DNA of 64,000 bases from Campylobacterales bacterium (GTDB lineage: Bacteria; Campylobacterota; Campylobacteria; Campylobacterales; QNZT01). Below are positions 1 through 64,000 of the stretch, piece by piece (within the stretch, counting starts at the first letter, position 1; every line of letters begins with the position of its first letter). Position numbers and translations under genes: made by a program. The DNA lies in contig JALVVR010000047.1 in the NCBI GenBank assembly GCA_027023305.1, positions 1 to 64,000 on the forward strand, read 5' to 3'. The notes beneath the pieces are model-generated. The model was not told the DNA's origin. It did no database searches and saw nothing but the letters and a program-made list of their open reading frames with translations.

Positions 1-58
1 ATAATCTACCTTTCTATATAATAAAATTAAACTTATGGATTTATTATACAAAAAAACT

Positions 59-1777
59 TTACTTTTTAGCTAAATTTAGTGCTAAAAATTCTTCACATTC
101 TTCTAAAAGTTTCGATTTGTTACCTTTACAGATAATCTTTCCACTTTTAAGTAAAATAATTTTATCTGCATTTTCGATTGTATTTAATCTATGAGCTATT
201 ACAAAAGTTATCTTTTCTTTTGATATGTTGTCTATCGCTTCTATGATCTCTTTTTCGCTTTCATTGTCAAGTGCACTAGTAGCTTCATCAAAGATAAATA
301 TATCTGGCTCTCTATATATCGCTCTTGCTATTGCTATCCTTTGTCTTTGCCCACCTGATAGATTTGTTCCAAACTCATTTATCTTTGTATGTATATTTTC
401 AGGCATATCATTTACAAATCCCCAGGCATTTGCTTTTTTTAGAGAGGCTATAACTTTTTGTTCATCTACTTCTAACCCATAAGCTATGTTGTTTGCTATA
501 GTGTCATTTAAGATATAAACTCTTTGAGTAACTATTGAGATTTTATCTCTTAAGCTATCTAGGTCAAACTCTTTTATATTTATATCATTTAGTAAAACTT
601 CTCCTTCTTTTGCATCATAAAATCTTAAAATAAGGTTTATAATAGAGCTTTTACCTCCACCACTGTTTCCTACAAAAGCTATCTTTTTACCAAGGCTAGC
701 TTTAAAACTTACTCCTTTTAAAGCCTCTTTATCATCATAGTTAAGATGTACATTTTTAAACTCTATTGATTTTAATTTATCTTTATATTTAAGAGTTCCA
801 TTTTTTAGTTTTGATTTTTTCTCTAGGATTTCATATATTCTATTAGTTGCAGCTATGGCATCTTGGATTTGGTTGTATAGTTGGGAAACTGATTTTATAG
901 GAGTGTATAACATAAAAAGAGCAGTTAAAAAACTAAAAAAACTTCCTACGGTCATGTCGCCATTTATAACCTCTTGCCCACCTGTCATGATGATAAAAGC
1001 TGCAGCAAATGATCCTGCAGTTTCCATCAAAGGAGCTGTTAGTTGGTTTATTTTTATTGATTTTAAGTTTAACTCAAAAGTTTTTTGGTTATCTTTTTTA
1101 AACTCTTCTAGTTCATGTTTTTGACTTCTATGAGCTTGAATCATCTCTATATTGTTAAATATCTCACTAAGTTTTGCAGTTAGGTCTGAGATTTTTTCTT
1201 GTGATGATTTTGAGATTTCTTTCATCTTTTTAGCTAGTATGCTAAGTGGATAGAAAGTAAGTGGTAGGAATACCAAAGAGATTATAGACATTTTAGGATT
1301 TAAGTAGATGATATAGCCTAAAAGTCCTACTATCGTCAAAAGCTCTCTTAGTAGTGAAGGTATAAAGTTTGCAACTACATTTCTTACTCTTTCTATGTCA
1401 TTAACTGTTCTACTGATAAGCTCTCCACTTCTTTGTTTGTGAAAAAAATCTATCTCAAACTCTAAAAGCTTTCCTATCATCTGCTCTCTTAGTCTTTTTA
1501 CTATATCTTGTCCTATATAGGATATATAGTAAATCTGAACATACTTTCCTACACTTTTTAAAAAGAAAACTAAAACTAATCCAAAAGGAACTATATAGAG
1601 CATTTGCTCATTTTTTTCGATAAAGATTTTATCTAGGATTGGTTTTATCATGTATGCTGAAAAACTAGTCCCTCCAGCAGCTAACAACATACCAATAACA
1701 GCATAAGCAAACTTTAATTTATAGTCTTTAAAGTAGGGGACAAATCTTGCAAAAAACTCTTTTAACTCTTTATTCAC
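59..1777 (-). CDS. msbA: MsbA-like ABC exporter (lipid A/lipid flippase), permease fused to ATPase
   Basis: Half-size ABC exporter of 572 aa, the usual MsbA length. The N-terminal half (about 20-310) carries the six-helix exporter membrane domain and the C-terminal half is the ATPase. Visible motifs are Walker A GNSGGGKSS (370-378), signature LSGGQ (473-477), Walker B IFIFDEATSALD with D497/E498, and switch histidine H529 in AHR. By homology it would act as an inner-membrane homodimer moving lipid A-core or another lipid to the periplasmic leaflet. It overlaps the end of cysS by 8 bp, so it is probably the last gene of a murJ-cysS-msbA transcript. A multidrug or peptide exporter of the same subfamily cannot be excluded; the MurJ neighbour favours an envelope role. 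Confidence 0.8.
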   Translation of the reverse strand: MNKELKEFFARFVPYFKDYKLKFAYAVIGMLLAAGGTSFSAYMIKPILDKIFIEKNEQMLYIVPFGLVLVFFLKSVGKYVQIYYISYIGQDIVKRLREQMIGKLLEFEIDFFHKQRSGELISRTVNDIERVRNVVANFIPSLLRELLTIVGLLGYIIYLNPKMSIISLVFLPLTFYPLSILAKKMKEISKSSQEKISDLTAKLSEIFNNIEMIQAHRSQKHELEEFKKDNQKTFELNLKSIKINQLTAPLMETAGSFAAAFIIMTGGQEVINGDMTVGSFFSFLTALFMLYTPIKSVSQLYNQIQDAIAATNRIYEILEKKSKLKNGTLKYKDKLKSIEFKNVHLNYDDKEALKGVSFKASLGKKIAFVGNSGGGKSSIINLILRFYDAKEGEVLLNDINIKEFDLDSLRDKISIVTQRVYILNDTIANNIAYGLEVDEQKVIASLKKANAWGFVNDMPENIHTKINEFGTNLSGGQRQRIAIARAIYREPDIFIFDEATSALDNESEKEIIEAIDNISKEKITFVIAHRLNTIENADKIILLKSGKIICKGNKSKLLEECEEFLALNLAKK

Positions 1778-3170
1778 TCTCTCCCTCCCAAACAGTACCT
1801 GCTGGAGTGTCTTGAATAGAAATATTTAAAACAGTTAGTTCATCTCTTATTTTGTCGGCTTTTTCAAAATCTTTTTGCTTCTTAGCTTCACTCCTTTGTT
1901 CTATCAAGGACTCTACTTTTTGTTTTAACTCTTTATCAATTCCTAATTGAAAATATAAGTTTTCATCTATAAGACCAATTCCTAAAACTTCACTTATAAA
2001 CTCTAAGTTTGAAAAAGTTTCTTTTTTTAGAGCTTTGTCTTTTGGATTGCTGTCTAAGTGTTGATTTGTATCATTTATCATCTCATCTATAAAGCTTAGA
2101 GCTTTTGAGATGTTTAAGTCATCTTTTAGTGCTTTTAAAAACTTTGATTTAAACTTCTTATTTGTACTACTTCCACTTTTTACAGCTATCTTCTTTTTTA
2201 GTCTGTAGAGTTTATCTAGTCTTTTTTTAGATATTTTTAAATCATCAAGGGAGTAGTTAAAGTTTGCTCTATAGTGAGTTGATAGAAGATAGTATCTTAA
2301 AATCTCTCCATCTAGGGTTTCTAGGCTATCTTTTAAAAAGAAACTATTTCCTAAAGATTTACTCATTTTTTCATTGTTGATTTGAACAAATCCGTTGTGC
2401 ATCCAGTACTTTGCTAAGTTTACTCCACTGTGACATCTACTCTGGCTTGCTTCGTTTTCATGATGAGGAAAAAGTAGATCTGCACCACCACCATGTATAT
2501 CTATCTGATACTCTTTATCTTTATAAGCTAAATGCTCATCTATCATGACACTACACTCTATATGCCAACCTGGTCTTCCATCTCCAAAAGAAGCTTTGTA
2601 ACTTACCTCATCATTATCTTTTGTAAACTTCCAAAGAACAAAATCTTTTGAATCTTTTTTATCTTTGTTACTATCAACTCTAGCTCTTGCATCATCTATG
2701 TTCATGTGAGATATGGATAGATATTCTTTGTCTTTACTTGTATCAAAGTAAACTCCATCTTCAAGTATATATGCAAACTCTTTTTCTATAAGCTCTTGGA
2801 TATAAGTGATGATTTTATCTATAGACTCTGTTGCTTTTGGAGTAATATCAGGAAGGCTTACATTTATAGCATTCATATCAGATTCGTATCTATCTATATA
2901 GTAAGATGTAATCTCCCCCAAGCTTTTACCACTCTGGCTCATTTTTTTTAGTATCTTATCATCTATGTCAGTATAGTTTTTTACAAAAGCTACTTCATAA
3001 CCATCTGCTTTTAAAACTCTTCTTAGTAAATCAAAAGCGATAGAACTTCTAGCATGACCTAAGTGAGCATCATCATAAACAGTAGGTCCACAAACATATA
3101 TTTTTACTTTATTTTTTTCAAGTGGTACGAACTTTTCTTTTTGTCTTGTCTTAGAGTTGTATATATGCAC
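1770..3170 (-). CDS. cysS: Cysteine--tRNA ligase
   Basis: Class I aminoacyl-tRNA synthetase charging tRNA-Cys, 466 aa, normal family length. The HIGH motif appears as HLGH (36-39) after the family-specific CGPTVYDDA, with zinc ligand C27. The second zinc-site element is GWHIECS (C206) with HHENE (236-240), and the KMSKS loop lies at 268-272. The C-terminal third is the helical anticodon-binding part. The start overlaps the end of murJ by 20 bp and the end overlaps the exporter gene, indicating translational coupling in one minus-strand operon. No anomalies seen. Confidence 0.97.
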   Translation of the reverse strand: MHIYNSKTRQKEKFVPLEKNKVKIYVCGPTVYDDAHLGHARSSIAFDLLRRVLKADGYEVAFVKNYTDIDDKILKKMSQSGKSLGEITSYYIDRYESDMNAINVSLPDITPKATESIDKIITYIQELIEKEFAYILEDGVYFDTSKDKEYLSISHMNIDDARARVDSNKDKKDSKDFVLWKFTKDNDEVSYKASFGDGRPGWHIECSVMIDEHLAYKDKEYQIDIHGGGADLLFPHHENEASQSRCHSGVNLAKYWMHNGFVQINNEKMSKSLGNSFFLKDSLETLDGEILRYYLLSTHYRANFNYSLDDLKISKKRLDKLYRLKKKIAVKSGSSTNKKFKSKFLKALKDDLNISKALSFIDEMINDTNQHLDSNPKDKALKKETFSNLEFISEVLGIGLIDENLYFQLGIDKELKQKVESLIEQRSEAKKQKDFEKADKIRDELTVLNISIQDTPAGTVWEGESE

Positions 3171-4563
3171 TCAAATATCCTTTTAAACTTAGTGTTGAAG
3201 CTATCATGATAGATATAAAAAGTATATATATCATGATATGTTTAAAAGAGAGTATATCTAAAAAGTTTTTTACTCCAAACTCTTTTATAGTTAAAACAAA
3301 TAGTATTACTCCACCTAAACTTCCTGCCAATGCTAATCCTTCTACTTTTAAAAACTTAACTAAGATAATAGCTAAGATAACATCTCCTACCAGTGCTATA
3401 GCTGAGATTTTTGCTGCAGTTGCTTGTTTATGGTTTGAGTAGAGCCATAGTGAAAAGATTTTTGCTAAACCAAATGGTATAAGTCCTATCAAGTACATAG
3501 TTAGGATATTTGAGGTAATAAGAGTATCACTAGAGTTGAAAGCTCCTCTTTGTAAAAGTAACCAAACTATCTCTTTTGAAAAGATGATACCTACAATAGC
3601 AGAGAAACTGAGTATATATAGAAGTAGCCAAAAACTTTTTTTTAGCATCACTCTTGCCTCTTGTTCTTTGTTTTGATTTAGATACTTTGCAACTCTTGGA
3701 AATATAGCAATCCCAGTAGCAGTAGCAAAGATAGCTAATGGAAATTGAAACAATCTGTTTGCATAGTAGAGATATGAGATAGAACCAGTTACTAAAAAAG
3801 AGGCTAAGATACCATCTATAAAAGCAGATATTTGTGCAGTTGAGCCACCTAGTAGTGAAGCTAAAAAGCCTTTTTTAAACCTATCTATATCTGCTTTTAT
3901 AGGATTTTTAGCTTTTTTCACTCTCTTATATCCTACAACTAAAAGCTTATCTAGTTTGTAATTTTTGATAGCTATCAAGTGAACAAGTAGTTGTAAGGCT
4001 CCACCTAATACAACTGCAAAACTTAGATAGTAAACTACCTGTTTTGATGGAAGTCCTTTTGCTAGTAACAATGCACCTATGATAGAGAGATTTAAAAGAA
4101 CAGTTGAGAGTGCTGTTGTAGCAAAGTGGTTTTTGTACTGTAAAAGTGCAGAAAGAAAAGTAACTCCAAATATAAAGATAAGATAGTGAAAGTTTATGAT
4201 AACAAGAGGGGAAGTTTGGGCTATCGTATCATCACTAAATCCCCATGCCATCAGTTTTGTAAATTGTTCAGAGAAGATATACATAGATATGGTAAGAATC
4301 ACAAGAGCCAAAGTAAACTTTTTTAAAATCACAAAAGCAAATATACTCTTATGAGAGCTTTTTGCAAATGTAGGTATAAAACTTTGAGAAAAAGCTCCCT
4401 CTCCAAAGATTCGTCGAAAAAGATTAGGGATTTTAAAAGCTACAAAGAACATATCTGTGTAGATATTTGCCCCAAGGATAGAGGCTTGTAGCAAGTCTCT
4501 TATAAATCCAGTTATACGAGAAAGTAAAATTCCAAAGCTATTTGTAAAGATATTTTTAAACAT
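3151..4563 (-). CDS. murJ: Lipid II flippase MurJ (MviN)
   Basis: Polytopic membrane protein of 470 aa with many hydrophobic segments, starting FKNIFTNSFGILLSRITGFIRD, typical of the MviN/MurJ branch of the MOP exporter superfamily. It is expected to flip undecaprenyl-PP-MurNAc-pentapeptide-GlcNAc across the inner membrane for peptidoglycan synthesis. Conserved features include the N-terminal SRITGFIRD arginines and FRRIFGEGAFSQSFIP in the second-helix region. At 470 aa it is slightly shorter than the roughly 510 aa E. coli protein, consistent with a shorter C-terminus. It is the promoter-proximal gene of the murJ-cysS-exporter run and is divergent from the FG-GAP-like gene. Confidence 0.93.
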   Translation of the reverse strand: MFKNIFTNSFGILLSRITGFIRDLLQASILGANIYTDMFFVAFKIPNLFRRIFGEGAFSQSFIPTFAKSSHKSIFAFVILKKFTLALVILTISMYIFSEQFTKLMAWGFSDDTIAQTSPLVIINFHYLIFIFGVTFLSALLQYKNHFATTALSTVLLNLSIIGALLLAKGLPSKQVVYYLSFAVVLGGALQLLVHLIAIKNYKLDKLLVVGYKRVKKAKNPIKADIDRFKKGFLASLLGGSTAQISAFIDGILASFLVTGSISYLYYANRLFQFPLAIFATATGIAIFPRVAKYLNQNKEQEARVMLKKSFWLLLYILSFSAIVGIIFSKEIVWLLLQRGAFNSSDTLITSNILTMYLIGLIPFGLAKIFSLWLYSNHKQATAAKISAIALVGDVILAIILVKFLKVEGLALAGSLGGVILFVLTIKEFGVKNFLDILSFKHIMIYILFISIMIASTLSLKGYLSAYIQL

Positions 4564-4785
4564 GAGAGGGATTTTACTAAAAAAATATAAATTTTAAAAA
4601 AGTAAAGTAATTTTTCATAAGAAAGTATTATAGGTTATACAGTCAAATAAATAATAATATACTTTTACCAAATAAAAATAAAAAAATTTACAATTATAAA
4701 ATCAAATAAATATATGTTTTTTGCTAATTGAACCCTTTTCATCTTTCTTTTCTCTCTTTTTGTTTTCTTTTATTTTAGCATCTTT

Positions 4786-5610
4786 TTGGTTTGGAGTGGT
4801 TATTTTTCAGAGGGTTCAATAGATAATTCTCTTGTTGATTTAGTCGATATAGAGTTTAAAGGTGATAGTGTTTTAGCAGTTGATAACGAGGGAACTGGAT
4901 CTAAGATTTATGAGTATGATACTAACAACAGTTTTTATAGAAGTCAAAAACTTTTTTCAAATGATCTTTATGCATATGATTTGCTTATTTTTAATAATAG
5001 AGATTTTGTTAGTTATGATAACAATGATATAAATGAATATGACTCCTCATGGAATGTAAATGTAGTTGATGATAGTTGCTCTTTTACTTTTAAATTAATA
5101 TCAAGTGATATGGACAGTGATGGGAGAGATGATTTGGTATCAACTTGTGGTGATAGTGTCAAGTGGTATAAAAATGAAAATAACAGCACTTTAACCCAAA
5201 AAAGTACAGGTATAGATTTTGTAAATGGTAGTTATCCTTTAGATATAGTAGCAGTGGGGGAAAATCATAAGGATTTGTTGGTAAGTGTGCCAAATGATGA
5301 TAAAGTATATAGACTAAAAAATGATTCAAGTGAAAGCTTTTCTAAAGAGGTATTTTTAGATGACGAGGCAACTAAACTATATCAAGATAAAAATACTACA
5401 TTTACAATCGTTCCAAAACAAAATAGAGTTCTAAAGATAAAAGATGGGAGAGTTATTACTATTAACAGCCCTAACTTAATAGTTACACCAAATACAGTAA
5501 TAGAAAATGATTTAGATGGTGATGGAAAAAAAGATTTAATTGTAGGAACTAAGGACAAATTATTTGTATTTTATCAACAAAGTGAGGAAAACAACTTAAT
5601 AAAATTTTAA
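4786..5610 (+). CDS. FG-GAP/VCBS-like repeat protein, probable surface or periplasmic; start uncertain
   Basis: Unrecognised protein of about 274 aa. Two calcium-loop-like motifs of the FG-GAP/VCBS type are visible, DMDSDGRDDL (108-117) and DLDGDGKKDL (242-251), in an otherwise beta-rich, Asp/Asn/Ser-rich sequence that suggests a partial beta-propeller. The first usable canonical codon is TTG at 4786, but it has no ribosome-binding site and leaves only the tail of a hydrophobic segment. In frame upstream, back to TGA at 4729, lies an uninterrupted run of hydrophobic codons (TLFIFLFSLFVFFYFSIFL) that looks like the missing signal anchor. An ATG at 4714 is also in frame but is cut off by that TGA. 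Either a non-standard start such as ATC at 4741 is used, or the 5' end carries a mutation. The gene ends 48 bp before the FapA-family gene. Confidence 0.6.
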   Translation: MVWSGYFSEGSIDNSLVDLVDIEFKGDSVLAVDNEGTGSKIYEYDTNNSFYRSQKLFSNDLYAYDLLIFNNRDFVSYDNNDINEYDSSWNVNVVDDSCSFTFKLISSDMDSDGRDDLVSTCGDSVKWYKNENNSTLTQKSTGIDFVNGSYPLDIVAVGENHKDLLVSVPNDDKVYRLKNDSSESFSKEVFLDDEATKLYQDKNTTFTIVPKQNRVLKIKDGRVITINSPNLIVTPNTVIENDLDGDGKKDLIVGTKDKLFVFYQQSEENNLIKF

Positions 5611-5658
5611 ATCTGTCGATGTTTCCACTAACAATAAACTGTTAATAGGAAAATAAAA

Positions 5659-7581
5659 GTGGGATTATTTGATTTTTTAAAAAAAGATAGTAGTGATGGT
5701 GATGTAGCTGTTTTAGAAAGAAGTAGTGAAAACGATGAGTTTAAACCTATCACTATAGATAGTACAAATGTTGAAAAAGATTTACAAAGAGTATCTAGGA
5801 AATTTGGTATTGATGTAAAAAAATTTGATTTTACGCTTGTTTCTTGTCGAACTTTTTATAGATTTGACAAAGATAGCAAATATAAAGTATTAAATAGTTT
5901 AAATAGCGATGAGATATTATCAAAGGAAAACTTTTTAAATCCAGATTTTAGTATAAGACAACAGTATAAAATAAATATATACAAAAAAAATAGTGATAAT
6001 AACTTTCCTATAAAAATAATTCTTGGTGCAAATAAGGATTTTACGAAGATAACAGCCTTGTTTAAAAAGAAAAATAATATAGTTTATCACAAAAGATTAG
6101 ATAGTGAAATATATACATATATAAACAATAAAAAGTTAAGACAAGGGCTTATGATAGGTGTTTTTGATGAAAAACTTAAAGAAAATATTAAAAAAATAAC
6201 TTCTCATATCATGATAAATAAAGCACTCAATAAAGATATAAAGATAGATATATGTGAAGGGTTTTATAGGATAGAAGAGAGTGGTGAGTATGTTAGCTTG
6301 CTTTATAAAGATAAAAAAGAGCAACAAGATAGAGGTGTTAGTTTAAAAGGAAGATCTAATCTTTTTACAGTAAATGATGGAGAGTTGATAATAGAAGTAT
6401 TAAAACCAAGAGTTGGGCAAAATGGAAGAAATTGTAAAGGTGAGTTTTTACCTAAAATATCTTCAAAAGATAAATTATCAGATTTAAAATATGAAGAGTG
6501 TAGATTTAGTGAAAATATAAAAAGAGTAGAGTTAGATGAAAAGATACAGTTTTTTGCAAAAGTATCTGGATATGTTATACAAGAGGGAAGTAGTTTTGAT
6601 ATAAGTGATGATGTAGTTGTAGAACAGGTAAATCTTAAAACAACTGGCTCTATTGAAGCAGAAGATAGTGATATAAAGGTAAATGTTCAAAACTGTGATG
6701 AAAGTTTAGATGCTATAGCTAGTGGTGTTGTTTTAAATACAAAAGAGGTAAAAGCTAAAGGAAATGTAGGAAGCAATGCAAAAATAAAAGCTGAAATTGT
6801 TCAGATAGATGGACAAACTCATCAAAGTAGTGTTATAACTGGTGAGAAGGTAAAAATATATTTACATAAAGGTTTTGCTGAAGCTCAAAAGATAGAGATA
6901 GGAACTTTAGAAGGTGGTGTTGTGGTAGCAGATGAGGTTTTTATAAATACCCTATCAGGTGGAGAAATAAGAGCAAAAAAAATATTTATCAATAGACTTA
7001 TATCAAATGCTACATTGATAGCTAGTGAGTTAATAGAGTTAAATGAGTTGGATGGAAACTCAAATAAGTTTATAATAGACCCTAGAGCTCAAAGAGGATA
7101 TGATAAAATAGTAGAGAGTATTCAAAAAGAGTTAAGTGATATAGAGTATGAAATAAATAAATATACAAAAGAGTTAAAGAGTTTAAAGAAGAGAATTTTA
7201 TCTGATAAAGATTCTATTGAAGAGGTTAAAAAAGTAATAACTGATTTTAAATCAAAAAATAAAAAATCACCAGCTGTCATGATAAATAAACTAAAAGATG
7301 ATAAAGCAAACAAGTTAGAATTTAATAAAACAATAGCACAGGTTAAAGATTTAAAAGTTCATAGAGATGAAATAGTAGAGAAGTTGAGTAGTTTTAATAA
7401 TGTTGCTTTTGATTCTACTATTGTTATAAATACTCCTTGGAAGGAGTATAATGAAGTTATATTTAAAATAGTAGAGCCTAAAAAAGAGATAGTAAGGGCT
7501 ATGGATGAAAATGAGGTAGCAAATAGATTAGGTTTAAAAGTTACTAAGGATAATGAGTATATAATCGCAAATCTTGATTAA
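5659..7581 (+). CDS. FapA-family (DUF342) protein
   Basis: A 640 aa protein starting at GTG behind TAGGAAAATAAAA. The N-terminal 200 residues are variable. The centre (about 225-480) is the Gly/Val-rich FapA/DUF342 region of short strands with repeated hydrophobic periodicity, such as SGVVLNTKEVKAKGNVGSN and LEGGVVVADEVFINTLSGG, which predicts a right-handed beta-helix. A Lys/Glu-rich coiled coil follows (about 490-580), then a short C-terminal domain. Family members are cytoplasmic and have been linked to polar flagellar assembly or polymer-like scaffolds; the biochemical role is not established. It directly precedes ruvA (11 bp). The flagellar connection here is by family name only, since no flagellar gene is adjacent. 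Confidence 0.75.
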   Translation: MGLFDFLKKDSSDGDVAVLERSSENDEFKPITIDSTNVEKDLQRVSRKFGIDVKKFDFTLVSCRTFYRFDKDSKYKVLNSLNSDEILSKENFLNPDFSIRQQYKINIYKKNSDNNFPIKIILGANKDFTKITALFKKKNNIVYHKRLDSEIYTYINNKKLRQGLMIGVFDEKLKENIKKITSHIMINKALNKDIKIDICEGFYRIEESGEYVSLLYKDKKEQQDRGVSLKGRSNLFTVNDGELIIEVLKPRVGQNGRNCKGEFLPKISSKDKLSDLKYEECRFSENIKRVELDEKIQFFAKVSGYVIQEGSSFDISDDVVVEQVNLKTTGSIEAEDSDIKVNVQNCDESLDAIASGVVLNTKEVKAKGNVGSNAKIKAEIVQIDGQTHQSSVITGEKVKIYLHKGFAEAQKIEIGTLEGGVVVADEVFINTLSGGEIRAKKIFINRLISNATLIASELIELNELDGNSNKFIIDPRAQRGYDKIVESIQKELSDIEYEINKYTKELKSLKKRILSDKDSIEEVKKVITDFKSKNKKSPAVMINKLKDDKANKLEFNKTIAQVKDLKVHRDEIVEKLSSFNNVAFDSTIVINTPWKEYNEVIFKIVEPKKEIVRAMDENEVANRLGLKVTKDNEYIIANLD

Positions 7582-7592
7582 AAAGGGTTGAT

Positions 7593-8153
7593 TTGATAGT
7601 TGCTATAAATGGTGAGATAGTTAAAAAAGAGCCAACAAATTTAGATATTTTGATAAAATCTGGATTAGTTTATAGAGTTTTAGTCTCTCTTTATACAAGT
7701 GCTAAGATAGATAAAGAAGAGGTTTTTTTACATACTACTTACATAGTAAAAGAGGATTACCAAAAGCTTTTTGGTTTTTATGATTTGGAAGAGAAAGAGA
7801 TTTTTGATAGAGTTTTAAAGATAAATGGAGTAGGTCCAAGTACAGCTTTGGCTATATGTTCTACTCTAACTCCTGGTGAGTTTTTTAAAGCACTCTCTTG
7901 TAGTGATATAGATGCATTTAAAAAAGTTCCAGGGATTGGTCCAAAGAGTGCAAAGAGGATTTTGGTAGAACTTGGTGATTTTGTACCAAAAGATGGAGTA
8001 GAGATTTCTCAAAGTGATGAAGCTCGAAGCAAGGCTAGTTTAGCTTTGGAGAGTTTAGGGTTTAAAAAAGAAGTTATCAAAAAAGCTCTTGGTAAGTGTC
8101 AAAGTGAGATGGTTGAAGAGTTGATAAAAGAAGCATTAAAGTATTTAAGGTAG
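7593..8153 (+). CDS. ruvA: Holliday junction branch migration protein RuvA
   Basis: DNA-binding subunit of the RuvAB branch-migration complex, 186 aa. It starts at TTG (LIVAINGEIV) after AAAAAGGG; the N-terminal OB fold begins right there, which fixes the start. Two helix-hairpin-helix motifs follow, KINGVGPSTALAICSTL (about 74-91) and FKKVPGIGPKSAKRILVEL (about 108-127). The C-terminal RuvB-contacting domain (about 140-186) ends in a conserved helix. The family norm is 180-205 aa. It is followed 3 bp later by ddl, consistent with co-transcription. ruvB and ruvC are not in this window. Confidence 0.95.
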   Translation: MIVAINGEIVKKEPTNLDILIKSGLVYRVLVSLYTSAKIDKEEVFLHTTYIVKEDYQKLFGFYDLEEKEIFDRVLKINGVGPSTALAICSTLTPGEFFKALSCSDIDAFKKVPGIGPKSAKRILVELGDFVPKDGVEISQSDEARSKASLALESLGFKKEVIKKALGKCQSEMVEELIKEALKYLR

Positions 8154-8156
8154 GTA

Positions 8157-9191
8157 ATGATGAAGTATGCAGTAGTTTTTGGTGGAGTTAGTTTTGAGCA
8201 TGAGATAAGTATAGTTAGTGCTATTGCTTTAAAAGATGTTTTAAATAGTGATTTAGAGTTTATATTTATAGATAAGTTTAGAGATTTTTATCATGTGGAT
8301 AGTTCTAACATGAAATCAAAGTACTTTAGTAGTGGGGATTATAAAAAGGCAGATAAGTTAAATCTAAAGCAGGGTGGATTTTACAAAAAATCTTTTATGG
8401 GAGAGAAAAAAGTAGAGTTTGATGTAGCTATTAACTTAGTTCATGGTGGAGATGGAGAGGATGGAAAGTTAGCATCTATATTTGAGTTTTTTGGAGTTAA
8501 GTTTATAGGTCCTAGAGTTGAAGGGAGTGTACTTAGTTTTAATAAACTCTTTACAAAGTTATATGCGAAAGAGATAGGTGTAAAGGTATTAGATTATGAA
8601 GTTTTAAGAGATAGAAATACAAATCTAACTTTGCCATATCCTGTTATCATAAAACCATCTAGGCTTGGAAGTTCTATCGGAGTTAGCATCGTGCGAAACA
8701 AAGAAGAGCTTGAGTATGCTTTAGATGTAGCTTATGAGTATGACAATGAGATAGTAGTTGAGCCATTTGTTGAGGGAGTAAAAGAGTATAATCTAGCTGG
8801 AAGTTTTGGAAAAGATTTTATACTTTCGATAGTTGAAGAGCCTCAAAAAGCAGAGTTTTTAGACTTTGAGAAAAAGTACATGGATTTTAGTAGGACTGAA
8901 CAGGTTCTAAAAGCTGATATAGATGATAGCTTGATAGAAAACATGAAAAGTGAATTTAAAAAGATATATGGGACTTTGTTTAGAGGTGCGATAATCAGAT
9001 GCGACTTTTTTGTTATAGATGGTGAGGTTTATCTAAATGAAATAAATCCAATTCCAGGAAGTTATGCAAACTATCTTTTTGAGGATTTTAACAATGTAGT
9101 TGATGAGGTAAGTTCTAACCTTCCAAGAGTGAAAGTTATAGATATAGAGTACAACTATATAAACTCTATCGTAAAAGCTAAGGGTAAGTAG
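8157..9191 (+). CDS. ddl: D-alanine--D-alanine ligase
   Basis: ATP-grasp enzyme joining two D-alanines for the peptidoglycan stem peptide, 344 aa. It opens with FGGVSFEHEISIVSA, the Ddl N-terminal signature. The ATP-grasp part shows PVIIKPSRLGSSIGV (about 162-176) and the metal-binding end RCDFF...YLNEINPIPG (about 282-304). Two tandem ATGs (8157 and 8160) follow the AAGGTAGG ribosome-binding site; the second gives the usual MKYAVVFGG start. It lies between ruvA and a small HTH protein, all closely spaced and probably one transcript. Confidence 0.96.
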   Translation: MMKYAVVFGGVSFEHEISIVSAIALKDVLNSDLEFIFIDKFRDFYHVDSSNMKSKYFSSGDYKKADKLNLKQGGFYKKSFMGEKKVEFDVAINLVHGGDGEDGKLASIFEFFGVKFIGPRVEGSVLSFNKLFTKLYAKEIGVKVLDYEVLRDRNTNLTLPYPVIIKPSRLGSSIGVSIVRNKEELEYALDVAYEYDNEIVVEPFVEGVKEYNLAGSFGKDFILSIVEEPQKAEFLDFEKKYMDFSRTEQVLKADIDDSLIENMKSEFKKIYGTLFRGAIIRCDFFVIDGEVYLNEINPIPGSYANYLFEDFNNVVDEVSSNLPRVKVIDIEYNYINSIVKAKGK

Positions 9192-9194
9192 AAG

Positions 9195-9572
9195 TTGTTT
9201 GATATAGGGGAGCTTTCTAAGTATCGATTAGATTTATCTTCAAAAGAGCTTTGCAAGTTAGTAGAATCTATAGAAAAGTTTAACAGTGAAAAAAGCTTAG
9301 ATATAGCAAACTCTATAGTTGAGCAAATCTCTCATCATTTAAACAATGGAAAAGAGTTGAAATACTCTCATAAAAAACAAAAAGCAGCTACAAATGCTAC
9401 AAAACTTAGGGTAAAAATGGCTAAAGAAAGAATAGTAAATGCTGTAAATATTCTAAGAATTGAAAATAAAAATATAAGTGAATATGCAGTTGCTAAGGTA
9501 AGTGGTTGTAGTATAAATACTGTTAAAAAGTACCGTGATTTTATAAATGGACAACAAGTTATAGAGTTTTAA
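9195..9572 (+). CDS. Small hypothetical protein with C-terminal helix-turn-helix
   Basis: A 125 aa soluble protein that I do not recognise at family level. The start is TTG three bases after the ddl stop. The first 55 residues are charged and helical, and the middle (60-85) is Lys-rich. The C-terminal segment NISEYAVAKVSGCSINTVKKY (about 95-115) reads as a helix-turn-helix of the kind found in resolvase-like or LuxR-like DNA-binding domains. It sits between ddl and plsY in the same run, so it is expressed with housekeeping envelope genes. A DNA-binding role is inference. Confidence 0.6.
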   Translation: MFDIGELSKYRLDLSSKELCKLVESIEKFNSEKSLDIANSIVEQISHHLNNGKELKYSHKKQKAATNATKLRVKMAKERIVNAVNILRIENKNISEYAVAKVSGCSINTVKKYRDFINGQQVIEF

Positions 9573-9583
9573 AAGGAGAATAA

Positions 9584-10198
9584 GTGGATTTTTTTACAAA
9601 TTTTAATGGACAAATGTATATCTTGGCATATTTGGTTGCTAGTATCCCTTTTGGACTTATCTTTGCTAAAGTATTTGGAAATGTAGATGTTAGAAAAGAG
9701 GGAAGTGGAAATATAGGTGCTACAAATGTTTTAAGAGTACTAAAGAAAAAAAATCCAGCTTTAGCGAAAAAGATAGGTATATTGACACTCAGCTTTGATG
9801 TTTTAAAAGGTCTTATACCACTTTTAATAGCAAAATATTTGGGAGCTGACGATGCAACTTTGTGGGGCATGGCAGTTTTAGCAGTTTTAGGGCATTGTTT
9901 TAGTATCTTTTTGATGTTTGAGGGTGGAAAAGGTGTTGCTACTGGACTTGGTGTAATGGCTGTTTTGATACCAAAAGCTGCTCTAGTTGGTCTTTTAGTT
10001 TGGCTTTTAAGTGCTAAAACTATCAAGATTTCATCACTATCTTCACTACTTGGGATAGGGGCGTTGCTTTTAGCTTCCTTTGTTCTTTATCCATCGATTA
10101 GTCATGCACCAATTGTTATTATAGTTATTTTGATAGTTTATAAACATGGTTCAAACATAGCAAATCTTTTGAGTGGCAAGGAAAAGAGAGTTGTATGA
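9584..10198 (+). CDS. plsY: Glycerol-3-phosphate acyltransferase PlsY
   Basis: Integral membrane enzyme that transfers the acyl group from acyl-phosphate to glycerol-3-phosphate, the first committed step of phospholipid synthesis. It is 204 aa with about five membrane helices. Conserved loops are visible: GSGNIGATNVLR (about 39-50), HCFSIFLMFEGGKGVATGLG (about 105-124) and a third region near the C-terminus. The GTG start at 9584 is preceded by AAAAGGAGAATAA, a strong ribosome-binding site. The C-terminal codons contain the ribosome-binding site and start of folB. Confidence 0.94.
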   Translation: MDFFTNFNGQMYILAYLVASIPFGLIFAKVFGNVDVRKEGSGNIGATNVLRVLKKKNPALAKKIGILTLSFDVLKGLIPLLIAKYLGADDATLWGMAVLAVLGHCFSIFLMFEGGKGVATGLGVMAVLIPKAALVGLLVWLLSAKTIKISSLSSLLGIGALLLASFVLYPSISHAPIVIIVILIVYKHGSNIANLLSGKEKRVV

Positions 10199-10526
10199 GA
10201 TAGAAATCTCAAACTTAGAGTTTAAAACTATTATCGGCATACTTGATTTTGAGAGAAAAATGCCTCAAAGAGTTAGGCTTGATTGTAAAATAAAGTATAA
10301 AAAAAGTGATGATTTTATAGATTATGCTAAAGTAGTAGAGTTTATGAAATTAGTCATGATAAAAAACAGATATAAACTAATAGAAGATGCATTGGATGAG
10401 ATAATTTCCAAATTATCTCAAAAATATCCCAAAATCAGAAAAATAAAACTTAAAATAACCAAGCCAGATATACTTCAAGATTGTGAAGTTAGTGTAAAAA
10501 AAGTTACTTTATTTAACCAAATCTAA
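10191..10526 (+). CDS. folB: Dihydroneopterin aldolase (FolB-like)
   Basis: Folate-pathway enzyme that converts dihydroneopterin to hydroxymethyl-dihydropterin, or the epimerase/aldolase relative FolX. The sequence ISNLEFKTIIGILDFERKMPQRVRLD matches the FolB N-terminal region, and LIEDALDEIISKL carries the conserved active-site helix glutamate. I prefer TTG at 10191 (LYEIEIS...), which has AAGGA seven bases upstream and overlaps plsY by 8 bp. A GTG at 10173 is also in frame and would add six residues. Length 111-117 aa fits the family. Confidence 0.82.
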   Translation: MYEIEISNLEFKTIIGILDFERKMPQRVRLDCKIKYKKSDDFIDYAKVVEFMKLVMIKNRYKLIEDALDEIISKLSQKYPKIRKIKLKITKPDILQDCEVSVKKVTLFNQI

Positions 10527-10577
10527 GAAATTTTTAAATTTAGTTTAAAAAAACTTTAATTTTTGATTTTTTTTTGA

Positions 10578-10583
10578 TATACT
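10578..10583 (+). promoter_or_regulatory. Probable sigma70 -10 box for the 10616 two-component operon
   Basis: TATACT preceded by a run of T residues, 32 bp before the ATG. This fits the Campylobacterota housekeeping promoter pattern (T-rich upstream, well conserved -10, weak -35). AAAAGGATT at about 10602-10610 is the ribosome-binding site. Confidence 0.45.
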
Positions 10584-10615
10584 TCCCTAAAATTATTTTT
10601 CAAAAGGATTAGTAG

Positions 10616-11287
10616 ATGAGAGTACTCATAGTTGAGGATGAAATAACACTGAACAGAACACTAGTTGAAGGGCTTCAAGAGTTTGGTTATCAAGCTGATA
10701 GTTGTGAGAATTTTAAAGATGCAGAGTATTATATTGGTATTAGAAACTATGATTTGATTCTTACTGATTGGATGCTTCCTGATGGTGATGGGATTGATTT
10801 AGTAAGTACAGTTAAGCATAAATCTCCTAGAACTGCTTGTGTTATACTTTCTGCAAAAGATGACAAAGAGAGTGAGATAAAGGCACTTAAAGCTGGAAGT
10901 GATGACTACATCAAAAAACCATTTGACTTTGATATTTTGATAGCTAGGATAGAAGCAAGACTAAGATTTGGTGGGACAAATATTATAAAGATTGATGAGC
11001 TTATCATAGATCCTGATGAAGAGAAGATTAGTTATAATAACATAGAGATAGAGTTAAAAGGAAAACCTTTTGAAGTACTTACTCACTTAGCAATTCATAG
11101 TGATCAGATAGTATCAAAAGAGCAACTTTTAGATGCTATCTGGGATGAACCAGAGCTTGTAACTCCAAATGTTATCGAGGTTGCGATAAATCAGATAAGA
11201 CAAAAGATGGATAAACCTTTAAATATATCTACTATTGAAACTGTAAGAAGAAGAGGGTATAGATTTTGTTATCCGAAAAAAGCATAA
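10616..11287 (+). CDS. OmpR/PhoB-family response regulator
   Basis: Two-domain transcriptional regulator of 223 aa. The receiver domain (1-115) has acidic pocket E7-D8, phospho-acceptor D51 in LILTDWMLP, and the conserved Lys in DDYIKKPFDF. The C-terminal winged helix (about 128-220) contains KGKPFEVLTHLA and VRRRGYRF. It overlaps the sensor kinase gene by 22 bp and so is translationally coupled to it. The target genes and stimulus cannot be read from the sequence. Confidence 0.9.
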   Translation: MRVLIVEDEITLNRTLVEGLQEFGYQADSCENFKDAEYYIGIRNYDLILTDWMLPDGDGIDLVSTVKHKSPRTACVILSAKDDKESEIKALKAGSDDYIKKPFDFDILIARIEARLRFGGTNIIKIDELIIDPDEEKISYNNIEIELKGKPFEVLTHLAIHSDQIVSKEQLLDAIWDEPELVTPNVIEVAINQIRQKMDKPLNISTIETVRRRGYRFCYPKKA

Positions 11288-12621
11288 AAAAGAAGTTTAT
11301 ATTTCAGCTTATAGTAGCATCGGTAGTTCTGATAGCTATATTTTCCATAGTTTTATATAGTTATATCAAAATCTCTATACTTGATGATATAACAACTTCT
11401 TTGAGAAGTGAGGCTACAACTATCTTAAAAGAGGATAAGATAAAGTCGCCTTTTTCAAAAAAGCCAACAAGTCTTAGTATTTCAAATGCTATTTCTCATG
11501 TGGCTGATAAAGTAGAAGTGGTTATAAGAGTTGATAAAGATCAAAAAGAGAGCTTTGAAGAGTATGAAAAGGGTGGCAGAAAGTTTTTAAGTATATTTAC
11601 TCCTTATGATAAAGCTAGGAGTAGTTTTTTAGTTGTTACAAAAGATATAACAGGGACTTACTCACTTTTTTCAAGGATACTAAATAGTATTATTTTAGTA
11701 AACTTAATAGGTGGTATAATCATACTAGCTTATGCATTTTTCTTGTCAGAGACACTTTTATATCCAGTTAAAAATATAAACAGAAAACTAGCTCGTATGA
11801 ATGAAAACTTTTTGGAACATATCGATACAGATGAGTTGCCAACAGAGTTTGTATCACTTGGAGAGAGTATAAATAAACTAATAGATAGAATCCAAAACTT
11901 TGTAAAATACCAAAAAGAACTCTTCATAGGTGCAGCTCATGAACTTAAAACCCCGTTAGCTGTCATGAAGACTAAAAATGAAGTTGCTTTGATAAAAGAG
12001 AGAGATAGCCAGAAGTATATAGAAACTTTAAAAACTAACAATAAAGCGATAGATGGTATGAATAGCATGATAAGCTCAATCTTAGAGATAGGAAGACAAG
12101 AGGGAGCACAGTTTGAAGCTCCAGTTGAAGTAAATGTTATAGAGTTTTTAGAGGAAAAAAACAAAGATTATAATCTTTTAGCTGGAAATAAAAAGATAAG
12201 TATTAAGATGGATTTAGAGCCTGAGAGGTATTGTATATTGACTCAACCAACTCTTTTAACTCATATTTTACAAAACTTTATACAAAATGCTATAAAATTT
12301 TCACCAGAGGGAAGCGAGATACTTATCAAAAGTCGTCTAAATGGAGATGATTTTAAACTTGAAATTTATGATGAGGGAGAGGGGCTTGATGAAAGCAAAG
12401 ACCACTTTGCACCTTTTAAAAGATTTAGTGATAAAAGTGGAGCAGGGCTTGGATTGTTTTTAGCTAGAGGAGCAGCTGATGCAGTTGGAGCTAAACTAAA
12501 TCTAAGAAATAGAGAAGATGGAAAGAGTGGAGCAGTTGCTATGATAGAGTTAAATGCTAAAAACTTTTGTCCAACTGATGAGCTTCCAACTAAAAAATCA
12601 ATCTTTGGAAAAGCTTCTTAG
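11266..12621 (+). CDS. Sensor histidine kinase
   Basis: Membrane-bound kinase of 451 aa, partner of the preceding regulator. TM1 lies at about 11-33, a periplasmic sensor segment of roughly 100 residues (34-138) follows, TM2 is at about 140-162, then a HAMP-like linker. The H-box is AAHELKTPLAV with H225, and the catalytic domain shows N-box FIQNAIKFSPEG, G1 DEGEGLDES and G2 GAGLGLFLARGAA. The start is TTG at 11266, inside the regulator's 3' end. The stop shares a base with the GTG start of the ferredoxin gene. Confidence 0.9.
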   Translation: MLSEKSIKKKFIFQLIVASVVLIAIFSIVLYSYIKISILDDITTSLRSEATTILKEDKIKSPFSKKPTSLSISNAISHVADKVEVVIRVDKDQKESFEEYEKGGRKFLSIFTPYDKARSSFLVVTKDITGTYSLFSRILNSIILVNLIGGIIILAYAFFLSETLLYPVKNINRKLARMNENFLEHIDTDELPTEFVSLGESINKLIDRIQNFVKYQKELFIGAAHELKTPLAVMKTKNEVALIKERDSQKYIETLKTNNKAIDGMNSMISSILEIGRQEGAQFEAPVEVNVIEFLEEKNKDYNLLAGNKKISIKMDLEPERYCILTQPTLLTHILQNFIQNAIKFSPEGSEILIKSRLNGDDFKLEIYDEGEGLDESKDHFAPFKRFSDKSGAGLGLFLARGAADAVGAKLNLRNREDGKSGAVAMIELNAKNFCPTDELPTKKSIFGKAS

Positions 12622-12869
12622 TGGCTCTAAAAATAAATGAGGAGTGCATCTGCTGTGATGCATGTGTATCTTCTTGCCCAACAGAAGCTATAAGCTGTGA
12701 TGACCCAATCTATCTCATAGAGTTTTCAAAGTGTACTGAGTGTGTGGGGTACTTTAAATCGCCTCAATGTGTTGAAGTTTGTCCAGTTGATGCGATAAAA
12801 AAAGATGAAGAAATTAAAGAAGACAAAAGTGAACTTACAAAAAAATTTAAACTTCAAAGAGGTTACTAA
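12621..12869 (+). CDS. YfhL-type 2[4Fe-4S] ferredoxin
   Basis: An 82 aa ferredoxin with two cluster motifs. The first is CICCDACVSSCPTEAI (about 8-23). The second is CTECVGYFKSPQCVEVCPVDAI, with the eight-residue spacing between the second and third Cys that marks the YfhL/AlvinFd group. It supplies electrons in the cytoplasm; the partner is unknown, although in Campylobacterota such ferredoxins often sit beside Ppx/GppA genes. The start is GTG, overlapping the kinase stop by one base. The C-terminus is Lys/Glu-rich. Confidence 0.88.
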   Translation: MALKINEECICCDACVSSCPTEAISCDDPIYLIEFSKCTECVGYFKSPQCVEVCPVDAIKKDEEIKEDKSELTKKFKLQRGY

Positions 12870-14300
12870 ATGGCAAAAATAACAGCCGTTATAGATATTG
12901 GGTCAAATTCAATAACTCTAAAGATTTATAAAAAAACTTCAAGACTCGCTTATCATGAACTTCACCGTCTAAAATATAAGATAAAGATAGGTGAGGGAAG
13001 TTATGAAAATGAAGGTCTCTTACAAGATATTCCAATGCAAAGAGCTTATGAAGCTTTGAGAGATTTTTCATGCATAATAAAAGCATATAAGGCAAGAAAA
13101 ACTCTATGTGTAGCAACTTCTGCTCTAAGAGATGCTCCAAATAAAAAAGACTTTATCAAAAGAGTAGATAGTGAACTTGGTATAAAGATAAAAGTTATAG
13201 ATGGAGATAGAGAGAGTGAATTTGGGGCGATAAGTGCAATAAATCTTTTATGGAAGATGGATAGTTTTACTACCATAGATATAGGTGGAGGTTCAAGTGA
13301 GTTTGCTAAGGTAGTGCATGGCAAAGTTATAAAAACTACATCTTTACAACTAGGACATGTTAGGCTTAGTGAAAAGTTTAAAACTAAAAGTGAAAAGTTA
13401 GAGTATATTGAAGCCCAATTAGAGAAGCTTGATGATGATTTTTTTGAAACAAGAGTAGTTGCGATAGGTGGAAGTGCTAGAGAGCTTTCAAAGTTTGTGC
13501 AAAAGAAGTTAGATTATCCTTTGAAGTGTCTTCATGGATATAGATATGAGTTTCAAAAATCATATAAGTATTTAGAAGAGCTTTTGGAGTATGATGATAA
13601 AAAACTTGGAAAGTATATTTCCAAAAGTAGATGTGATACTATAAAAGATGGAGATTTAATCTTTTTAAAATCTTTAGAAAAGCTAGGTTGCAAAGAGGTT
13701 ATAGTAAATCAAAAGGGAGTTAGAGAGGGAGTTTATTTAAAAGATTTGCTTAGAAGTTTTAACTATACCTTTCCTGTTAACTTTGATTTAAACTTAAAAG
13801 TGATAGAGGATAGGTTTATTGAAACTCCAAAGGTAAACAATTACTTAAAAAGAGTAGCTACATCTTTATCTACTACTTTGTTAGATGATAGTGAATATGA
13901 GGAGATAGTTGGTTTTTGTGCAAAAGTTTTAAATATACTTGATTTTAACTTCTATTCTTGGATAGAGTATTTGGATTTTAGTGTTATTCATGAAAAAAAG
14001 GTTTTGATAGCTTATCTTATGGAGTCATTTGACAAAGGTTGGTTGGATGAAGAACTTTATGAGAAGTTTATTATCCTACTTCCTAGTTTTGATATTTTAA
14101 AAAAGTTGTTTTTTGTTTTGGAGTTAACAGATATTATAGGTAAAAATATGGCTATACAAAAGTTTGATATAGTAAAAAAAGATAGTGTTATTGAGATAGT
14201 ATTGGAAAATATTTCATCAATGAGTATAAATGAGATAGTGAGATTGGATAATCCAACAATTTATAAGATAAAGGTAAAAAGTGGAAGAAAAAGCATATAA
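12870..14300 (+). CDS. Ppx/GppA family phosphatase
   Basis: A 476 aa member of the exopolyphosphatase/guanosine pentaphosphatase family (ASKHA fold). Phosphate-binding motifs are AVIDIGSNSITLKIY (about 5-19) and TIDIGGGSSEFAKV (about 136-149). The sequence ESEFGAISA holds the catalytic glutamate region, and VATSALRDAPNK is the conserved connector. The long C-terminal helical part (about 300-476) is like the Helicobacter/Campylobacter proteins, which act on pppGpp or polyphosphate. The gene begins immediately after the ferredoxin stop and overlaps the next gene by 20 bp. Confidence 0.88.
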   Translation: MAKITAVIDIGSNSITLKIYKKTSRLAYHELHRLKYKIKIGEGSYENEGLLQDIPMQRAYEALRDFSCIIKAYKARKTLCVATSALRDAPNKKDFIKRVDSELGIKIKVIDGDRESEFGAISAINLLWKMDSFTTIDIGGGSSEFAKVVHGKVIKTTSLQLGHVRLSEKFKTKSEKLEYIEAQLEKLDDDFFETRVVAIGGSARELSKFVQKKLDYPLKCLHGYRYEFQKSYKYLEELLEYDDKKLGKYISKSRCDTIKDGDLIFLKSLEKLGCKEVIVNQKGVREGVYLKDLLRSFNYTFPVNFDLNLKVIEDRFIETPKVNNYLKRVATSLSTTLLDDSEYEEIVGFCAKVLNILDFNFYSWIEYLDFSVIHEKKVLIAYLMESFDKGWLDEELYEKFIILLPSFDILKKLFFVLELTDIIGKNMAIQKFDIVKKDSVIEIVLENISSMSINEIVRLDNPTIYKIKVKSGRKSI

Positions 14301-15006
14301 ACTCTTAGCAGTGCAAGAGGGTATAACAAACAGAAGTGCAAAAGATTTGATAGATAAGGGACTTGTTTACTCTCAAGGGAAAAAAGTAGTTATGGCGAGA
14401 GCGATGATGGATGCTAGGAGTAGATTTAGAGTAGAAAAAATCGAGAGTATAAAAAAGATTTTTGAAGATAAAAATCTTATTGCAGTAAATAAACCAGCTT
14501 TTTTAACAAGTGAACAAATCTCTAAAAAGTTAAAAACACCACTTCTGCATAGACTTGATCGTGAAACAAGTGGAGTTTTGCTTTTGGTAAAAAATGAAGA
14601 GTTTCAAAAAAAAGCTATCGAAGAGTTTAGAAAAATGGAAGTTTTAAAAGAGTATGTAGCCTTAGTTAGTGGAAGAGTTGCTGAGAGTTTTGAAGTAAAC
14701 AAACCTATCATGGTTATAAAGAAAAATGGAACTGTATTTTCTAGGATAAGTGAAAAAGGAAAAGAGGCTATAAGTCTTGTAGAGCCTTTAGAAGTAGAAG
14801 GAAAGTTTTCAAAAGTAAAAGTAGTGATAAAAACTGGAAGAACTCATCAAGTAAGAGTACATCTTAGTGAGAGTGGACACTCGATAGTAGGGGATAGAAA
14901 ATATGGTGGTAAAAATGCAAAGAGAGTTATGCTTCACTCGCAAAAAATAGCATTTTTAGGATATGAGTTTGAAGCTCCTCTCCCAAAAGACTTTAGGTTA
15001 CAATAA
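14281..15006 (+). CDS. RluA-family RNA pseudouridine synthase
   Basis: A 241 aa enzyme expected to convert uridine to pseudouridine in rRNA or tRNA. The first 55 residues resemble an S4 RNA-binding domain (ITNRSAKDLIDKGLVYSQGK). The catalytic motif HRLDRETSGVLLL (about 88-100) contains the aspartate of the RluA group. RTHQVRVHLSESGHSIVGD (about 187-205) is the second family motif. The start is GTG inside the 3' end of the Ppx gene and the stop overlaps the recR start by one base (TAATG). The substrate position cannot be deduced. Confidence 0.88.
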   Translation: MEEKAYKLLAVQEGITNRSAKDLIDKGLVYSQGKKVVMARAMMDARSRFRVEKIESIKKIFEDKNLIAVNKPAFLTSEQISKKLKTPLLHRLDRETSGVLLLVKNEEFQKKAIEEFRKMEVLKEYVALVSGRVAESFEVNKPIMVIKKNGTVFSRISEKGKEAISLVEPLEVEGKFSKVKVVIKTGRTHQVRVHLSESGHSIVGDRKYGGKNAKRVMLHSQKIAFLGYEFEAPLPKDFRLQ

Positions 15007-15578
15007 TGAACAAAGGCTTAGAAAAGTTTAACAATCTTATCGATGCCCTCACAAATCTTCCATCGGTTGGAAAAAAATCAGCTACAAGATTTGCTTATCA
15101 CTTAGTTTTAAGTGATCCTTTTTCAGCATTGAAACTCTCTCATGCCATAGAAGTTGCAGTAAGTTCAATCAAAAAATGCTCTATTTGTAGAGGTATAAGT
15201 GAAGATGAAATATGTGAGATTTGTCTTGATGAGTATAGAGAGGATAGAAAGCTTTGTATAGTAGAAAGTGCAAAGGATATACTTGTTTTAGAAGAGGGTG
15301 GTGTATATGATGGAAAGTATTTTGTTTTAGAAGCTTTGGAACATCATATAATAGATGATTTAAAAGAATTGGTTGTGCAAAAAGATATAGAAGAGATAAT
15401 CTTTGCTATGACCCCATCACTGGCAAATGATAGTGTGATTTTGTTTGTAGAGGATAAGTTAAATGAGTTTAATATAACTTTTTCAAAGATAGCTCAAGGA
15501 GTCCCAACCGGAGTTGGGCTTGAAAATGTAGATATGCTTTCGCTTTCTAAAGCTCTTCATGATAGGGTGAGGGTGTAA
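15006..15578 (+). CDS. recR: Recombination mediator RecR
   Basis: A 190 aa DNA-repair protein that loads RecA with RecO/RecF. It shows the helix-hairpin-helix LPSVGKKSATRFAYHL (about 18-33), a zinc finger C58-x2-C61...C70-x2-C73, and the Toprim domain CIVESAKDILVLEEGG (about 84-99) with TPSLANDSVILFVED. VPTGVGLENVD is the conserved C-terminal motif. It overlaps the pseudouridine synthase stop by one base and is convergent with the large minus-strand gene, with only three bases between the stops. Confidence 0.96.
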   Translation: MNKGLEKFNNLIDALTNLPSVGKKSATRFAYHLVLSDPFSALKLSHAIEVAVSSIKKCSICRGISEDEICEICLDEYREDRKLCIVESAKDILVLEEGGVYDGKYFVLEALEHHIIDDLKELVVQKDIEEIIFAMTPSLANDSVILFVEDKLNEFNITFSKIAQGVPTGVGLENVDMLSLSKALHDRVRV

Positions 15579-15581
15579 CCC

Positions 15582-18416
15582 CTACCACTCTAAAGAGTTG
15601 TTTTGAATTTTTGATATATCTGTATCTACTGTTTTTCCTTTTTCTCCCTCTCCACCCCAAGTATTTGAAGCAGAGGTAAGCTTTATATCAAAGTAGTGTT
15701 CAGGCAAAGCTGTACCAAATCTGTTGTATCTTAGATATGGTTGGTTTGGTATGTAGTATACTCTACTACTATATGGTGGATTTTGTGTTGTATTTATTCT
15801 CATAGTAGTATTATCAATATAAGTTATATTTAGATTATTAGGATTAAAAAAATTAAAATTAAACATAGCAAAAGAGAAGCTAGAAGGTAAAACAAAGCTA
15901 CAAGTTCCACTTCCACTGCTAAATCCATTGTATGCGGTATTTGGTAGTATATACCAGTAAACACTATCTATACTTGCTTTTCCTTTTGCTAGAGGATATT
16001 TGTTTTTATCACAGTTTTTGCAATATATCTCATAGTATATTTTTGCATCTATACTATTTCCGGTTGATTCTTGGGGAGATGGTGCATGAGATCTTCCATA
16101 GTAAAAGTGAGCATCTATATTTGATGTGATATTTTTTGTTGCGTTTGTTACTCCATCGTTAATATTTATTTTACTAACAGAAAATGTATTTGGATTTTTT
16201 GCTACTTGATTGTTTCTTGAAAGGTTTACTTTTATTTTATACTTTGCTTGATCTGAGTTGTATTTTGATTTAGGAATTTTAACTTTAAACTTTGCTGAAT
16301 CTTTTGATAAGATAGTTTTGTCTGCGACTAAAGTTTGATTATCTGTGCTATTTGAGTTGTTATAATATATCGTTACATTTGCATTATTTGCATAGCAAGA
16401 GTTTGAGTAATTTGATAAGACTACACCACTAGCAGTTGTTGCTGACACTTTTATACTTAAAGTAGTTCCCATTGAGGAAGGATCGTTTGCATATAGTGTT
16501 AACTTACTTGTAGGATTGTCATCAGTTAAAGTTGGTGTTATAGAAAAGGTTTTTGGTACAAAGGTAATAGTTTTTGTATCACTTTGGATAAGTCTTTGAG
16601 AGCTTGATGTGTCATCACTATCAACTATGGCAAACTCACTTCCTAATTTTTCAGATACTGTTATATCAACCTTTCCTACATTGTTATATTTTGTATTATT
16701 ATCACTAAATAGACCATTTGAAAAGTTGTTTTGTGTAAAAGTTAGTGTTCCTGTTTTACAGCCTGACTTTTTCTCATGAGGAGTTATTTTAAATGAAACA
16801 TCTCTTTGTTCATTATAGTTTTGTGTAGCAGTATTTAGATAACTTAGTGCTTTTGCTTCTAACTTAAAGCTATCTCCAGCTATGGTTTGAGTTGGAATAG
16901 TTAGTTTAAATTTATTTGGTCTTATAGCAAAGTTATCTGATGAAGTTTGAGTATAAGTTTTCATAGTTTTTATATTTAACCATTTTAACTCTATCTTTGC
17001 ATCTTTTATACTTTTTGGACTTATTAGTGTTGCTGCTGCATGTTTTACTCCATATATATCACTATCAAGTGGTTGCCACCGAGTTAAACCTGCACCAGTA
17101 TTTGTATCAATTATTCTTACCTGAGCATTTTTAGCAGTATAATTATTTATCAAATTGTTGTTATTATCTACTGAAAAAATATTTATAGTAAAAGTTTTAT
17201 TTACTACCTTTGTTTTTATATTTTGATTAGAATTATGACTACTATCTGTGATTACAAAAGATGAATCATCATTTAAAATAGTAACTTTTACTCTACTATT
17301 GGTAAGAGCTACTTTATTATCATCTGTATTTAAAAAAAGATAAAAGTATTCATCATTTTCAACTACTTTATCACCTTTTATAATCTCTGGGATGATAACT
17401 TTATATCTATATGTATCATTTACTTTACTTATAAGTTCTATCGTAGAAGTACCACTGTTTTTGTTATAATCTTCATTTGATTTTGCTGTACCACTTTCAA
17501 AGTTATAACTAAACTTTAAATTACTTGGAAGCTCTTTTTTTGTAGTAAGCTGTAAAACTATATCTCTTGTACCACTATTTCCCTCTTGTATACTTATATC
17601 TTTAGGTATATCTATATATATTATATCTGGATTACAAAATCTATCAACAGCATCTTTGTTAAAGCTTATATGAGATATTCCAGCTACAGTTAGTTGTTTA
17701 AATGCTGTTGAACCACTTATATCAAATCCTCCACCTAAATTTAACAAATATTTTGCATATACTATACCCTTTAAAGAGCCTAAACCTGCAATAGATATAT
17801 TTCCTTTTGAAAGTAAATTAAAATTATTTGTATTATTTCCAACCATTCCACCAGTTACTATATTGTCTTTTGCTTTGATTGTTAAAGAGCTACCTTCAGC
17901 TATGTTTAAATCACCAAGGCCACCCAATAGTATGTTTTTTGCTTCAATAACAACATTTCCATCGATATTTAGTCTTCCTATTCCTGTAAAAGAGAAACTG
18001 TGTTGTACTTTTATAGTGATGTTACCTTTAAGATTTAATGTCCCAGCACCACCTGAGGCAAAACTTATATATTCTTTAGAACTATTTATGGTTCTTTCAA
18101 AATTATATACACCATCTCTACCACTTCCTGTATCTACTGTAAAGTTATACTCTGGAGCAATAGTATTGCTTTTTCTACACCTTTTATAACCAAAAATTCC
18201 TCCACTACTTTTACATAGTACAGTAGGCCCACTCATGATAAGATGTTTAGTTCTTAAAGGTTTTTTTTTATTATTTATTATTGAAGCCCCTCCAAACAAA
18301 ATACTTCCCTCGTTAAAAGTAGAGTTCAAAACACTTTCTCCAAAAGTATCTTCACATGAATTTGCATATAAACTAGTAAATAATAGTGTTAATATAAACA
18401 TTGATTTTAAAAACAT
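15582..18416 (-). CDS. Large secreted Calx-beta / MshQ-like (DUF6701-like) protein
   Basis: A 944 aa exported protein with signal peptide MFLKSMFILTLLFTSLYANS and few charged clusters. Residues 100-250 hold a repeated polymer-forming/beta-helix-like stretch with Gly-Asn-Ile periodicity (GIGRLNIDGNVVIEAKNILLGGLGDLNIAEGS). Residues about 280-390 read as a Calx-beta domain (ISIQEGNSGTRDI...ENDEYFYLFL...VTILNDD). The remaining 550 residues are beta-sandwich-like with scattered Cys pairs (GCKTG; CKNCDKNK) and resemble the MshQ/DUF6701 proteins of some pilus operons. The DUF6701 match is my reading, not a search result. It has its own FliA-type promoter, so it may be a surface adhesin or an appendage-associated protein made with late flagellar genes. 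It is downstream of batD, separated by 63 bp. Confidence 0.65.
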   Translation of the reverse strand: MFLKSMFILTLLFTSLYANSCEDTFGESVLNSTFNEGSILFGGASIINNKKKPLRTKHLIMSGPTVLCKSSGGIFGYKRCRKSNTIAPEYNFTVDTGSGRDGVYNFERTINSSKEYISFASGGAGTLNLKGNITIKVQHSFSFTGIGRLNIDGNVVIEAKNILLGGLGDLNIAEGSSLTIKAKDNIVTGGMVGNNTNNFNLLSKGNISIAGLGSLKGIVYAKYLLNLGGGFDISGSTAFKQLTVAGISHISFNKDAVDRFCNPDIIYIDIPKDISIQEGNSGTRDIVLQLTTKKELPSNLKFSYNFESGTAKSNEDYNKNSGTSTIELISKVNDTYRYKVIIPEIIKGDKVVENDEYFYLFLNTDDNKVALTNSRVKVTILNDDSSFVITDSSHNSNQNIKTKVVNKTFTINIFSVDNNNNLINNYTAKNAQVRIIDTNTGAGLTRWQPLDSDIYGVKHAAATLISPKSIKDAKIELKWLNIKTMKTYTQTSSDNFAIRPNKFKLTIPTQTIAGDSFKLEAKALSYLNTATQNYNEQRDVSFKITPHEKKSGCKTGTLTFTQNNFSNGLFSDNNTKYNNVGKVDITVSEKLGSEFAIVDSDDTSSSQRLIQSDTKTITFVPKTFSITPTLTDDNPTSKLTLYANDPSSMGTTLSIKVSATTASGVVLSNYSNSCYANNANVTIYYNNSNSTDNQTLVADKTILSKDSAKFKVKIPKSKYNSDQAKYKIKVNLSRNNQVAKNPNTFSVSKININDGVTNATKNITSNIDAHFYYGRSHAPSPQESTGNSIDAKIYYEIYCKNCDKNKYPLAKGKASIDSVYWYILPNTAYNGFSSGSGTCSFVLPSSFSFAMFNFNFFNPNNLNITYIDNTTMRINTTQNPPYSSRVYYIPNQPYLRYNRFGTALPEHYFDIKLTSASNTWGGEGEKGKTVDTDISKIQNNSLEW

Positions 18417-18450
18417 AACTTTTTCCTTTATATAGAATTTTTATATCTCT

Positions 18451-18458
18451 ATATCGGC
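18451..18458 (-). promoter_or_regulatory. FliA (sigma28)-type -10 box for the 944 aa secreted protein
   Basis: On the minus strand this reads GCCGATAT, identical to the -10 box upstream of flaG and matching the sigma28 consensus GCCGATAA/CGATWT. It ends 34 bp before the ATG at 18416. The -35 region (TTTACTCT) is weak, as is common in Campylobacterota. AAAGGAAAAA precedes the start as ribosome-binding site. Confidence 0.6.
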
Positions 18459-18479
18459 ATATTTTTTAAAGAGTAAAGT

Positions 18480-19973
18480 TTAAATTTCCAAAATATCTAG
18501 TATTTCATCTTTATCAATCTTATGCTTTGTATTTTTGTATAGGTTTTCTTCTAGTTTTTGTAAAATCGGCTTTATATTTTGGTTACTAGCAAATGGCAAT
18601 AAGAGGTTATAAAGTTCTTTATCATTTTTTGCTTTTAGGATTTTATTTTCTAGTGGTTTTTGCTCTGTTGATTTTTTTATTTTTAGTTTAAAAAAGAGCA
18701 GGGTTAAAGCTATTCCACTTAAAAGTCCTAGTACATAAAATATAATAGTTTTAAAAGTATCTTGTTTATAGACTATCTTTGTTTTTTCCTTCATGATAGG
18801 GGTAGTTTTTGAGCTAGTTACTATTTTCGGAGTGTCTTTAAAGGTTTGTTTGGGGCTAGATTTTACTTTTATGTTTATAGCTTTTGTCTTGATAGTTATA
18901 GGTTTTTTTTGATACTTGTTGTAGTAGGTAAAAGAGATAGGAGGGATGGTATAGCTTTTATCAGCAACTATGGCTACCTTTTGAGAAAACTCTCCATAGT
19001 AATTTCCCTCTTTTAGATATGTTTTTACCTTTGGCTCATCAGAGTAAATAACAGCATCAGGGATGGAAATATCAAACTTTTTGATGTCGTCTGCATTTCC
19101 TTCACCTAAGATTTTTATTGTTAGATTTACTGGTTTGTTTGCATCAGTTTCTTTTTTATCAACTGTGGCAAAGATTTTAAAATCCCCAAAAACTTCCAAG
19201 CCATTTGGTAGGGGATCTACTTTAAACTTAAGTGGATTTGAAAAAACTTTTTTATATCTCATTGTTTTAAAAAATGAGTTGAAAAATGGGTCATTAAAAG
19301 AGTTTGGCATCTTTTTTTGGACTAGAATCCCTATATTTGCTTTTAGAGGATTTATCGTAAACTCTCCACTTTTTTGAGCAAAAAGAAGATAAGTTTGCTC
19401 TATCACATCCCAATCTCCATCTATATACTCATTTTGGTCTCCAACTTTTTTTATCCAAAAGTTACTGTTTTTAAACTCATCTAAGTATAACTTACTTGCA
19501 GTTGTGGTTACTTTTCTTTTAAATATCACTTTTACAGTTGCACTCTCTCCCACTTTTAGATGAGTTTTATCTGCTTTTAACAAAAGCTCGTAATCTCCAC
19601 CTTTTGTAGAGGTTGGAGTATGTGAAGGATCAAGTAGAGTTATCTTTTTTTCTTTAGTAAACTCTTCTTTGCCATCTACTATCACTTTAAGTTTTGGTAT
19701 CGTAAAAGAGTTGGTTGGGACAATAGTATAAGTTTTAGTTTGTGAGTTTGTAATATTGCCGTTTATGATAGTAGTGCTTGAACCATTTGCTATACCTACT
19801 ATATCAAATCCAGCGATTTGGTTAATATCTGGAAATTTTATATCTTTTCCACTAGCTTTTATAGTTATGTTTAAACTATCTCCTGGATAAAGTGAGAGTT
19901 TATCTGTTTTTAAAGTTACATTTGCACTTAGAGTTAGTACAAAGATTAAAAGACTACCAAGGATTTTCTTCAT
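18480..19973 (-). CDS. batD: BatD-like protein (Oxygen tolerance family)
   Basis: A 497 aa exported membrane protein. Signal peptide (about 1-18), then tandem immunoglobulin-like beta domains (about 20-380) starting VTLKTDKLSLYPGDSLNITIKASG. One transmembrane helix is at about 410-430 (TIIFYVLGLLSGIALTLLFF), and the cytoplasmic tail is Lys-rich. This matches the BatD architecture, in which periplasmic Ig domains pair with the VWA proteins BatA/B. Bat proteins were linked to aerotolerance and periplasmic stress in Bacteroides and Leptospira; the molecular activity is unknown. The start overlaps the end of the TPR gene by 20 bp. Confidence 0.8.
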   Translation of the reverse strand: MKKILGSLLIFVLTLSANVTLKTDKLSLYPGDSLNITIKASGKDIKFPDINQIAGFDIVGIANGSSTTIINGNITNSQTKTYTIVPTNSFTIPKLKVIVDGKEEFTKEKKITLLDPSHTPTSTKGGDYELLLKADKTHLKVGESATVKVIFKRKVTTTASKLYLDEFKNSNFWIKKVGDQNEYIDGDWDVIEQTYLLFAQKSGEFTINPLKANIGILVQKKMPNSFNDPFFNSFFKTMRYKKVFSNPLKFKVDPLPNGLEVFGDFKIFATVDKKETDANKPVNLTIKILGEGNADDIKKFDISIPDAVIYSDEPKVKTYLKEGNYYGEFSQKVAIVADKSYTIPPISFTYYNKYQKKPITIKTKAINIKVKSSPKQTFKDTPKIVTSSKTTPIMKEKTKIVYKQDTFKTIIFYVLGLLSGIALTLLFFKLKIKKSTEQKPLENKILKAKNDKELYNLLLPFASNQNIKPILQKLEENLYKNTKHKIDKDEILDILEI

Positions 19974-20739
19974 GATTTGCTCCTTTATTTTTTTTGTTTA
20001 GAGGAAGAAGTAGAGTATTTACTCCTCTTTTGTTTAGCATTTTTAAGTATTTTCTCTCTTGCATATCTGAGAGAGGTTCTTTTTTTGGTTTTGAAAAACT
20101 TTTATTTTTTTGTTGATTTTTTTTGTTTTTATTATCTTTTTGAGAGTTTTTGTTTTGTTGGTTCTTTTTATCATGAGAGTTTTTCTTTTGTTTTTTATTT
20201 TTATCATGATTGTTGTTTTTTTTGTCATGAGAGTTTTTCTCTTTATTTTTTTTATTGCCTTTATTTTGTTTTTTGTTGTTTTTTTTCTTATTCTTATTCT
20301 TATTCTTCTTGTTTTTATTTTTATTTTTCTTCTTGTTTTGTTTTTGCTTTTTTCTTAAAAGGTCAAGATTGTACTTTGTGTCTTTGTCTTTTTTTAACTT
20401 TAGGGCATCTTCATAAGAGCTTATAGCTTTTTGGATTTGATTAGAGTTGGCATAAGCATTTCCAAGATTATGAAGTTTTTTAAACTCTAGCTTTTTCTCT
20501 TTAATTTTTTTATAAAGCTCTATGGCTTTTTTATAATCTCCACTTTTATAGTAAGAGTTTGCCAAGTCATACTTTGCTTCATCTGTTTTTAGTTTTTTAT
20601 ACTCAGTTATTGCATCTTTATAGTTTTTGTTTTGGTATGCTTCTTGAGCCTTTTTGATATGCCAGAAATCAAAAACTCCTGCATTTAAAAATGATAAAGC
20701 AAGTAAAAATGTTATAATTATTCTCATGATTTTCTCCAA
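19954..20739 (-). CDS. batC: BatC-like TPR protein with Lys/Asn-rich low-complexity domain
   Basis: A 261 aa protein with signal peptide, then three TPR-type helix pairs (about 25-125), e.g. AKYDLANSYYKSGDYKKAIELYKK and LHNLGNAYANSNQIQKAISSYEDAL. Residues about 127-225 are nearly pure K/N/Q/H/D, with NSHDKKN occurring twice. The tail SDMQERKYLKMLNKRGVNTLLLPL resembles the C-terminal motif of Bat TPR proteins. The low-complexity tract comes from runs of AAAAA/AAT codons and is a likely site of slippage. It lies between batB and batD with overlapping ends. It probably serves as a periplasmic scaffold binding the VWA proteins. Confidence 0.78.
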   Translation of the reverse strand: MEKIMRIIITFLLALSFLNAGVFDFWHIKKAQEAYQNKNYKDAITEYKKLKTDEAKYDLANSYYKSGDYKKAIELYKKIKEKKLEFKKLHNLGNAYANSNQIQKAISSYEDALKLKKDKDTKYNLDLLRKKQKQNKKKNKNKNKKNKNKNKKKNNKKQNKGNKKNKEKNSHDKKNNNHDKNKKQKKNSHDKKNQQNKNSQKDNKNKKNQQKNKSFSKPKKEPLSDMQERKYLKMLNKRGVNTLLLPLNKKNKGANHEENPW

Positions 20740-21686
20740 TTTATTGAGAAATTAGCCATAAAAAAGAGTAGGATACTTAAAAGCAGAGGTATATAAAAAA
20801 TCTCTTTATTGTTTTTTATAACCTTTTCTTTTTTAGTAGCAGAGTTTTTAAATCTCTCTCTCATGACGGTTACTAAAGAGTTGATATCATTGTTTTTCAA
20901 ACTGTACTCCTCATAAGCTCCTCCACTTTTTAAAGCCAAATTTTTTATGTTTTCATTTAGTTTTACAACAACTATGTTTCCATTTTTGTCTTTTAAAACT
21001 CCATCATTTGTTTTTATAACTCCACCTTTTTTAGTACCTATCGCATAAATATAAACTTTTAAGTTATGTGCTTTTGCATAATCTATCTCTTTTTGATAAT
21101 CTTTTTTATCTCCTCCATCGCTAAAAAGAAGAACTGCTTTTTTGTTTTTTGTTTTTAACATAGAGTTTGCAGAGGTTAAAAGGTTTAGGATATTTGTTCC
21201 TTTTAAAGAGATAAAGTTTGTTTGCATGTTTTTTACTAAAAACTTTAAACTTGCATAGTCAGTAGTTGGTGGAGCTATCAAAAAAGCTTGTGAAGTAAAT
21301 CCTAAAACCCCAACTCTCGCAGTTTTTAAATCACTTAAAAATTGGTAAAACTTTTGTTTGGCAAAGGTTAGTCTGTTTGGATATATATCAGAGCAGAGCA
21401 TAGAGTTTGAGATATCAAAGCCTACTATTATGTCAAAACTTTTACTGTTTACTTTTATATCTTTTCCCTCTATATATGGTCGAGATAGAGCAGTTATAGC
21501 AAAAATGATAGAAAAAATCAAAAAGTATTCTTTCCAGGTTGATAACTTTTCTATTCCTTTTGGAGCGAGTCTTTGCAAAACTCTCTTTGAGAAATATTTT
21601 TTGTCAAATGAGTACTTTTTAACAAAGAAAAAAAGTATCAGAACAAATGGTATAAATAAAAGTATAAATGGATACTCAAAATTCAT
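20724..21686 (-). CDS. batB: BatB-like von Willebrand factor A domain protein
   Basis: A 320 aa membrane protein. N-terminal TM (about 5-23), second TM (about 53-72), then a VWA domain (about 85-285) whose MIDAS motif is DISNS (91-95) rather than DxSGS. SDGGDKKDYQKE supplies the later metal-site Asp, and a C-terminal TM (about 295-313) closes it. This topology, two N-terminal helices, VWA, one C-terminal helix, is diagnostic for BatA/BatB. It overlaps batA by 4 bp and the TPR gene by 16 bp. Confidence 0.85.
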   Translation of the reverse strand: MNFEYPFILLFIPFVLILFFFVKKYSFDKKYFSKRVLQRLAPKGIEKLSTWKEYFLIFSIIFAITALSRPYIEGKDIKVNSKSFDIIVGFDISNSMLCSDIYPNRLTFAKQKFYQFLSDLKTARVGVLGFTSQAFLIAPPTTDYASLKFLVKNMQTNFISLKGTNILNLLTSANSMLKTKNKKAVLLFSDGGDKKDYQKEIDYAKAHNLKVYIYAIGTKKGGVIKTNDGVLKDKNGNIVVVKLNENIKNLALKSGGAYEEYSLKNNDINSLVTVMRERFKNSATKKEKVIKNNKEIFYIPLLLSILLFFMANFSINWRKS

Positions 21687-22561
21687 CTTTTATTCCTTAT
21701 AAAAAATAGGATTAGTAAAAACAAAATCGCCAAAGTTAGGGGATAAGCAAAGTAGTATGTTTTTAGAGTGTATTTGTCAGTTTTTATCTCACTTTTTTCT
21801 AAGTGATTTATAGTGTTGTAAATCTCTTTTAGTTTAGCAACGGTATCAGCTTCAAAAAACTTTCCACCTGTTTGTTTTGCGATAGTTTTTAAAACATAAG
21901 GATTATAATCTCCTCGGCTTCCTATCCCAATAGTATAAACTTTAACTCCATACTTTTTCGCTCTATCAACTGCTATTTTTAGAGGGATTGTGTTTGCATT
22001 GTCCATTCCATCTGTTAGGAGGATGGCTATCTTGTTTTTTGCATGGCTTGTTTTAAAGATATTTGTACTTAAAAACAAAGCTTCATAGAGAGCTGTTTTT
22101 GTTGTTCCTGCTATTCCTACTTCTATCTTGTCAAGAAGACTTGATATAGCTTTTTTATCGTAAGTAAGTGGAACTGCTACATAGGCAAAATCAGCAAAAA
22201 TTGATAGGGCTATTTTGTCACTTTTTCTCTTTTTTAGAAAGTCTTTTACTATGTTTCTAACTATATCAAACTTTCCATTTTCTCGCATAGAACCACTAAC
22301 ATCCATGATAAGTGAGATTTCATATCCTTTGTTATTGTTTATCACTATTTGATTCTCTTTTATAGGAGAGGCTAGGGCGATAGAGAGCAGGGTAATGGTT
22401 AAAAATTTTAAAATATTTGTTAAAATGGAACTTTTTTTAGTTACGATTTGTAAAAAATCTATCCCACTAAAGTAAAATGATGGTAGTTTTGGTTTGCAAA
22501 ATTTTAGGCATACTAAAAAAGCAAAAGGTAAAAGAAAAGCTAATGGATACTCAAATATCAT
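21683..22561 (-). CDS. batA: BatA-like von Willebrand factor A domain protein
   Basis: A 292 aa membrane protein with the same TM-TM-VWA-TM topology as its neighbour. The MIDAS motif is complete, DVSGSM (87-92), with the T of GTTKTALYEAL and D of LLTDGMDNAN as further metal ligands. It is thought to form a heteromeric periplasm-facing complex with BatB and BatD, energised or assembled by the MoxR ATPase encoded upstream. The gene overlaps the DUF4381 gene by 4 bp. Confidence 0.87.
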   Translation of the reverse strand: MIFEYPLAFLLPFAFLVCLKFCKPKLPSFYFSGIDFLQIVTKKSSILTNILKFLTITLLSIALASPIKENQIVINNNKGYEISLIMDVSGSMRENGKFDIVRNIVKDFLKKRKSDKIALSIFADFAYVAVPLTYDKKAISSLLDKIEVGIAGTTKTALYEALFLSTNIFKTSHAKNKIAILLTDGMDNANTIPLKIAVDRAKKYGVKVYTIGIGSRGDYNPYVLKTIAKQTGGKFFEADTVAKLKEIYNTINHLEKSEIKTDKYTLKTYYFAYPLTLAILFLLILFFIRNKR

Positions 22562-22929
22562 TTTATACCCCCTAAAGCTTTTTGTATCTCTTGTTTTAAC
22601 TCTTTTGTCATGAGAGGGGTATCTTTTTTGTATTTGTATATATTTAGTTTTGAGACTATTTTGTCATATATCTCTTTATCCAAAAACTGCCCAGCCAAAG
22701 TTGTAAAGGTGTAAGCTATCTCTTTATCATTTGAAAAATCAATATTTTTTAATTTTTCTAAGTTTAACTCTCTTGGAGTTGGTTTAGCTCTTCTTTTTCT
22801 TCTTGGTTTGAGCAAAAGATAAAGCAGAACCAAAGCTATCAATACAACAAATGAAATAACACTCAATATAATCAAAGAGTTGTCAGGTATTTGTACGATA
22901 GGTTTTATATCTTTTAATCCCTTTATCAT
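22558..22929 (-). CDS. DUF4381-like single-pass membrane protein of the MoxR/Bat operon
   Basis: A 123 aa protein with one transmembrane helix (about 21-43, LIILSVISFVVLIALVLLYLLL) followed by an Arg/Lys stretch and a cytoplasmic helical domain. The position between DUF58 and batA genes, 4 bp overlaps on both sides, and the general layout match the small DUF4381 proteins found in these operons. Function unknown; likely an accessory subunit linking the VWA proteins to the membrane. Confidence 0.7.
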   Translation of the reverse strand: MIKGLKDIKPIVQIPDNSLIILSVISFVVLIALVLLYLLLKPRRKRRAKPTPRELNLEKLKNIDFSNDKEIAYTFTTLAGQFLDKEIYDKIVSKLNIYKYKKDTPLMTKELKQEIQKALGGIK

Positions 22930-23738
22930 TTGAAAAGTTCCTTTAGTTTTATATATACTTCATCGTTAGTGTATATCTTTTTAAAAGTGATTTTATTTTG
23001 TAAAAAATACTCTTTTAGTTTGTTGTCATGAGAGTTTATGAGGGAGTTATACTTTTGTTTTATCGTTTTATTTATAAAAAACTCTTGTGACTTGTTAGAG
23101 TTAAAATCCCTCAAAGCCAAATCTCCACTAAATTCAAGTTGTTCTTCTAATCTATCTCTTATAACAAGAGCATAAACTTGGTGCTTTTTGTTTATTAGAG
23201 ATAAATCGGGCAGGGATAAGAAATCCCCAACAAGTATGATGATATGACCTCTTTTGTAACTTTTGTTTATAAAGTGAGATAGAGCTTTATAGTCAACATT
23301 TGATTTTGCTTCATGATAAAAAATATTACTAACAATAGAGTCAATCTCTTCTACTTTTTTGATAGGTTTATAAATCTTGCTATCAAATATCACACTTTTA
23401 GTTAAGTCATGATTTTTAACTCCACTAAAAAGAAGATATGCAAAAATTTCACTTGCTACATCGCTTTTAAATCTTTGTGAACCAAAGCTCATAGTTGGGG
23501 TTGGAAGATAGATAAGTGAAATGTTTAACTGTTTATACTCATCATAAGTATTTACTAAAATCTCATCACTTTTTGCAGTAGCTTTCCAGTTTATTCTCCT
23601 TACATCATCTCCCCATTCGTAGGATTTTATATCTCTTAAATCCATACCATCACCTTTAAGGCGAGTGAGGTTTTCACCACTAAGGTTTGAAAAGACTTGC
23701 TTTTTTGCTTTTAGAAGTATTTGTCTTAGTTCATTCAT
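22926..23738 (-). CDS. DUF58 domain protein (MoxR-associated)
   Basis: A 270 aa soluble protein. The hallmark is GDGMDLRDIKSYEWGDDVRRINWKATAKSDEILVNTYDEY (about 29-68), containing the DUF58 core motif R-x-I-N-W-x-x-T. The remainder adopts a VWA-like fold by family knowledge. It lies 9 bp downstream of the MoxR gene and overlaps the next gene by 4 bp. DUF58 proteins are typically partners of MoxR AAA+ ATPases; the exact role is unresolved. Confidence 0.88.
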   Translation of the reverse strand: MNELRQILLKAKKQVFSNLSGENLTRLKGDGMDLRDIKSYEWGDDVRRINWKATAKSDEILVNTYDEYKQLNISLIYLPTPTMSFGSQRFKSDVASEIFAYLLFSGVKNHDLTKSVIFDSKIYKPIKKVEEIDSIVSNIFYHEAKSNVDYKALSHFINKSYKRGHIIILVGDFLSLPDLSLINKKHQVYALVIRDRLEEQLEFSGDLALRDFNSNKSQEFFINKTIKQKYNSLINSHDNKLKEYFLQNKITFKKIYTNDEVYIKLKELFK

Positions 23739-23747
23739 AAGATATCC

Positions 23748-24671
23748 CTAAGGAGCTTTTATCTCTTTTATGATGTCTTGGATTATAGCTTCACTATTTA
23801 TACCTTTTGCTTCTGCCTCATAGTTTAGGATAACTCTATGTTTTAGAACATCAACAGCAACTTTAGCTACATCAAATGGAGTTACATAATCTTTTCCATC
23901 TATATAAGCTCTTGCCCTACTTGCTTTAAATATATCTATGCTTCCTCTTGGACTTGCACCAAAGGTTAGGTTTTTGTTCTCTCTTGAGGCAAATATAATT
24001 TCAAGCATATACTTTGTAAGAGCATCATCAACATGAACGATCTTGCACTCTCTTTTCATAGTTTCTAAATCTTCAAGTGAGGCTACTTGGTTTATCCTAT
24101 CAAACTTGACTTCCTCTTTTGCTATTTTATTTACTATCTCAAACTCTTCATCAAAAGTGTTATAACCAACATTTACTTTCATCATGAACCTATCTAGTTG
24201 AGCTTCTGGTAGATTGTATGCTCCTTCACTCTCAACAGGATTTTGAGTTGCCATAACTAAAAATGGAAGAGATAGTTTAAAGCTTTCATCTCCTATGGTA
24301 ACTTGCTTCTCTTGCATAACTTCAAGTAGAGCTGACTGGACTTTTGCTGGGGCTCTGTTTATCTCATCTGCTAAAAGTAGGTTTGTGAAAACTGGTCCTT
24401 TTTTTACCTCAAAGCTATGTTCTTTTTGATTGTAAATCTGAGTTCCTGTTATATCTGATGGAAGCAAGTCTGGAGTAAACTGGATACGACTAAAGTTTAG
24501 TCCTAGAGAGTGCGAAAGAGCATTTATAGCTGTTGTTTTTGCAACACCTGGAACTCCCTCAACTAAGAGATGTCCATCACTAAGTAGGGCTATTAGCATA
24601 GAGTCTATCAAGTGTTCATGTCCTACGACTATCTTGCTAACTTCATTTTTGATATTTTGTATTTTACTCAT
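23748..24671 (-). CDS. MoxR-family AAA+ ATPase
   Basis: A 307 aa AAA+ chaperone-like ATPase that heads the Bat operon. Walker A is GVPGVAKTT (39-47), Walker B is LLLADEINRAPAK, sensor 1 is ATQNPVESEGAYNLPEAQLDRF, and sensor 2 lies in FGASPRGSI. MoxR proteins help mature or assemble VWA-containing complexes. The start ATG follows AAAGGAGAATT. The upstream gap to the toxin gene is 96 bp and holds a palindrome (24759-24774). Confidence 0.93.
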   Translation of the reverse strand: MSKIQNIKNEVSKIVVGHEHLIDSMLIALLSDGHLLVEGVPGVAKTTAINALSHSLGLNFSRIQFTPDLLPSDITGTQIYNQKEHSFEVKKGPVFTNLLLADEINRAPAKVQSALLEVMQEKQVTIGDESFKLSLPFLVMATQNPVESEGAYNLPEAQLDRFMMKVNVGYNTFDEEFEIVNKIAKEEVKFDRINQVASLEDLETMKRECKIVHVDDALTKYMLEIIFASRENKNLTFGASPRGSIDIFKASRARAYIDGKDYVTPFDVAKVAVDVLKHRVILNYEAEAKGINSEAIIQDIIKEIKAP

Positions 24672-24758
24672 AATTCTCCTTTATGGTGTAAATAAGCTTT
24701 TGAAATATTAATACCTTTAAATAAATGGGGGATTAATAAAAGTTAAATGTTTTATAAA

Positions 24759-24774
24759 TAGCTCTTTTTAGCTA
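24759..24774. repeat. 16-bp palindromic element, downstream copy
   Basis: TAGCTCTTTTTAGCTA: a perfect 5-bp inverted repeat around a 6-bp spacer. It differs at two spacer positions from the element at 25602-25617, so the two copies bracket the toxin-antitoxin pair. This copy overlaps the toxin stop codon and lies between the toxin gene and moxR. It could be an operator or a weak terminator. Confidence 0.4.
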
Positions 24775-25253
24775 AGAAGTAATTCTAATAGTTTGTGAGA
24801 TATTCTAAAACTAACTTCTTTTAAGTCTGTAACAATCTCTACTATCTCATCGTTAGAAAGATATCCTCTTTTTTTATAAACTAAAAGTATTCCAACTAAA
24901 CCAATAGTATCTAATCCAAAAGAAAGAGCTAGCTTTTTACCTTTTTTCTCATCTATGATAAGAGGTAAATTTTTCTCTTTCGCTAGTACTATAGATTCTG
25001 ATTCTCCTAAATCTAAACGGATTAGTAATTCTTTTACTTTTTTACTATTTTTTACTTCATTGATTAGCACTTTTGAGAGAGAAATATGCTTATCTAAAAC
25101 TTTTTTAGCACTTTTTAGAACACTTACTTCACTATAAACAGAGGGAGCTATCATGATGGTATCTGAAAATCTAAAAAGAAGTTCAAATCTATCTATATTT
25201 ATCAAAGAGATAAGAGTGGTACTGTCTGAGATAACAATAGAGTTTAAAGCCAC
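24768..25253 (-). CDS. DUF3368-type PIN-domain toxin
   Basis: A 161 aa PIN-fold ribonuclease-like protein. Acidic residues fall where PIN enzymes need them: D10 in VISDSTTLISL, the Glu in APSVYSEV, D and E in RLDLGESESIVLA, and D in PLIIDEKKGKKLA. The C-terminus (GLDTIGLVGILLVYKKRGYLSNDE) matches the DUF3368 subgroup. The start overlaps the antitoxin gene by 10 bp. By family it would be a VapC-like RNase held in check by the preceding protein; the target RNA is unknown. Confidence 0.78.
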   Translation of the reverse strand: MALNSIVISDSTTLISLINIDRFELLFRFSDTIMIAPSVYSEVSVLKSAKKVLDKHISLSKVLINEVKNSKKVKELLIRLDLGESESIVLAKEKNLPLIIDEKKGKKLALSFGLDTIGLVGILLVYKKRGYLSNDEIVEIVTDLKEVSFRISHKLLELLLS

Positions 25254-25567
25254 TTATCAGCCTCTGATTTGATACTTTGTATGTCATCTTCTATCCAACT
25301 GATATTAAGAGTATTGAGCAGACTCATAGCTTCCTTTTTTGGTATCTCTAGCATTTCAGCCATTTTACCAAGGGAGATAATATCCATTTTATAAAGTTCT
25401 ATAGCCACTGCTTTTTTTAAGCCAATAGAAAATATATCATCATTTATAGGAAGTGTTATTCCAATAGGTTTTCCATGTCTTGTAACAAATACACTACTAC
25501 CCTCATCAAGATATTTTGTCATAGATGATGGATTATTTTTCAAATCTCTTATAGCTACAGTTTGCAT
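25244..25567 (-). CDS. Hybrid antitoxin: Phd/YefM-like N-terminus with UPF0175-like C-terminus
   Basis: A 107 aa antitoxin. Residues 1-45 (MQTVAIRDLKNNPSSMTKYL...VFVTRHGKPIGITLPI) are a Phd/YefM DNA-binding fold. Residues about 50-95 (AVAIELYKMDIISLGKMAEM...) resemble the UPF0175 family usually paired with DUF3368 toxins. The last 12 residues probably bind the PIN toxin. It is transcribed from a TATAAT promoter with an adjacent palindrome, consistent with autorepression. It overlaps the toxin start by 10 bp. Confidence 0.75.
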   Translation of the reverse strand: MQTVAIRDLKNNPSSMTKYLDEGSSVFVTRHGKPIGITLPINDDIFSIGLKKAVAIELYKMDIISLGKMAEMLEIPKKEAMSLLNTLNISWIEDDIQSIKSEADKWL

Positions 25568-25597
25568 GTTAATCCTTTTGATACGATTTGTAGGAAT

Positions 25598-25617
25598 ATT
25601 ATAGCTTATTTTAGCTA
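25598..25617 (-). promoter_or_regulatory. Promoter and candidate operator of the antitoxin-toxin pair
   Basis: On the minus strand TATAAT (25598-25603) lies 31 bp before the antitoxin ATG. The palindrome TAGCTTATTTTAGCTA (25602-25617) overlaps the upstream edge of this -10 box. That is where an autoregulating antitoxin would bind. A near copy lies at 24759-24774. Confidence 0.45.
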
Positions 25618-25639
25618 AAAATAGAAATGAGTGGGATAG

Positions 25640-25720
25640 GTGACCTTAAGTAAAAAACTTTTACTTGATACAAATCTTATTGCTTTTTTATTACCAAACA
25701 GCCATAGTACAGTTATCTAG
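25640..25720 (+). pseudogene. Fragment of a PIN-domain toxin N-terminus, inverted relative to the rest of the locus
   Basis: A short plus-strand frame reads TLSKKLLLDTNLIAFLLPN and then stops at TAG 25718-25720. The KLLLDTNLIAFLL segment has the hallmark N-terminal PIN strand with catalytic Asp. From about 25691 onward the same DNA encodes, on the opposite strand, the C-terminus of a PIN toxin. The toxin head and tail therefore lie head to head, as if an inversion broke the gene. GTG at 25640 is preceded by a weak GTGGGATAG, but no functional product is expected. Confidence 0.5.
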
Positions 25721-25983
25721 TATTTTTTTATCGCGACTTAGTAATTGACTACTGTTAGATATGGCATTTGCTACAATCAACCAATCCATACTTATAAAAT
25801 CATCACTATTCCCTATAACTACATCTTTATGAGGGATAAGTCTATCTAGTTTTTTTCTTTTTTTAGGGGAATCACTTTAAATATATGAGCATTTCTGTTT
25901 ATCTCCAAGACTTTTCCTGTATCTAACAAAGTATCCAAAAGATTAAAAAGGTTTTTTCTAAAATCAGTTGGTGTTACTGTCAT
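25691..25983 (-). pseudogene. Decayed Phd/VapB antitoxin (frameshifted) joined to a PIN toxin C-terminus
   Basis: From ATG 25983 the frame gives MTVTPTDFRKNLFNLLDTLL... to KVIPLKKEKN and stops at TAG 25846-25848. That is a Phd/YefM-like N-terminus. A one-base shift at two 7-A runs (about 25850-25864) restores a frame reading KLDRLIPHKDVVIGNSDDF, typical of the antitoxin C-terminus. This runs without a stop into LIVANAISNSSQLLSRDKK and ends MAVW at TAA 25691-25693, typical of a VapC C-terminal end. The antitoxin tail and toxin tail are thus fused with the middle of the toxin missing. The locus is a dead vapBC remnant. Confidence 0.7.
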
Positions 25984-26055
25984 GATATACTCCTTTTTAG
26001 TGGTTTTACTTGAGTATAGCCAAAATGATGTACATTGTTAAATATTAGGTGTACA

Positions 26056-27240
26056 TCATTTATCATCAACTATTTTTGTTACCACTAAATCACTTGTAAC
26101 ATTTAGGCTTGTTCTTGCCATATCTAGGATTCTATCTACTGAAACTATCAAAGCTATATACTCAGTTGGAAGTCCTAGTTGGTTTAGAATAACTACCATC
26201 ATGACAAGACTCGCACTAGGAAGTGCAGCTACTCCAACACTTAAAAGAACTACTGTAAGTCCGAGGATTATTTGTTGTCCAAAATCCATGGGGATGCCTG
26301 CTAGATTTGCTATGTATAAAACTGCTATTGTTAGATAAGCTGCTGTTCCATCCATAGAAACTGTTGCCCCAAGTGGGAGAACAAAGTTTGCACTCTCTTT
26401 GCTCACCCCTCCTTTTTCTACTACCGTTTTTAAACTAACAGGTAGAGTTGCTGCTGAAGAAGCTGTTGAAAATGCCATGATGATTGCTTCTTTTACTTTG
26501 TTTAGGTAAGAGTAAGGATTGATTTTTTTAGTTATAAAAAGTAGGGCAGGCAGGGTTATGAACATATGAAAAATAATAGCTCCTAAAACTACTGCTATGT
26601 ATTTCCAAAGTCCTAGTATTACTTCTACTCCTTGTTCGGCTACTATATAAGAAAGAAGTGAAAAAACTCCAAGAGGGGTAAGTTTTATAATCCATTTTGA
26701 CATCTCTAACATAGCTTCACTGATAGCACTAAAAAAACTATATAGAGTATCTTGATGCTTTTGTTCTAAGTATAGTGAAGAGATGGCTAAAAGTATAGAG
26801 AAGATGATAACTTGCATCATAGAACCAGTTGTTAGGGAGTGAAATATATTTGTTGGGATAAAACTAACTAACATATCTTCTAAGCTAAAAGGTTTTATCT
26901 GTGAAGCTTTTTGATAGACGAGACCTGCAGTACTTGTTGGTTCTCCTATTGGGAAGATGTTCATGAGAATTATCGCTAAAAAAGTTGCAAGAGCAGTTGT
27001 TAAGATATATAAAAATAGAGTTTTTAAACCCTTTTGTTTTAGAGTTTCTAAGTTTCCAAGTCCTGCAATAGAGGTAAAAATAGAAGCAAAGATAAGTGGA
27101 ACTACAAGCATTTTTAAAAGTTTGACAAAAACAACACCTATGAGCTTTTGTTTAAGGGCAAGAGTTGGTAAAAATGAGCCGAATGTTATACCTAAAACTA
27201 TGGCTATTAGGATTTGTGTGTTTAAGTTTTTAAAGTTCAT
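26056..27240 (-). CDS. Dicarboxylate/amino acid:cation symporter (DAACS family)
   Basis: A 394 aa polytopic inner-membrane transporter of the GltP/DctA type. Diagnostic motifs are the serine-rich hairpin FSTASSAATLPVSLK (about 256-270), the Gly/Met-rich LPLGATVSMDGTAAY (about 288-302), and the C-terminal VDRILDMARTSLNVTSDLV, which holds substrate-binding Asp/Arg residues. An Arg in the last motif (DMARTSLNV) points to acidic substrates such as glutamate, aspartate or dicarboxylates. It begins one base after the smpB stop and is probably co-transcribed with it. The convergent 3' side faces the decayed TA locus. Confidence 0.9.
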   Translation of the reverse strand: MNFKNLNTQILIAIVLGITFGSFLPTLALKQKLIGVVFVKLLKMLVVPLIFASIFTSIAGLGNLETLKQKGLKTLFLYILTTALATFLAIILMNIFPIGEPTSTAGLVYQKASQIKPFSLEDMLVSFIPTNIFHSLTTGSMMQVIIFSILLAISSLYLEQKHQDTLYSFFSAISEAMLEMSKWIIKLTPLGVFSLLSYIVAEQGVEVILGLWKYIAVVLGAIIFHMFITLPALLFITKKINPYSYLNKVKEAIIMAFSTASSAATLPVSLKTVVEKGGVSKESANFVLPLGATVSMDGTAAYLTIAVLYIANLAGIPMDFGQQIILGLTVVLLSVGVAALPSASLVMMVVILNQLGLPTEYIALIVSVDRILDMARTSLNVTSDLVVTKIVDDK

Positions 27241-27241
27241 G

Positions 27242-27697
27242 TTAGCTGTACTCCTTGACAGCTCTTGCAGTTTCTATTTTTGCTTGTTTTGTTTTTAGGG
27301 CTTCTCTTTTGTCATGAAGCTTTTTACCCTTTGCTAGAGCTATCTGTGTTTTTGCTAAGTTTTTATGGTTGAAGTAGATGCTAAGTGGTACTATGGAGAG
27401 TCCATCTTGTGAGCTTTTTCCTATAAGTTTATCTATCTCTTTTCTATGTAGAAGTAGTTTTCTAGCTCTTCTTTCATCTGGTTTGAAGTGGGGATTTGTA
27501 TGGTCTAAATATGATATATGAGCATTTAGTAAAAAGGCTTCATTTTTTATGATTCTTACATAACTATCTTTTAAGTTTACTCTGCCATCTCGAAGGGCTT
27601 TTACTTCACTTCCTTTTAACTCAATACCTGCTTCATATTTGTCTAGTATCTCATAGTCATGAAAGGCTTTTTTATTTCTTGCTACTGTTTTGCTCAT
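27242..27697 (-). CDS. smpB: SsrA-binding protein SmpB
   Basis: A 151 aa partner of tmRNA in ribosome rescue. Family motifs are [23 protein letters not shown] (about 7-29), [19 protein letters not shown] (about 30-48) and the basic C-terminal tail [16 protein letters not shown] that enters the mRNA channel. Length is normal. In related genomes smpB lies directly beside ispE; here an R-M cassette separates them. The tmRNA gene itself is not in this window. Confidence 0.96.
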
Positions 27698-27720
27698 TTT
27701 AACCTCAAGTTTTTATTAGT

Positions 27721-27726
27721 ATTATA
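27721..27726 (-). promoter_or_regulatory. Consensus -10 box for smpB
   Basis: TATAAT on the minus strand, 24 bp upstream of the smpB ATG, followed by the ribosome-binding site TTGAGGTT. The presence of a promoter here agrees with smpB now being separated from the upstream ispE block. Confidence 0.5.
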
Positions 27727-27744
27727 CATAAAACTGTTTACACT

Positions 27745-28443
27745 TTGAATTTAAATTATGGTTGTTTTGCTAAGATGCTCTCTATGAAATTTAATGATAT
27801 AGATATGAAAAATTGGAAAGAAAGTGATATAAATACTGACTCTTTATGGATTATAAACCAAAGAGATAAAAGTGGTAAACACAAAAATATTTATCACGGT
27901 AATTTTATACCACAAATTCCAAATCAACTAATTAGAAGATATACAAAAGAAAATGAGATTATATTAGAGCCATTTATGGGGAGTGGAACAACACTTTTTG
28001 AGTGTGAAAAATTAAATCGTAAATATATTGGATTTGATATAAATCCTAAAATGTTAGATTATGTAAATAGTAGTATGAATGATGGAAATTATAGAAATAA
28101 CTTTTATATAAATAATTGCAACTCGTTAGATGATGTACAAGTTGATGTAAATATAGAAAGTGCAAATAAAAAGTTTGATTCTCAAAATGTACAATTTGTG
28201 CTTATGCATCCACCTTATATGGATATAGTAAAATTTACCGACAATAAAGATGATTTATCACAAGTTGATAATATAAATGATTTTATTAAAAAATTTAAAA
28301 TTATTTGTGATAATACACTTAAATACTTGGATAAAGGTAGATATTTTGCTATTGTTATTGGAGATGTTTATAAAAATAGTGAGGTGATACCATTAGGGTT
28401 TTATTGTATGGATATGATAAAACGAAATTTTAAAGTAAAATAA
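27745..28443 (+). pseudogene. DNA N4/N6 methyltransferase of an R-M system, interrupted by in-frame TAA
   Basis: SAM-dependent DNA methylase, 232 codons before the stop. The SAM-binding motif is EPFMGSGTT (about 75-83) and the catalytic motif is HPPYMD (about 155-160), a variant of (D/S/N)PPY. The motif order (SAM site first, catalytic second) is as in permuted members. Translation stops at TAA 28441-28443 after RNFKVK. The same frame continues for 46 more codons (KGTIIKNIEGNRGKLGAGG...YYIFKHEYIFVFKKEFK) to a TAA at 28582-28584 that overlaps the endonuclease ATG. That continuation looks like a genuine methylase C-terminus, so a single Leu TTA to TAA change is likely. The start is uncertain: TTG 27745, ATG 27775 or ATG 27784 (no good ribosome-binding site). 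Confidence 0.75.
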
Positions 28444-28584
28444 AAAGGTACAATTATTAAAAATATTGAGGGTAATCGAGGTAAACTTGGTGCTGGTGGT
28501 ATCTGGAGATATAGAGCTTTAAATAGTGATTATTATATATTTAAACATGAGTATATTTTTGTATTTAAAAAGGAATTTAAATAA
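28444..28584 (+). pseudogene. Severed C-terminal segment of the methyltransferase
   Basis: 46 sense codons in the same frame as the preceding methylase, with no start codon or ribosome-binding site of their own. The content (Gly-rich loop followed by WRYRALNSDYYIFKHEYIFVFKK) resembles the terminal strands of DNA methylases of this type. Its TAA overlaps the next ATG as TAATG, the spacing expected if the methylase originally ended here. Confidence 0.65.
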
Positions 28585-29273
28585 TGGCAACAAAAAAAGA
28601 GTTATTTTTAGAATTAGCAAAGCCTGATAATAATGGTAAAAGTAGATGGGTTGAGATTAGTGAATTTATAAATAAATATAAACCTTTACAGTTAGGAAAT
28701 GGTGGTAGTTGGTGCAGAACACATTCAAGCTTAGATAAAAAATATATTGTAGAAACAGATAAAACTATAACTAGTGGAAATTCTATTGATAGGATTAGAT
28801 TGAATGGATACAATACAAATCAGTCTTTTAGTCAAAATATTAAAAAAAGTATTAAAGATTATTACAAAAATAAAAATTGTGTTATGCTTGGTATCAATGG
28901 AAACTCAGTGAATACAAAAGTAGAAATAGATCATAAAGATGGACGAAAAGATAATGATAGAGTATCAAATATAACAACACAAAAATTAGAAGATTTTCAA
29001 CCTTTATCTAAAGATGCTAATGATGTAAAACGACAAATATGTTTAAAATGTAAAGAAACAAATAAAAGATGGAATGCAAAAAATTTACTAGGAAATCCTT
29101 TTGAATTTTATTATGGTGATGAGAATTATACACAAGAAGTTGGTTGTTTAGGTTGTTATCAATATGATCCTGTTGAATATAGAAAAACTGTTGTCGTAAA
29201 AGTTGGTCAAATGGCTGCAAAAGAAGCAGTTGATGCAGTATTTAAAAAACTATATCCAGAAGATGAAAAATAA
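28584..29273 (+). CDS. HNH-type restriction endonuclease with zinc-ribbon cysteines
   Basis: A 229 aa protein between two DNA methylases, hence the probable restriction enzyme. The HNH-like core is VEIDHKDGRKDNDRVSN (about 113-129), with D116-H117 as metal/general-base pair and N124/N129 following. Two Cys pairs, C153-x2-C156 and C188-x2-C191, would hold a structural zinc, as in HNH nucleases of type II enzymes. The N-terminal 110 residues probably recognise DNA. The start ATG overlaps the read-through stop of the methylase and the end abuts the next ATG. Recognition sequence unknown. Confidence 0.75.
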   Translation: MATKKELFLELAKPDNNGKSRWVEISEFINKYKPLQLGNGGSWCRTHSSLDKKYIVETDKTITSGNSIDRIRLNGYNTNQSFSQNIKKSIKDYYKNKNCVMLGINGNSVNTKVEIDHKDGRKDNDRVSNITTQKLEDFQPLSKDANDVKRQICLKCKETNKRWNAKNLLGNPFEFYYGDENYTQEVGCLGCYQYDPVEYRKTVVVKVGQMAAKEAVDAVFKKLYPEDEK

Positions 29274-30278
29274 ATGAATTATATAGGAAGTAAATTTAAA
29301 CTGTCTTCTTGGATACAAGAAGAGGTTAAAAAAGTAGTTGGAGATGATTTATCTGATAAAGTATTTTGTGATATGTTTGCTGGAACGGGAATAGTTGGTC
29401 GAACTTTTAAAAAAGATGTAAAAAAAGTTATTTCTAACGATTTAGAGCATTATAGTTATGTATTAAATAAAAATTATATAGAAAATCATGAAGAAATTAA
29501 AGATAAAGATAAGTATATTGATGAACTTAATAATCTACCTTTGATTGATAATGGTTTTATATATCAAAACTATTGTATGGGAAGTGGAAGTGGACGACAA
29601 TATTTTAGTGATTATAATGGTAAAAAAATCGATACTATTAGAACTAAGATAAAAGAGTGGCATGAGAATAAAAAGATAGATAATAATTTATATTATTTTT
29701 TATTGGCTTCGTTAGTTGAAAGTGCTGATAAAGTTGCAAATACAGCTTCTGTGTATGGTGCTTTTTTGAAACATATAAAAAAATCTGCTTCAAAGGAACT
29801 AGTTTTACAACCTGCTTATTTTATAAAAAATGATAATCTACATCAAGTTTTTAATAAAGATAGCAATGAATTAATCAAAGAGATTAGTGGTGATATACTG
29901 TATTTAGATCCACCTTATAATCAAAGACAATACAGCTCTAACTATCATATGTTAAATACAATAACTCAATATGATGATTTTATACCAAAGGGAAAAACTG
30001 GGCTTAGAGAGTATAATCGTTCAAGTTATTGCAAAAAAAATGAAGTTCATAGAAGTTTTGAAGAGTTGATAAAAAATGCAAAATTTAAATATATTTTTTT
30101 AAGTTATAACAATGAAGGTTTGATGAGCGAAGAAGATGTGAAAAATATCATGTCAAAATTTGGTAAATATAACTTAATAACAAAAGAGTACAAAAGATTT
30201 AAAGCAGATAAGAGTGAAAGTAGAAATCATAAAGCTAGTAAAACTTTTGAGTATCTACATGTTTTGATAAAAGATTAA
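29274..30278 (+). CDS. D12-class (Dam-like) adenine-specific DNA methyltransferase
   Basis: A 334 aa N6-adenine methylase. NYIGSKFKL is the N-terminal motif X, DMFAGTG (33-39) is the SAM site, SNDLEHYS holds the ribose-binding Asp, and LDPPYNQRQY (211-220) is the catalytic DPPY loop. The region between them (60-200) is the target-recognition part. As second methylase of the cassette it suggests an asymmetric recognition site needing one enzyme per strand. It ends in a 24-bp inverted repeat that also receives ispE from the other side. Confidence 0.87.
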   Translation: MNYIGSKFKLSSWIQEEVKKVVGDDLSDKVFCDMFAGTGIVGRTFKKDVKKVISNDLEHYSYVLNKNYIENHEEIKDKDKYIDELNNLPLIDNGFIYQNYCMGSGSGRQYFSDYNGKKIDTIRTKIKEWHENKKIDNNLYYFLLASLVESADKVANTASVYGAFLKHIKKSASKELVLQPAYFIKNDNLHQVFNKDSNELIKEISGDILYLDPPYNQRQYSSNYHMLNTITQYDDFIPKGKTGLREYNRSSYCKKNEVHRSFEELIKNAKFKYIFLSYNNEGLMSEEDVKNIMSKFGKYNLITKEYKRFKADKSESRNHKASKTFEYLHVLIKD

Positions 30279-30339
30279 ACCCAAATTATGTAATAGAAAT
30301 TCATACTTTCTTGCAAATTTCTATTGCATAATTTGGGTT
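30278..30339. terminator. 24-bp-stem inverted repeat between the R-M cassette and ispE
   Basis: Arms 30278-30301 and 30316-30339 (AACCCAAATTATG... / ...CATAATTTGGGTT) are complementary along 24 positions with one G-U wobble and a 14-base loop. The outer ends are A- and T-rich, so it can act as a bidirectional intrinsic terminator for the two convergent genes. It covers the last base of the D12 methylase stop and two bases of the ispE stop. The length is unusual for a plain terminator. Confidence 0.75.
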
Positions 30340-31087
30340 AAATCCAAAAAACTGTACTTCCACTTCCACTAAAAAACTTGCCATCTAAATACTCACTTAG
30401 TTCTGGGTACAAAAAAAGAGCAGGGGGAAGTAGGTCATTTAGTTCGTGAGAATTAAACTCTTCTAAGATTTTATCAGATTTTAATCCCATAAGTTTATCA
30501 GCTAAGTTTTTATCAAAGTTTAAAAACTCTTTTCTGTATGTTTGATATACCTCTTTAGTAGAGCATTTTATATGTGGTGTGAATGTTTTTATATCTAACA
30601 AATCTTCTTCAAAAACTTCTACTATTTCGCCAACTCCACTAACATTTGCACTGTTTACTTGGTGGATAAAAAAGGCTATGTCACTTCCTATTGGATTTGT
30701 GATTTGTAGTTTTTCTTCTATTGAAAGATTTAGATTTAGAACTTTATTGGTTAAGTTTAAAAAAGAGGCACAGTTACTACTTCCTCCTCCAAGTCCTGCA
30801 AATTCTGGGATATTTTTTTGGACTACTACTTTATAGTTTTTGAAAAAATCCTCTACTTTAGGGATATTTTTTAGTCTTTCATAGACTTTATAGATGGTAT
30901 TGTCTTTTGTTTGGCAACCAAAATCTCCCTCTAAGCTAAACTGATCACTTTTTTGTTTAGGGACAAATGTGATGGTGTCATGAAGGTTTTTAACAAGCAT
31001 AAATCTAGAGTTTAGTTCATGAAAGTTTCCTCTTAGAGCTGTTATCTTTAAAAAGATATTTACTTTTGCATATGATTTTATGGTCAT
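30338..31087 (-). CDS. ispE: 4-diphosphocytidyl-2-C-methyl-D-erythritol kinase
   Basis: GHMP-superfamily kinase of the non-mevalonate isoprenoid pathway, 249 aa, a little short as in other Campylobacterota. K8 in YAKVNIFLKI and the glycine-rich ATP loop AGLGGGSSN (97-105) are intact, and FFSGSGSTVFWI at the C-terminus is motif 3. It overlaps csrA by 4 bp. The convergent R-M cassette separates it from smpB. Confidence 0.94.
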   Translation of the reverse strand: MTIKSYAKVNIFLKITALRGNFHELNSRFMLVKNLHDTITFVPKQKSDQFSLEGDFGCQTKDNTIYKVYERLKNIPKVEDFFKNYKVVVQKNIPEFAGLGGGSSNCASFLNLTNKVLNLNLSIEEKLQITNPIGSDIAFFIHQVNSANVSGVGEIVEVFEEDLLDIKTFTPHIKCSTKEVYQTYRKEFLNFDKNLADKLMGLKSDKILEEFNSHELNDLLPPALFLYPELSEYLDGKFFSGSGSTVFWI

Positions 31088-31314
31088 TTTTTCAGTAGTT
31101 TGCTTAAATCTTTTATCTCTTTAGAGGAGCTGTTTTTAGTAGCGATTTTATTTGCATCTTCCACTTGCTTTTTTAGCTCTCCTCTTAGGATTTGCATATT
31201 TTTTGGAGCTTCTATACCTAACTTTATAACTCCTTTGTTAATCTCTACAACTTTAATAGATATATCACTTCCTAGATATATCTCTTCTTCAAGTTTTCTA
31301 CTCAAAACTAACAT
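31084..31314 (-). CDS. csrA: Carbon storage regulator CsrA
   Basis: A 76 aa RNA-binding post-transcriptional regulator. It begins MLVLSRKLEEEIYLGSDISIKVVEI, the canonical CsrA beta-strand dimer, with GIEAPKNMQILRGEL bearing the RNA-contacting Arg. In Campylobacterota it represses flagellin and other mRNAs and is antagonised by FliW. It overlaps truB by 7 bp and ispE by 4 bp. The extra 15 C-terminal residues are typical of this group. Confidence 0.96.
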   Translation of the reverse strand: MLVLSRKLEEEIYLGSDISIKVVEINKGVIKLGIEAPKNMQILRGELKKQVEDANKIATKNSSSKEIKDLSKLLKK

Positions 31315-32129
31315 AACTTAACTCCATTTAATTCATATTTTATTTTATCATCCATGATATTTATAACTGTTAACATGTTATCTAAAACTATATAATACTC
31401 TCCATTTTCTTGGATTTGTAAATTTTGTTTTTTTAGTTTTCTACCTAGTAGTATATCGCTTTTATCTCCTAAGTATTTATTTTGTGGAATTTTAAGGTAC
31501 TTTGTTGGGTCGAGTAGTTTTTCATCATCAAACTTAAACTCTCCCTCATTTAATCGCTCTAAATATGATAAAGCTCCATCTACTTTTAGTTTTTCGGCTA
31601 TAAGATGCCCTAGGCTTCTGATATATCCACCTTCACTTATAGTTACTTTAAAACTGACAAAAGGGTGAGAGTAGTTTAAAAACTCTATATCGTATATTGT
31701 TGAAGTTATCTCTTTTAGAGCTACCTCTTTGTCATCTCTTGCTAACTCATAAGCTTTTCTACCACCTATCTTTTTAGCACAAAATTTTGGTGGTAGATAG
31801 GTTAGTTCTCCTTTAAAAGAGTTAAGAGTTTCTTTTATCTCTTTTTGAGAAAAAATTTTTACATCTTTTATGTTTTCAACTCTCTCTATATCAAGTGAAG
31901 GGCTAGAAGCTCCTAACCAAAGAGTAGCTTTGTAGCTTTTTGGTGCTTTTTTTAAGTATCTAAAGAGTTTAGGAAACTGCCCAAAAGCTACTATCAAACA
32001 TCCACAAGCAAAAGGGTCAAGTGTTCCAGAAAATCCTGCTTTTTTAGTTTTATATTTTCTCTTTATTCGAGAAAGATAACCGTTAGAGCTTATATTTATA
32101 TGCTTATTTACTACAAAAAGTCGGTTCAT
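31308..32129 (-). CDS. truB: tRNA pseudouridine(55) synthase TruB
   Basis: A 273 aa enzyme forming pseudouridine-55 in the T-loop. The catalytic motif AGFSGTLDPFACG has D38. YKATLWLGASSPSLDIE and EGGYIRSLGHLIAE are conserved family segments. It overlaps the helicase gene by 4 bp upstream and csrA downstream, indicating one operon uvrD-truB-csrA-ispE. No anomalies. Confidence 0.95.
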   Translation of the reverse strand: MNRLFVVNKHINISSNGYLSRIKRKYKTKKAGFSGTLDPFACGCLIVAFGQFPKLFRYLKKAPKSYKATLWLGASSPSLDIERVENIKDVKIFSQKEIKETLNSFKGELTYLPPKFCAKKIGGRKAYELARDDKEVALKEITSTIYDIEFLNYSHPFVSFKVTISEGGYIRSLGHLIAEKLKVDGALSYLERLNEGEFKFDDEKLLDPTKYLKIPQNKYLGDKSDILLGRKLKKQNLQIQENGEYYIVLDNMLTVINIMDDKIKYELNGVKLC

Positions 32130-34165
32130 ACTCTCGCTACAAAGGTTGAGATTATATCTTTTATGGTACCACCAAAGTTGATGGTTAATTTATAGTCTTT
32201 TTTTACTCTTCCTACATTTACAACTCTTCCTATACCGAAGATTTTATGTTTTACAAGATCCCCTTTTTTATAGTTTGAGTTTGATTTTAGTTTTAGTACT
32301 CCACTAGAGAGTCCAGCTTCGCTTATAAATCTGCTTTTTAAAAGATGAGCTCTTCTACCTTTGTAAAAACGACTCTCAACATGAGATATAGTTAACTCTT
32401 TTTTTGCTCTAGTTATAGCTACATATCCAAGCCGTCTCTCTTCTTCTAAGTCAGTTCCATCTCCTAAAAGTGGAAAAAATCCCTCTTCAACACCTATGAC
32501 AAAAAGATGCTCAAATTCTAAACCTTTCGCTGCATGAATACTCATGACAGATATATTTTTATCGTCGATTTGGTCTTGGTCACTTTGCAGGGTTATATCG
32601 TTTAAAAACTCTTCTAAAGTTGCATCAGCATGTTGCATACTAAAGTCTCTAAAAAGTCCATAAAACTCATCTATATTTGCTACCTTTTCTAGTGAATCTG
32701 GAAGCAGTGAGTAGTACTCTTTTATCTTAAAAGTTTCTTCTACATCATCTATGAGTTCAAATATACTTTCTTTTTTAGCTAAGTTTTTTAGTTTTTTTAT
32801 AAAGTCATTTAGTGATTTAAAAGCTTTTTTTGGAAGATAGTCTTCTAGAAGTTTATTTTCATCTTTTATAAGTTTATAAACGGAGCAGTTTTTTTGAAAG
32901 GCTAGAGAGTATAGTTTATCAACTGTTGCTTTTCCAATACTTCTTTTTGGGCGATTTATCACTCTTTTTAGAGAGAAGTCATCATTTGGATTTTGAATAA
33001 GTCTTAGATATGAGATGATATCTTTTATCTCAGCTCTTTCATAAAACTTTAATCCTCCTACCATTTTATAAGGAATAGCCTCTTTGTTTAATCCCTCTTC
33101 GATAGAACGGCTTAAGGCATTTATTCTGTAAAGTATAGCTATATCGTTTGGATTTGTTCCACTATCTATCAAAGATTTTATTTTTCTTGAGACTCTGTAG
33201 CTTTCCTCTTTTTCATCTCCACTTCCAAAAATCTCTATATTTTTGCCTTCATCTTTTGTGGAGTCTAGTTTTTTATCCATTCTGTTTCTATTAAATTGTA
33301 TAAGAGAGTTTGCTGCTTTTAGTATCTTTGATGTTGAACGGTAGTTTTTTGTTAGTTTTACAACTTTAGCATCTTTAAAATTTTTATCAAAATCTAAGAT
33401 ATTTTTGATATTTGCTCCCCTCCAACCATATATACTTTGATCATCATCTCCAACTACACAGATGTTGTTGTGAGAGGTGCAGAGTTTTTGAAGTAGTTTA
33501 AACTGCAAATCATTTGTATCTTGATACTCATCTACCATAATATATCTATATCTTTGGCTTATCGTTTTGGCTAGCTCATTATCATTATCTAAAATCTTAT
33601 AAGGCAAGGCTAATAAATCATCAAAATCAACTAAGTTGTTATCTTTTAGATACAATTCATACTTTTTATATGCAGTGGCTATGAGTTTATAGTTTGGCAT
33701 CAAGGCACTACTTATAGCTTCTTCAGGTTCTATTAAGTTGTTTTTATATTTTGAGATTTCATTTGCTACTAGAGAAATAGGTAGGTTAGTTTCAAAAGCT
33801 TTTAGTATCTTTTTTTTATCATCAGTGTCTATTATCACAAATGAGTTATCACGACCTAATCTGTTCATATAGTGCTTTAAAAATATAAGTCCAAACTTAT
33901 GAAAAGTAGATAGTAAAGGTAGATGGTCAAGACTTTCACCTATAAGCGAGAAGGCTCTTTGTCTCATTTCACTTGCTGCTTTATTTGTAAAGGTAAGTGT
34001 TAGGATAGAGGATGGGAATATACCGTTTTCTATCATGTAAGCTAGTCTAGTGGTGATTGTCTTAGTCTTTCCACTACCAGCACCGGCTAAGATAAGAAGT
34101 GGACCATCTATAGTTTTGGCTGCATCTGCTTGCTCAGGGTTTAGAGTTTCGAGTATATTTTTCAT
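32126..34165 (-). CDS. uvrD: UvrD/PcrA-family ATP-dependent DNA helicase
   Basis: A 679 aa superfamily 1A 3'-5' helicase. Motifs in order: LNPEQADA (Q-motif region), Walker A AGAGSGKTKT (27-36), TFTNKAASEM (Ia), MVDEYQDTNDLQ (II), VVGDDDQSIYGWRGA (III), LTKNYRS (IV), MSIHAAKGLEF (V) and VAITRAKKEL (VI). The C-terminal Tudor-like domain (KKGDLVKHKIFGIGRVVNVGR) supports a PcrA/UvrD rather than Rep assignment. Roles are excision repair and clearing of RecA or RNA polymerase. It heads the truB-csrA-ispE operon and is divergent from the LysR gene. Confidence 0.93.
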   Translation of the reverse strand: MKNILETLNPEQADAAKTIDGPLLILAGAGSGKTKTITTRLAYMIENGIFPSSILTLTFTNKAASEMRQRAFSLIGESLDHLPLLSTFHKFGLIFLKHYMNRLGRDNSFVIIDTDDKKKILKAFETNLPISLVANEISKYKNNLIEPEEAISSALMPNYKLIATAYKKYELYLKDNNLVDFDDLLALPYKILDNDNELAKTISQRYRYIMVDEYQDTNDLQFKLLQKLCTSHNNICVVGDDDQSIYGWRGANIKNILDFDKNFKDAKVVKLTKNYRSTSKILKAANSLIQFNRNRMDKKLDSTKDEGKNIEIFGSGDEKEESYRVSRKIKSLIDSGTNPNDIAILYRINALSRSIEEGLNKEAIPYKMVGGLKFYERAEIKDIISYLRLIQNPNDDFSLKRVINRPKRSIGKATVDKLYSLAFQKNCSVYKLIKDENKLLEDYLPKKAFKSLNDFIKKLKNLAKKESIFELIDDVEETFKIKEYYSLLPDSLEKVANIDEFYGLFRDFSMQHADATLEEFLNDITLQSDQDQIDDKNISVMSIHAAKGLEFEHLFVIGVEEGFFPLLGDGTDLEEERRLGYVAITRAKKELTISHVESRFYKGRRAHLLKSRFISEAGLSSGVLKLKSNSNYKKGDLVKHKIFGIGRVVNVGRVKKDYKLTINFGGTIKDIISTFVARV

Positions 34166-34262
34166 GACACTATTTTATCAAAAAAAGATTACAAGTGCCT
34201 CTAATATTATAAAATCTAATAAAAGTGAACTTTACCTTAATAAATCTTTTATTATTTTTTGT

Positions 34263-34268
34263 TATACT
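34263..34268 (+). promoter_or_regulatory. Probable -10 box for the LysR regulator gene
   Basis: TATACT preceded by a T-rich stretch, 25 bp before the ATG, with ribosome-binding site AAAGGAAAG. The 128-bp divergent region is also where a LysR protein would be expected to bind its own promoter. Confidence 0.4.
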
Positions 34269-34293
34269 TGTGCAAAACATATAAAGGAAAGTA

Positions 34294-35199
34294 ATGCTTA
34301 AAGACTTTGCAAAATTGGAAACATTTCTAGCTATAGTTAAAGAGAGAAGTTTTTCAAAGGCTTCTAAAAAACTAGGTATTTCACAGCCAGCTGTTACTCA
34401 ACAAGTAAAGTGGCTTGAAGAGTATCTTGATACCAAAATCATAGAAAGAAAGAAAAATGGTATAACACTAACAAAAAGTGGAGAAGAGCTTTATCGAGTT
34501 GCAGTTAGGTTAAACAAGTGTGTACAAAATGTAGAAAAAGAAGTGATAAAAATCATGAACAAAGAGCTTACCTTTATCATAGGAGCTTCCTTTACTATAG
34601 GAAATTATGTAACACCAGTTAGTTTAAAAGGTATAAAAGAAGTTATAAAAAATGATGTTTCTATTCAGATAGATTTATCTGATAAGATTTTAGATCTTTT
34701 ACAAGATAAAAAGATTGATTTAGCTTTGATAGAGTCTCCTATATTTTTAGATGGTATAATTTATAGAGAGTGGTTAGAGGATGAGTTTGTACTTTTTTCA
34801 AACAGACCTCTTCCAAAATATGTAAATCCAGAGGATTTGGATAAGTATAATTGGATATGTAGAGACGAAGAGTCTCATACTAGAAAAGTAATTGCTGATG
34901 TTTTTGATGAAGCTGGTATTGAGTGTAAAGCTTTTGATATAGAGACAACAGTATCTTCTCCTACTGCTTTGATACAAAATGTTTTAAAATCTTCAAAAGA
35001 TGAAAAAGATATGCAAACTGTAGCTATTATGTCTAAAGTTGCAATAGAGGATTTTATAGAGGATAAAAAACTTTATAGTTCAAAAGTTAAAGGATTATCT
35101 TTTAAAAGACATTTTTATCTAGCTTATCTTAAAGATAGAAAACATGACATGTATCTTGAGAAGGTAGTTGATTTTATAATGAAAAAAGATAAGCTGTAG
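34294..35199 (+). CDS. LysR-family transcriptional regulator
   Basis: A 301 aa regulator. The N-terminal winged HTH is FLAIVKERSFSKASKKLGISQPAVTQQVKWLEEYL (about 12-46), with the effector-binding domain at about 90-295. SQPAVTQQVKWLE is the recognition helix. It is convergent with acs and divergent from uvrD; neither arrangement identifies its target. CysB-, ModE- or CmpR-like specificity cannot be distinguished here. Confidence 0.9.
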   Translation: MLKDFAKLETFLAIVKERSFSKASKKLGISQPAVTQQVKWLEEYLDTKIIERKKNGITLTKSGEELYRVAVRLNKCVQNVEKEVIKIMNKELTFIIGASFTIGNYVTPVSLKGIKEVIKNDVSIQIDLSDKILDLLQDKKIDLALIESPIFLDGIIYREWLEDEFVLFSNRPLPKYVNPEDLDKYNWICRDEESHTRKVIADVFDEAGIECKAFDIETTVSSPTALIQNVLKSSKDEKDMQTVAIMSKVAIEDFIEDKKLYSSKVKGLSFKRHFYLAYLKDRKHDMYLEKVVDFIMKKDKL

Positions 35200-35212
35200 G
35201 GAAACCTACAGC
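35193..35212. terminator. Shared hairpin at the convergent lysR-family gene/acs junction
   Basis: GCTGTAGG-GAAA-CCTACAGC: an 8-bp perfect stem with a GNRA-type tetraloop. It overlaps both stop codons (35197-35199 plus, 35206-35208 minus). No clear U-tract on either side, so it may act mainly as an mRNA 3' end stabiliser or weak terminator. Confidence 0.5.
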
Positions 35213-37137
35213 AATACTTCTTTTATCTTTTCAACTATTGTTGGATCTTCTAAAGTAGATATATCTTGAGTTAACTCTTCACCTTTTGCTAAGACTCTTA
35301 AAATTCTTCTCATAATCTTCCCACTTCTTGTTTTTGGAAGTCCAGGGACTGCTACTATATCATCAGCTTTTGCAATATTTCCTATGTCTCTTGCTAAGAT
35401 TTGATTTATATGTTTATGTATATCTTCTATGTTTGCATCATCTTTAGTAACTGCATAGACAAAAATGCTCTCTCCTTTAAGTTTATGAGGAGTACCTATA
35501 ACTGCAACTTCAGCTATATGTTCATCTTCTGCGATGGCAGCTTCAAGTTCTGCAGTTCCTAGTCTATGTCCACTTACATTTATAACATCATCTACTCTTC
35601 CTGTGATAGTTATGTAGTCATTTTCACCAACCATAGCTCCATCACCACTAAAATACACTGGCTCTCCATCTTTTACACAATCCCCAAAATATGCTTTTTT
35701 AAATCTTTCATCATCGCCCCAAATAGTTCTTATCATGCTAGGCCATGGTTTTGTGATACAAAGATAACCTTTCTCTCCTTTTGGAGTAGGTGTTCCATCT
35801 TTTTCTATAACCTCTGCATTTATCCCAGGAAGTGGAAGAGTTGCACAAGCTGGTTTTATAGGAGTAGCAAAAGGAAGTGGAGTTATCATGTGTCCTCCAG
35901 TCTCAGTTTGCCACCAAGTATCTACGATAGGGCATCTTTCTCCACCGACTTTTTGGTGATACCATTCCCATGCATGAGGATCTATAGGCTCTCCAACTGT
36001 TCCTAAAACTTTTAGAGATGATAAGTCATATTTGCTAGGTTCATCCTCTCCCATTTTATGTAAAACTCTTATAGCAGTTGGGGCTGTGTAAAACTGACTT
36101 ATCTTATGCTCTTCTATCATCTTCCAAGCTCTTCCAGCATCTGGATATGTAGGAACTCCCTCAAACATAACAGTTGTTCCACCAGCTGCCAAAGGTCCAT
36201 AAACTATATAAGTGTGCCCTGTTATCCAACCTATATCAGCAGTACACCAAAAAACATCTCCCTCTTGCAGGTCAAATGTCCATTCCATAGTCATTTGTGC
36301 CCAGAGTATATATCCAGCAGTTGAGTGTTGAACTCCTTTTGGTTTTCCTGTACTTCCACTTGTATAGAGTAAAAAGAGAGGATCTTCACTATCCATCACT
36401 TCAAAATCACATTCTGAGCTTTGGTTAGCTATAAGTTCATTGTATTTGTGGTCTTTTTCTTTCCAATCTATATCTTCGTTGTTTCTTTGAACTACTAAGA
36501 CTGCTTCTAAGCTTTCACATCCACTTTTGGTTGCTTCATCTACTACTGGTTTTAAAAGGTATGGATTTCCTTTTCTATATGCTCCATCAGCTGTGATAAC
36601 AAGTTTTGCTCCAGCATCTTCAATCCTATCTTTTAAAGCTTCTGCAGAAAATCCACCAAATACAACTGAGTGTATAGCTCCAATTCTAGCACATGCTAGC
36701 ATGGCATAAGCAGCCTCTGGGATCATAGGCATATAAAGAACAACTCTATCACCTTTTTTGATGTTAAACTCATTTTTTAAAAGATTTGCAAATTTGTTTA
36801 CATTTTTGCTAAGCTCTTGATAAGTTATCTTTTGAACATCTCCACGATCTCCTTCAAAAAGGATAGCAACTTGATCTGATTTATCTTTTAAGTGTCTATC
36901 TATACATTGGTTTGAGACATTTAACTTTCCATCAACAAACCACTTGTAAAAAGGTTTGTTTGACTCATCTAAAACTTTAGAGTAAGGCTTCAGCCACTCG
37001 ATTTTTTTATCAGCAAAGTTTTTCCAATACCCTTCATAATCTGTTGAGGCTTTATCTACTAGAGCATAGTATTCCTCTAGGCTCTTAATATTGGCTTTTT
37101 TTGCCAACTCTTTGTTTGGATAATATAGTTTACTCAT
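35206..37137 (-). CDS. acs: Acetyl-CoA synthetase (acetate--CoA ligase)
   Basis: A 643 aa AMP-forming ligase activating acetate. Signatures are [18 protein letters not shown] (about 262-279), [10 protein letters not shown] (about 411-420), [28 protein letters not shown], and [14 protein letters not shown], with the regulatory Lys that is acetylated in homologues. The product feeds acetate into central metabolism. It follows rsmD by 9 bp and so may be co-transcribed with it. Full length, no defects. Confidence 0.96.
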
Positions 37138-37146
37138 GACTTCTCC

Positions 37147-37716
37147 TTATTTGTAGTAACTTAGCTTACTTTTACCAAATTTTTTTTCTTTAGTTTTTGT
37201 AAATGCACCTATAATAGCTGGAAAATCTCTGTTTGAAATATGCTCTATCGCTATCAACTCTACTTTTTCTTTTGGAGTATTTTCTATCAAATGAAGAGTT
37301 TTTTCATAAATATCTTGCATATTTTCTCTTATATCAAATGGTGGGTCAAAGTAGATAAAGGCTGGTTCATTGATGTTTTTTAAGATATTGGCATAAAGTT
37401 CAAAACTATTTCCTAAAAAACTTTGAGCTTTACTTTCATCTATCGAAATGATATTTTTGTTTAGAGTTTTAAAAGCTAGTTTGTCTATCTCTATAAAGTA
37501 AGCCTTTTTTGTACCTCTGCTAACTGCTTCAAGCCCCATAGTACCACTACCACCAAATACTTCAAAAAAGAGACAATCCACTATATCAAACTGAACAGTG
37601 TTGAAGTAGGATTCTTTTAGGATCGATTTTGTGCTTCTTGTTGAGCTTAGAGGTGCTAACTCTAACTTTTTACCCTTGTATTTTCCACCCATGATGTTTG
37701 TAAATAATTTTTTCAT
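37147..37716 (-). CDS. rsmD: 16S rRNA (guanine966-N2)-methyltransferase RsmD
   Basis: A 189 aa SAM-dependent rRNA methylase. Motif I is FEVFGGSGTMGLEAVSRG (about 51-68), the acidic loop is AYFIEIDK, and the catalytic motif is YFDPPFD (about 122-128), the (N/D)PP(F/Y) form. MGGKYKGKKLE is the typical RsmD N-terminus. It is divergent from flaG and sits directly upstream of acs. Confidence 0.92.
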   Translation of the reverse strand: MKKLFTNIMGGKYKGKKLELAPLSSTRSTKSILKESYFNTVQFDIVDCLFFEVFGGSGTMGLEAVSRGTKKAYFIEIDKLAFKTLNKNIISIDESKAQSFLGNSFELYANILKNINEPAFIYFDPPFDIRENMQDIYEKTLHLIENTPKEKVELIAIEHISNRDFPAIIGAFTKTKEKKFGKSKLSYYK

Positions 37717-37739
37717 AAATTAAATAGTAGCAAAAAAAG

Positions 37740-37766
37740 TTAAGTTTTAAGGATTTGTGCCGATAT
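37740..37766 (+). promoter_or_regulatory. FliA (sigma28) promoter of the flaG-fliD-fliS operon
   Basis: -35 TTAAGTTT (37740-37747), 11-bp spacer, -10 GCCGATAT (37759-37766). This is very close to the sigma28 consensus TAAAGTTT-N11-GCCGATAA. The ATG of flaG lies 32 bp further on after AAAGGAG. Confidence 0.85.
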
Positions 37767-37798
37767 TAGTAATAGAGAAAAGCTAAAGGAGTAGCAAA

Positions 37799-38158
37799 AT
37801 GATAAAAAATATTAAGATGCCTCCTACTAACTTTCATCAAAGAGGAGAGTTGAAACCTAGTAGTGAGGGAGTAAAGAGTAGAAATATTTTGCAGCAAAAT
37901 ATGCAGAATGAAAAAGATGTTGAAAAACAGTTAACAGGTAAGGAAACAAAACAGTTAGTTAGTGAGTTGAACGATATAAGTGATTCATTAGATACAGACA
38001 TAAAGTTTGGGTATGACAATGATTTGGCTGAAGTTTATGTAACTGTAACAGATAAACATACAGGAAAAGTTATAAGGAAACTTCCAACGGAAGAAGCTAT
38101 GAAGATAAAAAAAAGTATGAAAGAGTTAGTTGGCTCTTTGTTTGATAGAAAGGTATAA
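37799..38158 (+). CDS. flaG: FlaG family flagellar protein
   Basis: A 119 aa protein. The C-terminal half SDSLDTDIKFGYDNDLAEVYVTVTDKHTGKVIRKLPTEEAMKI is the FlaG domain; the N-terminal half is polar and disordered. FlaG influences flagellar filament length. It is first gene of the FliA-controlled flaG-fliD-fliS-fliT-like operon, 2 bp from fliD. Strong ribosome-binding site AAAGGAG. Confidence 0.9.
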   Translation: MIKNIKMPPTNFHQRGELKPSSEGVKSRNILQQNMQNEKDVEKQLTGKETKQLVSELNDISDSLDTDIKFGYDNDLAEVYVTVTDKHTGKVIRKLPTEEAMKIKKSMKELVGSLFDRKV

Positions 38159-38160
38159 AG

Positions 38161-39507
38161 ATGGCATTAGGAGCACTTAGTACACTTGGACTTGGTAGTC
38201 AAGGTGTTTTGACAAATGATATTATAGATAAACTAAAAAATGCTGATAAAGCTTCTTTGATTACCCCTATAGAAACTAGACAAACAGCTATCCAAAATAA
38301 GATAGATGAAGTAGGGGCTATAAAGAAGCTGATGAGTTCACTATCAACTTCAGTTACAAATATGACTTATGATACTACTTATGAAAATATGAAAACAGAT
38401 TTGAGTGGTAGTAGTGTTAGTATTAAAACAGATGGAAAAGTTGAAAATCAGAACTTTTCTCTTGATGTAACTAAACTTGCTACTAAAGATATATTTGAGA
38501 GCAATGATGGTTTTGCAGCAAAAGATAGTTCATTGAAATCTGGAGATATAACGATAGGAATAGGAAATGACAGTTTCAAAATAGATATAAAAGATGGTGA
38601 TACACTAGAAGATTTGGTAAAAAATATAAATAGTAATACAGATGGAAAAGTTGAAGCATCTTTGCTAAATGTAGGTGGAGATAACCCATATAAACTTATC
38701 ATAAAATCTGCCCAAACAGGAAAAGATAATCAACTTAGTATAACTCAAAATTCTGATTCATTTTCAAATGATATAGCTAGGATAGGTGATCCAGCTGAGG
38801 ATGCTGAGTTTAAACTAGATGGTGTAAGTATCACTAGAAGTAGTAACAAGATAGATGATTTGGTTAAAAATGTAACTATAACTCTTGAAAAAGAGGGAAA
38901 AACAGATGTATCACTAAAAAAAGATAATACTAAGATAATAGATGGAATAAAAGATTTTGTTAAAAAATATAATGAGTTATCAAAAGTTTTGATTGGTGAT
39001 ACAAAATATGATAGTGAGAAAAAAACAGCTGGAATATTTCAAGGTAATAGTGAAATAAGAGGTATCATGAGAAGCTTAAGTGATATTGTTTCAACTACTA
39101 TTTCAAAAGATTCAAAAATGGCTGGAAACTTTGGATTGGATCTTCAAAGAGATGGTAGTTTGAAGTTTGATGAGAGCAAGTTTCAAAAAGCTTATGACAG
39201 TGATGCAAATAAAACGATAGAGTTTTTTAAAGCAAGTGATGCAAGCAGTGGAATGTTCAATAAGTTAGAGAGTAAACTTTTTGATATAAATACTAGTTCA
39301 AAAGGAACAATAAAGAGTTTAAAAAAGAGTTTAGAAGATGAGAGTAAAAGAAATCAAGAGTTACAAGCAAAAGCACAAGCTAAACTTGATGCAAGATATG
39401 AGATTTTAACTAAAAAATTTGCTGCAGCTGATGCAGTTATGGGAAGACTAAATAGTAGTTCTAACACACTTCAACAGATGATTGATGCACAATTTGCAAA
39501 AAAATAG
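38161..39507 (+). CDS. fliD: Flagellar filament cap protein FliD
   Basis: A 448 aa hook-associated protein 2 that caps the filament and folds flagellin at the tip. It begins ALGALSTLGLGSQGVLTNDIIDKL (FliD_N). The centre (about 70-230) is the variable domain region. The C-terminal FliD_C shows DFVKKYNELSKVL, LGLDLQRDGSLKFDESKF and terminal heptad helices, rich in Ser/Asn. Shorter than enteric FliD. Exported through the flagellar apparatus, so no signal peptide. Confidence 0.95.
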   Translation: MALGALSTLGLGSQGVLTNDIIDKLKNADKASLITPIETRQTAIQNKIDEVGAIKKLMSSLSTSVTNMTYDTTYENMKTDLSGSSVSIKTDGKVENQNFSLDVTKLATKDIFESNDGFAAKDSSLKSGDITIGIGNDSFKIDIKDGDTLEDLVKNINSNTDGKVEASLLNVGGDNPYKLIIKSAQTGKDNQLSITQNSDSFSNDIARIGDPAEDAEFKLDGVSITRSSNKIDDLVKNVTITLEKEGKTDVSLKKDNTKIIDGIKDFVKKYNELSKVLIGDTKYDSEKKTAGIFQGNSEIRGIMRSLSDIVSTTISKDSKMAGNFGLDLQRDGSLKFDESKFQKAYDSDANKTIEFFKASDASSGMFNKLESKLFDINTSSKGTIKSLKKSLEDESKRNQELQAKAQAKLDARYEILTKKFAAADAVMGRLNSSSNTLQQMIDAQFAKK

Positions 39508-39518
39508 GAGGATAACAG

Positions 39519-39908
39519 ATGACAAGAAGTAGAGCAATGAGTGCTTATTCACAAAGTCATACAGCAGTAACAGCACCAGAAAAACTTATAGAGATGCTTT
39601 ATGAAGGGCTTTTAAGATTTACTACACAAGCAAAAAGAGCTATAGAAAAAAATGATTTTGAAGCAAAAGTAAAGTGGATAAATCGTTCATCTGATATATT
39701 TATAGAACTTCTCGATTCACTAAGCGATGATAAAACTGAGATGACAGCATATTTGGCAGGACTTTATATGCATCAAATAAAATCTTTAAATGAAGCAAAT
39801 ATGACAAATTCCACAAAAGAGTTAGATACTATAATCCATGTAGTAAAAGTTTTGTTAGAGACTTGGAGAGAAGAGACTGGTGTTGGAGCGATGCTTGAAG
39901 TGGCTTAA
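39519..39908 (+). CDS. fliS: Flagellar export chaperone FliS
   Basis: A 129 aa cytoplasmic chaperone for flagellin. It contains the family pattern SAYSQSHTAVTAPEKLIEMLYEGLLRFTTQAKRAIE near the N-terminus and the four-helix layout with LLETWREE near the C-terminus. The ribosome-binding site is AGGAGGATAAC, the strongest in the operon. The 3' end overlaps the next gene. Confidence 0.94.
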   Translation: MTRSRAMSAYSQSHTAVTAPEKLIEMLYEGLLRFTTQAKRAIEKNDFEAKVKWINRSSDIFIELLDSLSDDKTEMTAYLAGLYMHQIKSLNEANMTNSTKELDTIIHVVKVLLETWREETGVGAMLEVA

Positions 39909-40146
39909 TGATTTTAAAAGAGCAGTGATAGAAGAAGACTTTAACAGTATTGAAATTTTACTAGATGATATTCCTCAGTTTAGTGATATAAGCAGTAGTG
40001 AGTTAGCACTTGGTTTGATAAATGAAGCTAGAGAAATCATAAGCAGACAAAAAGATGATGCCTTGTCTCAAATGCAAAAAATCCAAAAAACTAAAAAGTT
40101 TGTCCAAAGCAAAGAGAGTGCTTATAGCTTGGATATGAGCAGTTGA
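39895..40146 (+). CDS. Small helical protein, FliT-like by position
   Basis: An 83 aa (88 aa if GTG 39880 is used) alpha-helical protein immediately after fliS, where fliT-like chaperones commonly lie. No clear sequence signature; the pattern of a long C-terminal helix (ALSQMQKIQKTKKFVQSKES) is FliT-like. I favour TTG 39895 because GGAG sits six bases before it. It overlaps fliS by 14 bp and so is translationally coupled. The gene ends at the edge of the repeat bounding the next cassette. Confidence 0.6.
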   Translation: MKWLNDFKRAVIEEDFNSIEILLDDIPQFSDISSSELALGLINEAREIISRQKDDALSQMQKIQKTKKFVQSKESAYSLDMSS

Positions 40147-40197
40147 TAGTTAATAACTAATAGTGAATAGTGAACAGTGATAGAAATTTCACTATAC
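40143..40197 (+). repeat. Left flanking repeat of the EEP/KAP cassette
   Basis: A cluster of short related words (AGTTAATAACTAA, TAGTGAATAGTGAAC) ending in a 27-bp sequence (40169-40195) that recurs exactly at 43014-43040. Within it AGTGA...TTTCACT can form a small hairpin. It begins in the last codons of the fliT-like gene. The remaining 220 bp to 40416 hold no gene I can support, only a probable promoter before the EEP gene. Confidence 0.8.
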
Positions 40198-40416
40198 TTA
40201 CTTCAAAATCATAGTTAGTACCATATGTTATGGACTAATATAAAAAATAAGAAAATATGTTAGAATATGCTCTAAGTGATGTATTAAAAAATCAAAAAGT
40301 TCTTAAGTATTAAACTCATTAACATACTAATCAGTTATAGATTCCTCTAAAAAATGGTTCTTTGTATATGTATTTCTACTATAGAATTATAAGAGGAACA
40401 AGGGAAAAGGAGTTTT

Positions 40417-41115
40417 TTGAAAATATTAACATTCAACATCCAACATGGTGGAGGAACAAGAATATTAAAAATATTGGATAGTATTTTAAATCATAATCCA
40501 GATACCATTGTATTAACAGAATTTAGGCAAAATAAAAATGCAATAATAATAAAAGAAAGCTTATATAAAAAAGGATATATTTATAGTTGTTCATCATCTT
40601 TAGAGCAAAATAAAAATTCAGTTTTTATAGCATCTAGGTTTCATTTTATAACATCACTTTTTCCATTAGAATTAGAACAAGATACACATAGAGCAATATT
40701 TGCACAGTTTAAAAATATAAATATACTTGGTGTTTACTTTGCTCAAAAAGAATTAAAGATAAATTTATTTAACTTTATTATTGATAATTTTATTGAATTA
40801 TCAAATAATAATGGTTTGATAATTGGTGATTTTAATACTGGGAACTTTTATGAAGATGAAGAACATGCTACTTTTAGTTGTACATCTGAATTCAATAAAC
40901 TTAAATCAAATGGATTAATTGATTCTTGGAGAAGTAGAAATAAAGGTATAAAAGAATTTTCTTGGTATAGTCATGCAGGTAATGGATTTCGAATTGACCA
41001 TACATTTTCTACTAAGACAATTAATGAGAGAATAAAAAAAATATATTATTCACATAAAGAAAGAGAGCAAAAAATTAGTGATCATTCAGCTATGATAGTA
41101 GAAGTAGCTAACTAA
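40417..41115 (+). CDS. Endonuclease/exonuclease/phosphatase (EEP) family protein
   Basis: A 232 aa metal-dependent phosphodiesterase-fold protein. Catalytic motifs are LTFNIQHGG (Asn7), VLTEF (metal ligand E35), IGDFNTG (137-142), RIDHTF (192-197) and SDHSAMIV (221-228), so the active site appears complete. No signal peptide or extra domain: a minimal cytoplasmic EEP. The start is TTG after AAAAGGAGTTT. Substrate unknown (DNA, RNA or a phosphoester). It shares a repeat-bounded island with the KAP ATPase gene, 128 bp downstream. AT-rich, with ATA/AAA-heavy codon use. Confidence 0.82.
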   Translation: MKILTFNIQHGGGTRILKILDSILNHNPDTIVLTEFRQNKNAIIIKESLYKKGYIYSCSSSLEQNKNSVFIASRFHFITSLFPLELEQDTHRAIFAQFKNINILGVYFAQKELKINLFNFIIDNFIELSNNNGLIIGDFNTGNFYEDEEHATFSCTSEFNKLKSNGLIDSWRSRNKGIKEFSWYSHAGNGFRIDHTFSTKTINERIKKIYYSHKEREQKISDHSAMIVEVAN

Positions 41116-41243
41116 AATATATATAGTTAAAAGGACTAAATGTGCAAATAAGAGTATACCACAAAATTAATTGTTAAAATGAATATCAAATATATAGAAT
41201 TATGGGAAATTTCAACCCAAAAAATAAATTATAAAGGTATAAA

Positions 41244-42989
41244 ATGGCAAGTGTTGTAGATAAACCAAAAAAATCCTCACAAAGTGATTTGTTAGAAATA
41301 GAAAAATACACTAATGGCTTAATAAAATTTATAGAAAGCTCTGCTACTCCTATAACAATAGGTGTACAAGGTGAATGGGGAAGTGGAAAAACTTCTCTGC
41401 TTAATACTATAAAAGAGGACTTATGTGATAAAAATGGTGCTAAGCATTTTCCAATATGGATAAATACTTGGGAATACTCTCTTCTTTCTAGTCCTGATGA
41501 AACATTGATGAAAATAGTCATAGGGCTTGTTGATGAGATAGGAAAATTAACCAAAAACAATAATACTGAAAAAGCAAAAAAAGCATTAGCTTTAACAGGT
41601 ACATTACTAAAAAATTTTGGTGGTGCTATTGGTGGTGTTGCTGGAAAAGGTGTTGAAATAGCTGGAAAGCTTATTGAAGATAATACAAATGAGTCTCAAG
41701 ATAATTCTATAAAAGCACTTAGAAATGCTCTTCAAATAGTAGTAGATGAAGCTATTGAGACAAACAATAAAAGTTCATTTATTTTTTTCATAGATGATTT
41801 AGATAGATTAGAACCATCAGTTGCTGTTAGCATACTAGAACTTATTAAAAATCTTTTTGATTTAGAAAACTGTGTATTTATTCTTGCTATAGATTACGGT
41901 GTTGTTGTTAAAGGTTTACAGTCTAAGTTTGGAGTTCTTACTGAGGAAAATGAATGGGAATTTAGAGCATTTTTTGATAAAATCATACAATTACCTTTTT
42001 CAATGCCTATATCAAACTACAATATTTCTAAGTACTTACAGTCACTTTTAGTAGATGTAAATTATTTTAGTAAAAGTGATTTGGAAGATGAAGAATCTTT
42101 ATCGAAGATATCTGAAATAGTTGGTTTATCTGTTGGTACAAATCCTAGAACATTAAAAAGACTTGCTAACTCTGTTTCTCTTATAGAGATAATAAGAGGT
42201 GAACAAGTAATAACATCTGAGGAAAGAATTATAGAGTTTGCTTTGATTTGTATACAGATCGCTTATCCCTTTATATATGGTCTAATACAAAAAGAGTCAG
42301 ATTTTACAAACTGGAGTGAACAGCTTATATATAATGTGGTAAAAAACAACAAAATAGATGACAAAGACTTAGAAGCATTAAAAAACGAAGATGAATTTGA
42401 TGAAGAATGGGAACAAAACCTATGGAGAATGTGTCAAGTAAGTAGTTTCTTAAAACAAAGAACATATCAACTATCAAAACTTTTAAACTTTATAAAAGAT
42501 AATATTCCTAAAAATAAAGATGAGGATATTGGCGAAACACTTGATAGACTTTTAAGTATGTCTTCTGTCACAAGTGTTAGTGCAGATAATATGACAAATA
42601 CAACAAAGAAAAAACATCAAAAAACACACTTTGATACAATAGATGATTATCTTATAGAGAAGTCATATTTACCTAACGATATAGTAGAAAAATTAAAAAA
42701 TCTATTGAATGATATTATGTTACAATTGGAAGATGATGCTGTAATTACTTATTCACCTTCAGCAATAAATATTAAAACTCTAAATAGTAAAAATAAAATG
42801 AGAGCTATATCTTATATAAGACCATCTACAAAGAAAATCCATTTTTCTATACTAGATAGAAGTGGACATATTTCTTCACAATGTAAAGAAGTAAAATATG
42901 ATGGGAAATTTATAGGTGTTGAATTAAATGATGAAAATAATTTTGATTATGAGAGATATGTTCAGTTTTTTAAACAAATAGAAGACTGA
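41244..42989 (+). CDS. KAP-family P-loop NTPase
   Basis: A 581 aa protein of the KAP group of STAND-like P-loop ATPases. Walker A is QGEWGSGKTS (42-51). INTWEYSLL follows, as in the family. A Gly/Ala-rich insertion LLKNFGGAIGGVAGKG (about 121-136) lies where KAP proteins carry membrane-associated segments. Walker B is FIFFIDDLDRLEP (179-191), and LAIDYGVV and GTNPRTLKRLANS are later conserved blocks. The last 180 residues are variable and include RAISYIRPSTKKIHFSI. KAP ATPases are scattered in mobile and defence-related DNA; the job here is unknown. Confidence 0.85.
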   Translation: MASVVDKPKKSSQSDLLEIEKYTNGLIKFIESSATPITIGVQGEWGSGKTSLLNTIKEDLCDKNGAKHFPIWINTWEYSLLSSPDETLMKIVIGLVDEIGKLTKNNNTEKAKKALALTGTLLKNFGGAIGGVAGKGVEIAGKLIEDNTNESQDNSIKALRNALQIVVDEAIETNNKSSFIFFIDDLDRLEPSVAVSILELIKNLFDLENCVFILAIDYGVVVKGLQSKFGVLTEENEWEFRAFFDKIIQLPFSMPISNYNISKYLQSLLVDVNYFSKSDLEDEESLSKISEIVGLSVGTNPRTLKRLANSVSLIEIIRGEQVITSEERIIEFALICIQIAYPFIYGLIQKESDFTNWSEQLIYNVVKNNKIDDKDLEALKNEDEFDEEWEQNLWRMCQVSSFLKQRTYQLSKLLNFIKDNIPKNKDEDIGETLDRLLSMSSVTSVSADNMTNTTKKKHQKTHFDTIDDYLIEKSYLPNDIVEKLKNLLNDIMLQLEDDAVITYSPSAINIKTLNSKNKMRAISYIRPSTKKIHFSILDRSGHISSQCKEVKYDGKFIGVELNDENNFDYERYVQFFKQIED

Positions 42990-43010
42990 TAAATAGTAAA
43001 TACTTGGACT

Positions 43011-43078
43011 AACAGTGAACAGTGATAGAAATTTCACTATTCACTATTCGTTGTTCACTGTTAGTTATTAACTGTTTA
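43011..43078 (+). repeat. Right flanking repeat of the EEP/KAP cassette
   Basis: Contains the exact second copy (43014-43040) of the 27-bp direct repeat from 40169-40195. It continues into inverted words (AACAGTGAAC at 43011-43020 against GTTCACTGTT at 43053-43062, and TTAGTTATTAACTG as the inverse of the left-hand AGTTAATAACTAA). The whole block can fold into a long hairpin. Immediately after it lies the gatB promoter. Confidence 0.8.
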
Positions 43079-43090
43079 AACTAATTTCAA

Positions 43091-43096
43091 TATAAT
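43091..43096 (+). promoter_or_regulatory. -10 box for gatB
   Basis: TATAAT, 30 bp before the gatB ATG, with TTAAGG as ribosome-binding site. It lies just outside the right-hand repeat, so the cassette did not separate gatB from its own promoter. Confidence 0.5.
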
Positions 43097-43125
43097 ATCT
43101 AAAATTATATATTAAGGTATTATAA

Positions 43126-44547
43126 ATGTTTGAAATGGTTATCGGTTTAGAGGTTCATATCCAGTTAAATACTAAAACAAAGATATTTTGTTCATGTCCT
43201 ACCTCTTTTGGAGAGGAGGCAAATACAAATGTATGTCCTACTTGCTTAGCACTTCCTGGAGCTCTTCCAGTTTTAAATAAAGAGGCAGTTACAAAAGCTA
43301 TATATTTTGGAAATGCAGTAAATGCAACTGTACATAAAAAATCAATCTTTAATAGAAAAAACTACTTTTATCCAGATCTTCCAAAGGGTTATCAAATCAG
43401 TCAGTTTGAAATACCTATCGTTGAGAGTGGAGAACTTTTTGTGGATTTTGAAGATGGAAGCAGTAAGAGAATAGGAATAACTAGAGCTCACTTGGAAGAG
43501 GATGCTGGTAAGAGTATTCATGAAGGAAGTGAGAGTTTGGTTGATTTAAATCGTGCTGGAACTCCACTTTTAGAGATAGTAAGTGATCCAGATATAAGAA
43601 GTAGTGAAGAGGCCTTGCTTTATCTAAAAAAACTCCACTCGATAGTAAGATACTTAGATATAAGTGATGCAAATATGCAAGAGGGTTCTTTTAGATGTGA
43701 TGTAAACATCTCTATAAGACCAAAGGGAGATGAAAAGCTTTATACTAGAGTTGAGATAAAGAACATGAACTCTTTTAAGTTTATCCAAAAAGCCATCGCT
43801 TACGAGTTTGAGAGACAGTGTGATGCTTGGGAAGATGGAGTATATGAAGATGAAGTTTTCCAAGAGACTAGACTTTTCAACACAGATAGTGGAGAGACAA
43901 GAAGTATGAGAGGAAAAGAGGATAGTGCAGAGTATAGATACTTCCCTGATCCTGACCTTTTACCTGTTATGCTAACTGATGATATGATGAAAGAGGGGAA
44001 GAACATACCTGAACTTCCAGATGCTAAGAAAAAAAGATATATTGAAGAGCTTGGATTAAAACCTTATGATGCAGTTGTTTTAACAAACTCAGTTGAGTGG
44101 TATAAGTACTTTGAAAATATGGTTGATGATGGAGCTTGTCCTAAACTTTCAGCTAGTTGGCTTACCGTGGAACTTAGTGCAAGAGTTGGTACAAGCCAGA
44201 GTGCAGAGGAAGTAGTACCAGCTTTAACTCTCTCTAAGCTTGTAAAAAGAATCAAAGATGGAACTATCAGTGGAAAAGCTGGTAAAGAAGTTTTAGATGA
44301 GTTGGCTGAAAATGGTGGTGAAGTAGATGCTATCATAGAGGCAAAAGGTTTAAAACAAGTTAGTGATGATGGAGCGATAGAAAAGATAGTAGATGAGATT
44401 TTATCGGTAAATCCAGATAAGGTTGATGAGTACAAAAGTGGAAAAGATAAACTTTTTGGCTTCTTTGTTGGGCAAGTCATGAAGGCTAGTCGAGGAAGTG
44501 CAAATCCTGCTAAAGTAAACGAGATATTAAAGAAAAAACTGTCTTAA
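43126..44547 (+). CDS. gatB: Asp-tRNA(Asn)/Glu-tRNA(Gln) amidotransferase subunit B
   Basis: A 473 aa subunit of GatCAB, which binds misacylated tRNA and phosphorylates its side chain before amidation. [19 protein letters not shown] and [17 protein letters not shown] supply the zinc/metal site. Next come [24 protein letters not shown] and [18 protein letters not shown], with [11 protein letters not shown] close to the active site. The tail (about 330-473) is the helical plus YqeY-like domain. gatA and gatC are not nearby. Normal length. Confidence 0.97.
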
Positions 44548-44551
44548 GAGA

Positions 44552-46099
44552 ATGAAAAAAAAAGTACTTGAAACAGCATATCTTTTAGCTTCGGATAAAA
44601 AGTATGCCAAAATCAAGGGTTTTTTTTATGATATTTTAGAGAGTCATAAATCTTCGGTTAGAAAATATTTTGACTTTTTTATGATATTTTTAGTTATAAC
44701 TACAGTTTTTATACTGATATATGAAACTAAAAATGAACTTCCTAGTTGGGTAAAAGATTTTGAAATATTTGCTCTTACTATCTTTATATGGGAGTGGATT
44801 GCTAGACTTTGGGTGATAAGTGATATTCATTTAGATATTATTGAAAATTATGAAGATAATGAACTAGAACAAGCTAATTATACGATTTGGCAGTTAGTAA
44901 AACCTGCTATTGTAAAAAAGATAAAATTCATCTTTTCTCCACTATCTATTATAGATCTTTTAGCAATACTTCCATCATACAGACCTCTTAGAGTTTTGAG
45001 ATTTTTACTTATATTTAGGCTTTTGAAAGTTTTTCGTTATACAGAGGATATAAATTATCTTTTTAGAGTTTTTGTAGAGAAAAAATATGAGTTTTTTACT
45101 CTGTTTTTTATCTTTATCTTTTTGATATTTTTTGCTGGAACTACTATTTATGTTTTTGAAGGTACAGGTGTAAATGGAGGAGTAAATAACTTTTTTGAAG
45201 CAATGTATTGGGCTGTGATTACTATAACTACTGTGGGTTATGGGGATATTACTCCTGTTACTCCTGAAGGAAAGTTTGTTACTGGATTTTTAGTTATAGC
45301 TGGGCTTATACTTATCTCTTTTATGACATCTATCGTTACAACTAGTATGGCTGACAGGATGGATTTTATAAAAAGTAATAATGTTTTTCAAAAAGTTGGA
45401 AAGCTTAAAAATTACATCCTTATATGTGGATATGGTAGGGTTGCTAAGATGTTAGCTATGGAGCTTGGACTTGGTCGTGAAAATATAGTTATAATTGATA
45501 GTGATGAAGGAGCTGTTGATATGGCTTTGAGTAAGGGTTATTATGCTTTGAGGGCAGATGCAACTGATATAGAATTTTTAGAGAAGTTAGAAGTTGGCAA
45601 AAAGGCTACAAAAGTTGTTACTCTTGTAAGTAATGATGCTATAAATCTCTCTATTATCCTCTCTGTAAAATCTTTAAATAACAATATTGAGATTTATTCT
45701 CGTGCAGTTGATGAAACTACAAAAGATAAACTTATAATCGCAGGAGCAGATGAAGTTATATTTCCTTATGAGAGTGCAGCTATGATGGCTTGTAAGTATA
45801 TCAACAAACCAGTGGCTATCGATGCTATAAGTCGAGTTGTAAAAGAGTATGAAGAGCCTATCATGGATGAGATAGAGATATATGAGGATTTTGGAATAGT
45901 TGGAAATACTCTAGGTAAGATTGGTCTTTTGAAAAACTCTTTGAAACTTATAGGTGTTGTTAGTGGTGGAGATAAAGAGAAGTTTATATTTAATCCAAAA
46001 AAAGATGAGTTTATTATAAAAAGTGGTGATATTTTGATGGTGCTTGGAAAGAGTGATAATATATATAGATTTAAATTAGATTTACAAAAAAGGAGCTAG
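44552..46099 (+). CDS. Voltage-gated-like potassium channel with C-terminal RCK (TrkA) domain
   Basis: A 515 aa membrane protein. Helices S1-S6 span about 40-265. The S4-like segment RPLRVLRFLLIFRLLKVFR (144-162) has Arg at about every third position. The pore loop holds the K+ filter TTVGYGD (226-232). Behind it is an RCK_N domain with Rossmann motif ICGYGRVAKML (about 289-300) and an RCK_C domain (about 430-515). It would be gated by voltage and/or a nucleotide or ion ligand. It is followed by a second, free RCK protein and gpsA with minimal gaps. Confidence 0.88.
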   Translation: MKKKVLETAYLLASDKKYAKIKGFFYDILESHKSSVRKYFDFFMIFLVITTVFILIYETKNELPSWVKDFEIFALTIFIWEWIARLWVISDIHLDIIENYEDNELEQANYTIWQLVKPAIVKKIKFIFSPLSIIDLLAILPSYRPLRVLRFLLIFRLLKVFRYTEDINYLFRVFVEKKYEFFTLFFIFIFLIFFAGTTIYVFEGTGVNGGVNNFFEAMYWAVITITTVGYGDITPVTPEGKFVTGFLVIAGLILISFMTSIVTTSMADRMDFIKSNNVFQKVGKLKNYILICGYGRVAKMLAMELGLGRENIVIIDSDEGAVDMALSKGYYALRADATDIEFLEKLEVGKKATKVVTLVSNDAINLSIILSVKSLNNNIEIYSRAVDETTKDKLIIAGADEVIFPYESAAMMACKYINKPVAIDAISRVVKEYEEPIMDEIEIYEDFGIVGNTLGKIGLLKNSLKLIGVVSGGDKEKFIFNPKKDEFIIKSGDILMVLGKSDNIYRFKLDLQKRS

Positions 46100-46100
46100 T

Positions 46101-46787
46101 ATTAAAAGGGTTCTTGTATTTGGTTACTCAAAGGTTGCTAAAGAGATTGTTGATTTTTTAGAAGAAGAGAGTGATTTAGAGTTTGTTATGTCAAGTTCAA
46201 GTCAAAATGGTATAGAAGCAGCCAAAAAAAATAATCATAAAGTTTTTTATATGGATTATAACAAAGATAGTGAACTTGAAAAGTTTGGAATAGGAGAAAA
46301 TGTAAATACTCTTTTTTGTCTTAGCAATGACTTTAACAAAAATCTTTTTTTAACTTTGAGTGCTAGAAATATAGATAAAAAGTTAAATATTATTTCACTA
46401 GTTTCAAGTGAACATGAAAATAAAAAGATGATGTTGGCAGGAGCTACAAAGACTATAGATCCTTACTCAATAGGAGCAAATCAGTTTTTTACTATGATGA
46501 AGAAAAAGAAAGTTCATGATGTAATAGCTGATATACTTTATGAAAAGTCAAAAATCTCTTTAGAAGAGTTAGTTATAACTAAAAAAAGTAAATTTTTAGA
46601 TGAACAGTTTAGTAGTGCTAACTTTGAAAAAGATTTCAATCTTTTGATACTTGGACTTTATGATAATAAAAGAGATAAATTTAAGTACAACATTCAAAGG
46701 ATATCAAGAAAGATGAAGGAGGATGATATCTTGGTTGTTTTAGGAAATAAGTCAGAGATAAAAAGATTTAAAAAGGAAGTGTTATGA
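46101..46787 (+). CDS. Free TrkA/RCK-domain protein, probable ATT start
   Basis: A two-domain RCK_N/RCK_C protein of 228 aa. From ATT 46101 it reads IKRVLVFGYSKVAKEIVDFLEEES, where VFGYSKVAKEI is the nucleotide-binding loop that aligns with CGYGRVAKML of the upstream channel. No ATG, GTG or TTG occurs in this frame before ATG 46188, and starting there would delete the loop. AAAAAAGGAG ends five bases before the ATT, so initiation at ATT is well supported. It probably assembles with the RCK ring of the adjacent channel. It overlaps gpsA by 4 bp. Confidence 0.78.
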   Translation: MKRVLVFGYSKVAKEIVDFLEEESDLEFVMSSSSQNGIEAAKKNNHKVFYMDYNKDSELEKFGIGENVNTLFCLSNDFNKNLFLTLSARNIDKKLNIISLVSSEHENKKMMLAGATKTIDPYSIGANQFFTMMKKKKVHDVIADILYEKSKISLEELVITKKSKFLDEQFSSANFEKDFNLLILGLYDNKRDKFKYNIQRISRKMKEDDILVVLGNKSEIKRFKKEVL

Positions 46788-47668
46788 GTATATCAGTAGT
46801 TGGTGGAGGAAAGTGGGGAGAAGCTCTGCACTTGGCTTTTTTGCAAAAAGGAGAGTCGTACATAGGCTCACGAAATAAAAAAGATATAGTCAACTTTAGA
46901 GATTTTAAAGAACTTCTTAAAAGTGAATATATAGTCTTGGCTTTGTCAGCTCAACATATCAGAGAGTTTTTAAAAGAGCACTTTGAGTTTAAAAATCAAA
47001 AGATACTGGTTGCTTCAAAAGGTATAGAGGCAAATAGTGGAAAGTTTTTAAATGAAGTTTTAGAGGAATTCTTACCAAAAGAAAATCTTGCCTATATCTC
47101 TGGTCCATCATTTGCAGCAGAGGTTAAAAAGAAGCTTCCAACAGCTTTAGTTATAAACTCAAAAAACCAAGAGTTAGCAAAAAAATTTAGCTCATTTTTT
47201 CCATCCTTTATAAAGACTTATCAAAGTACAGATGTGGTAGGAGCAGAAATAACAGGGGCTTATAAAAATGTTATAGCGATAGCTGGTGGGATATGTGATG
47301 GTTTGGAGCTTGGGAACAATGCAAGAGCATCTTTGATTTCAAGAGGACTTGTTGAGATGGATAGATTTGGAGAGTTTTTTGGTGCTAAAAAAGATACATT
47401 TTTAGGACTTAGTGGAGCTGGAGATCTGTTTTTAACGGCTTCTAGTAAGCTATCAAGAAACTATAGAGTAGGTGAGGGATTAGCAAAAGGAAAAAGTTTA
47501 GATCAGATTTTAGATGAACTTGGAGAAGTTGCTGAGGGTGTTTTCACTTCACAAGCAATACGGAAGATAAGTAGTGAAAAAAATATATACACTCCGATAG
47601 CCAATGAGGTAAACAAGATACTAAATGGTAAAGATCCCAAAGATAGTCTTAGGGATCTTTTGGATTAA
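46784..47668 (+). CDS. gpsA: Glycerol-3-phosphate dehydrogenase [NAD(P)+]
   Basis: A 294 aa enzyme reducing dihydroxyacetone phosphate for phospholipid synthesis. The Rossmann loop is GGGKWGEALHLAF (at 6-18). Catalytic Lys is in GAYKNVIAIAGGICDGLELGNNARASLISRGL, and LSGAGDLFLTASSKLSRNYRVG is the C-terminal signature. Shorter than the E. coli enzyme (339 aa), as in Campylobacter. A 9-bp stem (47630-47638/47652-47660) lies inside the last codons. It overlaps the RCK gene. Confidence 0.93.
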   Translation: MSISVVGGGKWGEALHLAFLQKGESYIGSRNKKDIVNFRDFKELLKSEYIVLALSAQHIREFLKEHFEFKNQKILVASKGIEANSGKFLNEVLEEFLPKENLAYISGPSFAAEVKKKLPTALVINSKNQELAKKFSSFFPSFIKTYQSTDVVGAEITGAYKNVIAIAGGICDGLELGNNARASLISRGLVEMDRFGEFFGAKKDTFLGLSGAGDLFLTASSKLSRNYRVGEGLAKGKSLDQILDELGEVAEGVFTSQAIRKISSEKNIYTPIANEVNKILNGKDPKDSLRDLLD

Positions 47669-47769
47669 TGTCTCTGTTGGGGGTATAAAAAATATTACTA
47701 AGTAATAAAAAAAATAATTAATGTTTTATATTAATAATATATTAAGCTAAAATAGAAAATATCTTATAT

Positions 47770-47787
47770 TTGGTATGCTTTGTGCTA
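47770..47787 (+). promoter_or_regulatory. Sigma54-type promoter for flgH
   Basis: TTGGTATGCTTTGTGCTA: the GG and GC dinucleotides are separated by exactly ten bases, as required at -24/-12. The predicted start is about 25 bp before the flgH ATG. Rod, hook and ring genes are RpoN-dependent in Campylobacter, in keeping with this site. Confidence 0.6.
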
Positions 47788-47825
47788 TAAATAATTAAAT
47801 ATATTTAATTTTTAAGGATTTTGTC

Positions 47826-48509
47826 ATGATAAAAGCTTTTTTTTCATTTTTACTTTTGGTAACTTTTTTTGGATGTACAACATCAGTTGATCCTAGGATT
47901 TCTATGAAACCACCAGTTTATGTTAAAGATACACAAATAAATAAGCAATCTAAAAAAATACAAAAACATGAAGGAAGTCTTTTTGGAAGAGGTACAAATC
48001 CTCTTTTTGCTGATAAAAAAGCTATGAAAGAAAATGATATAGTAACAGTTGTGATAGATGAAAAAACAATCCAACTATCTCAAGGAAATAAAAAGTTATC
48101 AACCTCAACAGCTTATAAAATGGGTGGAGGTGTTTTTACAGGAAAGGCAAGTGCTTTAAATAAGTTAGCAAACATAGGCTTTTCTACAAACTCTAACAAT
48201 AACTTTTCAGGAAGTGGAACAAATAGTAGAAATGAAAAATTTAACACAACTATCAGTGCAAGGATAGTTAAAGTTTTAAACAATGGTAACTACTTTATAT
48301 CAGGAAGTAGAGAGCTTTTGATAAACGGAGAGAAGCAGATTATAAGAATAACTGGAGTTATAAGACCTTATGATATAGATCAGTTTAACACTATAAACTC
48401 AAAGTATATAGCAGATGCAAAGATTTTGTATGAAACTCAAGGTGATATAGATAGAAATACAAATGAAGGATGGGGAACTAAGATAATCAAGAGTGTTTCA
48501 CCATTTTAG
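47826..48509 (+). CDS. flgH: Flagellar L-ring protein FlgH
   Basis: A 227 aa outer-membrane lipoprotein forming the L ring. Signal peptide with lipobox VTFFGC (C17). Conserved stretches: GSLFGRGTNPLFADKKAMKENDIVTVVIDE (about 50-79), ARIVKVLNNGNYFISGSRELLINGEKQIIRITGVIRPYDI (about 141-180), then YIADAKILYETQGDI. It stands alone here, with no flgI or flgG beside it, as is common in dispersed Campylobacterota flagellar genes. Confidence 0.95.
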   Translation: MIKAFFSFLLLVTFFGCTTSVDPRISMKPPVYVKDTQINKQSKKIQKHEGSLFGRGTNPLFADKKAMKENDIVTVVIDEKTIQLSQGNKKLSTSTAYKMGGGVFTGKASALNKLANIGFSTNSNNNFSGSGTNSRNEKFNTTISARIVKVLNNGNYFISGSRELLINGEKQIIRITGVIRPYDIDQFNTINSKYIADAKILYETQGDIDRNTNEGWGTKIIKSVSPF

Positions 48510-48570
48510 AGGATTATTAAAAATTTTTTAGATAGGATTTTATGGTATATTTATAAAGTAAAGGATTATT

Positions 48571-49203
48571 TTGAAAATACTGCTTCTTGAAGATGACTTG
48601 ACACTCAGTGAAAGTTTGAAAGAGTATTTATCTTTAGAAAATTTTAGTGTAGATGTTGTAGCAAATGCTGAGGAAGCTTATGATAAAACTTTTAATAACT
48701 CTTATGACTTCTATTTATTTGATATAAATCTTCCTGATGAGAGTGGTTTTGAAGTTTTAAAAAACTTAAAAGAGAGTGGAGATGAAACTCCAACATTTTA
48801 TTTAACAGCATTGGTTGATATTGATTCTATAGCCAGAGGATTTAGTATAGGGGTGGATGACTATATAAAAAAACCTTTTGACCCTGAAGAGTTGGTGATA
48901 AGAATAAAATCTAAACTACAAAAAAATTATAAACAGATAACATATAAAGATATCATTTATAATCCAAATACAAAAGAGCTTTTAAAAGGTAATGAAAATA
49001 TATACCTTGGAGATGTAGGGCTAAATATCTTTGATATGCTTATAAAAAATAAGAATAGGATAGTTTCTCAATATGATTTACTAGATCTTTTGGAAAATCA
49101 AAACTTAAATGCACTTAGAGTTAATATAAATAAACTCAAAAATAGGTTAGATTTAGATATAAAAAACATAAGATCTCAAGGATATATTCTTGAAGAGATA
49201 TGA
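48571..49203 (+). CDS. OmpR-type response regulator of the 48.5-53.4 kb module
   Basis: A 210 aa regulator starting at TTG after AAAGGATT. Receiver: E7/D8/D9, phospho-acceptor D51 in FDINLPDESG, and Lys in DDYIKKPFDP. The effector domain (about 125-210) is a compact winged helix with the terminal RSQGYILEE instead of the usual RGYGY. It overlaps the kinase gene by 14 bp. The likely target is the direct repeat upstream of the beta-propeller lipoprotein. Confidence 0.87.
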   Translation: MKILLLEDDLTLSESLKEYLSLENFSVDVVANAEEAYDKTFNNSYDFYLFDINLPDESGFEVLKNLKESGDETPTFYLTALVDIDSIARGFSIGVDDYIKKPFDPEELVIRIKSKLQKNYKQITYKDIIYNPNTKELLKGNENIYLGDVGLNIFDMLIKNKNRIVSQYDLLDLLENQNLNALRVNINKLKNRLDLDIKNIRSQGYILEEI

Positions 49204-50242
49204 AAAAGAATCATTTTCAAAAAGTTTTTTACTCTTTTTTATTTTACAGTTAATACTACTTTTTATCATAGCATTTCAAGATTATCATAAAAGTGTTCAC
49301 TCTTTAAGAGATAAGTTAAAAGAAAACATGAAAGTTTGTAGTTTTAGTTTGGATTGTAAAGAGTATGAAGTGGATTTTGTAGATAAAAATAGTACAAAAC
49401 TAACATATAATCTTCAAGAAAACAACTCTACACTATATACACTATATAAAGTCCCTAGTGTTGATGACTTTTACTTAAAGATATATATTTCAAAAGATAA
49501 TTATAATCACTTTGTCAAAGAGATAAAAGTCAAACTAGCAAAAACTTATGCTATTTATTTAGTTTTAATAATACTTCTTTCTTATCTTTTTTCTTTGTAT
49601 ACCTTGTCACCACTAAAAAAGGCTTTAAGGTTAAATGAGGAGTTTGTCAAAGATATACTTCATGATTTTAACACTCCTATCTCTTCAATAGTTATAAATC
49701 TAAAGATGTTACAAAGAGATAAAAGTAAAGAGAGTATTGTAAAGAGGATGCAAAACTCTATAGATAATATTCTTTCTTTGCAAGAAAATTTAAAGTATTT
49801 TTTAAAAGATAATAAACTCCAAAAAAGTGAAGTTGAGCTTGGTAAAATAGTTTTGCAAAGGGTAGAGTACTTTAAAAATATATATAAGAATTTAGAGTAT
49901 AAAACTACAATCGAGCAAATTAAAATAAACTCAAATCAAGAGGCTATCATTCGAATAATAGACAACTTACTTAGCAATGCTTCAAAATACAATAAACAAA
50001 ATGGATTTATTAAAGTAACTTTAAACAAAGATGAACTAATTATCGAAGATAGTGGAAAGGGGATTGAAAATGTAGATAAAATTTTTGATAGGTACTATAA
50101 AGAAAATGATATAGGTTTAGGTATTGGTATGCATATAGTCAAAAAATTTAGTGATGATCTTAATATAAGTATAGAATTAAAAAGTAAACTAAATATTGGT
50201 ACAGTTGTAAAGTTAGATTTTAGTAAGGTAATAGTAGAGTAA
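49190..50242 (+). CDS. Sensor histidine kinase with CX5C periplasmic motif
   Basis: A 350 aa kinase, starting at TTG inside the regulator's 3' end. TM1 (about 12-30), periplasmic loop (31-118), TM2 (119-137), no HAMP. The loop has two cysteines C50-x5-C56, which could sense redox state or metal. The H-box is DILHDFNTPISS with H158, an HDxNTP form instead of HELRTP. Catalytic motifs are NLLSNASKYNKQNG (N), IEDSGKGIENV (G1) and GLGIGMHIV (G2). Partner of the 48571 regulator. Confidence 0.87.
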   Translation: MKRYEKESFSKSFLLFFILQLILLFIIAFQDYHKSVHSLRDKLKENMKVCSFSLDCKEYEVDFVDKNSTKLTYNLQENNSTLYTLYKVPSVDDFYLKIYISKDNYNHFVKEIKVKLAKTYAIYLVLIILLSYLFSLYTLSPLKKALRLNEEFVKDILHDFNTPISSIVINLKMLQRDKSKESIVKRMQNSIDNILSLQENLKYFLKDNKLQKSEVELGKIVLQRVEYFKNIYKNLEYKTTIEQIKINSNQEAIIRIIDNLLSNASKYNKQNGFIKVTLNKDELIIEDSGKGIENVDKIFDRYYKENDIGLGIGMHIVKKFSDDLNISIELKSKLNIGTVVKLDFSKVIVE

Positions 50243-50287
50243 TGTTTCTAGTATATATTTGTAGTACATACATAAAAGAGGTGAAAA

Positions 50288-50671
50288 ATGTTTACTAAGA
50301 TGTTTATAATTTTTGTACTATTTACCAATATATATATAAATGCTTCTACTATTCAAGAGAATATTTTAAAACTTCAGAGTACTCCAAAGCAAGATAGATA
50401 TAAAATAATGAATATGATAAAGTTAAAATTATCCAAAATGAATGCTCAGCAAAGATTTCAATCTATACAAAAACTTTTTCAAGCTATGAAGCATAATAAG
50501 CATGATAATATTAATAATAAACCAATACATAATATACCAGTAGAACACCAAGATTTAAAAATAGATAAAAACAAAAATTTTCAAAATCATTTCATGAAAA
50601 AAGGTGATAAACACTTTCCAAAAGATCATAAAAAATCTGGTTCTATGGGGCATAGAAGAGGTCATAAGTAG
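50288..50671 (+). CDS. Small secreted His/Lys-rich protein
   Basis: A 127 aa exported protein with signal peptide MFTKMFIIFVLFTNIYINAS. The first mature half is helical, with LSKMNAQQRFQSIQKLF, vaguely like Spy/ZraP-type LTxxQ segments. The second half is rich in His and Lys (KHNKHDN, HNIPVEHQ, KGDKHFPKDHKK, GHRRGHK), with 11 His between about 70 and the end. This composition suggests metal binding in the periplasm. I do not recognise a family. It follows the kinase by 45 bp, and its stop abuts the next ATG. Confidence 0.6.
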   Translation: MFTKMFIIFVLFTNIYINASTIQENILKLQSTPKQDRYKIMNMIKLKLSKMNAQQRFQSIQKLFQAMKHNKHDNINNKPIHNIPVEHQDLKIDKNKNFQNHFMKKGDKHFPKDHKKSGSMGHRRGHK

Positions 50672-51439
50672 ATGGTAAAAATAGTTTTTTCTATTTTATT
50701 TTGTGTAGCATTTTTAAAGGCAGATTTTATAGATGATGATATGGATGGAGTGTCAAATAAACTAGATCAATGCCCAAATACACCTTTTATGGCTCTTGTA
50801 GATAAAAATGGATGTGTAACAAAAAAGATTGATTTTGAAAAAGATAAGAGTTTAGATATATCTATTGGCTATTATCATGCAAAGATAGATGATACTTATT
50901 CTCAAAATTCAAAATCTATAAATTTGATATATAGCTATGATAAATATACTTTTATTCTAAATAGTTCAAGATATGATATAAACCAAGTTGGTAGTGGTCA
51001 AGATGATACAACAATAGGGGCTTTTTATACATTTGATAACTCTATTTACTCTCAAATTGGAATGGGTGTATATCTGCCAACCTCAGATACAGTTGATAAT
51101 AAAACTGACTACTTTATAAGAGCAAAATTTTTATATAGCAAAGAGCAGTTTGATACAACTTTTAGTTATACAAGAACTTTCATGAAAGATATAGGTACAG
51201 TTGATGCAAATTCTTATATTGTATCATTTGGATATAGCTTTTCGAATAAATTTTACTCATCATTGTCTTACAATAGTAGCGATTCTATCTATACAGATAG
51301 TGGAAGGTTAAACTATTTATCTTTATACTTAGAATACTATCTTACAGATGATATATATATTTCAACAACTTACAGTGATGGTCAAAGCAGTGATGCTAGT
51401 GATTATTCATACTCTTTTGATATAGGATATAAGTTTTAA
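50672..51439 (+). CDS. Outer-membrane beta-barrel protein with thrombospondin-3-like calcium motif
   Basis: A 255 aa exported protein with a signal peptide of about 17 residues. One thrombospondin type 3-like repeat, DDDMDGVSNKLDQCPNTP with NGC following, lies at about 20-50. Amphipathic strands follow to the C-terminus, ending SYSFDIGYKF with terminal Phe, as expected for an outer-membrane barrel of about ten strands. Ligand unknown. The start codon immediately follows the stop of the His-rich gene, so the two are translated together. Confidence 0.65.
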   Translation: MVKIVFSILFCVAFLKADFIDDDMDGVSNKLDQCPNTPFMALVDKNGCVTKKIDFEKDKSLDISIGYYHAKIDDTYSQNSKSINLIYSYDKYTFILNSSRYDINQVGSGQDDTTIGAFYTFDNSIYSQIGMGVYLPTSDTVDNKTDYFIRAKFLYSKEQFDTTFSYTRTFMKDIGTVDANSYIVSFGYSFSNKFYSSLSYNSSDSIYTDSGRLNYLSLYLEYYLTDDIYISTTYSDGQSSDASDYSYSFDIGYKF

Positions 51440-51460
51440 TCCAATCATAACTTACAAAGT

Positions 51461-51491
51461 TAATACTTAGGTAATACTTATATTTTATAAT
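51461..51491 (+). promoter_or_regulatory. Promoter with 9-bp direct repeat (OmpR-type operator) before the beta-propeller lipoprotein
   Basis: TAATACTTAGGTAATACTTA: two identical 9-mers at 51461-51469 and 51472-51480, 11 bp apart, about one helical turn. They end six bases before TATAAT (51486-51491), so they occupy the -35 region. This is the classic layout for activation by an OmpR/PhoB-type regulator, and one is encoded at 48571. The lipoprotein ATG is at 51523. Confidence 0.65.
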
Positions 51492-51522
51492 TAAAATCTA
51501 AATTTAATTAATGGAGTAATTT

Positions 51523-53358
51523 ATGAAAAAATATATAAAATATGGTGCTATCTCTTTCATAGCTTCAACTATATTAGCTGGTTGTGGTGGTGGTAGTACA
51601 GGTGTAAATAGTAATACAATAGGAACAGCAAGTTATCTTGATTCAGAAGTTGAAGGTGTAAGTTATAAGTGTGGATCAGTTGAGGGAGTAACTGATGAAA
51701 ATGGTACTTTTAAATTTGAGAGTGGAAAAGAGTGTAACTTCTATATAGGAGATATAGCTTTAAGAAAGATAGATGCATCTTTGTTGGCTGATGGTAAAGA
51801 AATTATAGAGGATAATGCAACTATAGCCGCATTTTTACAAACTATAGATGTTGATGGAAATGCTACAAACGGTATAGATATAGATAAAGATGTAGTTGAT
51901 ACTTTAAAAACAGAGGGAATAGCACATGTTCCAGAAAATGAGACTCAGTTAACAGATGTATGGACTACTTTAAAACAAAAAAATAGTAAGTATAAAGGTA
52001 AATTAGTTGATAAAATCAAAGCGATGGAACATGTTGAAGAGACAAAAAGAAAACATATAAAAGATTATAATGGTACTCATGAAAATGAGAGTGTAATTGC
52101 TTGGTTTGGAGATAAAGAAAATAATCGTATAGATGTTGTTGATGTAAAAAATATGCAAGTTATAGATGAGATTTCAACAGGACATCAAAAAACCTATGCA
52201 GCTGAAGTTGTTAAAGTTCATGGAGAACATACTAAAACACCAAAAATGTATATAGATAATCGTGGTAGTGATGCTATAGATGTACTTGACCCATCTACAA
52301 AAGAGATTGTTAAAACTATAGATTTACCATTTCATCCTAGAAGTATCGCAGTAAATGAAGATACTGGATTAGTTGCAGTATCTGGTGTTGATAAACCAAT
52401 GACAGCTATAATTGATTCAAAAACTGATACACTTATAGCCAGTGTAGGGGATAATAATGTAACTTATCCTGTAACAAGTGGACATAGTTATGTTTCAAGT
52501 GGAACTCTTGCTTGTGGGCATCCAGAATGGTTAGATGAGAGCCATTTTGTACTATTAGATAGACAAAATAAGCAGATAAAAACTTATAAAATATATAAAG
52601 ATACAGATGGAAATTGGCAAACTTCTTTGTTAAATGTAGTTAATACACCTTCTCCTATTCATAACTTGATTCCACCAAAAATTCACGGAGAAGTAGGTCA
52701 TAAGATAACAGAGCATAATGAAGGAGAGCATAAAGGCAGAAGAAAACATATGGGTAAAGATAGATACTCAACTGTTTTTTATGCAACTGCAGAGGGTGCG
52801 ACTGATGTATATCCTTCAGTGTTAAAGCTTGAGTTTGATGAAAATAGTGGACTTAAAATAGTAGATAATTTAGAAATCAAAAAAGATGGTTTATCTGCTA
52901 ATGTTATGGGAGTGCATCACTTAAATTTTATGAAAGATAAAAAACATATATATGTAGGTTCTGATGAAGGTAATCTTTTTATCGTAGATTATTCACAAAC
53001 ACCTATGAAAATAGAAAAAATTATACCAGCTGGAAAAGGGGCAGGTCATACAGCAGAGTTTAAACATGGAAATATAGCAGTTGTTATAAATCATAAAGAT
53101 AGATTTATAACACTAATGAATACATCAACAAATACAAAAATAGCAGATATAAATGTAAGTGAAGTTGATAATTCATTGATAGGAAATGTTCAAACTCAAG
53201 CACATCCACAATATTATTTTAGTCCAGATGGAAAATATTTCTATCTATTTCTTACTGAAGAGGGAGAGCTTGTAAAAGTTTCTTTAGAAGATAAAGAGGT
53301 TGTAGAGAGATTAAATATAGGTGGAAAGATAGCTATGGGTTCATTTGTAGGAGAGTAA
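51523..53358 (+). CDS. Beta-propeller (YVTN/AztD-like) lipoprotein
   Basis: A 611 aa lipoprotein: signal peptide with lipobox LAGC (C21) followed by GGG. Residues about 30-190 form an N-terminal domain starting GTASYLDSEVEGVSYKCGS. Residues about 195-605 are a seven-bladed-type propeller with repeated unit phrases such as NRIDVVDVKNMQVIDEISTG, DAIDVLDPSTKEIVKTIDLPFHPRSIAV and LFIVDYSQTPMKIEKIIPAG. His clusters occur (HGEVGHKITEHNEGEHKGRRKH, MGVHHLNF, GAGHTAEFKHG). The nearest described analogue I can think of is the periplasmic zinc chaperone AztD, also a His-rich propeller; this is inference. Transcription ends at the hairpin at 53367. Confidence 0.7.
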   Translation: MKKYIKYGAISFIASTILAGCGGGSTGVNSNTIGTASYLDSEVEGVSYKCGSVEGVTDENGTFKFESGKECNFYIGDIALRKIDASLLADGKEIIEDNATIAAFLQTIDVDGNATNGIDIDKDVVDTLKTEGIAHVPENETQLTDVWTTLKQKNSKYKGKLVDKIKAMEHVEETKRKHIKDYNGTHENESVIAWFGDKENNRIDVVDVKNMQVIDEISTGHQKTYAAEVVKVHGEHTKTPKMYIDNRGSDAIDVLDPSTKEIVKTIDLPFHPRSIAVNEDTGLVAVSGVDKPMTAIIDSKTDTLIASVGDNNVTYPVTSGHSYVSSGTLACGHPEWLDESHFVLLDRQNKQIKTYKIYKDTDGNWQTSLLNVVNTPSPIHNLIPPKIHGEVGHKITEHNEGEHKGRRKHMGKDRYSTVFYATAEGATDVYPSVLKLEFDENSGLKIVDNLEIKKDGLSANVMGVHHLNFMKDKKHIYVGSDEGNLFIVDYSQTPMKIEKIIPAGKGAGHTAEFKHGNIAVVINHKDRFITLMNTSTNTKIADINVSEVDNSLIGNVQTQAHPQYYFSPDGKYFYLFLTEEGELVKVSLEDKEVVERLNIGGKIAMGSFVGE

Positions 53359-53366
53359 TTTTCTTA

Positions 53367-53387
53367 GAGGGAGTCTAAAACTCCCTC
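53367..53387 (+). terminator. Intrinsic terminator after the beta-propeller lipoprotein gene
   Basis: GAGGGAGT-CTAAA-ACTCCCTC: 8-bp perfect GC-containing stem, 5-base loop, nine bases after the stop codon, followed by AATTATATTTCATTTTG. It marks the end of the 48.5-53.4 kb module. Confidence 0.75.
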
Positions 53388-53448
53388 AATTATATTTCAT
53401 TTTGAAATATATCTTTGTTTGTGAGGATAAATTTGCTAAAATACTTTC

Positions 53449-54609
53449 ATGAATAAAGAAGTATTAGATATAAGTTTGGGATTTTTGTTGGGTTTTATTG
53501 TTAGTGGTGGGGTGTTTTACTACTTTTATTTTCGCTTAGATAAAAAGAGTGTTCTTATAAAAGATAAGTTGAAAGAGTTTTACTTTGAAAATAGACTTTT
53601 GAGTGAAAAGTTAGAGAATCATGAAAATCTAAAAGATGAGTTTAAAGCTGTTAGTTCTTCACTTTTAAATGAAAGCTCTAACTTTTTAGTTCAAAACTCT
53701 ACTAAAAATCTAAACCTTCTCCTAACTCCATTTAAACAGAGTGTGGAAGAGTTCAGTAATAGTATCAAAAACTACTATATAAATGAAACAAAAGAGAGAT
53801 TTCACTTAACCAAAGAGGTACAAAACTTAAACTCTTTAAATACCAAACTAGCAGAGGAATCAAACAGACTTACAAAAGCTCTAAAGGGAGATAATAAGTT
53901 TCAAGGAAGTTGGGGAGAGTTTATCTTGGAGAGTGTTTTGGAAAAATCAGGTCTTAGAGAGGGATTTGAGTATGAAACTCAAAGTAGTTTTAAAAGTCAT
54001 GATAAACTATATAGACCAGATGTAGTTATAAAGTTACCTAAAAATAGAGAGATTATCATTGACTCAAAAGTTTCGTTAAAAGATTATGAAATTTATATAA
54101 ATGATGGAAATCATGATGCGATGCAAAGACATATAAATTCTATAAAAAATCATATAAAAGGCTTATCTTCTAAAAGTTATGAAAAGTTAGATGGAGTTGA
54201 TAGTATAGAGCTTGTTTTGATGTTTATACCTATTGAGTCTGCATTTATTGAAGCTTTAAGAGAAGATAGTGGGCTTTTTGATTTTGCTTATAGTAAAAAT
54301 ATTATTTTAGTCTCTCCAACAACTCTTATAACAGTTTTAAAAACGGTAGAGTATAGTTGGCAAAAGTATTTTCAAGATAAAAATACAAAAGAGATAGTTA
54401 AAAAAGCAAACTATCTGTATGATAAATTTCAAGGTTTTTTAAATGATATGAGTATCGTAGATAGTAGTTTAAAAAAGGCTCAAAACTCTTACGAAGAAGC
54501 CTTTAAAAAACTATCCACTGGAAAAGGAAATATCTTAAAAACTACAAATGATTTAAAAGAATTAATCCATTTTTCTAATAACAGTTCCGATACCATCGCT
54601 AGTAAATAA
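53449..54609 (+). CDS. rmuC: DNA recombination protein RmuC
   Basis: A 386 aa protein. N-terminal TM anchor (about 9-26), coiled coil (about 30-135), then the RmuC domain. The domain shows GSWGEFILESVLEKSGLREGFEYETQ (about 152-177), RPDVVIKLPKNREIIIDSKVSL (about 188-209) and SPTTLITVLKTVEYSWQKYFQDKN. The DSKVSL segment is the PD-(D/E)XK-like core. It limits inversions at short inverted repeats in E. coli. Its last 48 bp overlap the argB 3' end on the other strand. Confidence 0.9.
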   Translation: MNKEVLDISLGFLLGFIVSGGVFYYFYFRLDKKSVLIKDKLKEFYFENRLLSEKLENHENLKDEFKAVSSSLLNESSNFLVQNSTKNLNLLLTPFKQSVEEFSNSIKNYYINETKERFHLTKEVQNLNSLNTKLAEESNRLTKALKGDNKFQGSWGEFILESVLEKSGLREGFEYETQSSFKSHDKLYRPDVVIKLPKNREIIIDSKVSLKDYEIYINDGNHDAMQRHINSIKNHIKGLSSKSYEKLDGVDSIELVLMFIPIESAFIEALREDSGLFDFAYSKNIILVSPTTLITVLKTVEYSWQKYFQDKNTKEIVKKANYLYDKFQGFLNDMSIVDSSLKKAQNSYEEAFKKLSTGKGNILKTTNDLKELIHFSNNSSDTIASK

Positions 54610-55419
54610 CTCTAGTAAAATAGAGTGTTCAACTCTACCATCTATGATGTGGGCTTTTTGTACTTCACCATTTATTGCTTCTAAACAAGCCATAACTTTT
54701 GGAATCATACCTCCACTTATGGTTTCATCCTCTATCAAAGAGTCAATATCTCTTTTATATAGAGTTGAGATGAGATTTTTCTCTTTATCTAGTACTCCTG
54801 CAGTATCAGTTAAAAATACTACTTTTTTTGCATTTAGTGCTACTGAGATTTTACTAGCTGCTAAGTCTGCATTTATGTTATATCCTACATGACCTAAGCT
54901 TTCACCACTTGCAATAGGTGCGATAACTGGGATGAACTTTTCATCTAAGAGTTTTTGTAAAACTTGGCTATCAACAGAAGTTATATTTCCTGTATATCCA
55001 AAAGCTCCATCATCTTTCGGAATCGCTTTTAAAAATCCTGCATCTTTTCCACTTATACCGATAGCTTTTGCTCCATGAGAGTTCAAAAGTGATGTTATTT
55101 CTTTGTTTATAAGTCCACTTAAAACCATCTCAACAACTTCCATGTTCTCTTTTGTTGTTACTCTTTGTCCATCTTTAAACTGGGTTTTTATGTTTAGTTT
55201 TTCAAGGTATTCATTTATTCTCTTACCACCACCGTGGACTATAACGGGTTTTAATCCTACAAGGTAAAGTAGAACTATATCTTTTGCAAATTGCTCTTTT
55301 AGGTGTGGTTGGGTTTGAGCAGCTCCTCCGTATTTTATAACTACTGTTTGGTTTCTAAACTCTTTTATAAATGGAAAGGCATCAAGTAGAGTGTTTGCTA
55401 CTTCAATCTTTTTTTGCAT
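54562..55419 (-). CDS. argB: Acetylglutamate kinase
   Basis: A 285 aa amino-acid kinase, second step of arginine synthesis. VVIKYGGAAQTQPHLKEQFAKDIVLLYLVGLKPVIVHGGGKRINEYLEKL (about 26-75) holds the catalytic Lys and Gly-rich loops. INADLAASKISVALNAKKVVFLTDTAGVLD and GGMIPKVMACLEAI are conserved later. The N-terminal helix before the kinase core suggests an arginine-sensitive hexamer. It overlaps lpxK upstream by 17 bp and rmuC by 48 bp (antiparallel). Confidence 0.95.
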   Translation of the reverse strand: MQKKIEVANTLLDAFPFIKEFRNQTVVIKYGGAAQTQPHLKEQFAKDIVLLYLVGLKPVIVHGGGKRINEYLEKLNIKTQFKDGQRVTTKENMEVVEMVLSGLINKEITSLLNSHGAKAIGISGKDAGFLKAIPKDDGAFGYTGNITSVDSQVLQKLLDEKFIPVIAPIASGESLGHVGYNINADLAASKISVALNAKKVVFLTDTAGVLDKEKNLISTLYKRDIDSLIEDETISGGMIPKVMACLEAINGEVQKAHIIDGRVEHSILLELFTSDGIGTVIRKMD

Positions 55420-56308
55420 CTGGTATCCTTATCTCTTTTTTAAATACTATTTTTAACTTCATGATAGAAAGGTTAAGATTATACTTTTTTAACTTTACTT
55501 CATCTTTAGTTGTTGTTAAAATAGAAGTTGGATTATATTTTTTTATTAAATCATCTATAAACTTTTTTGAAAAATCACTATGGTCGGGCAGGGTTATTTT
55601 AGTTATATCTTTTGGGAGGTATTTATCTAATCTCCCAGGTTTAGATATAGCAGTTAAAAATATCATATTTTTAGTTGGTTTTTGTATCTCAACTTCTCTT
55701 TTAAAGTCAATATCCTCTTCTAAAATCAAATCTGCATACTTGTAAAAGAAAGGAGGAAACCTATATGCACCAGAGGGGAGGGAAAATGGAAGAAGTCTTT
55801 GGTTAGGTTTTAAAAGTATATCAAACTTTTTAATCCCAAACTTTGAAAAGCCATCATCTAAGAAGATGATTTTTGCTCCTAATTCTTTTGCTTTTTTGAT
55901 GCCTTTAACTCTATCTTCACTTACTATAACAGTTGCTTCTTTTAAAGAGGTAGCATAGAGCATCGCTTCATCACCACTTGTTTTGGTATCTGTTTTTATT
56001 TCTTTGTTTTGAGAAACTACAACTAAACCTTTTGAAACTCTTTTATAACCTCTTAGAATTATGGCTACATCTTTGTAATTTTTTGCTAATTCAATAGTTA
56101 TAGGAGTTTTTCCACTTCCACCTACTATCAGATTTCCTACACTTACTATCGGAATGTGAAAATCTATTGGGTTTGAAATAAATTTTTTTATACAGACTAA
56201 AAGGATATATATAACAGATATTGGAAGTAGTAAAAAAGCTACTATCTTTTGAAAAGTGGATGGGTAGAAGAGGTATCTCTCTACCCAAAAGTGGATTTTA
56301 GACTCTAT
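55403..56308 (-). CDS. lpxK: Tetraacyldisaccharide 4'-kinase LpxK, probable ATA start
   Basis: Membrane-associated kinase adding the 4'-phosphate to lipid A, 301 aa. The full frame reads IESKIHFWVERYLFYPSTF, a TM segment, IPIVSVGNLIVGGSGKTPITIELA (Walker A GGSGKT, about 63-68), ILRGYKRVSKG, TSGDEAMLYA, and FLDDGFSKFGIKK (the DDGxQ-type motif). No ATG/GTG/TTG exists in frame before ATG 55963, which would remove the membrane helix and the ATP site. TAG closes the frame four codons before ATA 56308. GAGG lies nine bases upstream of the ATA within the end of the DegT gene. ATA (or another near-cognate codon) therefore seems to initiate. Confidence 0.82.
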   Translation of the reverse strand: MESKIHFWVERYLFYPSTFQKIVAFLLLPISVIYILLVCIKKFISNPIDFHIPIVSVGNLIVGGSGKTPITIELAKNYKDVAIILRGYKRVSKGLVVVSQNKEIKTDTKTSGDEAMLYATSLKEATVIVSEDRVKGIKKAKELGAKIIFLDDGFSKFGIKKFDILLKPNQRLLPFSLPSGAYRFPPFFYKYADLILEEDIDFKREVEIQKPTKNMIFLTAISKPGRLDKYLPKDITKITLPDHSDFSKKFIDDLIKKYNPTSILTTTKDEVKLKKYNLNLSIMKLKIVFKKEIRIPDAKKD

Positions 56309-57434
56309 TGTTAGCTACCTCATTTATGACTTTACATACATATTTTACATCATCATTGCTCATTTTTGCATAGCAGGGAATTGAGAGGATTTGTTGGTAA
56401 GTTGTAAGAGCTACTGGAAAAGCATTTACTTTTAGAGAGTATTTTTGCTTATAGTATGTTATAAGGTGTAGAGGTACATAGAAAAGTCCTGTATATACTC
56501 CTTTATCTCTTAGATGTCTCGCAAAATCATCTCTATTTTTATCTATTTTTATAGTATAAAGTCCATAAGTATGATTAGGAGTTACTTTTGGAAGAGTAAT
56601 ATGAGGTGTATCTTTTAGCTCTAGTTGATAAATCTTAGCTATTTCTTGTCTTCTTTTTATAATCTCTTCTACTTTTTGAAGTTTTGCTATAGCAAAAGCA
56701 GCTTCTAGTTCACTAGTGTCGTATTTTATACCTATCTCGTTAATATCATAAACATACCCTAAAGTACCACTTAAATCCCACTCTTTTGAGACTATACCAT
56801 GATGACGAAGAAGTACTGCTTTTTCATATAACTTTTTATCGTTTGTCGTAATGATACCACAGTTTATGATAGGATTTTTTAGATTTGATCCAAAAGAAAA
56901 AGTTGTTAAATCTCCTCCTGTGTTTCCTATCATATTGTCATGATATTTTGCTCCTAAAGATGTAGAAGCATCTTCGATAACTTTTATTTTGTTTTCTTTT
57001 GCTATTTTGTATATTTCATTAAGCTCAGCACTAACTCCACCTATATGGCTAACTACTACAGCCTTTAGTTTTTTATGTTTATGTTCTACTAAAGCTTTTT
57101 TTAGTGCATCTACACTCATGTTAAAGCTTTCACCTTCTATATCAACAAATATAGGCTCTGCATCAAAGTGCCTAACTGCTTCAGCGATAGCTGGATGAGA
57201 GTTTACGGAGCAGAGGATTTTATCTCCTCTTTTAAGACCTAATGCAAACATACTAAGGTGAATTGCTCCACTCCAGCTTGAAGTTGAGATAGCATATTCA
57301 CTACCAGTAAACTCACACATTAAATCTTCTAGTTCTTCTATCTTTGAAGCTCCTTTTAGCTTTAGAACCTCGGATACTAAGCTCTCTTCACTTTTGTCTA
57401 TATGTGGTACATAAAAAGGTATCTCTCTCATCAT
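56298..57434 (-). CDS. DegT/DnrJ/EryC1/StrS family PLP-dependent aminotransferase
   Basis: A 378 aa sugar aminotransferase-like protein. PLP features: TSSWSGAIHLSMFALGL (about 51-67), VIEDASTSLGAKYHDN (about 152-167, Asp binding the pyridine N), and FSFGSNLKNPIINCGIITT (about 180-198). In that last segment the usual Schiff-base Lys context FS(F/T)xxxK appears as FSFGSNLKN. HTYGLYTIKID is the C-terminal domain motif. It likely makes an amino-sugar for surface glycans. Tandem ATGs; the second (MREIPFYVP) is the probable start. It overlaps lpxK. Confidence 0.87.
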   Translation of the reverse strand: MMREIPFYVPHIDKSEESLVSEVLKLKGASKIEELEDLMCEFTGSEYAISTSSWSGAIHLSMFALGLKRGDKILCSVNSHPAIAEAVRHFDAEPIFVDIEGESFNMSVDALKKALVEHKHKKLKAVVVSHIGGVSAELNEIYKIAKENKIKVIEDASTSLGAKYHDNMIGNTGGDLTTFSFGSNLKNPIINCGIITTNDKKLYEKAVLLRHHGIVSKEWDLSGTLGYVYDINEIGIKYDTSELEAAFAIAKLQKVEEIIKRRQEIAKIYQLELKDTPHITLPKVTPNHTYGLYTIKIDKNRDDFARHLRDKGVYTGLFYVPLHLITYYKQKYSLKVNAFPVALTTYQQILSIPCYAKMSNDDVKYVCKVINEVANNRV

Positions 57435-57439
57435 CTCTC

Positions 57440-58240
57440 CTAAAGTTTTACATCTCTTGGATATAGAAAATCTATTCCAATAGTTCTTTTTGTTATTTTA
57501 GCAATAATAGCCATCTTTCTTTTAAACTGATTTGCATAAATCATCTTGTCAAGTTTTAAAACAAGCTCTTTATCAAAGCCTTTTTTTATAACTTCATTTG
57601 GGCTAAGTCTGTTTTCAACTAACTGAAAAAAAACTTCATCAATCTGTTTATAAGTATAGCCTAATTCTTCCTCATCACTTTGTCCTTCCCACAAATCAGC
57701 AGAAGGTGGCTTTGAAATGATACTTTTTGTAACTCCTAAATGCTTAGCAAACTCAAAAATCTCACTTTTATAAAGATCTCCGATAGGATTTATGGCACTT
57801 GCTAAATCACCATACCAAGTCCCATAACCTAAAAGTATCTCACTTTTGTTGCTTGTGCCTAAAACCAAGGAGTTATATTTTGCTGATTGGTCAAAAAGTA
57901 TAGACATCCTGATTCTTGCACTAAAGTTTCCTACTCTTAAGCTTGTTGAATTTTGATTTTCGCTATATGCTTCTATGATGTTTTTTATCTCTATGATTTC
58001 GTAGTCTATGTCAAATTTTTCACAGAGCTCTATAGCATCAGTGATAGAAGAGTCACTAGAAAACTGTGATGGCAGAAGTATAGCTTTTAAGTTTTTGCCA
58101 AAAGCCTTTTTTGCCAAAAGAGCAACAACAGCAGAGTCTAAACCACCACTTAAACCTAAAACTACACCTTTAAGTCCAGTTTTATAAGTTTCTTGCTTTA
58201 AAAAATCTACTAAATACTCTTCTAGATAATCCCATTTCAT
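57440..58240 (-). CDS. nadE: NAD+ synthetase (ammonia-dependent type)
   Basis: A 266 aa enzyme, last step of NAD synthesis. LGLSGGLDSAVVALLA (about 28-43) is the PP-loop. LVLGTSNKSEILLGYGTWYGDLASAINPIGDLYK (about 124-157) is the signature, and KPPSADLWEGQSDEEELG is the C-terminal ATP/NaAD loop. No glutaminase domain is fused, so it uses NH3. It lies 5 bp from the DegT gene in the same minus-strand run. Confidence 0.94.
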   Translation of the reverse strand: MKWDYLEEYLVDFLKQETYKTGLKGVVLGLSGGLDSAVVALLAKKAFGKNLKAILLPSQFSSDSSITDAIELCEKFDIDYEIIEIKNIIEAYSENQNSTSLRVGNFSARIRMSILFDQSAKYNSLVLGTSNKSEILLGYGTWYGDLASAINPIGDLYKSEIFEFAKHLGVTKSIISKPPSADLWEGQSDEEELGYTYKQIDEVFFQLVENRLSPNEVIKKGFDKELVLKLDKMIYANQFKRKMAIIAKITKRTIGIDFLYPRDVKL

Positions 58241-58275
58241 TTAATCATGATATTAAAGTTTTGGTAAAGGTTTGC

Positions 58276-58806
58276 TTACTTACCTTTAGGTCTAAAAATC
58301 TTTATAACTTCTTCATCAGCTTCCATAAAGTTTCCACCTATCAAATCTATACAGTATGGGACTGCTGGGAAAACTGCATCTAAACACTCTCTTATGGATT
58401 TTGGTTTTCCTGGGAGGTTTATGATAAGCGATTTGTCTTTTATACCAGCAGATTGCCTTGATAGGATGGCTGTTGGGACATATTTTAAGCTTACTGCTCT
58501 CATCTGTTCTCCAAAACCTGGGAGCATTTTATCGCAGATATTTTCAGTGGCTTCTGGGGTTACATCTCTTGGGGCTGGTCCTGTTCCTCCTGTGGTTACT
58601 ATAAGGTCACATTTTAGTTTCACTAGCTCAATCATGGTTTTTTCTATCAACTCTTGCTCATCAGCTATACATCTGTATTCAAATTCAAGAGGATTTTTTA
58701 GGTACTCTTCCATAGTGTCTTTTATAGCTACTCCTGATATATCTTCGTATATGCCTTGACTTGCTCTGTCTGATGCTGTTATAATTCCTATTTTTATGGT
58801 TTGCAT
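58276..58806 (-). CDS. mog: Molybdopterin adenylyltransferase (Mog-type)
   Basis: A 176 aa enzyme that adenylates molybdopterin before Mo insertion. IGIITASDRASQGIYEDISG (about 6-25) and the signature TTGGTGPAPRDVTPEA (about 71-86) are intact; INLPGKPKSIRECLDAVFPAV is the C-terminal motif. Its presence agrees with molybdoenzymes elsewhere in the genome, such as nitrate reductase or formate dehydrogenase. It overlaps bioV by 13 bp. Confidence 0.9.
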   Translation of the reverse strand: MQTIKIGIITASDRASQGIYEDISGVAIKDTMEEYLKNPLEFEYRCIADEQELIEKTMIELVKLKCDLIVTTGGTGPAPRDVTPEATENICDKMLPGFGEQMRAVSLKYVPTAILSRQSAGIKDKSLIINLPGKPKSIRECLDAVFPAVPYCIDLIGGNFMEADEEVIKIFRPKGK

Positions 58807-59291
58807 ATCGTATGTCCTTTTTCTTTTAAGTAGTATGTTGTGGCGAACTCTTTAAAAAAGTTGTTTGCCTCTTTTGTGTTTATTATCTTATCTTCTGATC
58901 CTAAATAAACTTTTATATCTATATCTTTTAGTTTTTTATCCCATTTATAGTTTAGGAGTAGTTCAAGTTCTTCATATCGTCCTTCAAAAAAATAGTTTTC
59001 TAAATGGTTTTTGCATGGAAGTGAGGCATTAGTTAGAAAGTTTTTTATGTATTTTTCTTTGTTTTTCTTGAAGTGCAGAAGTTGTAATCTTTTGAATTTT
59101 TCATCTCTATCTAAAAAAAAGGCTGGGGAGAGTAGGGTTAGGGTATCTACTCTTTTTGTTGTGTTTAAACAGTACTCATAAGCCTTTATAGCACCTAAAC
59201 TAAATCCAGCTACTTCATACTCTGAGCTAGTTAGAAAGGAAGCAAAAAGTTCACTTTCACCACTAAGACAAAAACCACTAAAAAACTGCAT
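58794..59291 (-). CDS. bioV: Pimeloyl-ACP methyl ester esterase BioV
   Basis: A 165 aa alpha/beta hydrolase that would release pimeloyl-ACP for biotin synthesis, the Campylobacterota-specific replacement for BioH. MQFFSGFCLSGESELF and the nucleophile elbow VAGFSLGAIKAYEYCL (Ser in GFSLG) match Helicobacter BioV. LTLLSPAFF, YLGSEDKIIN (Asp) and EKGHTICK (His) complete the triad region. I use ATG 59291, which has GAGG nine bases upstream; ATG 59300 has none at proper spacing. It overlaps mtaB by 14 bp. Confidence 0.88.
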   Translation of the reverse strand: MQFFSGFCLSGESELFASFLTSSEYEVAGFSLGAIKAYEYCLNTTKRVDTLTLLSPAFFLDRDEKFKRLQLLHFKKNKEKYIKNFLTNASLPCKNHLENYFFEGRYEELELLLNYKWDKKLKDIDIKVYLGSEDKIINTKEANNFFKEFATTYYLKEKGHTICKP

Positions 59292-60507
59292 AGTTGCCAT
59301 CCTCTTTTACCTCTATATCTTCTAGGTAAACCCAGCTTTTGTGGAGGTTGTCTTTTGAGGTTATCTTGACTTGGTTATAGTATTGGTCATAGCCTATGTT
59401 GTTTTCTTCTACTAATACTAAGAGATTTTTTGAGTGTTTTTTTCTAAACTCAAAGTTGTTCTGTTTTACTATCTCTTCTAAGATTTTAAGTCTTTGTTTT
59501 GCCTTGTCCCCTCTAACTTCTTCTTTTAAAGTGGTTGAGTGAGTGCCATCTCTTTTACTAAATGTAAATGCATGAAGATGAGTAAGTGGAAATTTCTTAA
59601 AGTTTATTAGTGCATCTTGCCATATCTCTTCACTCTCTCCAGGATGTCCTACTATATAGTCAGTTCCAAGGGCAAATCCTTTGTCTGCTATATACTCAAA
59701 AAGTTCTAAATCTTTTTCTAAGTGGTTTCTTCTTCTCATGATTTGAAGCATTTTTTCATTTGTATGTTGTAGTGCTATATGTAAATGTTTTTCTAAAAAC
59801 TCTTCACCTAAAAGCTCTTTAAATTCATCATCTATCTGTACTGGTTCTAGTGAGCCTAATCTTATCCTCTTTACACCTTTTATCTGTGATATTTTTTTTA
59901 GTAGTTTTGCTATGGATGAGTTTTTGTCTTTTCCATAACTTCCTATATTTGTTCCAGTTAGTACAAACTCTCCAAAGCCATTGTAGGCTAGTTTTTCTAT
60001 CTGTTTTAAAAGTAGGCTCTCGTCTTGACTTCTTGCTTTTCCTCTAACACTAGGGATAATACAGTAGCTACAACTAAAATCACATCCCTCTTGGATTTTT
60101 ATGAAAGCTTTGGTTTTTGAGGAGAAATCTTGAACTATATCGGTGTCAAGTGAGGTTAAATCTCCTAGCTTAAAAAAAGGCTTTTGGCTCTTTAGAAGTT
60201 CATTAATATTTGATTTTTCACTGTGTCCTAATACTCCAAAAACTTTACCATCTCTTTGAAGCTCTTCTCCTTTACTGATAGCTCCACAACCAGCTAAGAT
60301 GACTTTTTTGCCTGCTCTGTTTTGTTTTGAGATATATCCTCTAGCACTACCATCAGCAGAGTTTGTAACTGTGCATGAGTTTACTACTATGATGTCGGCT
60401 TCTTTTTCAGAGTTTACTAAGATAAAGTCTTTTAAGTTACTTGCCATGATAGCAGAATCATAAAGATTTGTTCTGCAACCAAATGTTTTAAGAAATAGTT
60501 TTTTCAC
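59278..60507 (-). CDS. mtaB: tRNA (N6-L-threonylcarbamoyladenosine37-C2)-methylthiotransferase MtaB
   Basis: Radical-SAM methylthiotransferase making ms2t6A37, about 409 aa. The N-terminal MTTase domain has KTFGCRTNLYDSAIM and VVNSCTVTNSADG, with a third Cys in AGCGAIS. The radical-SAM cluster is CDFSCSYCIIPSVRGKARS. DYIVGHPGESEE is downstream and a TRAM-like segment is at the end. I take GTG 60507 as start (KKLFLKTFGC), with AAGGA five bases upstream; it lies within the 3' end of mscS. Confidence 0.9.
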   Translation of the reverse strand: MKKLFLKTFGCRTNLYDSAIMASNLKDFILVNSEKEADIIVVNSCTVTNSADGSARGYISKQNRAGKKVILAGCGAISKGEELQRDGKVFGVLGHSEKSNINELLKSQKPFFKLGDLTSLDTDIVQDFSSKTKAFIKIQEGCDFSCSYCIIPSVRGKARSQDESLLLKQIEKLAYNGFGEFVLTGTNIGSYGKDKNSSIAKLLKKISQIKGVKRIRLGSLEPVQIDDEFKELLGEEFLEKHLHIALQHTNEKMLQIMRRRNHLEKDLELFEYIADKGFALGTDYIVGHPGESEEIWQDALINFKKFPLTHLHAFTFSKRDGTHSTTLKEEVRGDKAKQRLKILEEIVKQNNFEFRKKHSKNLLVLVEENNIGYDQYYNQVKITSKDNLHKSWVYLEDIEVKEDGNYAVF

Positions 60508-62077
60508 CATCTTCCTTTGGAGGCATGATAGGTACATTTTTATCTTTTTTGATATTTACAACTTGTGTATGGTAAGCTATATGTATGTCATCATGTTCTT
60601 GTATCAAGTCTATTATCTCGGCACTTATGCTACTTCTTAAAGTCAAGGTTGCATAAGAATTTGTCATGTACCATGCAGCTATCTTAACTCCATAATCTTC
60701 TATAAAAGTATAAACTCTAGGCTCTACATTTATATTTTTTAAGCTGTATTGGTTTCTTAGCATGTTTAACTGTTTTCTTGAAATCTCAGTATAACCTTTT
60801 GAGTACTTTTTTACTATCTCTTTTATAAGTTTTTGAGCTTTTTGATAGTTTGAATCAAAAGTTAAAACTATATCTATCTCATCCCAAACGGTTTTTATCT
60901 TTCCGTGAGTATAGTTTGCCAAAACATCAGTAAAAATATAATTGTTAGGGATAAAAATCATCCTACCAGCTCTATGATTTATCATCAAAGTTGTATAAGT
61001 GATATCCTCTAAGATAGTCATTCTTAAAAATGATATATCAACTATATCTCCAACAAAGCTCTTTCCTTGCCTTGTTACTTTCACTCTATCACCCACATGA
61101 AAACTGCCACCAAAAACTATAACAGTCCAGCCAAGAAGGCTCATAAAAAGGTCTTTCATAGCGATTGCAATACCAGCAGAGGCAAAACCTATGACTGTAA
61201 CTAAGTAGCTAACATTTTCTAAAAATGAGAACAGAAGTATGATGACTATCAAAATAAGGTTTGTAAAGTTTATAAACTTATTTGCCATATAGTGTCGTTC
61301 ATTGTCAGTGATAGTTTTTTTAACTATCATTTTGAATATAAAAGATAAAAAGATGATAAAAGCTATCATGATAGCTACATTTATTAGTTTGTTTACTTGA
61401 ATTTTTATATCATCAGTTACTTTTAGTTTATCATCACTTATCTTTTTTCTAAAAAGGGTAAAAGTAGCATCAGCTTGTTGGTAAGCTTTTTGAAAATCTT
61501 TTATATATAGGTTGAGTTTTTTTAACTCATTTTGAAGTTTTTGAGATGGTTGGATAGTATCAAGTTTTTTTAGAACAGATTTTTTTTGATTTAGTTTTAT
61601 AAGCAGTTTGTTTAAAAGTTTTAGTTTGTTTTCATGAAGCTCAACAGCTGATTTTAAAACTTTTATGTATGAAAAAGCTTTCACTATGTCAAATGGAGAT
61701 TTTATCTGTGGGGACTTTGTTGCAATAGTAGGATTTAAGAGGTCATCAAAAGGGGAGTTTTTAAACTCACTCAAAAGGTGCATTTTGTTTTCAAGAGCTT
61801 TCTTTTGACTCTCTATATCATCTTGATTTTTTTTAGAGTGCTTTTTTTTCTTTAGATTGTCCAACTCGTTTTTAAACTTTAGATATAGATTGTGGTTTGT
61901 GTACTTTGTAAACCAGACATTTGAATCTAAGGATTTATTTATCTCTGTGAGTTTTTCATTTTGAAGTTTTATAATCTCACTTTGTTTTACTATGTCATTT
62001 GCATCAGATTCTTTTGTTTGGTTGTTTTGGGCAAATAAAAGTGAAAAAAATAGTAAAAAAAGTGCTAAAACTTTCAT
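60488..62077 (-). CDS. MscS-family mechanosensitive channel with N-terminal coiled-coil domain
   Basis: A 529 aa membrane protein. Signal peptide (MKVLALFLLFFSLLFAQN), then about 190 residues of charged helix in the periplasm. Three TM helices follow (about 228-310), the third being the pore helix YLVTVIGFASAGIAIAMKDLFMSLLGW. The MscS beta domain begins FGGSFHVGDRVKV, with MIFIPNNYIFTD following. It gates on membrane tension to relieve osmotic shock. It overlaps aroB by 4 bp and mtaB at the other end. Confidence 0.9.
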   Translation of the reverse strand: MKVLALFLLFFSLLFAQNNQTKESDANDIVKQSEIIKLQNEKLTEINKSLDSNVWFTKYTNHNLYLKFKNELDNLKKKKHSKKNQDDIESQKKALENKMHLLSEFKNSPFDDLLNPTIATKSPQIKSPFDIVKAFSYIKVLKSAVELHENKLKLLNKLLIKLNQKKSVLKKLDTIQPSQKLQNELKKLNLYIKDFQKAYQQADATFTLFRKKISDDKLKVTDDIKIQVNKLINVAIMIAFIIFLSFIFKMIVKKTITDNERHYMANKFINFTNLILIVIILLFSFLENVSYLVTVIGFASAGIAIAMKDLFMSLLGWTVIVFGGSFHVGDRVKVTRQGKSFVGDIVDISFLRMTILEDITYTTLMINHRAGRMIFIPNNYIFTDVLANYTHGKIKTVWDEIDIVLTFDSNYQKAQKLIKEIVKKYSKGYTEISRKQLNMLRNQYSLKNINVEPRVYTFIEDYGVKIAAWYMTNSYATLTLRSSISAEIIDLIQEHDDIHIAYHTQVVNIKKDKNVPIMPPKEDGEKTIS

Positions 62078-63117
62078 ACAAACTCTCTTAAAGTATCTAA
62101 TACAACTTCTTTATCTATATCTTTTTTTATCTCATATCCACCAATCCCTTTTGGCAAGATAAAAGTGATAGAGTCACTTCTAGTTTTTTTATCTAAAAAG
62201 AAGTCATTATAAAAACTATCTATATCTTTTATTTTATAAGTTGTTGGAATATCGTAGCTTTCAAGTAACTCTTTTATTTGTGTTGCTTCACTTTGATTTA
62301 AAAGTCCTAACTTTTGTGATAAAGTATTTGCCATAACGATACCTATACCAACTGCTTCTCCATGAAGATATGTTTTAAAGTTAGTTTCATGTTCTATAAC
62401 ATGAGCGAAAGTGTGTCCATAGTTTAAAACTGCTCTTATGCCATTTTCTTTTTCATCTAACTCTACTACTTTTGCTTTTGTTTTTACACTAAGCTCTATC
62501 GCTTTTTCTAAGTTTTTATCTCTATGTAAAGAGTTATTTGTTAAAAATCTAAAAAACTCTTTATCAAAAGTAACTGCCATTTTTACTATCTCAGCAACTC
62601 CAGCTCCAAATTCTCTTAAAGGCAGAGTTTTTAGAAAAGAGGTTTCTATATAAACAGCTTTTGGTTGATAAAAAGCTCCAACTAAGTTTTTTCCATAAGA
62701 GTTATTTATGCCTGTTTTTCCACCAACACTTGCATCTACTTGGGAGAGTAGGGTGGTTGGGATTTGGATGAAGTTTATGCCTCTTTGATATATCGAAGCT
62801 AAGAAACCAGTCATATCTCCTATCACTCCACCACCTAAAGCTATAAGAGTTGAGCTTCTATCAAACTTGTGATTAAAAAGATTATCAAGCATGTCATCTA
62901 TGCTTTTTTGATTTTTATACTCCTCTCCATCAGGAACTGTGATGATATAAAGTTCTTTTGCTTTAATGCATGAAAGAAGTGTTGAGAGGTGAAGTCCAGC
63001 TACTTTTGGGTTTGTGATGATAGCCACTTTAGTGTTTATAGAGATATTTTCAAGTTCATTTATAAAGATTTTATAATCATTTGAAGCTTTATTTGAAAAA
63101 TTTATATCTACTATCAT
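62074..63117 (-). CDS. aroB: 3-dehydroquinate synthase
   Basis: A 347 aa shikimate-pathway enzyme. PDGEEYKNQKS binds NAD, and ALGGGVIGDMTGFLASIYQRGINFIQIPTTLLSQVDASVGGKTGIN (about 92-137) is the hallmark. Zinc ligands are E in GAGVAEIVKMAV, H in LNYGHTFAHVIEHE and H in YLHGEAVGIGIVMA. Full length. It is 36 bp downstream of the EnvC-like gene, and mscS overlaps its end. Confidence 0.96.
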   Translation of the reverse strand: MIVDINFSNKASNDYKIFINELENISINTKVAIITNPKVAGLHLSTLLSCIKAKELYIITVPDGEEYKNQKSIDDMLDNLFNHKFDRSSTLIALGGGVIGDMTGFLASIYQRGINFIQIPTTLLSQVDASVGGKTGINNSYGKNLVGAFYQPKAVYIETSFLKTLPLREFGAGVAEIVKMAVTFDKEFFRFLTNNSLHRDKNLEKAIELSVKTKAKVVELDEKENGIRAVLNYGHTFAHVIEHETNFKTYLHGEAVGIGIVMANTLSQKLGLLNQSEATQIKELLESYDIPTTYKIKDIDSFYNDFFLDKKTRSDSITFILPKGIGGYEIKKDIDKEVVLDTLREFV

Positions 63118-63153
63118 GATAACCCCTTATTTGTTTCTTAATTATAACATAAA

Positions 63154-64000
63154 TTATCTGATTAATCTAAGAGGATTTATATTTGTATTGTTTTTAGTTA
63201 CTTCAAAATATAGTTCATCTTTTACTTTTCCTAAGATGTAACCTTTTTTTATGTAGTTTCCTTTTTTTATAGTTGGTGCGATGGATGAGAGCTTTGCATA
63301 TAGAGTATGAAGTCCGTTTTTGTTTTGGACTATTACTATGTTTCCTATTGGTGGGGTGTTTGTTATACTTATAACTTTTCCATCAAGGATATTTATAACA
63401 TTTTTACTTCCTAGTGGTTTTAAAACTACATTTGGATTAAACATCTTGATTTTATAGTTTGGATCAGTAAATGAGCCAAATTTTCTTACTACTTTGTATC
63501 TTTTAAAAGGAGCTATTGTTTTACTTCCTCTATACTTTGCAACTGGAGCTGTATTGTATGAGTTTCCTACTCTTCTAACTTCTACTTCATCTTGTGCATT
63601 ACTAGTGATTTTAATAGAATTTTTTCTATCATTTTCTTCTTTTATAATGTTAAGTTTTTTAAGAAGAGATGTTAGTTGTCTGTTTTGTTTTCTTACAAGT
63701 TGTAGTTTTTTTAAATACCTTTTCTTTTCATTTTCTAGTTTAGAGAGTGTATTTTTTTTTAAACTTTCATATTTTTTTAATTGATTTTTTTTGCTTAACA
63801 AAGATGCAACTTTTGAGTTTAGTTTGTCATACTCACTTTTTGCATAGGCTAAGTCAAGTTTTAAAGAAAGGGATTTTAGTTTTGTTTTGTTGAACTTATC
63901 TTTCAAAACTTTTGAGTAAGCTTTGTTTATATATGAGTTTATCAAATCATATATATTTGTGTTAAAAGAGTTTGATTGTTTTATGATGTTAAACTTTATC
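63154..64000 (-). CDS. EnvC-like degenerate M23 peptidase (partial at window edge)
   Basis: At least 282 codons; the frame stays open to base 64000, so the N-terminus lies outside the window. The visible N-terminal part (to about codon 125) is a Lys-rich coiled coil. The last 110 codons are an M23/LytM domain (KVISITNTPPIGNIVIVQNKNGLHTLYAKLSSI...LYFEV). The metal-binding HxxxD motif is absent and the terminal HxH reads LYFEV, so it is probably catalytically dead. That is the EnvC pattern: activator of cell-division amidases under FtsEX control. A TTG at 63945 is an internal codon rather than the true start. Confidence 0.82.
   Translation of the reverse strand, partial: IKFNIIKQSNSFNTNIYDLINSYINKAYSKVLKDKFNKTKLKSLSLKLDLAYAKSEYDKLNSKVASLLSKKNQLKKYESLKKNTLSKLENEKKRYLKKLQLVRKQNRQLTSLLKKLNIIKEENDRKNSIKITSNAQDEVEVRRVGNSYNTAPVAKYRGSKTIAPFKRYKVVRKFGSFTDPNYKIKMFNPNVVLKPLGSKNVINILDGKVISITNTPPIGNIVIVQNKNGLHTLYAKLSSIAPTIKKGNYIKKGYILGKVKDELYFEVTKNNTNINPLRLIR

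What the first reader, a model, noticed from the sequence alone, without database searches (positions are those of the whole stretch)
40143..43078. Repeat-bounded two-gene cassette: EEP-family enzyme plus KAP ATPase, a candidate undescribed defence-like system
Seen directly: an intact EEP-type catalytic domain (GDFN, SDH motifs) and a KAP P-loop ATPase (Walker A 42-51, Walker B 179-191) sit between the fliS/fliT-like genes and gatB. They are enclosed by exact 27-bp direct repeats (40169-40195 and 43014-43040), and neither gene relates to the neighbours. Family knowledge: KAP/STAND ATPases are often sensors in mobile and defence loci, and EEP enzymes cleave nucleic acids or phosphoesters. Inference: the ATPase senses a trigger and the EEP protein is the effector. 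The pairing is not one I know as a named system.
Basis: partly seen in the sequence, partly recalled or inferred. Interest (0 to 1): 0.72.

Follow-up and report, generated by a model that had tools for sequence, protein, structure and literature searches.

The report
Inserted KAP ATPase beside exonuclease-like gene
A bacterial chromosome carries a small, apparently inserted stretch with an ATPase gene of a kind often found among anti-virus genes and, next to it, an unrelated DNA-exonuclease-like gene; the ATPase looks like an ordinary defence-type gene, and no sign was found that the two genes form a shared system.

Summary
Between fliS/fliT-like genes and gatB lie a 232-aa EEP (ExoIII-like) enzyme and a 581-aa KAP P-loop ATPase, bounded by an exact 27-bp direct repeat. 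Joining the outer flanks gives an 81-base imperfect palindrome, so the segment reads as an insertion into a hairpin. The interpretation as a two-gene system is not supported. Relatives of the ATPase occur patchily in Sulfurimonas-type MAGs, Sulfurospirillum, Flavobacteria and others; none of 75 KAP loci examined carries an EEP gene except the window's own. The recurrent neighbours are different: a ~175-aa two-helix membrane protein in four Campylobacterota loci, and a 99-aa repeat protein in four Flavobacteria loci among type I restriction or candidate-defence genes. The EEP gene has no orthologue in the Campylobacterota samples searched; the hits inspected are ordinary ExoIII. The ATPase matches defence-model families (PifA, PDC-S20, QatA), and its predicted fold is closest to RdrA of RADAR. 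Best reading: a horizontally acquired, PDC-S20/PifA-like KAP ATPase, probably defensive, with a divergent EEP nuclease as passenger or local accessory. New member of a known kind; the EEP-KAP pairing is a single observation.

The parts
40148..40195 (.). left boundary: left arm of a palindrome (40148-40168) plus the first 27-bp direct-repeat copy (40169-40195); begins 1 base after the fliT-like stop codon
40417..41115 (+). EEP-family (ExoIII-like) enzyme, 232 aa, TTG start with AAGGAG upstream, catalytic residues intact
   Evidence: Pfam PF03372 8.2e-10; NCBIfam exoDNase_III 5e-17 but below cut-off; PDB 5ewt ExoIII 6e-4; catalytic columns
41244..42989 (+). KAP P-loop ATPase, 581 aa: conserved core (about 1-450) and a C-terminal domain of about 110 aa that differs between relatives
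   Evidence: Pfam PF07693 2.5e-40; PADLOC PifA 2.7e-36, PDC-S20 9.5e-31, QatA 3e-24; alignment A1; AlphaFold model and Foldseek
43014..43073 (.). right boundary: second 27-bp direct-repeat copy (43014-43040) plus right arm of the palindrome (43041-43073)

Best explanation
The segment 40169-43040 is a horizontally acquired insert in the fliT-gatB intergenic region of a Campylobacterota genome. Its functional core is the KAP ATPase, a PDC-S20/PifA-like NTPase. I infer that it works as other defence KAP ATPases are thought to: the nucleotide-bound core oligomerises on a phage cue, and its C-terminal domain, which varies between relatives, sets what it senses or acts on; the outcome is block of phage growth. 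The EEP gene encodes an active-looking ExoIII-type nuclease that came with, or beside, the ATPase and is most likely a passenger or an occasional accessory, not an obligate effector. Shown: gene content, catalytic and Walker residues, repeats, patchy distribution, lack of EEP beside other KAP genes searched, defence context of several relatives. Inferred: defence activity, oligomerisation, sensing, direction of insertion.
For: PADLOC families PifA, PDC-S20 and QatA match the core and the same families match relatives. Foldseek of the KAP model against the PDB returns RADAR RdrA for the 14 best hits, best E 4.5e-7. Relatives lie next to type I restriction subunits, PDC-S23, PDC-S26, PDC-M62A and DUF262-type genes in L056, L058, L059, L060 and L050. 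Distribution is patchy: 2 of 397 sampled Campylobacterota genomes besides the window's own at E 1e-25 or better, yet 64-73% identity to five MAGs titled Sulfurimonas or Helicobacteraceae. The same-genus genome G001 has fliD-fliS-fliT-gatB without the cassette. No EEP homologue in 75 KAP loci other than the window's own, nor next to the five nearest KAP relatives. GC of the EEP gene is second lowest of 52 window genes and its GC3 second lowest.
Against: No experiment. KAP proteins also have non-defence roles. The window region is flagellar and housekeeping, not a defence island. PADLOC and QatA matches are to the shared ATPase core, so they do not prove the same function, and QatA is far below its NCBIfam cut-off (98.6 of 600 bits). 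The AlphaFold model is of moderate quality (pLDDT 70, pTM 0.49) and TM-scores to RdrA are low (up to 0.40).
Confidence: 0.6

Rival explanations
1. EEP and KAP form a genuine two-gene defence system that works like RADAR: the KAP ATPase assembles on a phage cue and recruits or activates the EEP nuclease, which then cuts nucleic acid.
For: Same strand, 128 bp apart, both inside the same repeat-bounded insert; KAP fold closest to RdrA, whose system pairs such an ATPase with a separate enzyme; EEP catalytic residues intact.
Against: No EEP gene beside any of the other KAP loci searched; the closest KAP relatives (64-73% identity) lack it and four Campylobacterota loci have a membrane protein instead; the 128-bp gap (GC 0.195) does not suggest tight translational coupling.
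Confidence: 0.17
2. The EEP protein is a DNA-repair or salvage nuclease (ExoIII/AP-endonuclease-like) of independent origin, and only the KAP gene was mobile; the two came together by chance at a tolerant intergenic site.
For: NCBIfam and PDB matches are to exodeoxyribonuclease III; the Streptomyces plasmid relative lies in an aminotransferase / formyltransferase / nucleotidyltransferase cluster, not a defence cluster.
Against: The EEP gene lies inside the same repeats and shares the low GC3 of the insert; it is not an orthologue of the Campylobacterota ExoIII genes inspected.
Confidence: 0.35
3. The repeats are ordinary intergenic heptad (TAGTGAA) inverted-repeat hairpins, not marks of one insertion event; the two genes lie between two such elements that arose independently or by local duplication.
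For: Similar heptad inverted repeats flank short segments between genes in G024, G084 and G108.
Against: Exact identity over 27 bp and the fact that the outer arms, not the inner ones, complete one palindrome favour a split single element; such elements are rare in this genome (5 hits with one mismatch).
Confidence: 0.3

Closest known systems
PADLOC PDC-S20 (single-gene phage-defence candidate, KAP type)
   Same: Match over residues 9-384 at 9.5e-31; relatives match equally well; single ATPase gene with variable neighbours
   Different: C-terminal part (about 385-581) not covered by the model; PDC-S20 is itself only a candidate system
PifA (F-plasmid phage exclusion protein, KAP family)
   Same: Best PADLOC match, 2.7e-36, over the KAP core 6-313
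   Different: PifA model is 720 positions long and only 8-315 are matched; chromosomal, not plasmid-borne
QatA of the Qat system
   Same: KAP core similarity, 3.7e-28 in NCBIfam
   Different: 98.6 bits against a cut-off of 600; no QatB, QatC or QatD genes beside it
RADAR (RdrA ATPase plus RdrB deaminase)
   Same: RdrA is the closest solved fold to the KAP model; two-gene ATPase plus enzyme layout
   Different: No RdrB; TM-scores at most 0.40; 13-15% identity
Tmn (KAP NTPase with two transmembrane segments; PMC11846954)
   Same: KAP family, single ATPase gene
   Different: No strong transmembrane segment in the window protein (highest 19-aa hydropathy 1.8) and no Tmn match listed in PADLOC
Exodeoxyribonuclease III / Xth
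   Same: Same superfamily and full set of catalytic residues
   Different: 25-29% identity, 62.3 bits against a cut-off of 182.55, shorter by about 25 aa with a missing loop after the GDFN motif

Membership tests
KAP P-loop NTPase (PF07693) | match above Pfam gathering score with Walker A and B | tested here: met
   139 bits against 20; motifs invariant in 16 relatives
KAP P-loop NTPase (PF07693) | transmembrane segments inserted in the NTPase domain (seen in many KAP proteins; family knowledge) | tested here: inconclusive
   Insert at about 105-150 is glycine-rich, predicted with low confidence (pLDDT below 50 at 121-153) and not strongly hydrophobic
PDC-S20 | match to PADLOC PDC-S20 models | tested here: met
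   four models, best 9.5e-31; PADLOC score thresholds were not shown
PifA | match over the whole protein | tested here: not met
   only 8-315 of 720 positions
Qat | QatA above curated cut-off, with qatBCD alongside | tested here: not met
   98.6 of 600 bits; neighbours are EEP, fliT-like and gatB
RADAR | RdrA plus RdrB adenosine deaminase | tested here: not met
   neighbour is an EEP enzyme; no RdrA/RdrB PADLOC match
Exodeoxyribonuclease III | score above NCBIfam equivalog cut-off | tested here: not met
   62.3 of 182.55 and 58.4 of 99.05 bits
EEP superfamily | Pfam match and catalytic residues | tested here: met
   39.2 bits against 24.5; catalytic columns invariant
Xer/dif-type integration site | repeat resembling dif, difH | tested here: not met
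   at best 16 of 28 matches, no better than the 95% point of random window segments (dif sequences from PMC2731167)
anti-phage defence system | protection against phage | not testable with these tools
   needs plating assays

The most novel reading that the evidence does not exclude
An undescribed two-gene defence system in which an RdrA-like KAP ATPase activates an ExoIII-like EEP nuclease, carried as a minimal cassette inserted into an intergenic palindrome.
Probability: 0.12. Interest if true: 0.65.

Novelty: new member of a known kind. Interest (0 to 1): 0.3.

Why it matters
If the ATPase is defensive it adds to the KAP class of candidate single-gene defences and shows how such genes may move: as small inserts without their own recombinase into intergenic hairpins. 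The variable C-terminal domain on a constant ATPase core, and the different partner genes in different lineages, would make KAP sensing or effector choice testable. If the EEP partnership were real it would be a new nuclease arm for RADAR-like ATPases, but the present evidence does not support that.

Tried and rejected
Co-occurrence of EEP and KAP: searched 75 KAP loci with an EEP profile and with the EEP protein; none but the window's own (the first version of the profile was wrongly built from a concatenated file and was redone). Viral contigs with either protein: no relatives. Phage records: no EEP match, three weak KAP matches. Plasmids: only partial KAP matches and six Streptomyces/Embleya EEPs. 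Xer/dif integration: rejected. Other copies of the repeat in the genome as an insertion-element family: none. RNA family in the region: only a sub-threshold chance match. Membrane partner elsewhere in the own genome: not found, without a positive control. EEP structure: single-sequence model useless (pLDDT 35), not used. Promoter scan: no more sites than in shuffles. Literature: Tmn was the one experimentally tested KAP system found; no paper found that pairs KAP with EEP.

Full report
What is there. The window lies on a 96-kb contig of a 1.82-Mb genome in 73 contigs. Its species was not identified; gene content and the nearest relatives (MAGs titled Sulfurimonas and Helicobacteraceae) point to Campylobacterota. 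After fliD, fliS and a fliT-like gene, and before gatB, lie two genes on the + strand: 40417-41115, an EEP-family enzyme of 232 aa, and 41244-42989, a KAP P-loop ATPase of 581 aa. The fliT-like call rests on position; Pfam gives no hit for that 88-aa ORF.

The boundaries. The 27-bp direct repeat is real and unique: longest in shuffles 17 bp, only exact repeat of 20 bp or more in the window, core found twice in the genome even with three mismatches allowed. Outside the repeats the flanks are inverted repeats of each other. Joining 40148-40195 to 43041-43073 gives an 81-base hairpin (z -8.6). The simplest reading is a palindrome whose centre was duplicated on either side of an insert. The right copy also folds well on its own, so the alternative of two independent hairpin elements is not excluded. 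Heptad inverted repeats of the same kind flank short segments in G024, G084 and G108, and 9 of 119 sampled genomes contain the exact 14-mer, so this is a type of intergenic element that occurs elsewhere in the phylum. The repeats do not resemble dif or difH. No empty site from the same species is available: the one same-genus genome (65% complete) has fliT and gatB adjacent, with neither cassette nor palindrome, and other family members have other genes upstream of gatB. Assembly error cannot be excluded but nothing suggests it.

The ATPase. Relatives found in one scan of 84,980 genomes fall into a close group (five MAGs, 64-73% identity over the alignment) and a wide group (Sulfurospirillum, an alphaproteobacterium, Flavobacteria, Prevotellaceae, Halorhodospira, Izemoplasmatales; 29-38%). 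In Campylobacterota it is rare: 2 of 397 sampled genomes besides the own at E 1e-25 or better. All share residues 1 to about 450; the remaining part differs: a two-helix plus sheet domain in the window protein and its nearest relatives, weakly DUF5655-like in L053 (0.001, below Pfam's cut-off), a methyltransferase in L061, and others. Defence context is direct for several relatives: type I specificity, methylase and restriction subunits, PDC-S23, PDC-S26, PDC-M62A and DUF262-type genes lie within a few kilobases. PADLOC families PifA, PDC-S20 and QatA match. The predicted structure, of moderate quality, is closest to RdrA, followed by Orc/Cdc6-type AAA+ proteins.

The EEP protein. It keeps the catalytic set of ExoIII but scores far below the ExoIII cut-offs. 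In samples of 199 and 397 Campylobacterota genomes (overlapping) only weak hits of 23-34% identity were found; the fourteen inspected from the first sample are ordinary ExoIII-type genes in housekeeping surroundings. Its best matches elsewhere are Streptomyces plasmid proteins that share the ending ISDHSAM; one was inspected and lies in a biosynthesis-like cluster. Its substrate cannot be told from sequence. Its GC and GC3 are both second lowest among 52 window genes; the KAP gene is less extreme (GC rank 12, GC3 rank 5), so the two genes may differ in origin.

Are the two a system? Not on this evidence. An EEP profile and the EEP protein itself were run over 75 KAP loci (406 kb; some genomes appear twice, two loci are the window itself): the only hits are the window's own. 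What does recur next to this KAP group is a ~175-aa protein with two membrane helices in L048, L049, L050 and L055, and a 99-aa repeat protein in four Flavobacteria. Limits: most flanks were 1.5 kb, the EEP has hardly any close relatives to follow, and only one whole-collection scan was allowed.

How it most likely works. Inferred, by analogy with KAP/RdrA-type defence ATPases: the ATPase assembles when its core or its C-terminal domain meets a phage cue and then blocks phage growth, alone. The EEP enzyme is probably a passenger or an occasional helper. None of these steps has been shown here.

Novelty. The ATPase is a new member of a known kind (KAP, PDC-S20-like). The EEP-KAP neighbourhood is new only as a single observation.

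Noticed in passing
L048:2650-3168, L049:9805-10350, L050:9758-10312, L055:5861-6400: A ~175-aa protein with two membrane helices recurs next to this KAP group in Campylobacterota; it matches no Pfam or PADLOC family and is a better candidate partner than EEP.
   Followed up: partly
L056:7688-7987, L058:7689-7988, L059:7662-7991, L060:7692-7991: A 99-aa protein with internal repeats (YLETYD...GKRIKR) stands directly upstream of the KAP gene in four Flavobacteria loci (L059's ORF is listed as 109 aa from an upstream start).
   Followed up: partly
KAP relatives L048-L062, C-terminal part: The part after about residue 450 is exchanged between relatives on a constant ATPase core, including a methyltransferase domain in L061.
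   Followed up: partly
L131, L132, L133 (G024, G108, G084): Heptad inverted repeats (TAGTGAA)n / (TTCACTA)n flank short variable segments between genes in other Campylobacterota.
   Followed up: partly
L050:591-2885: A second KAP gene lies about 5 kb upstream of the first in the same Sulfurimonas MAG.
   Followed up: no
L098 (Streptomyces europaeiscabiei plasmid): EEP protein with the same ISDHSAM ending, within an aminotransferase / formyltransferase / nucleotidyltransferase cluster that has a second EEP gene.
   Followed up: no
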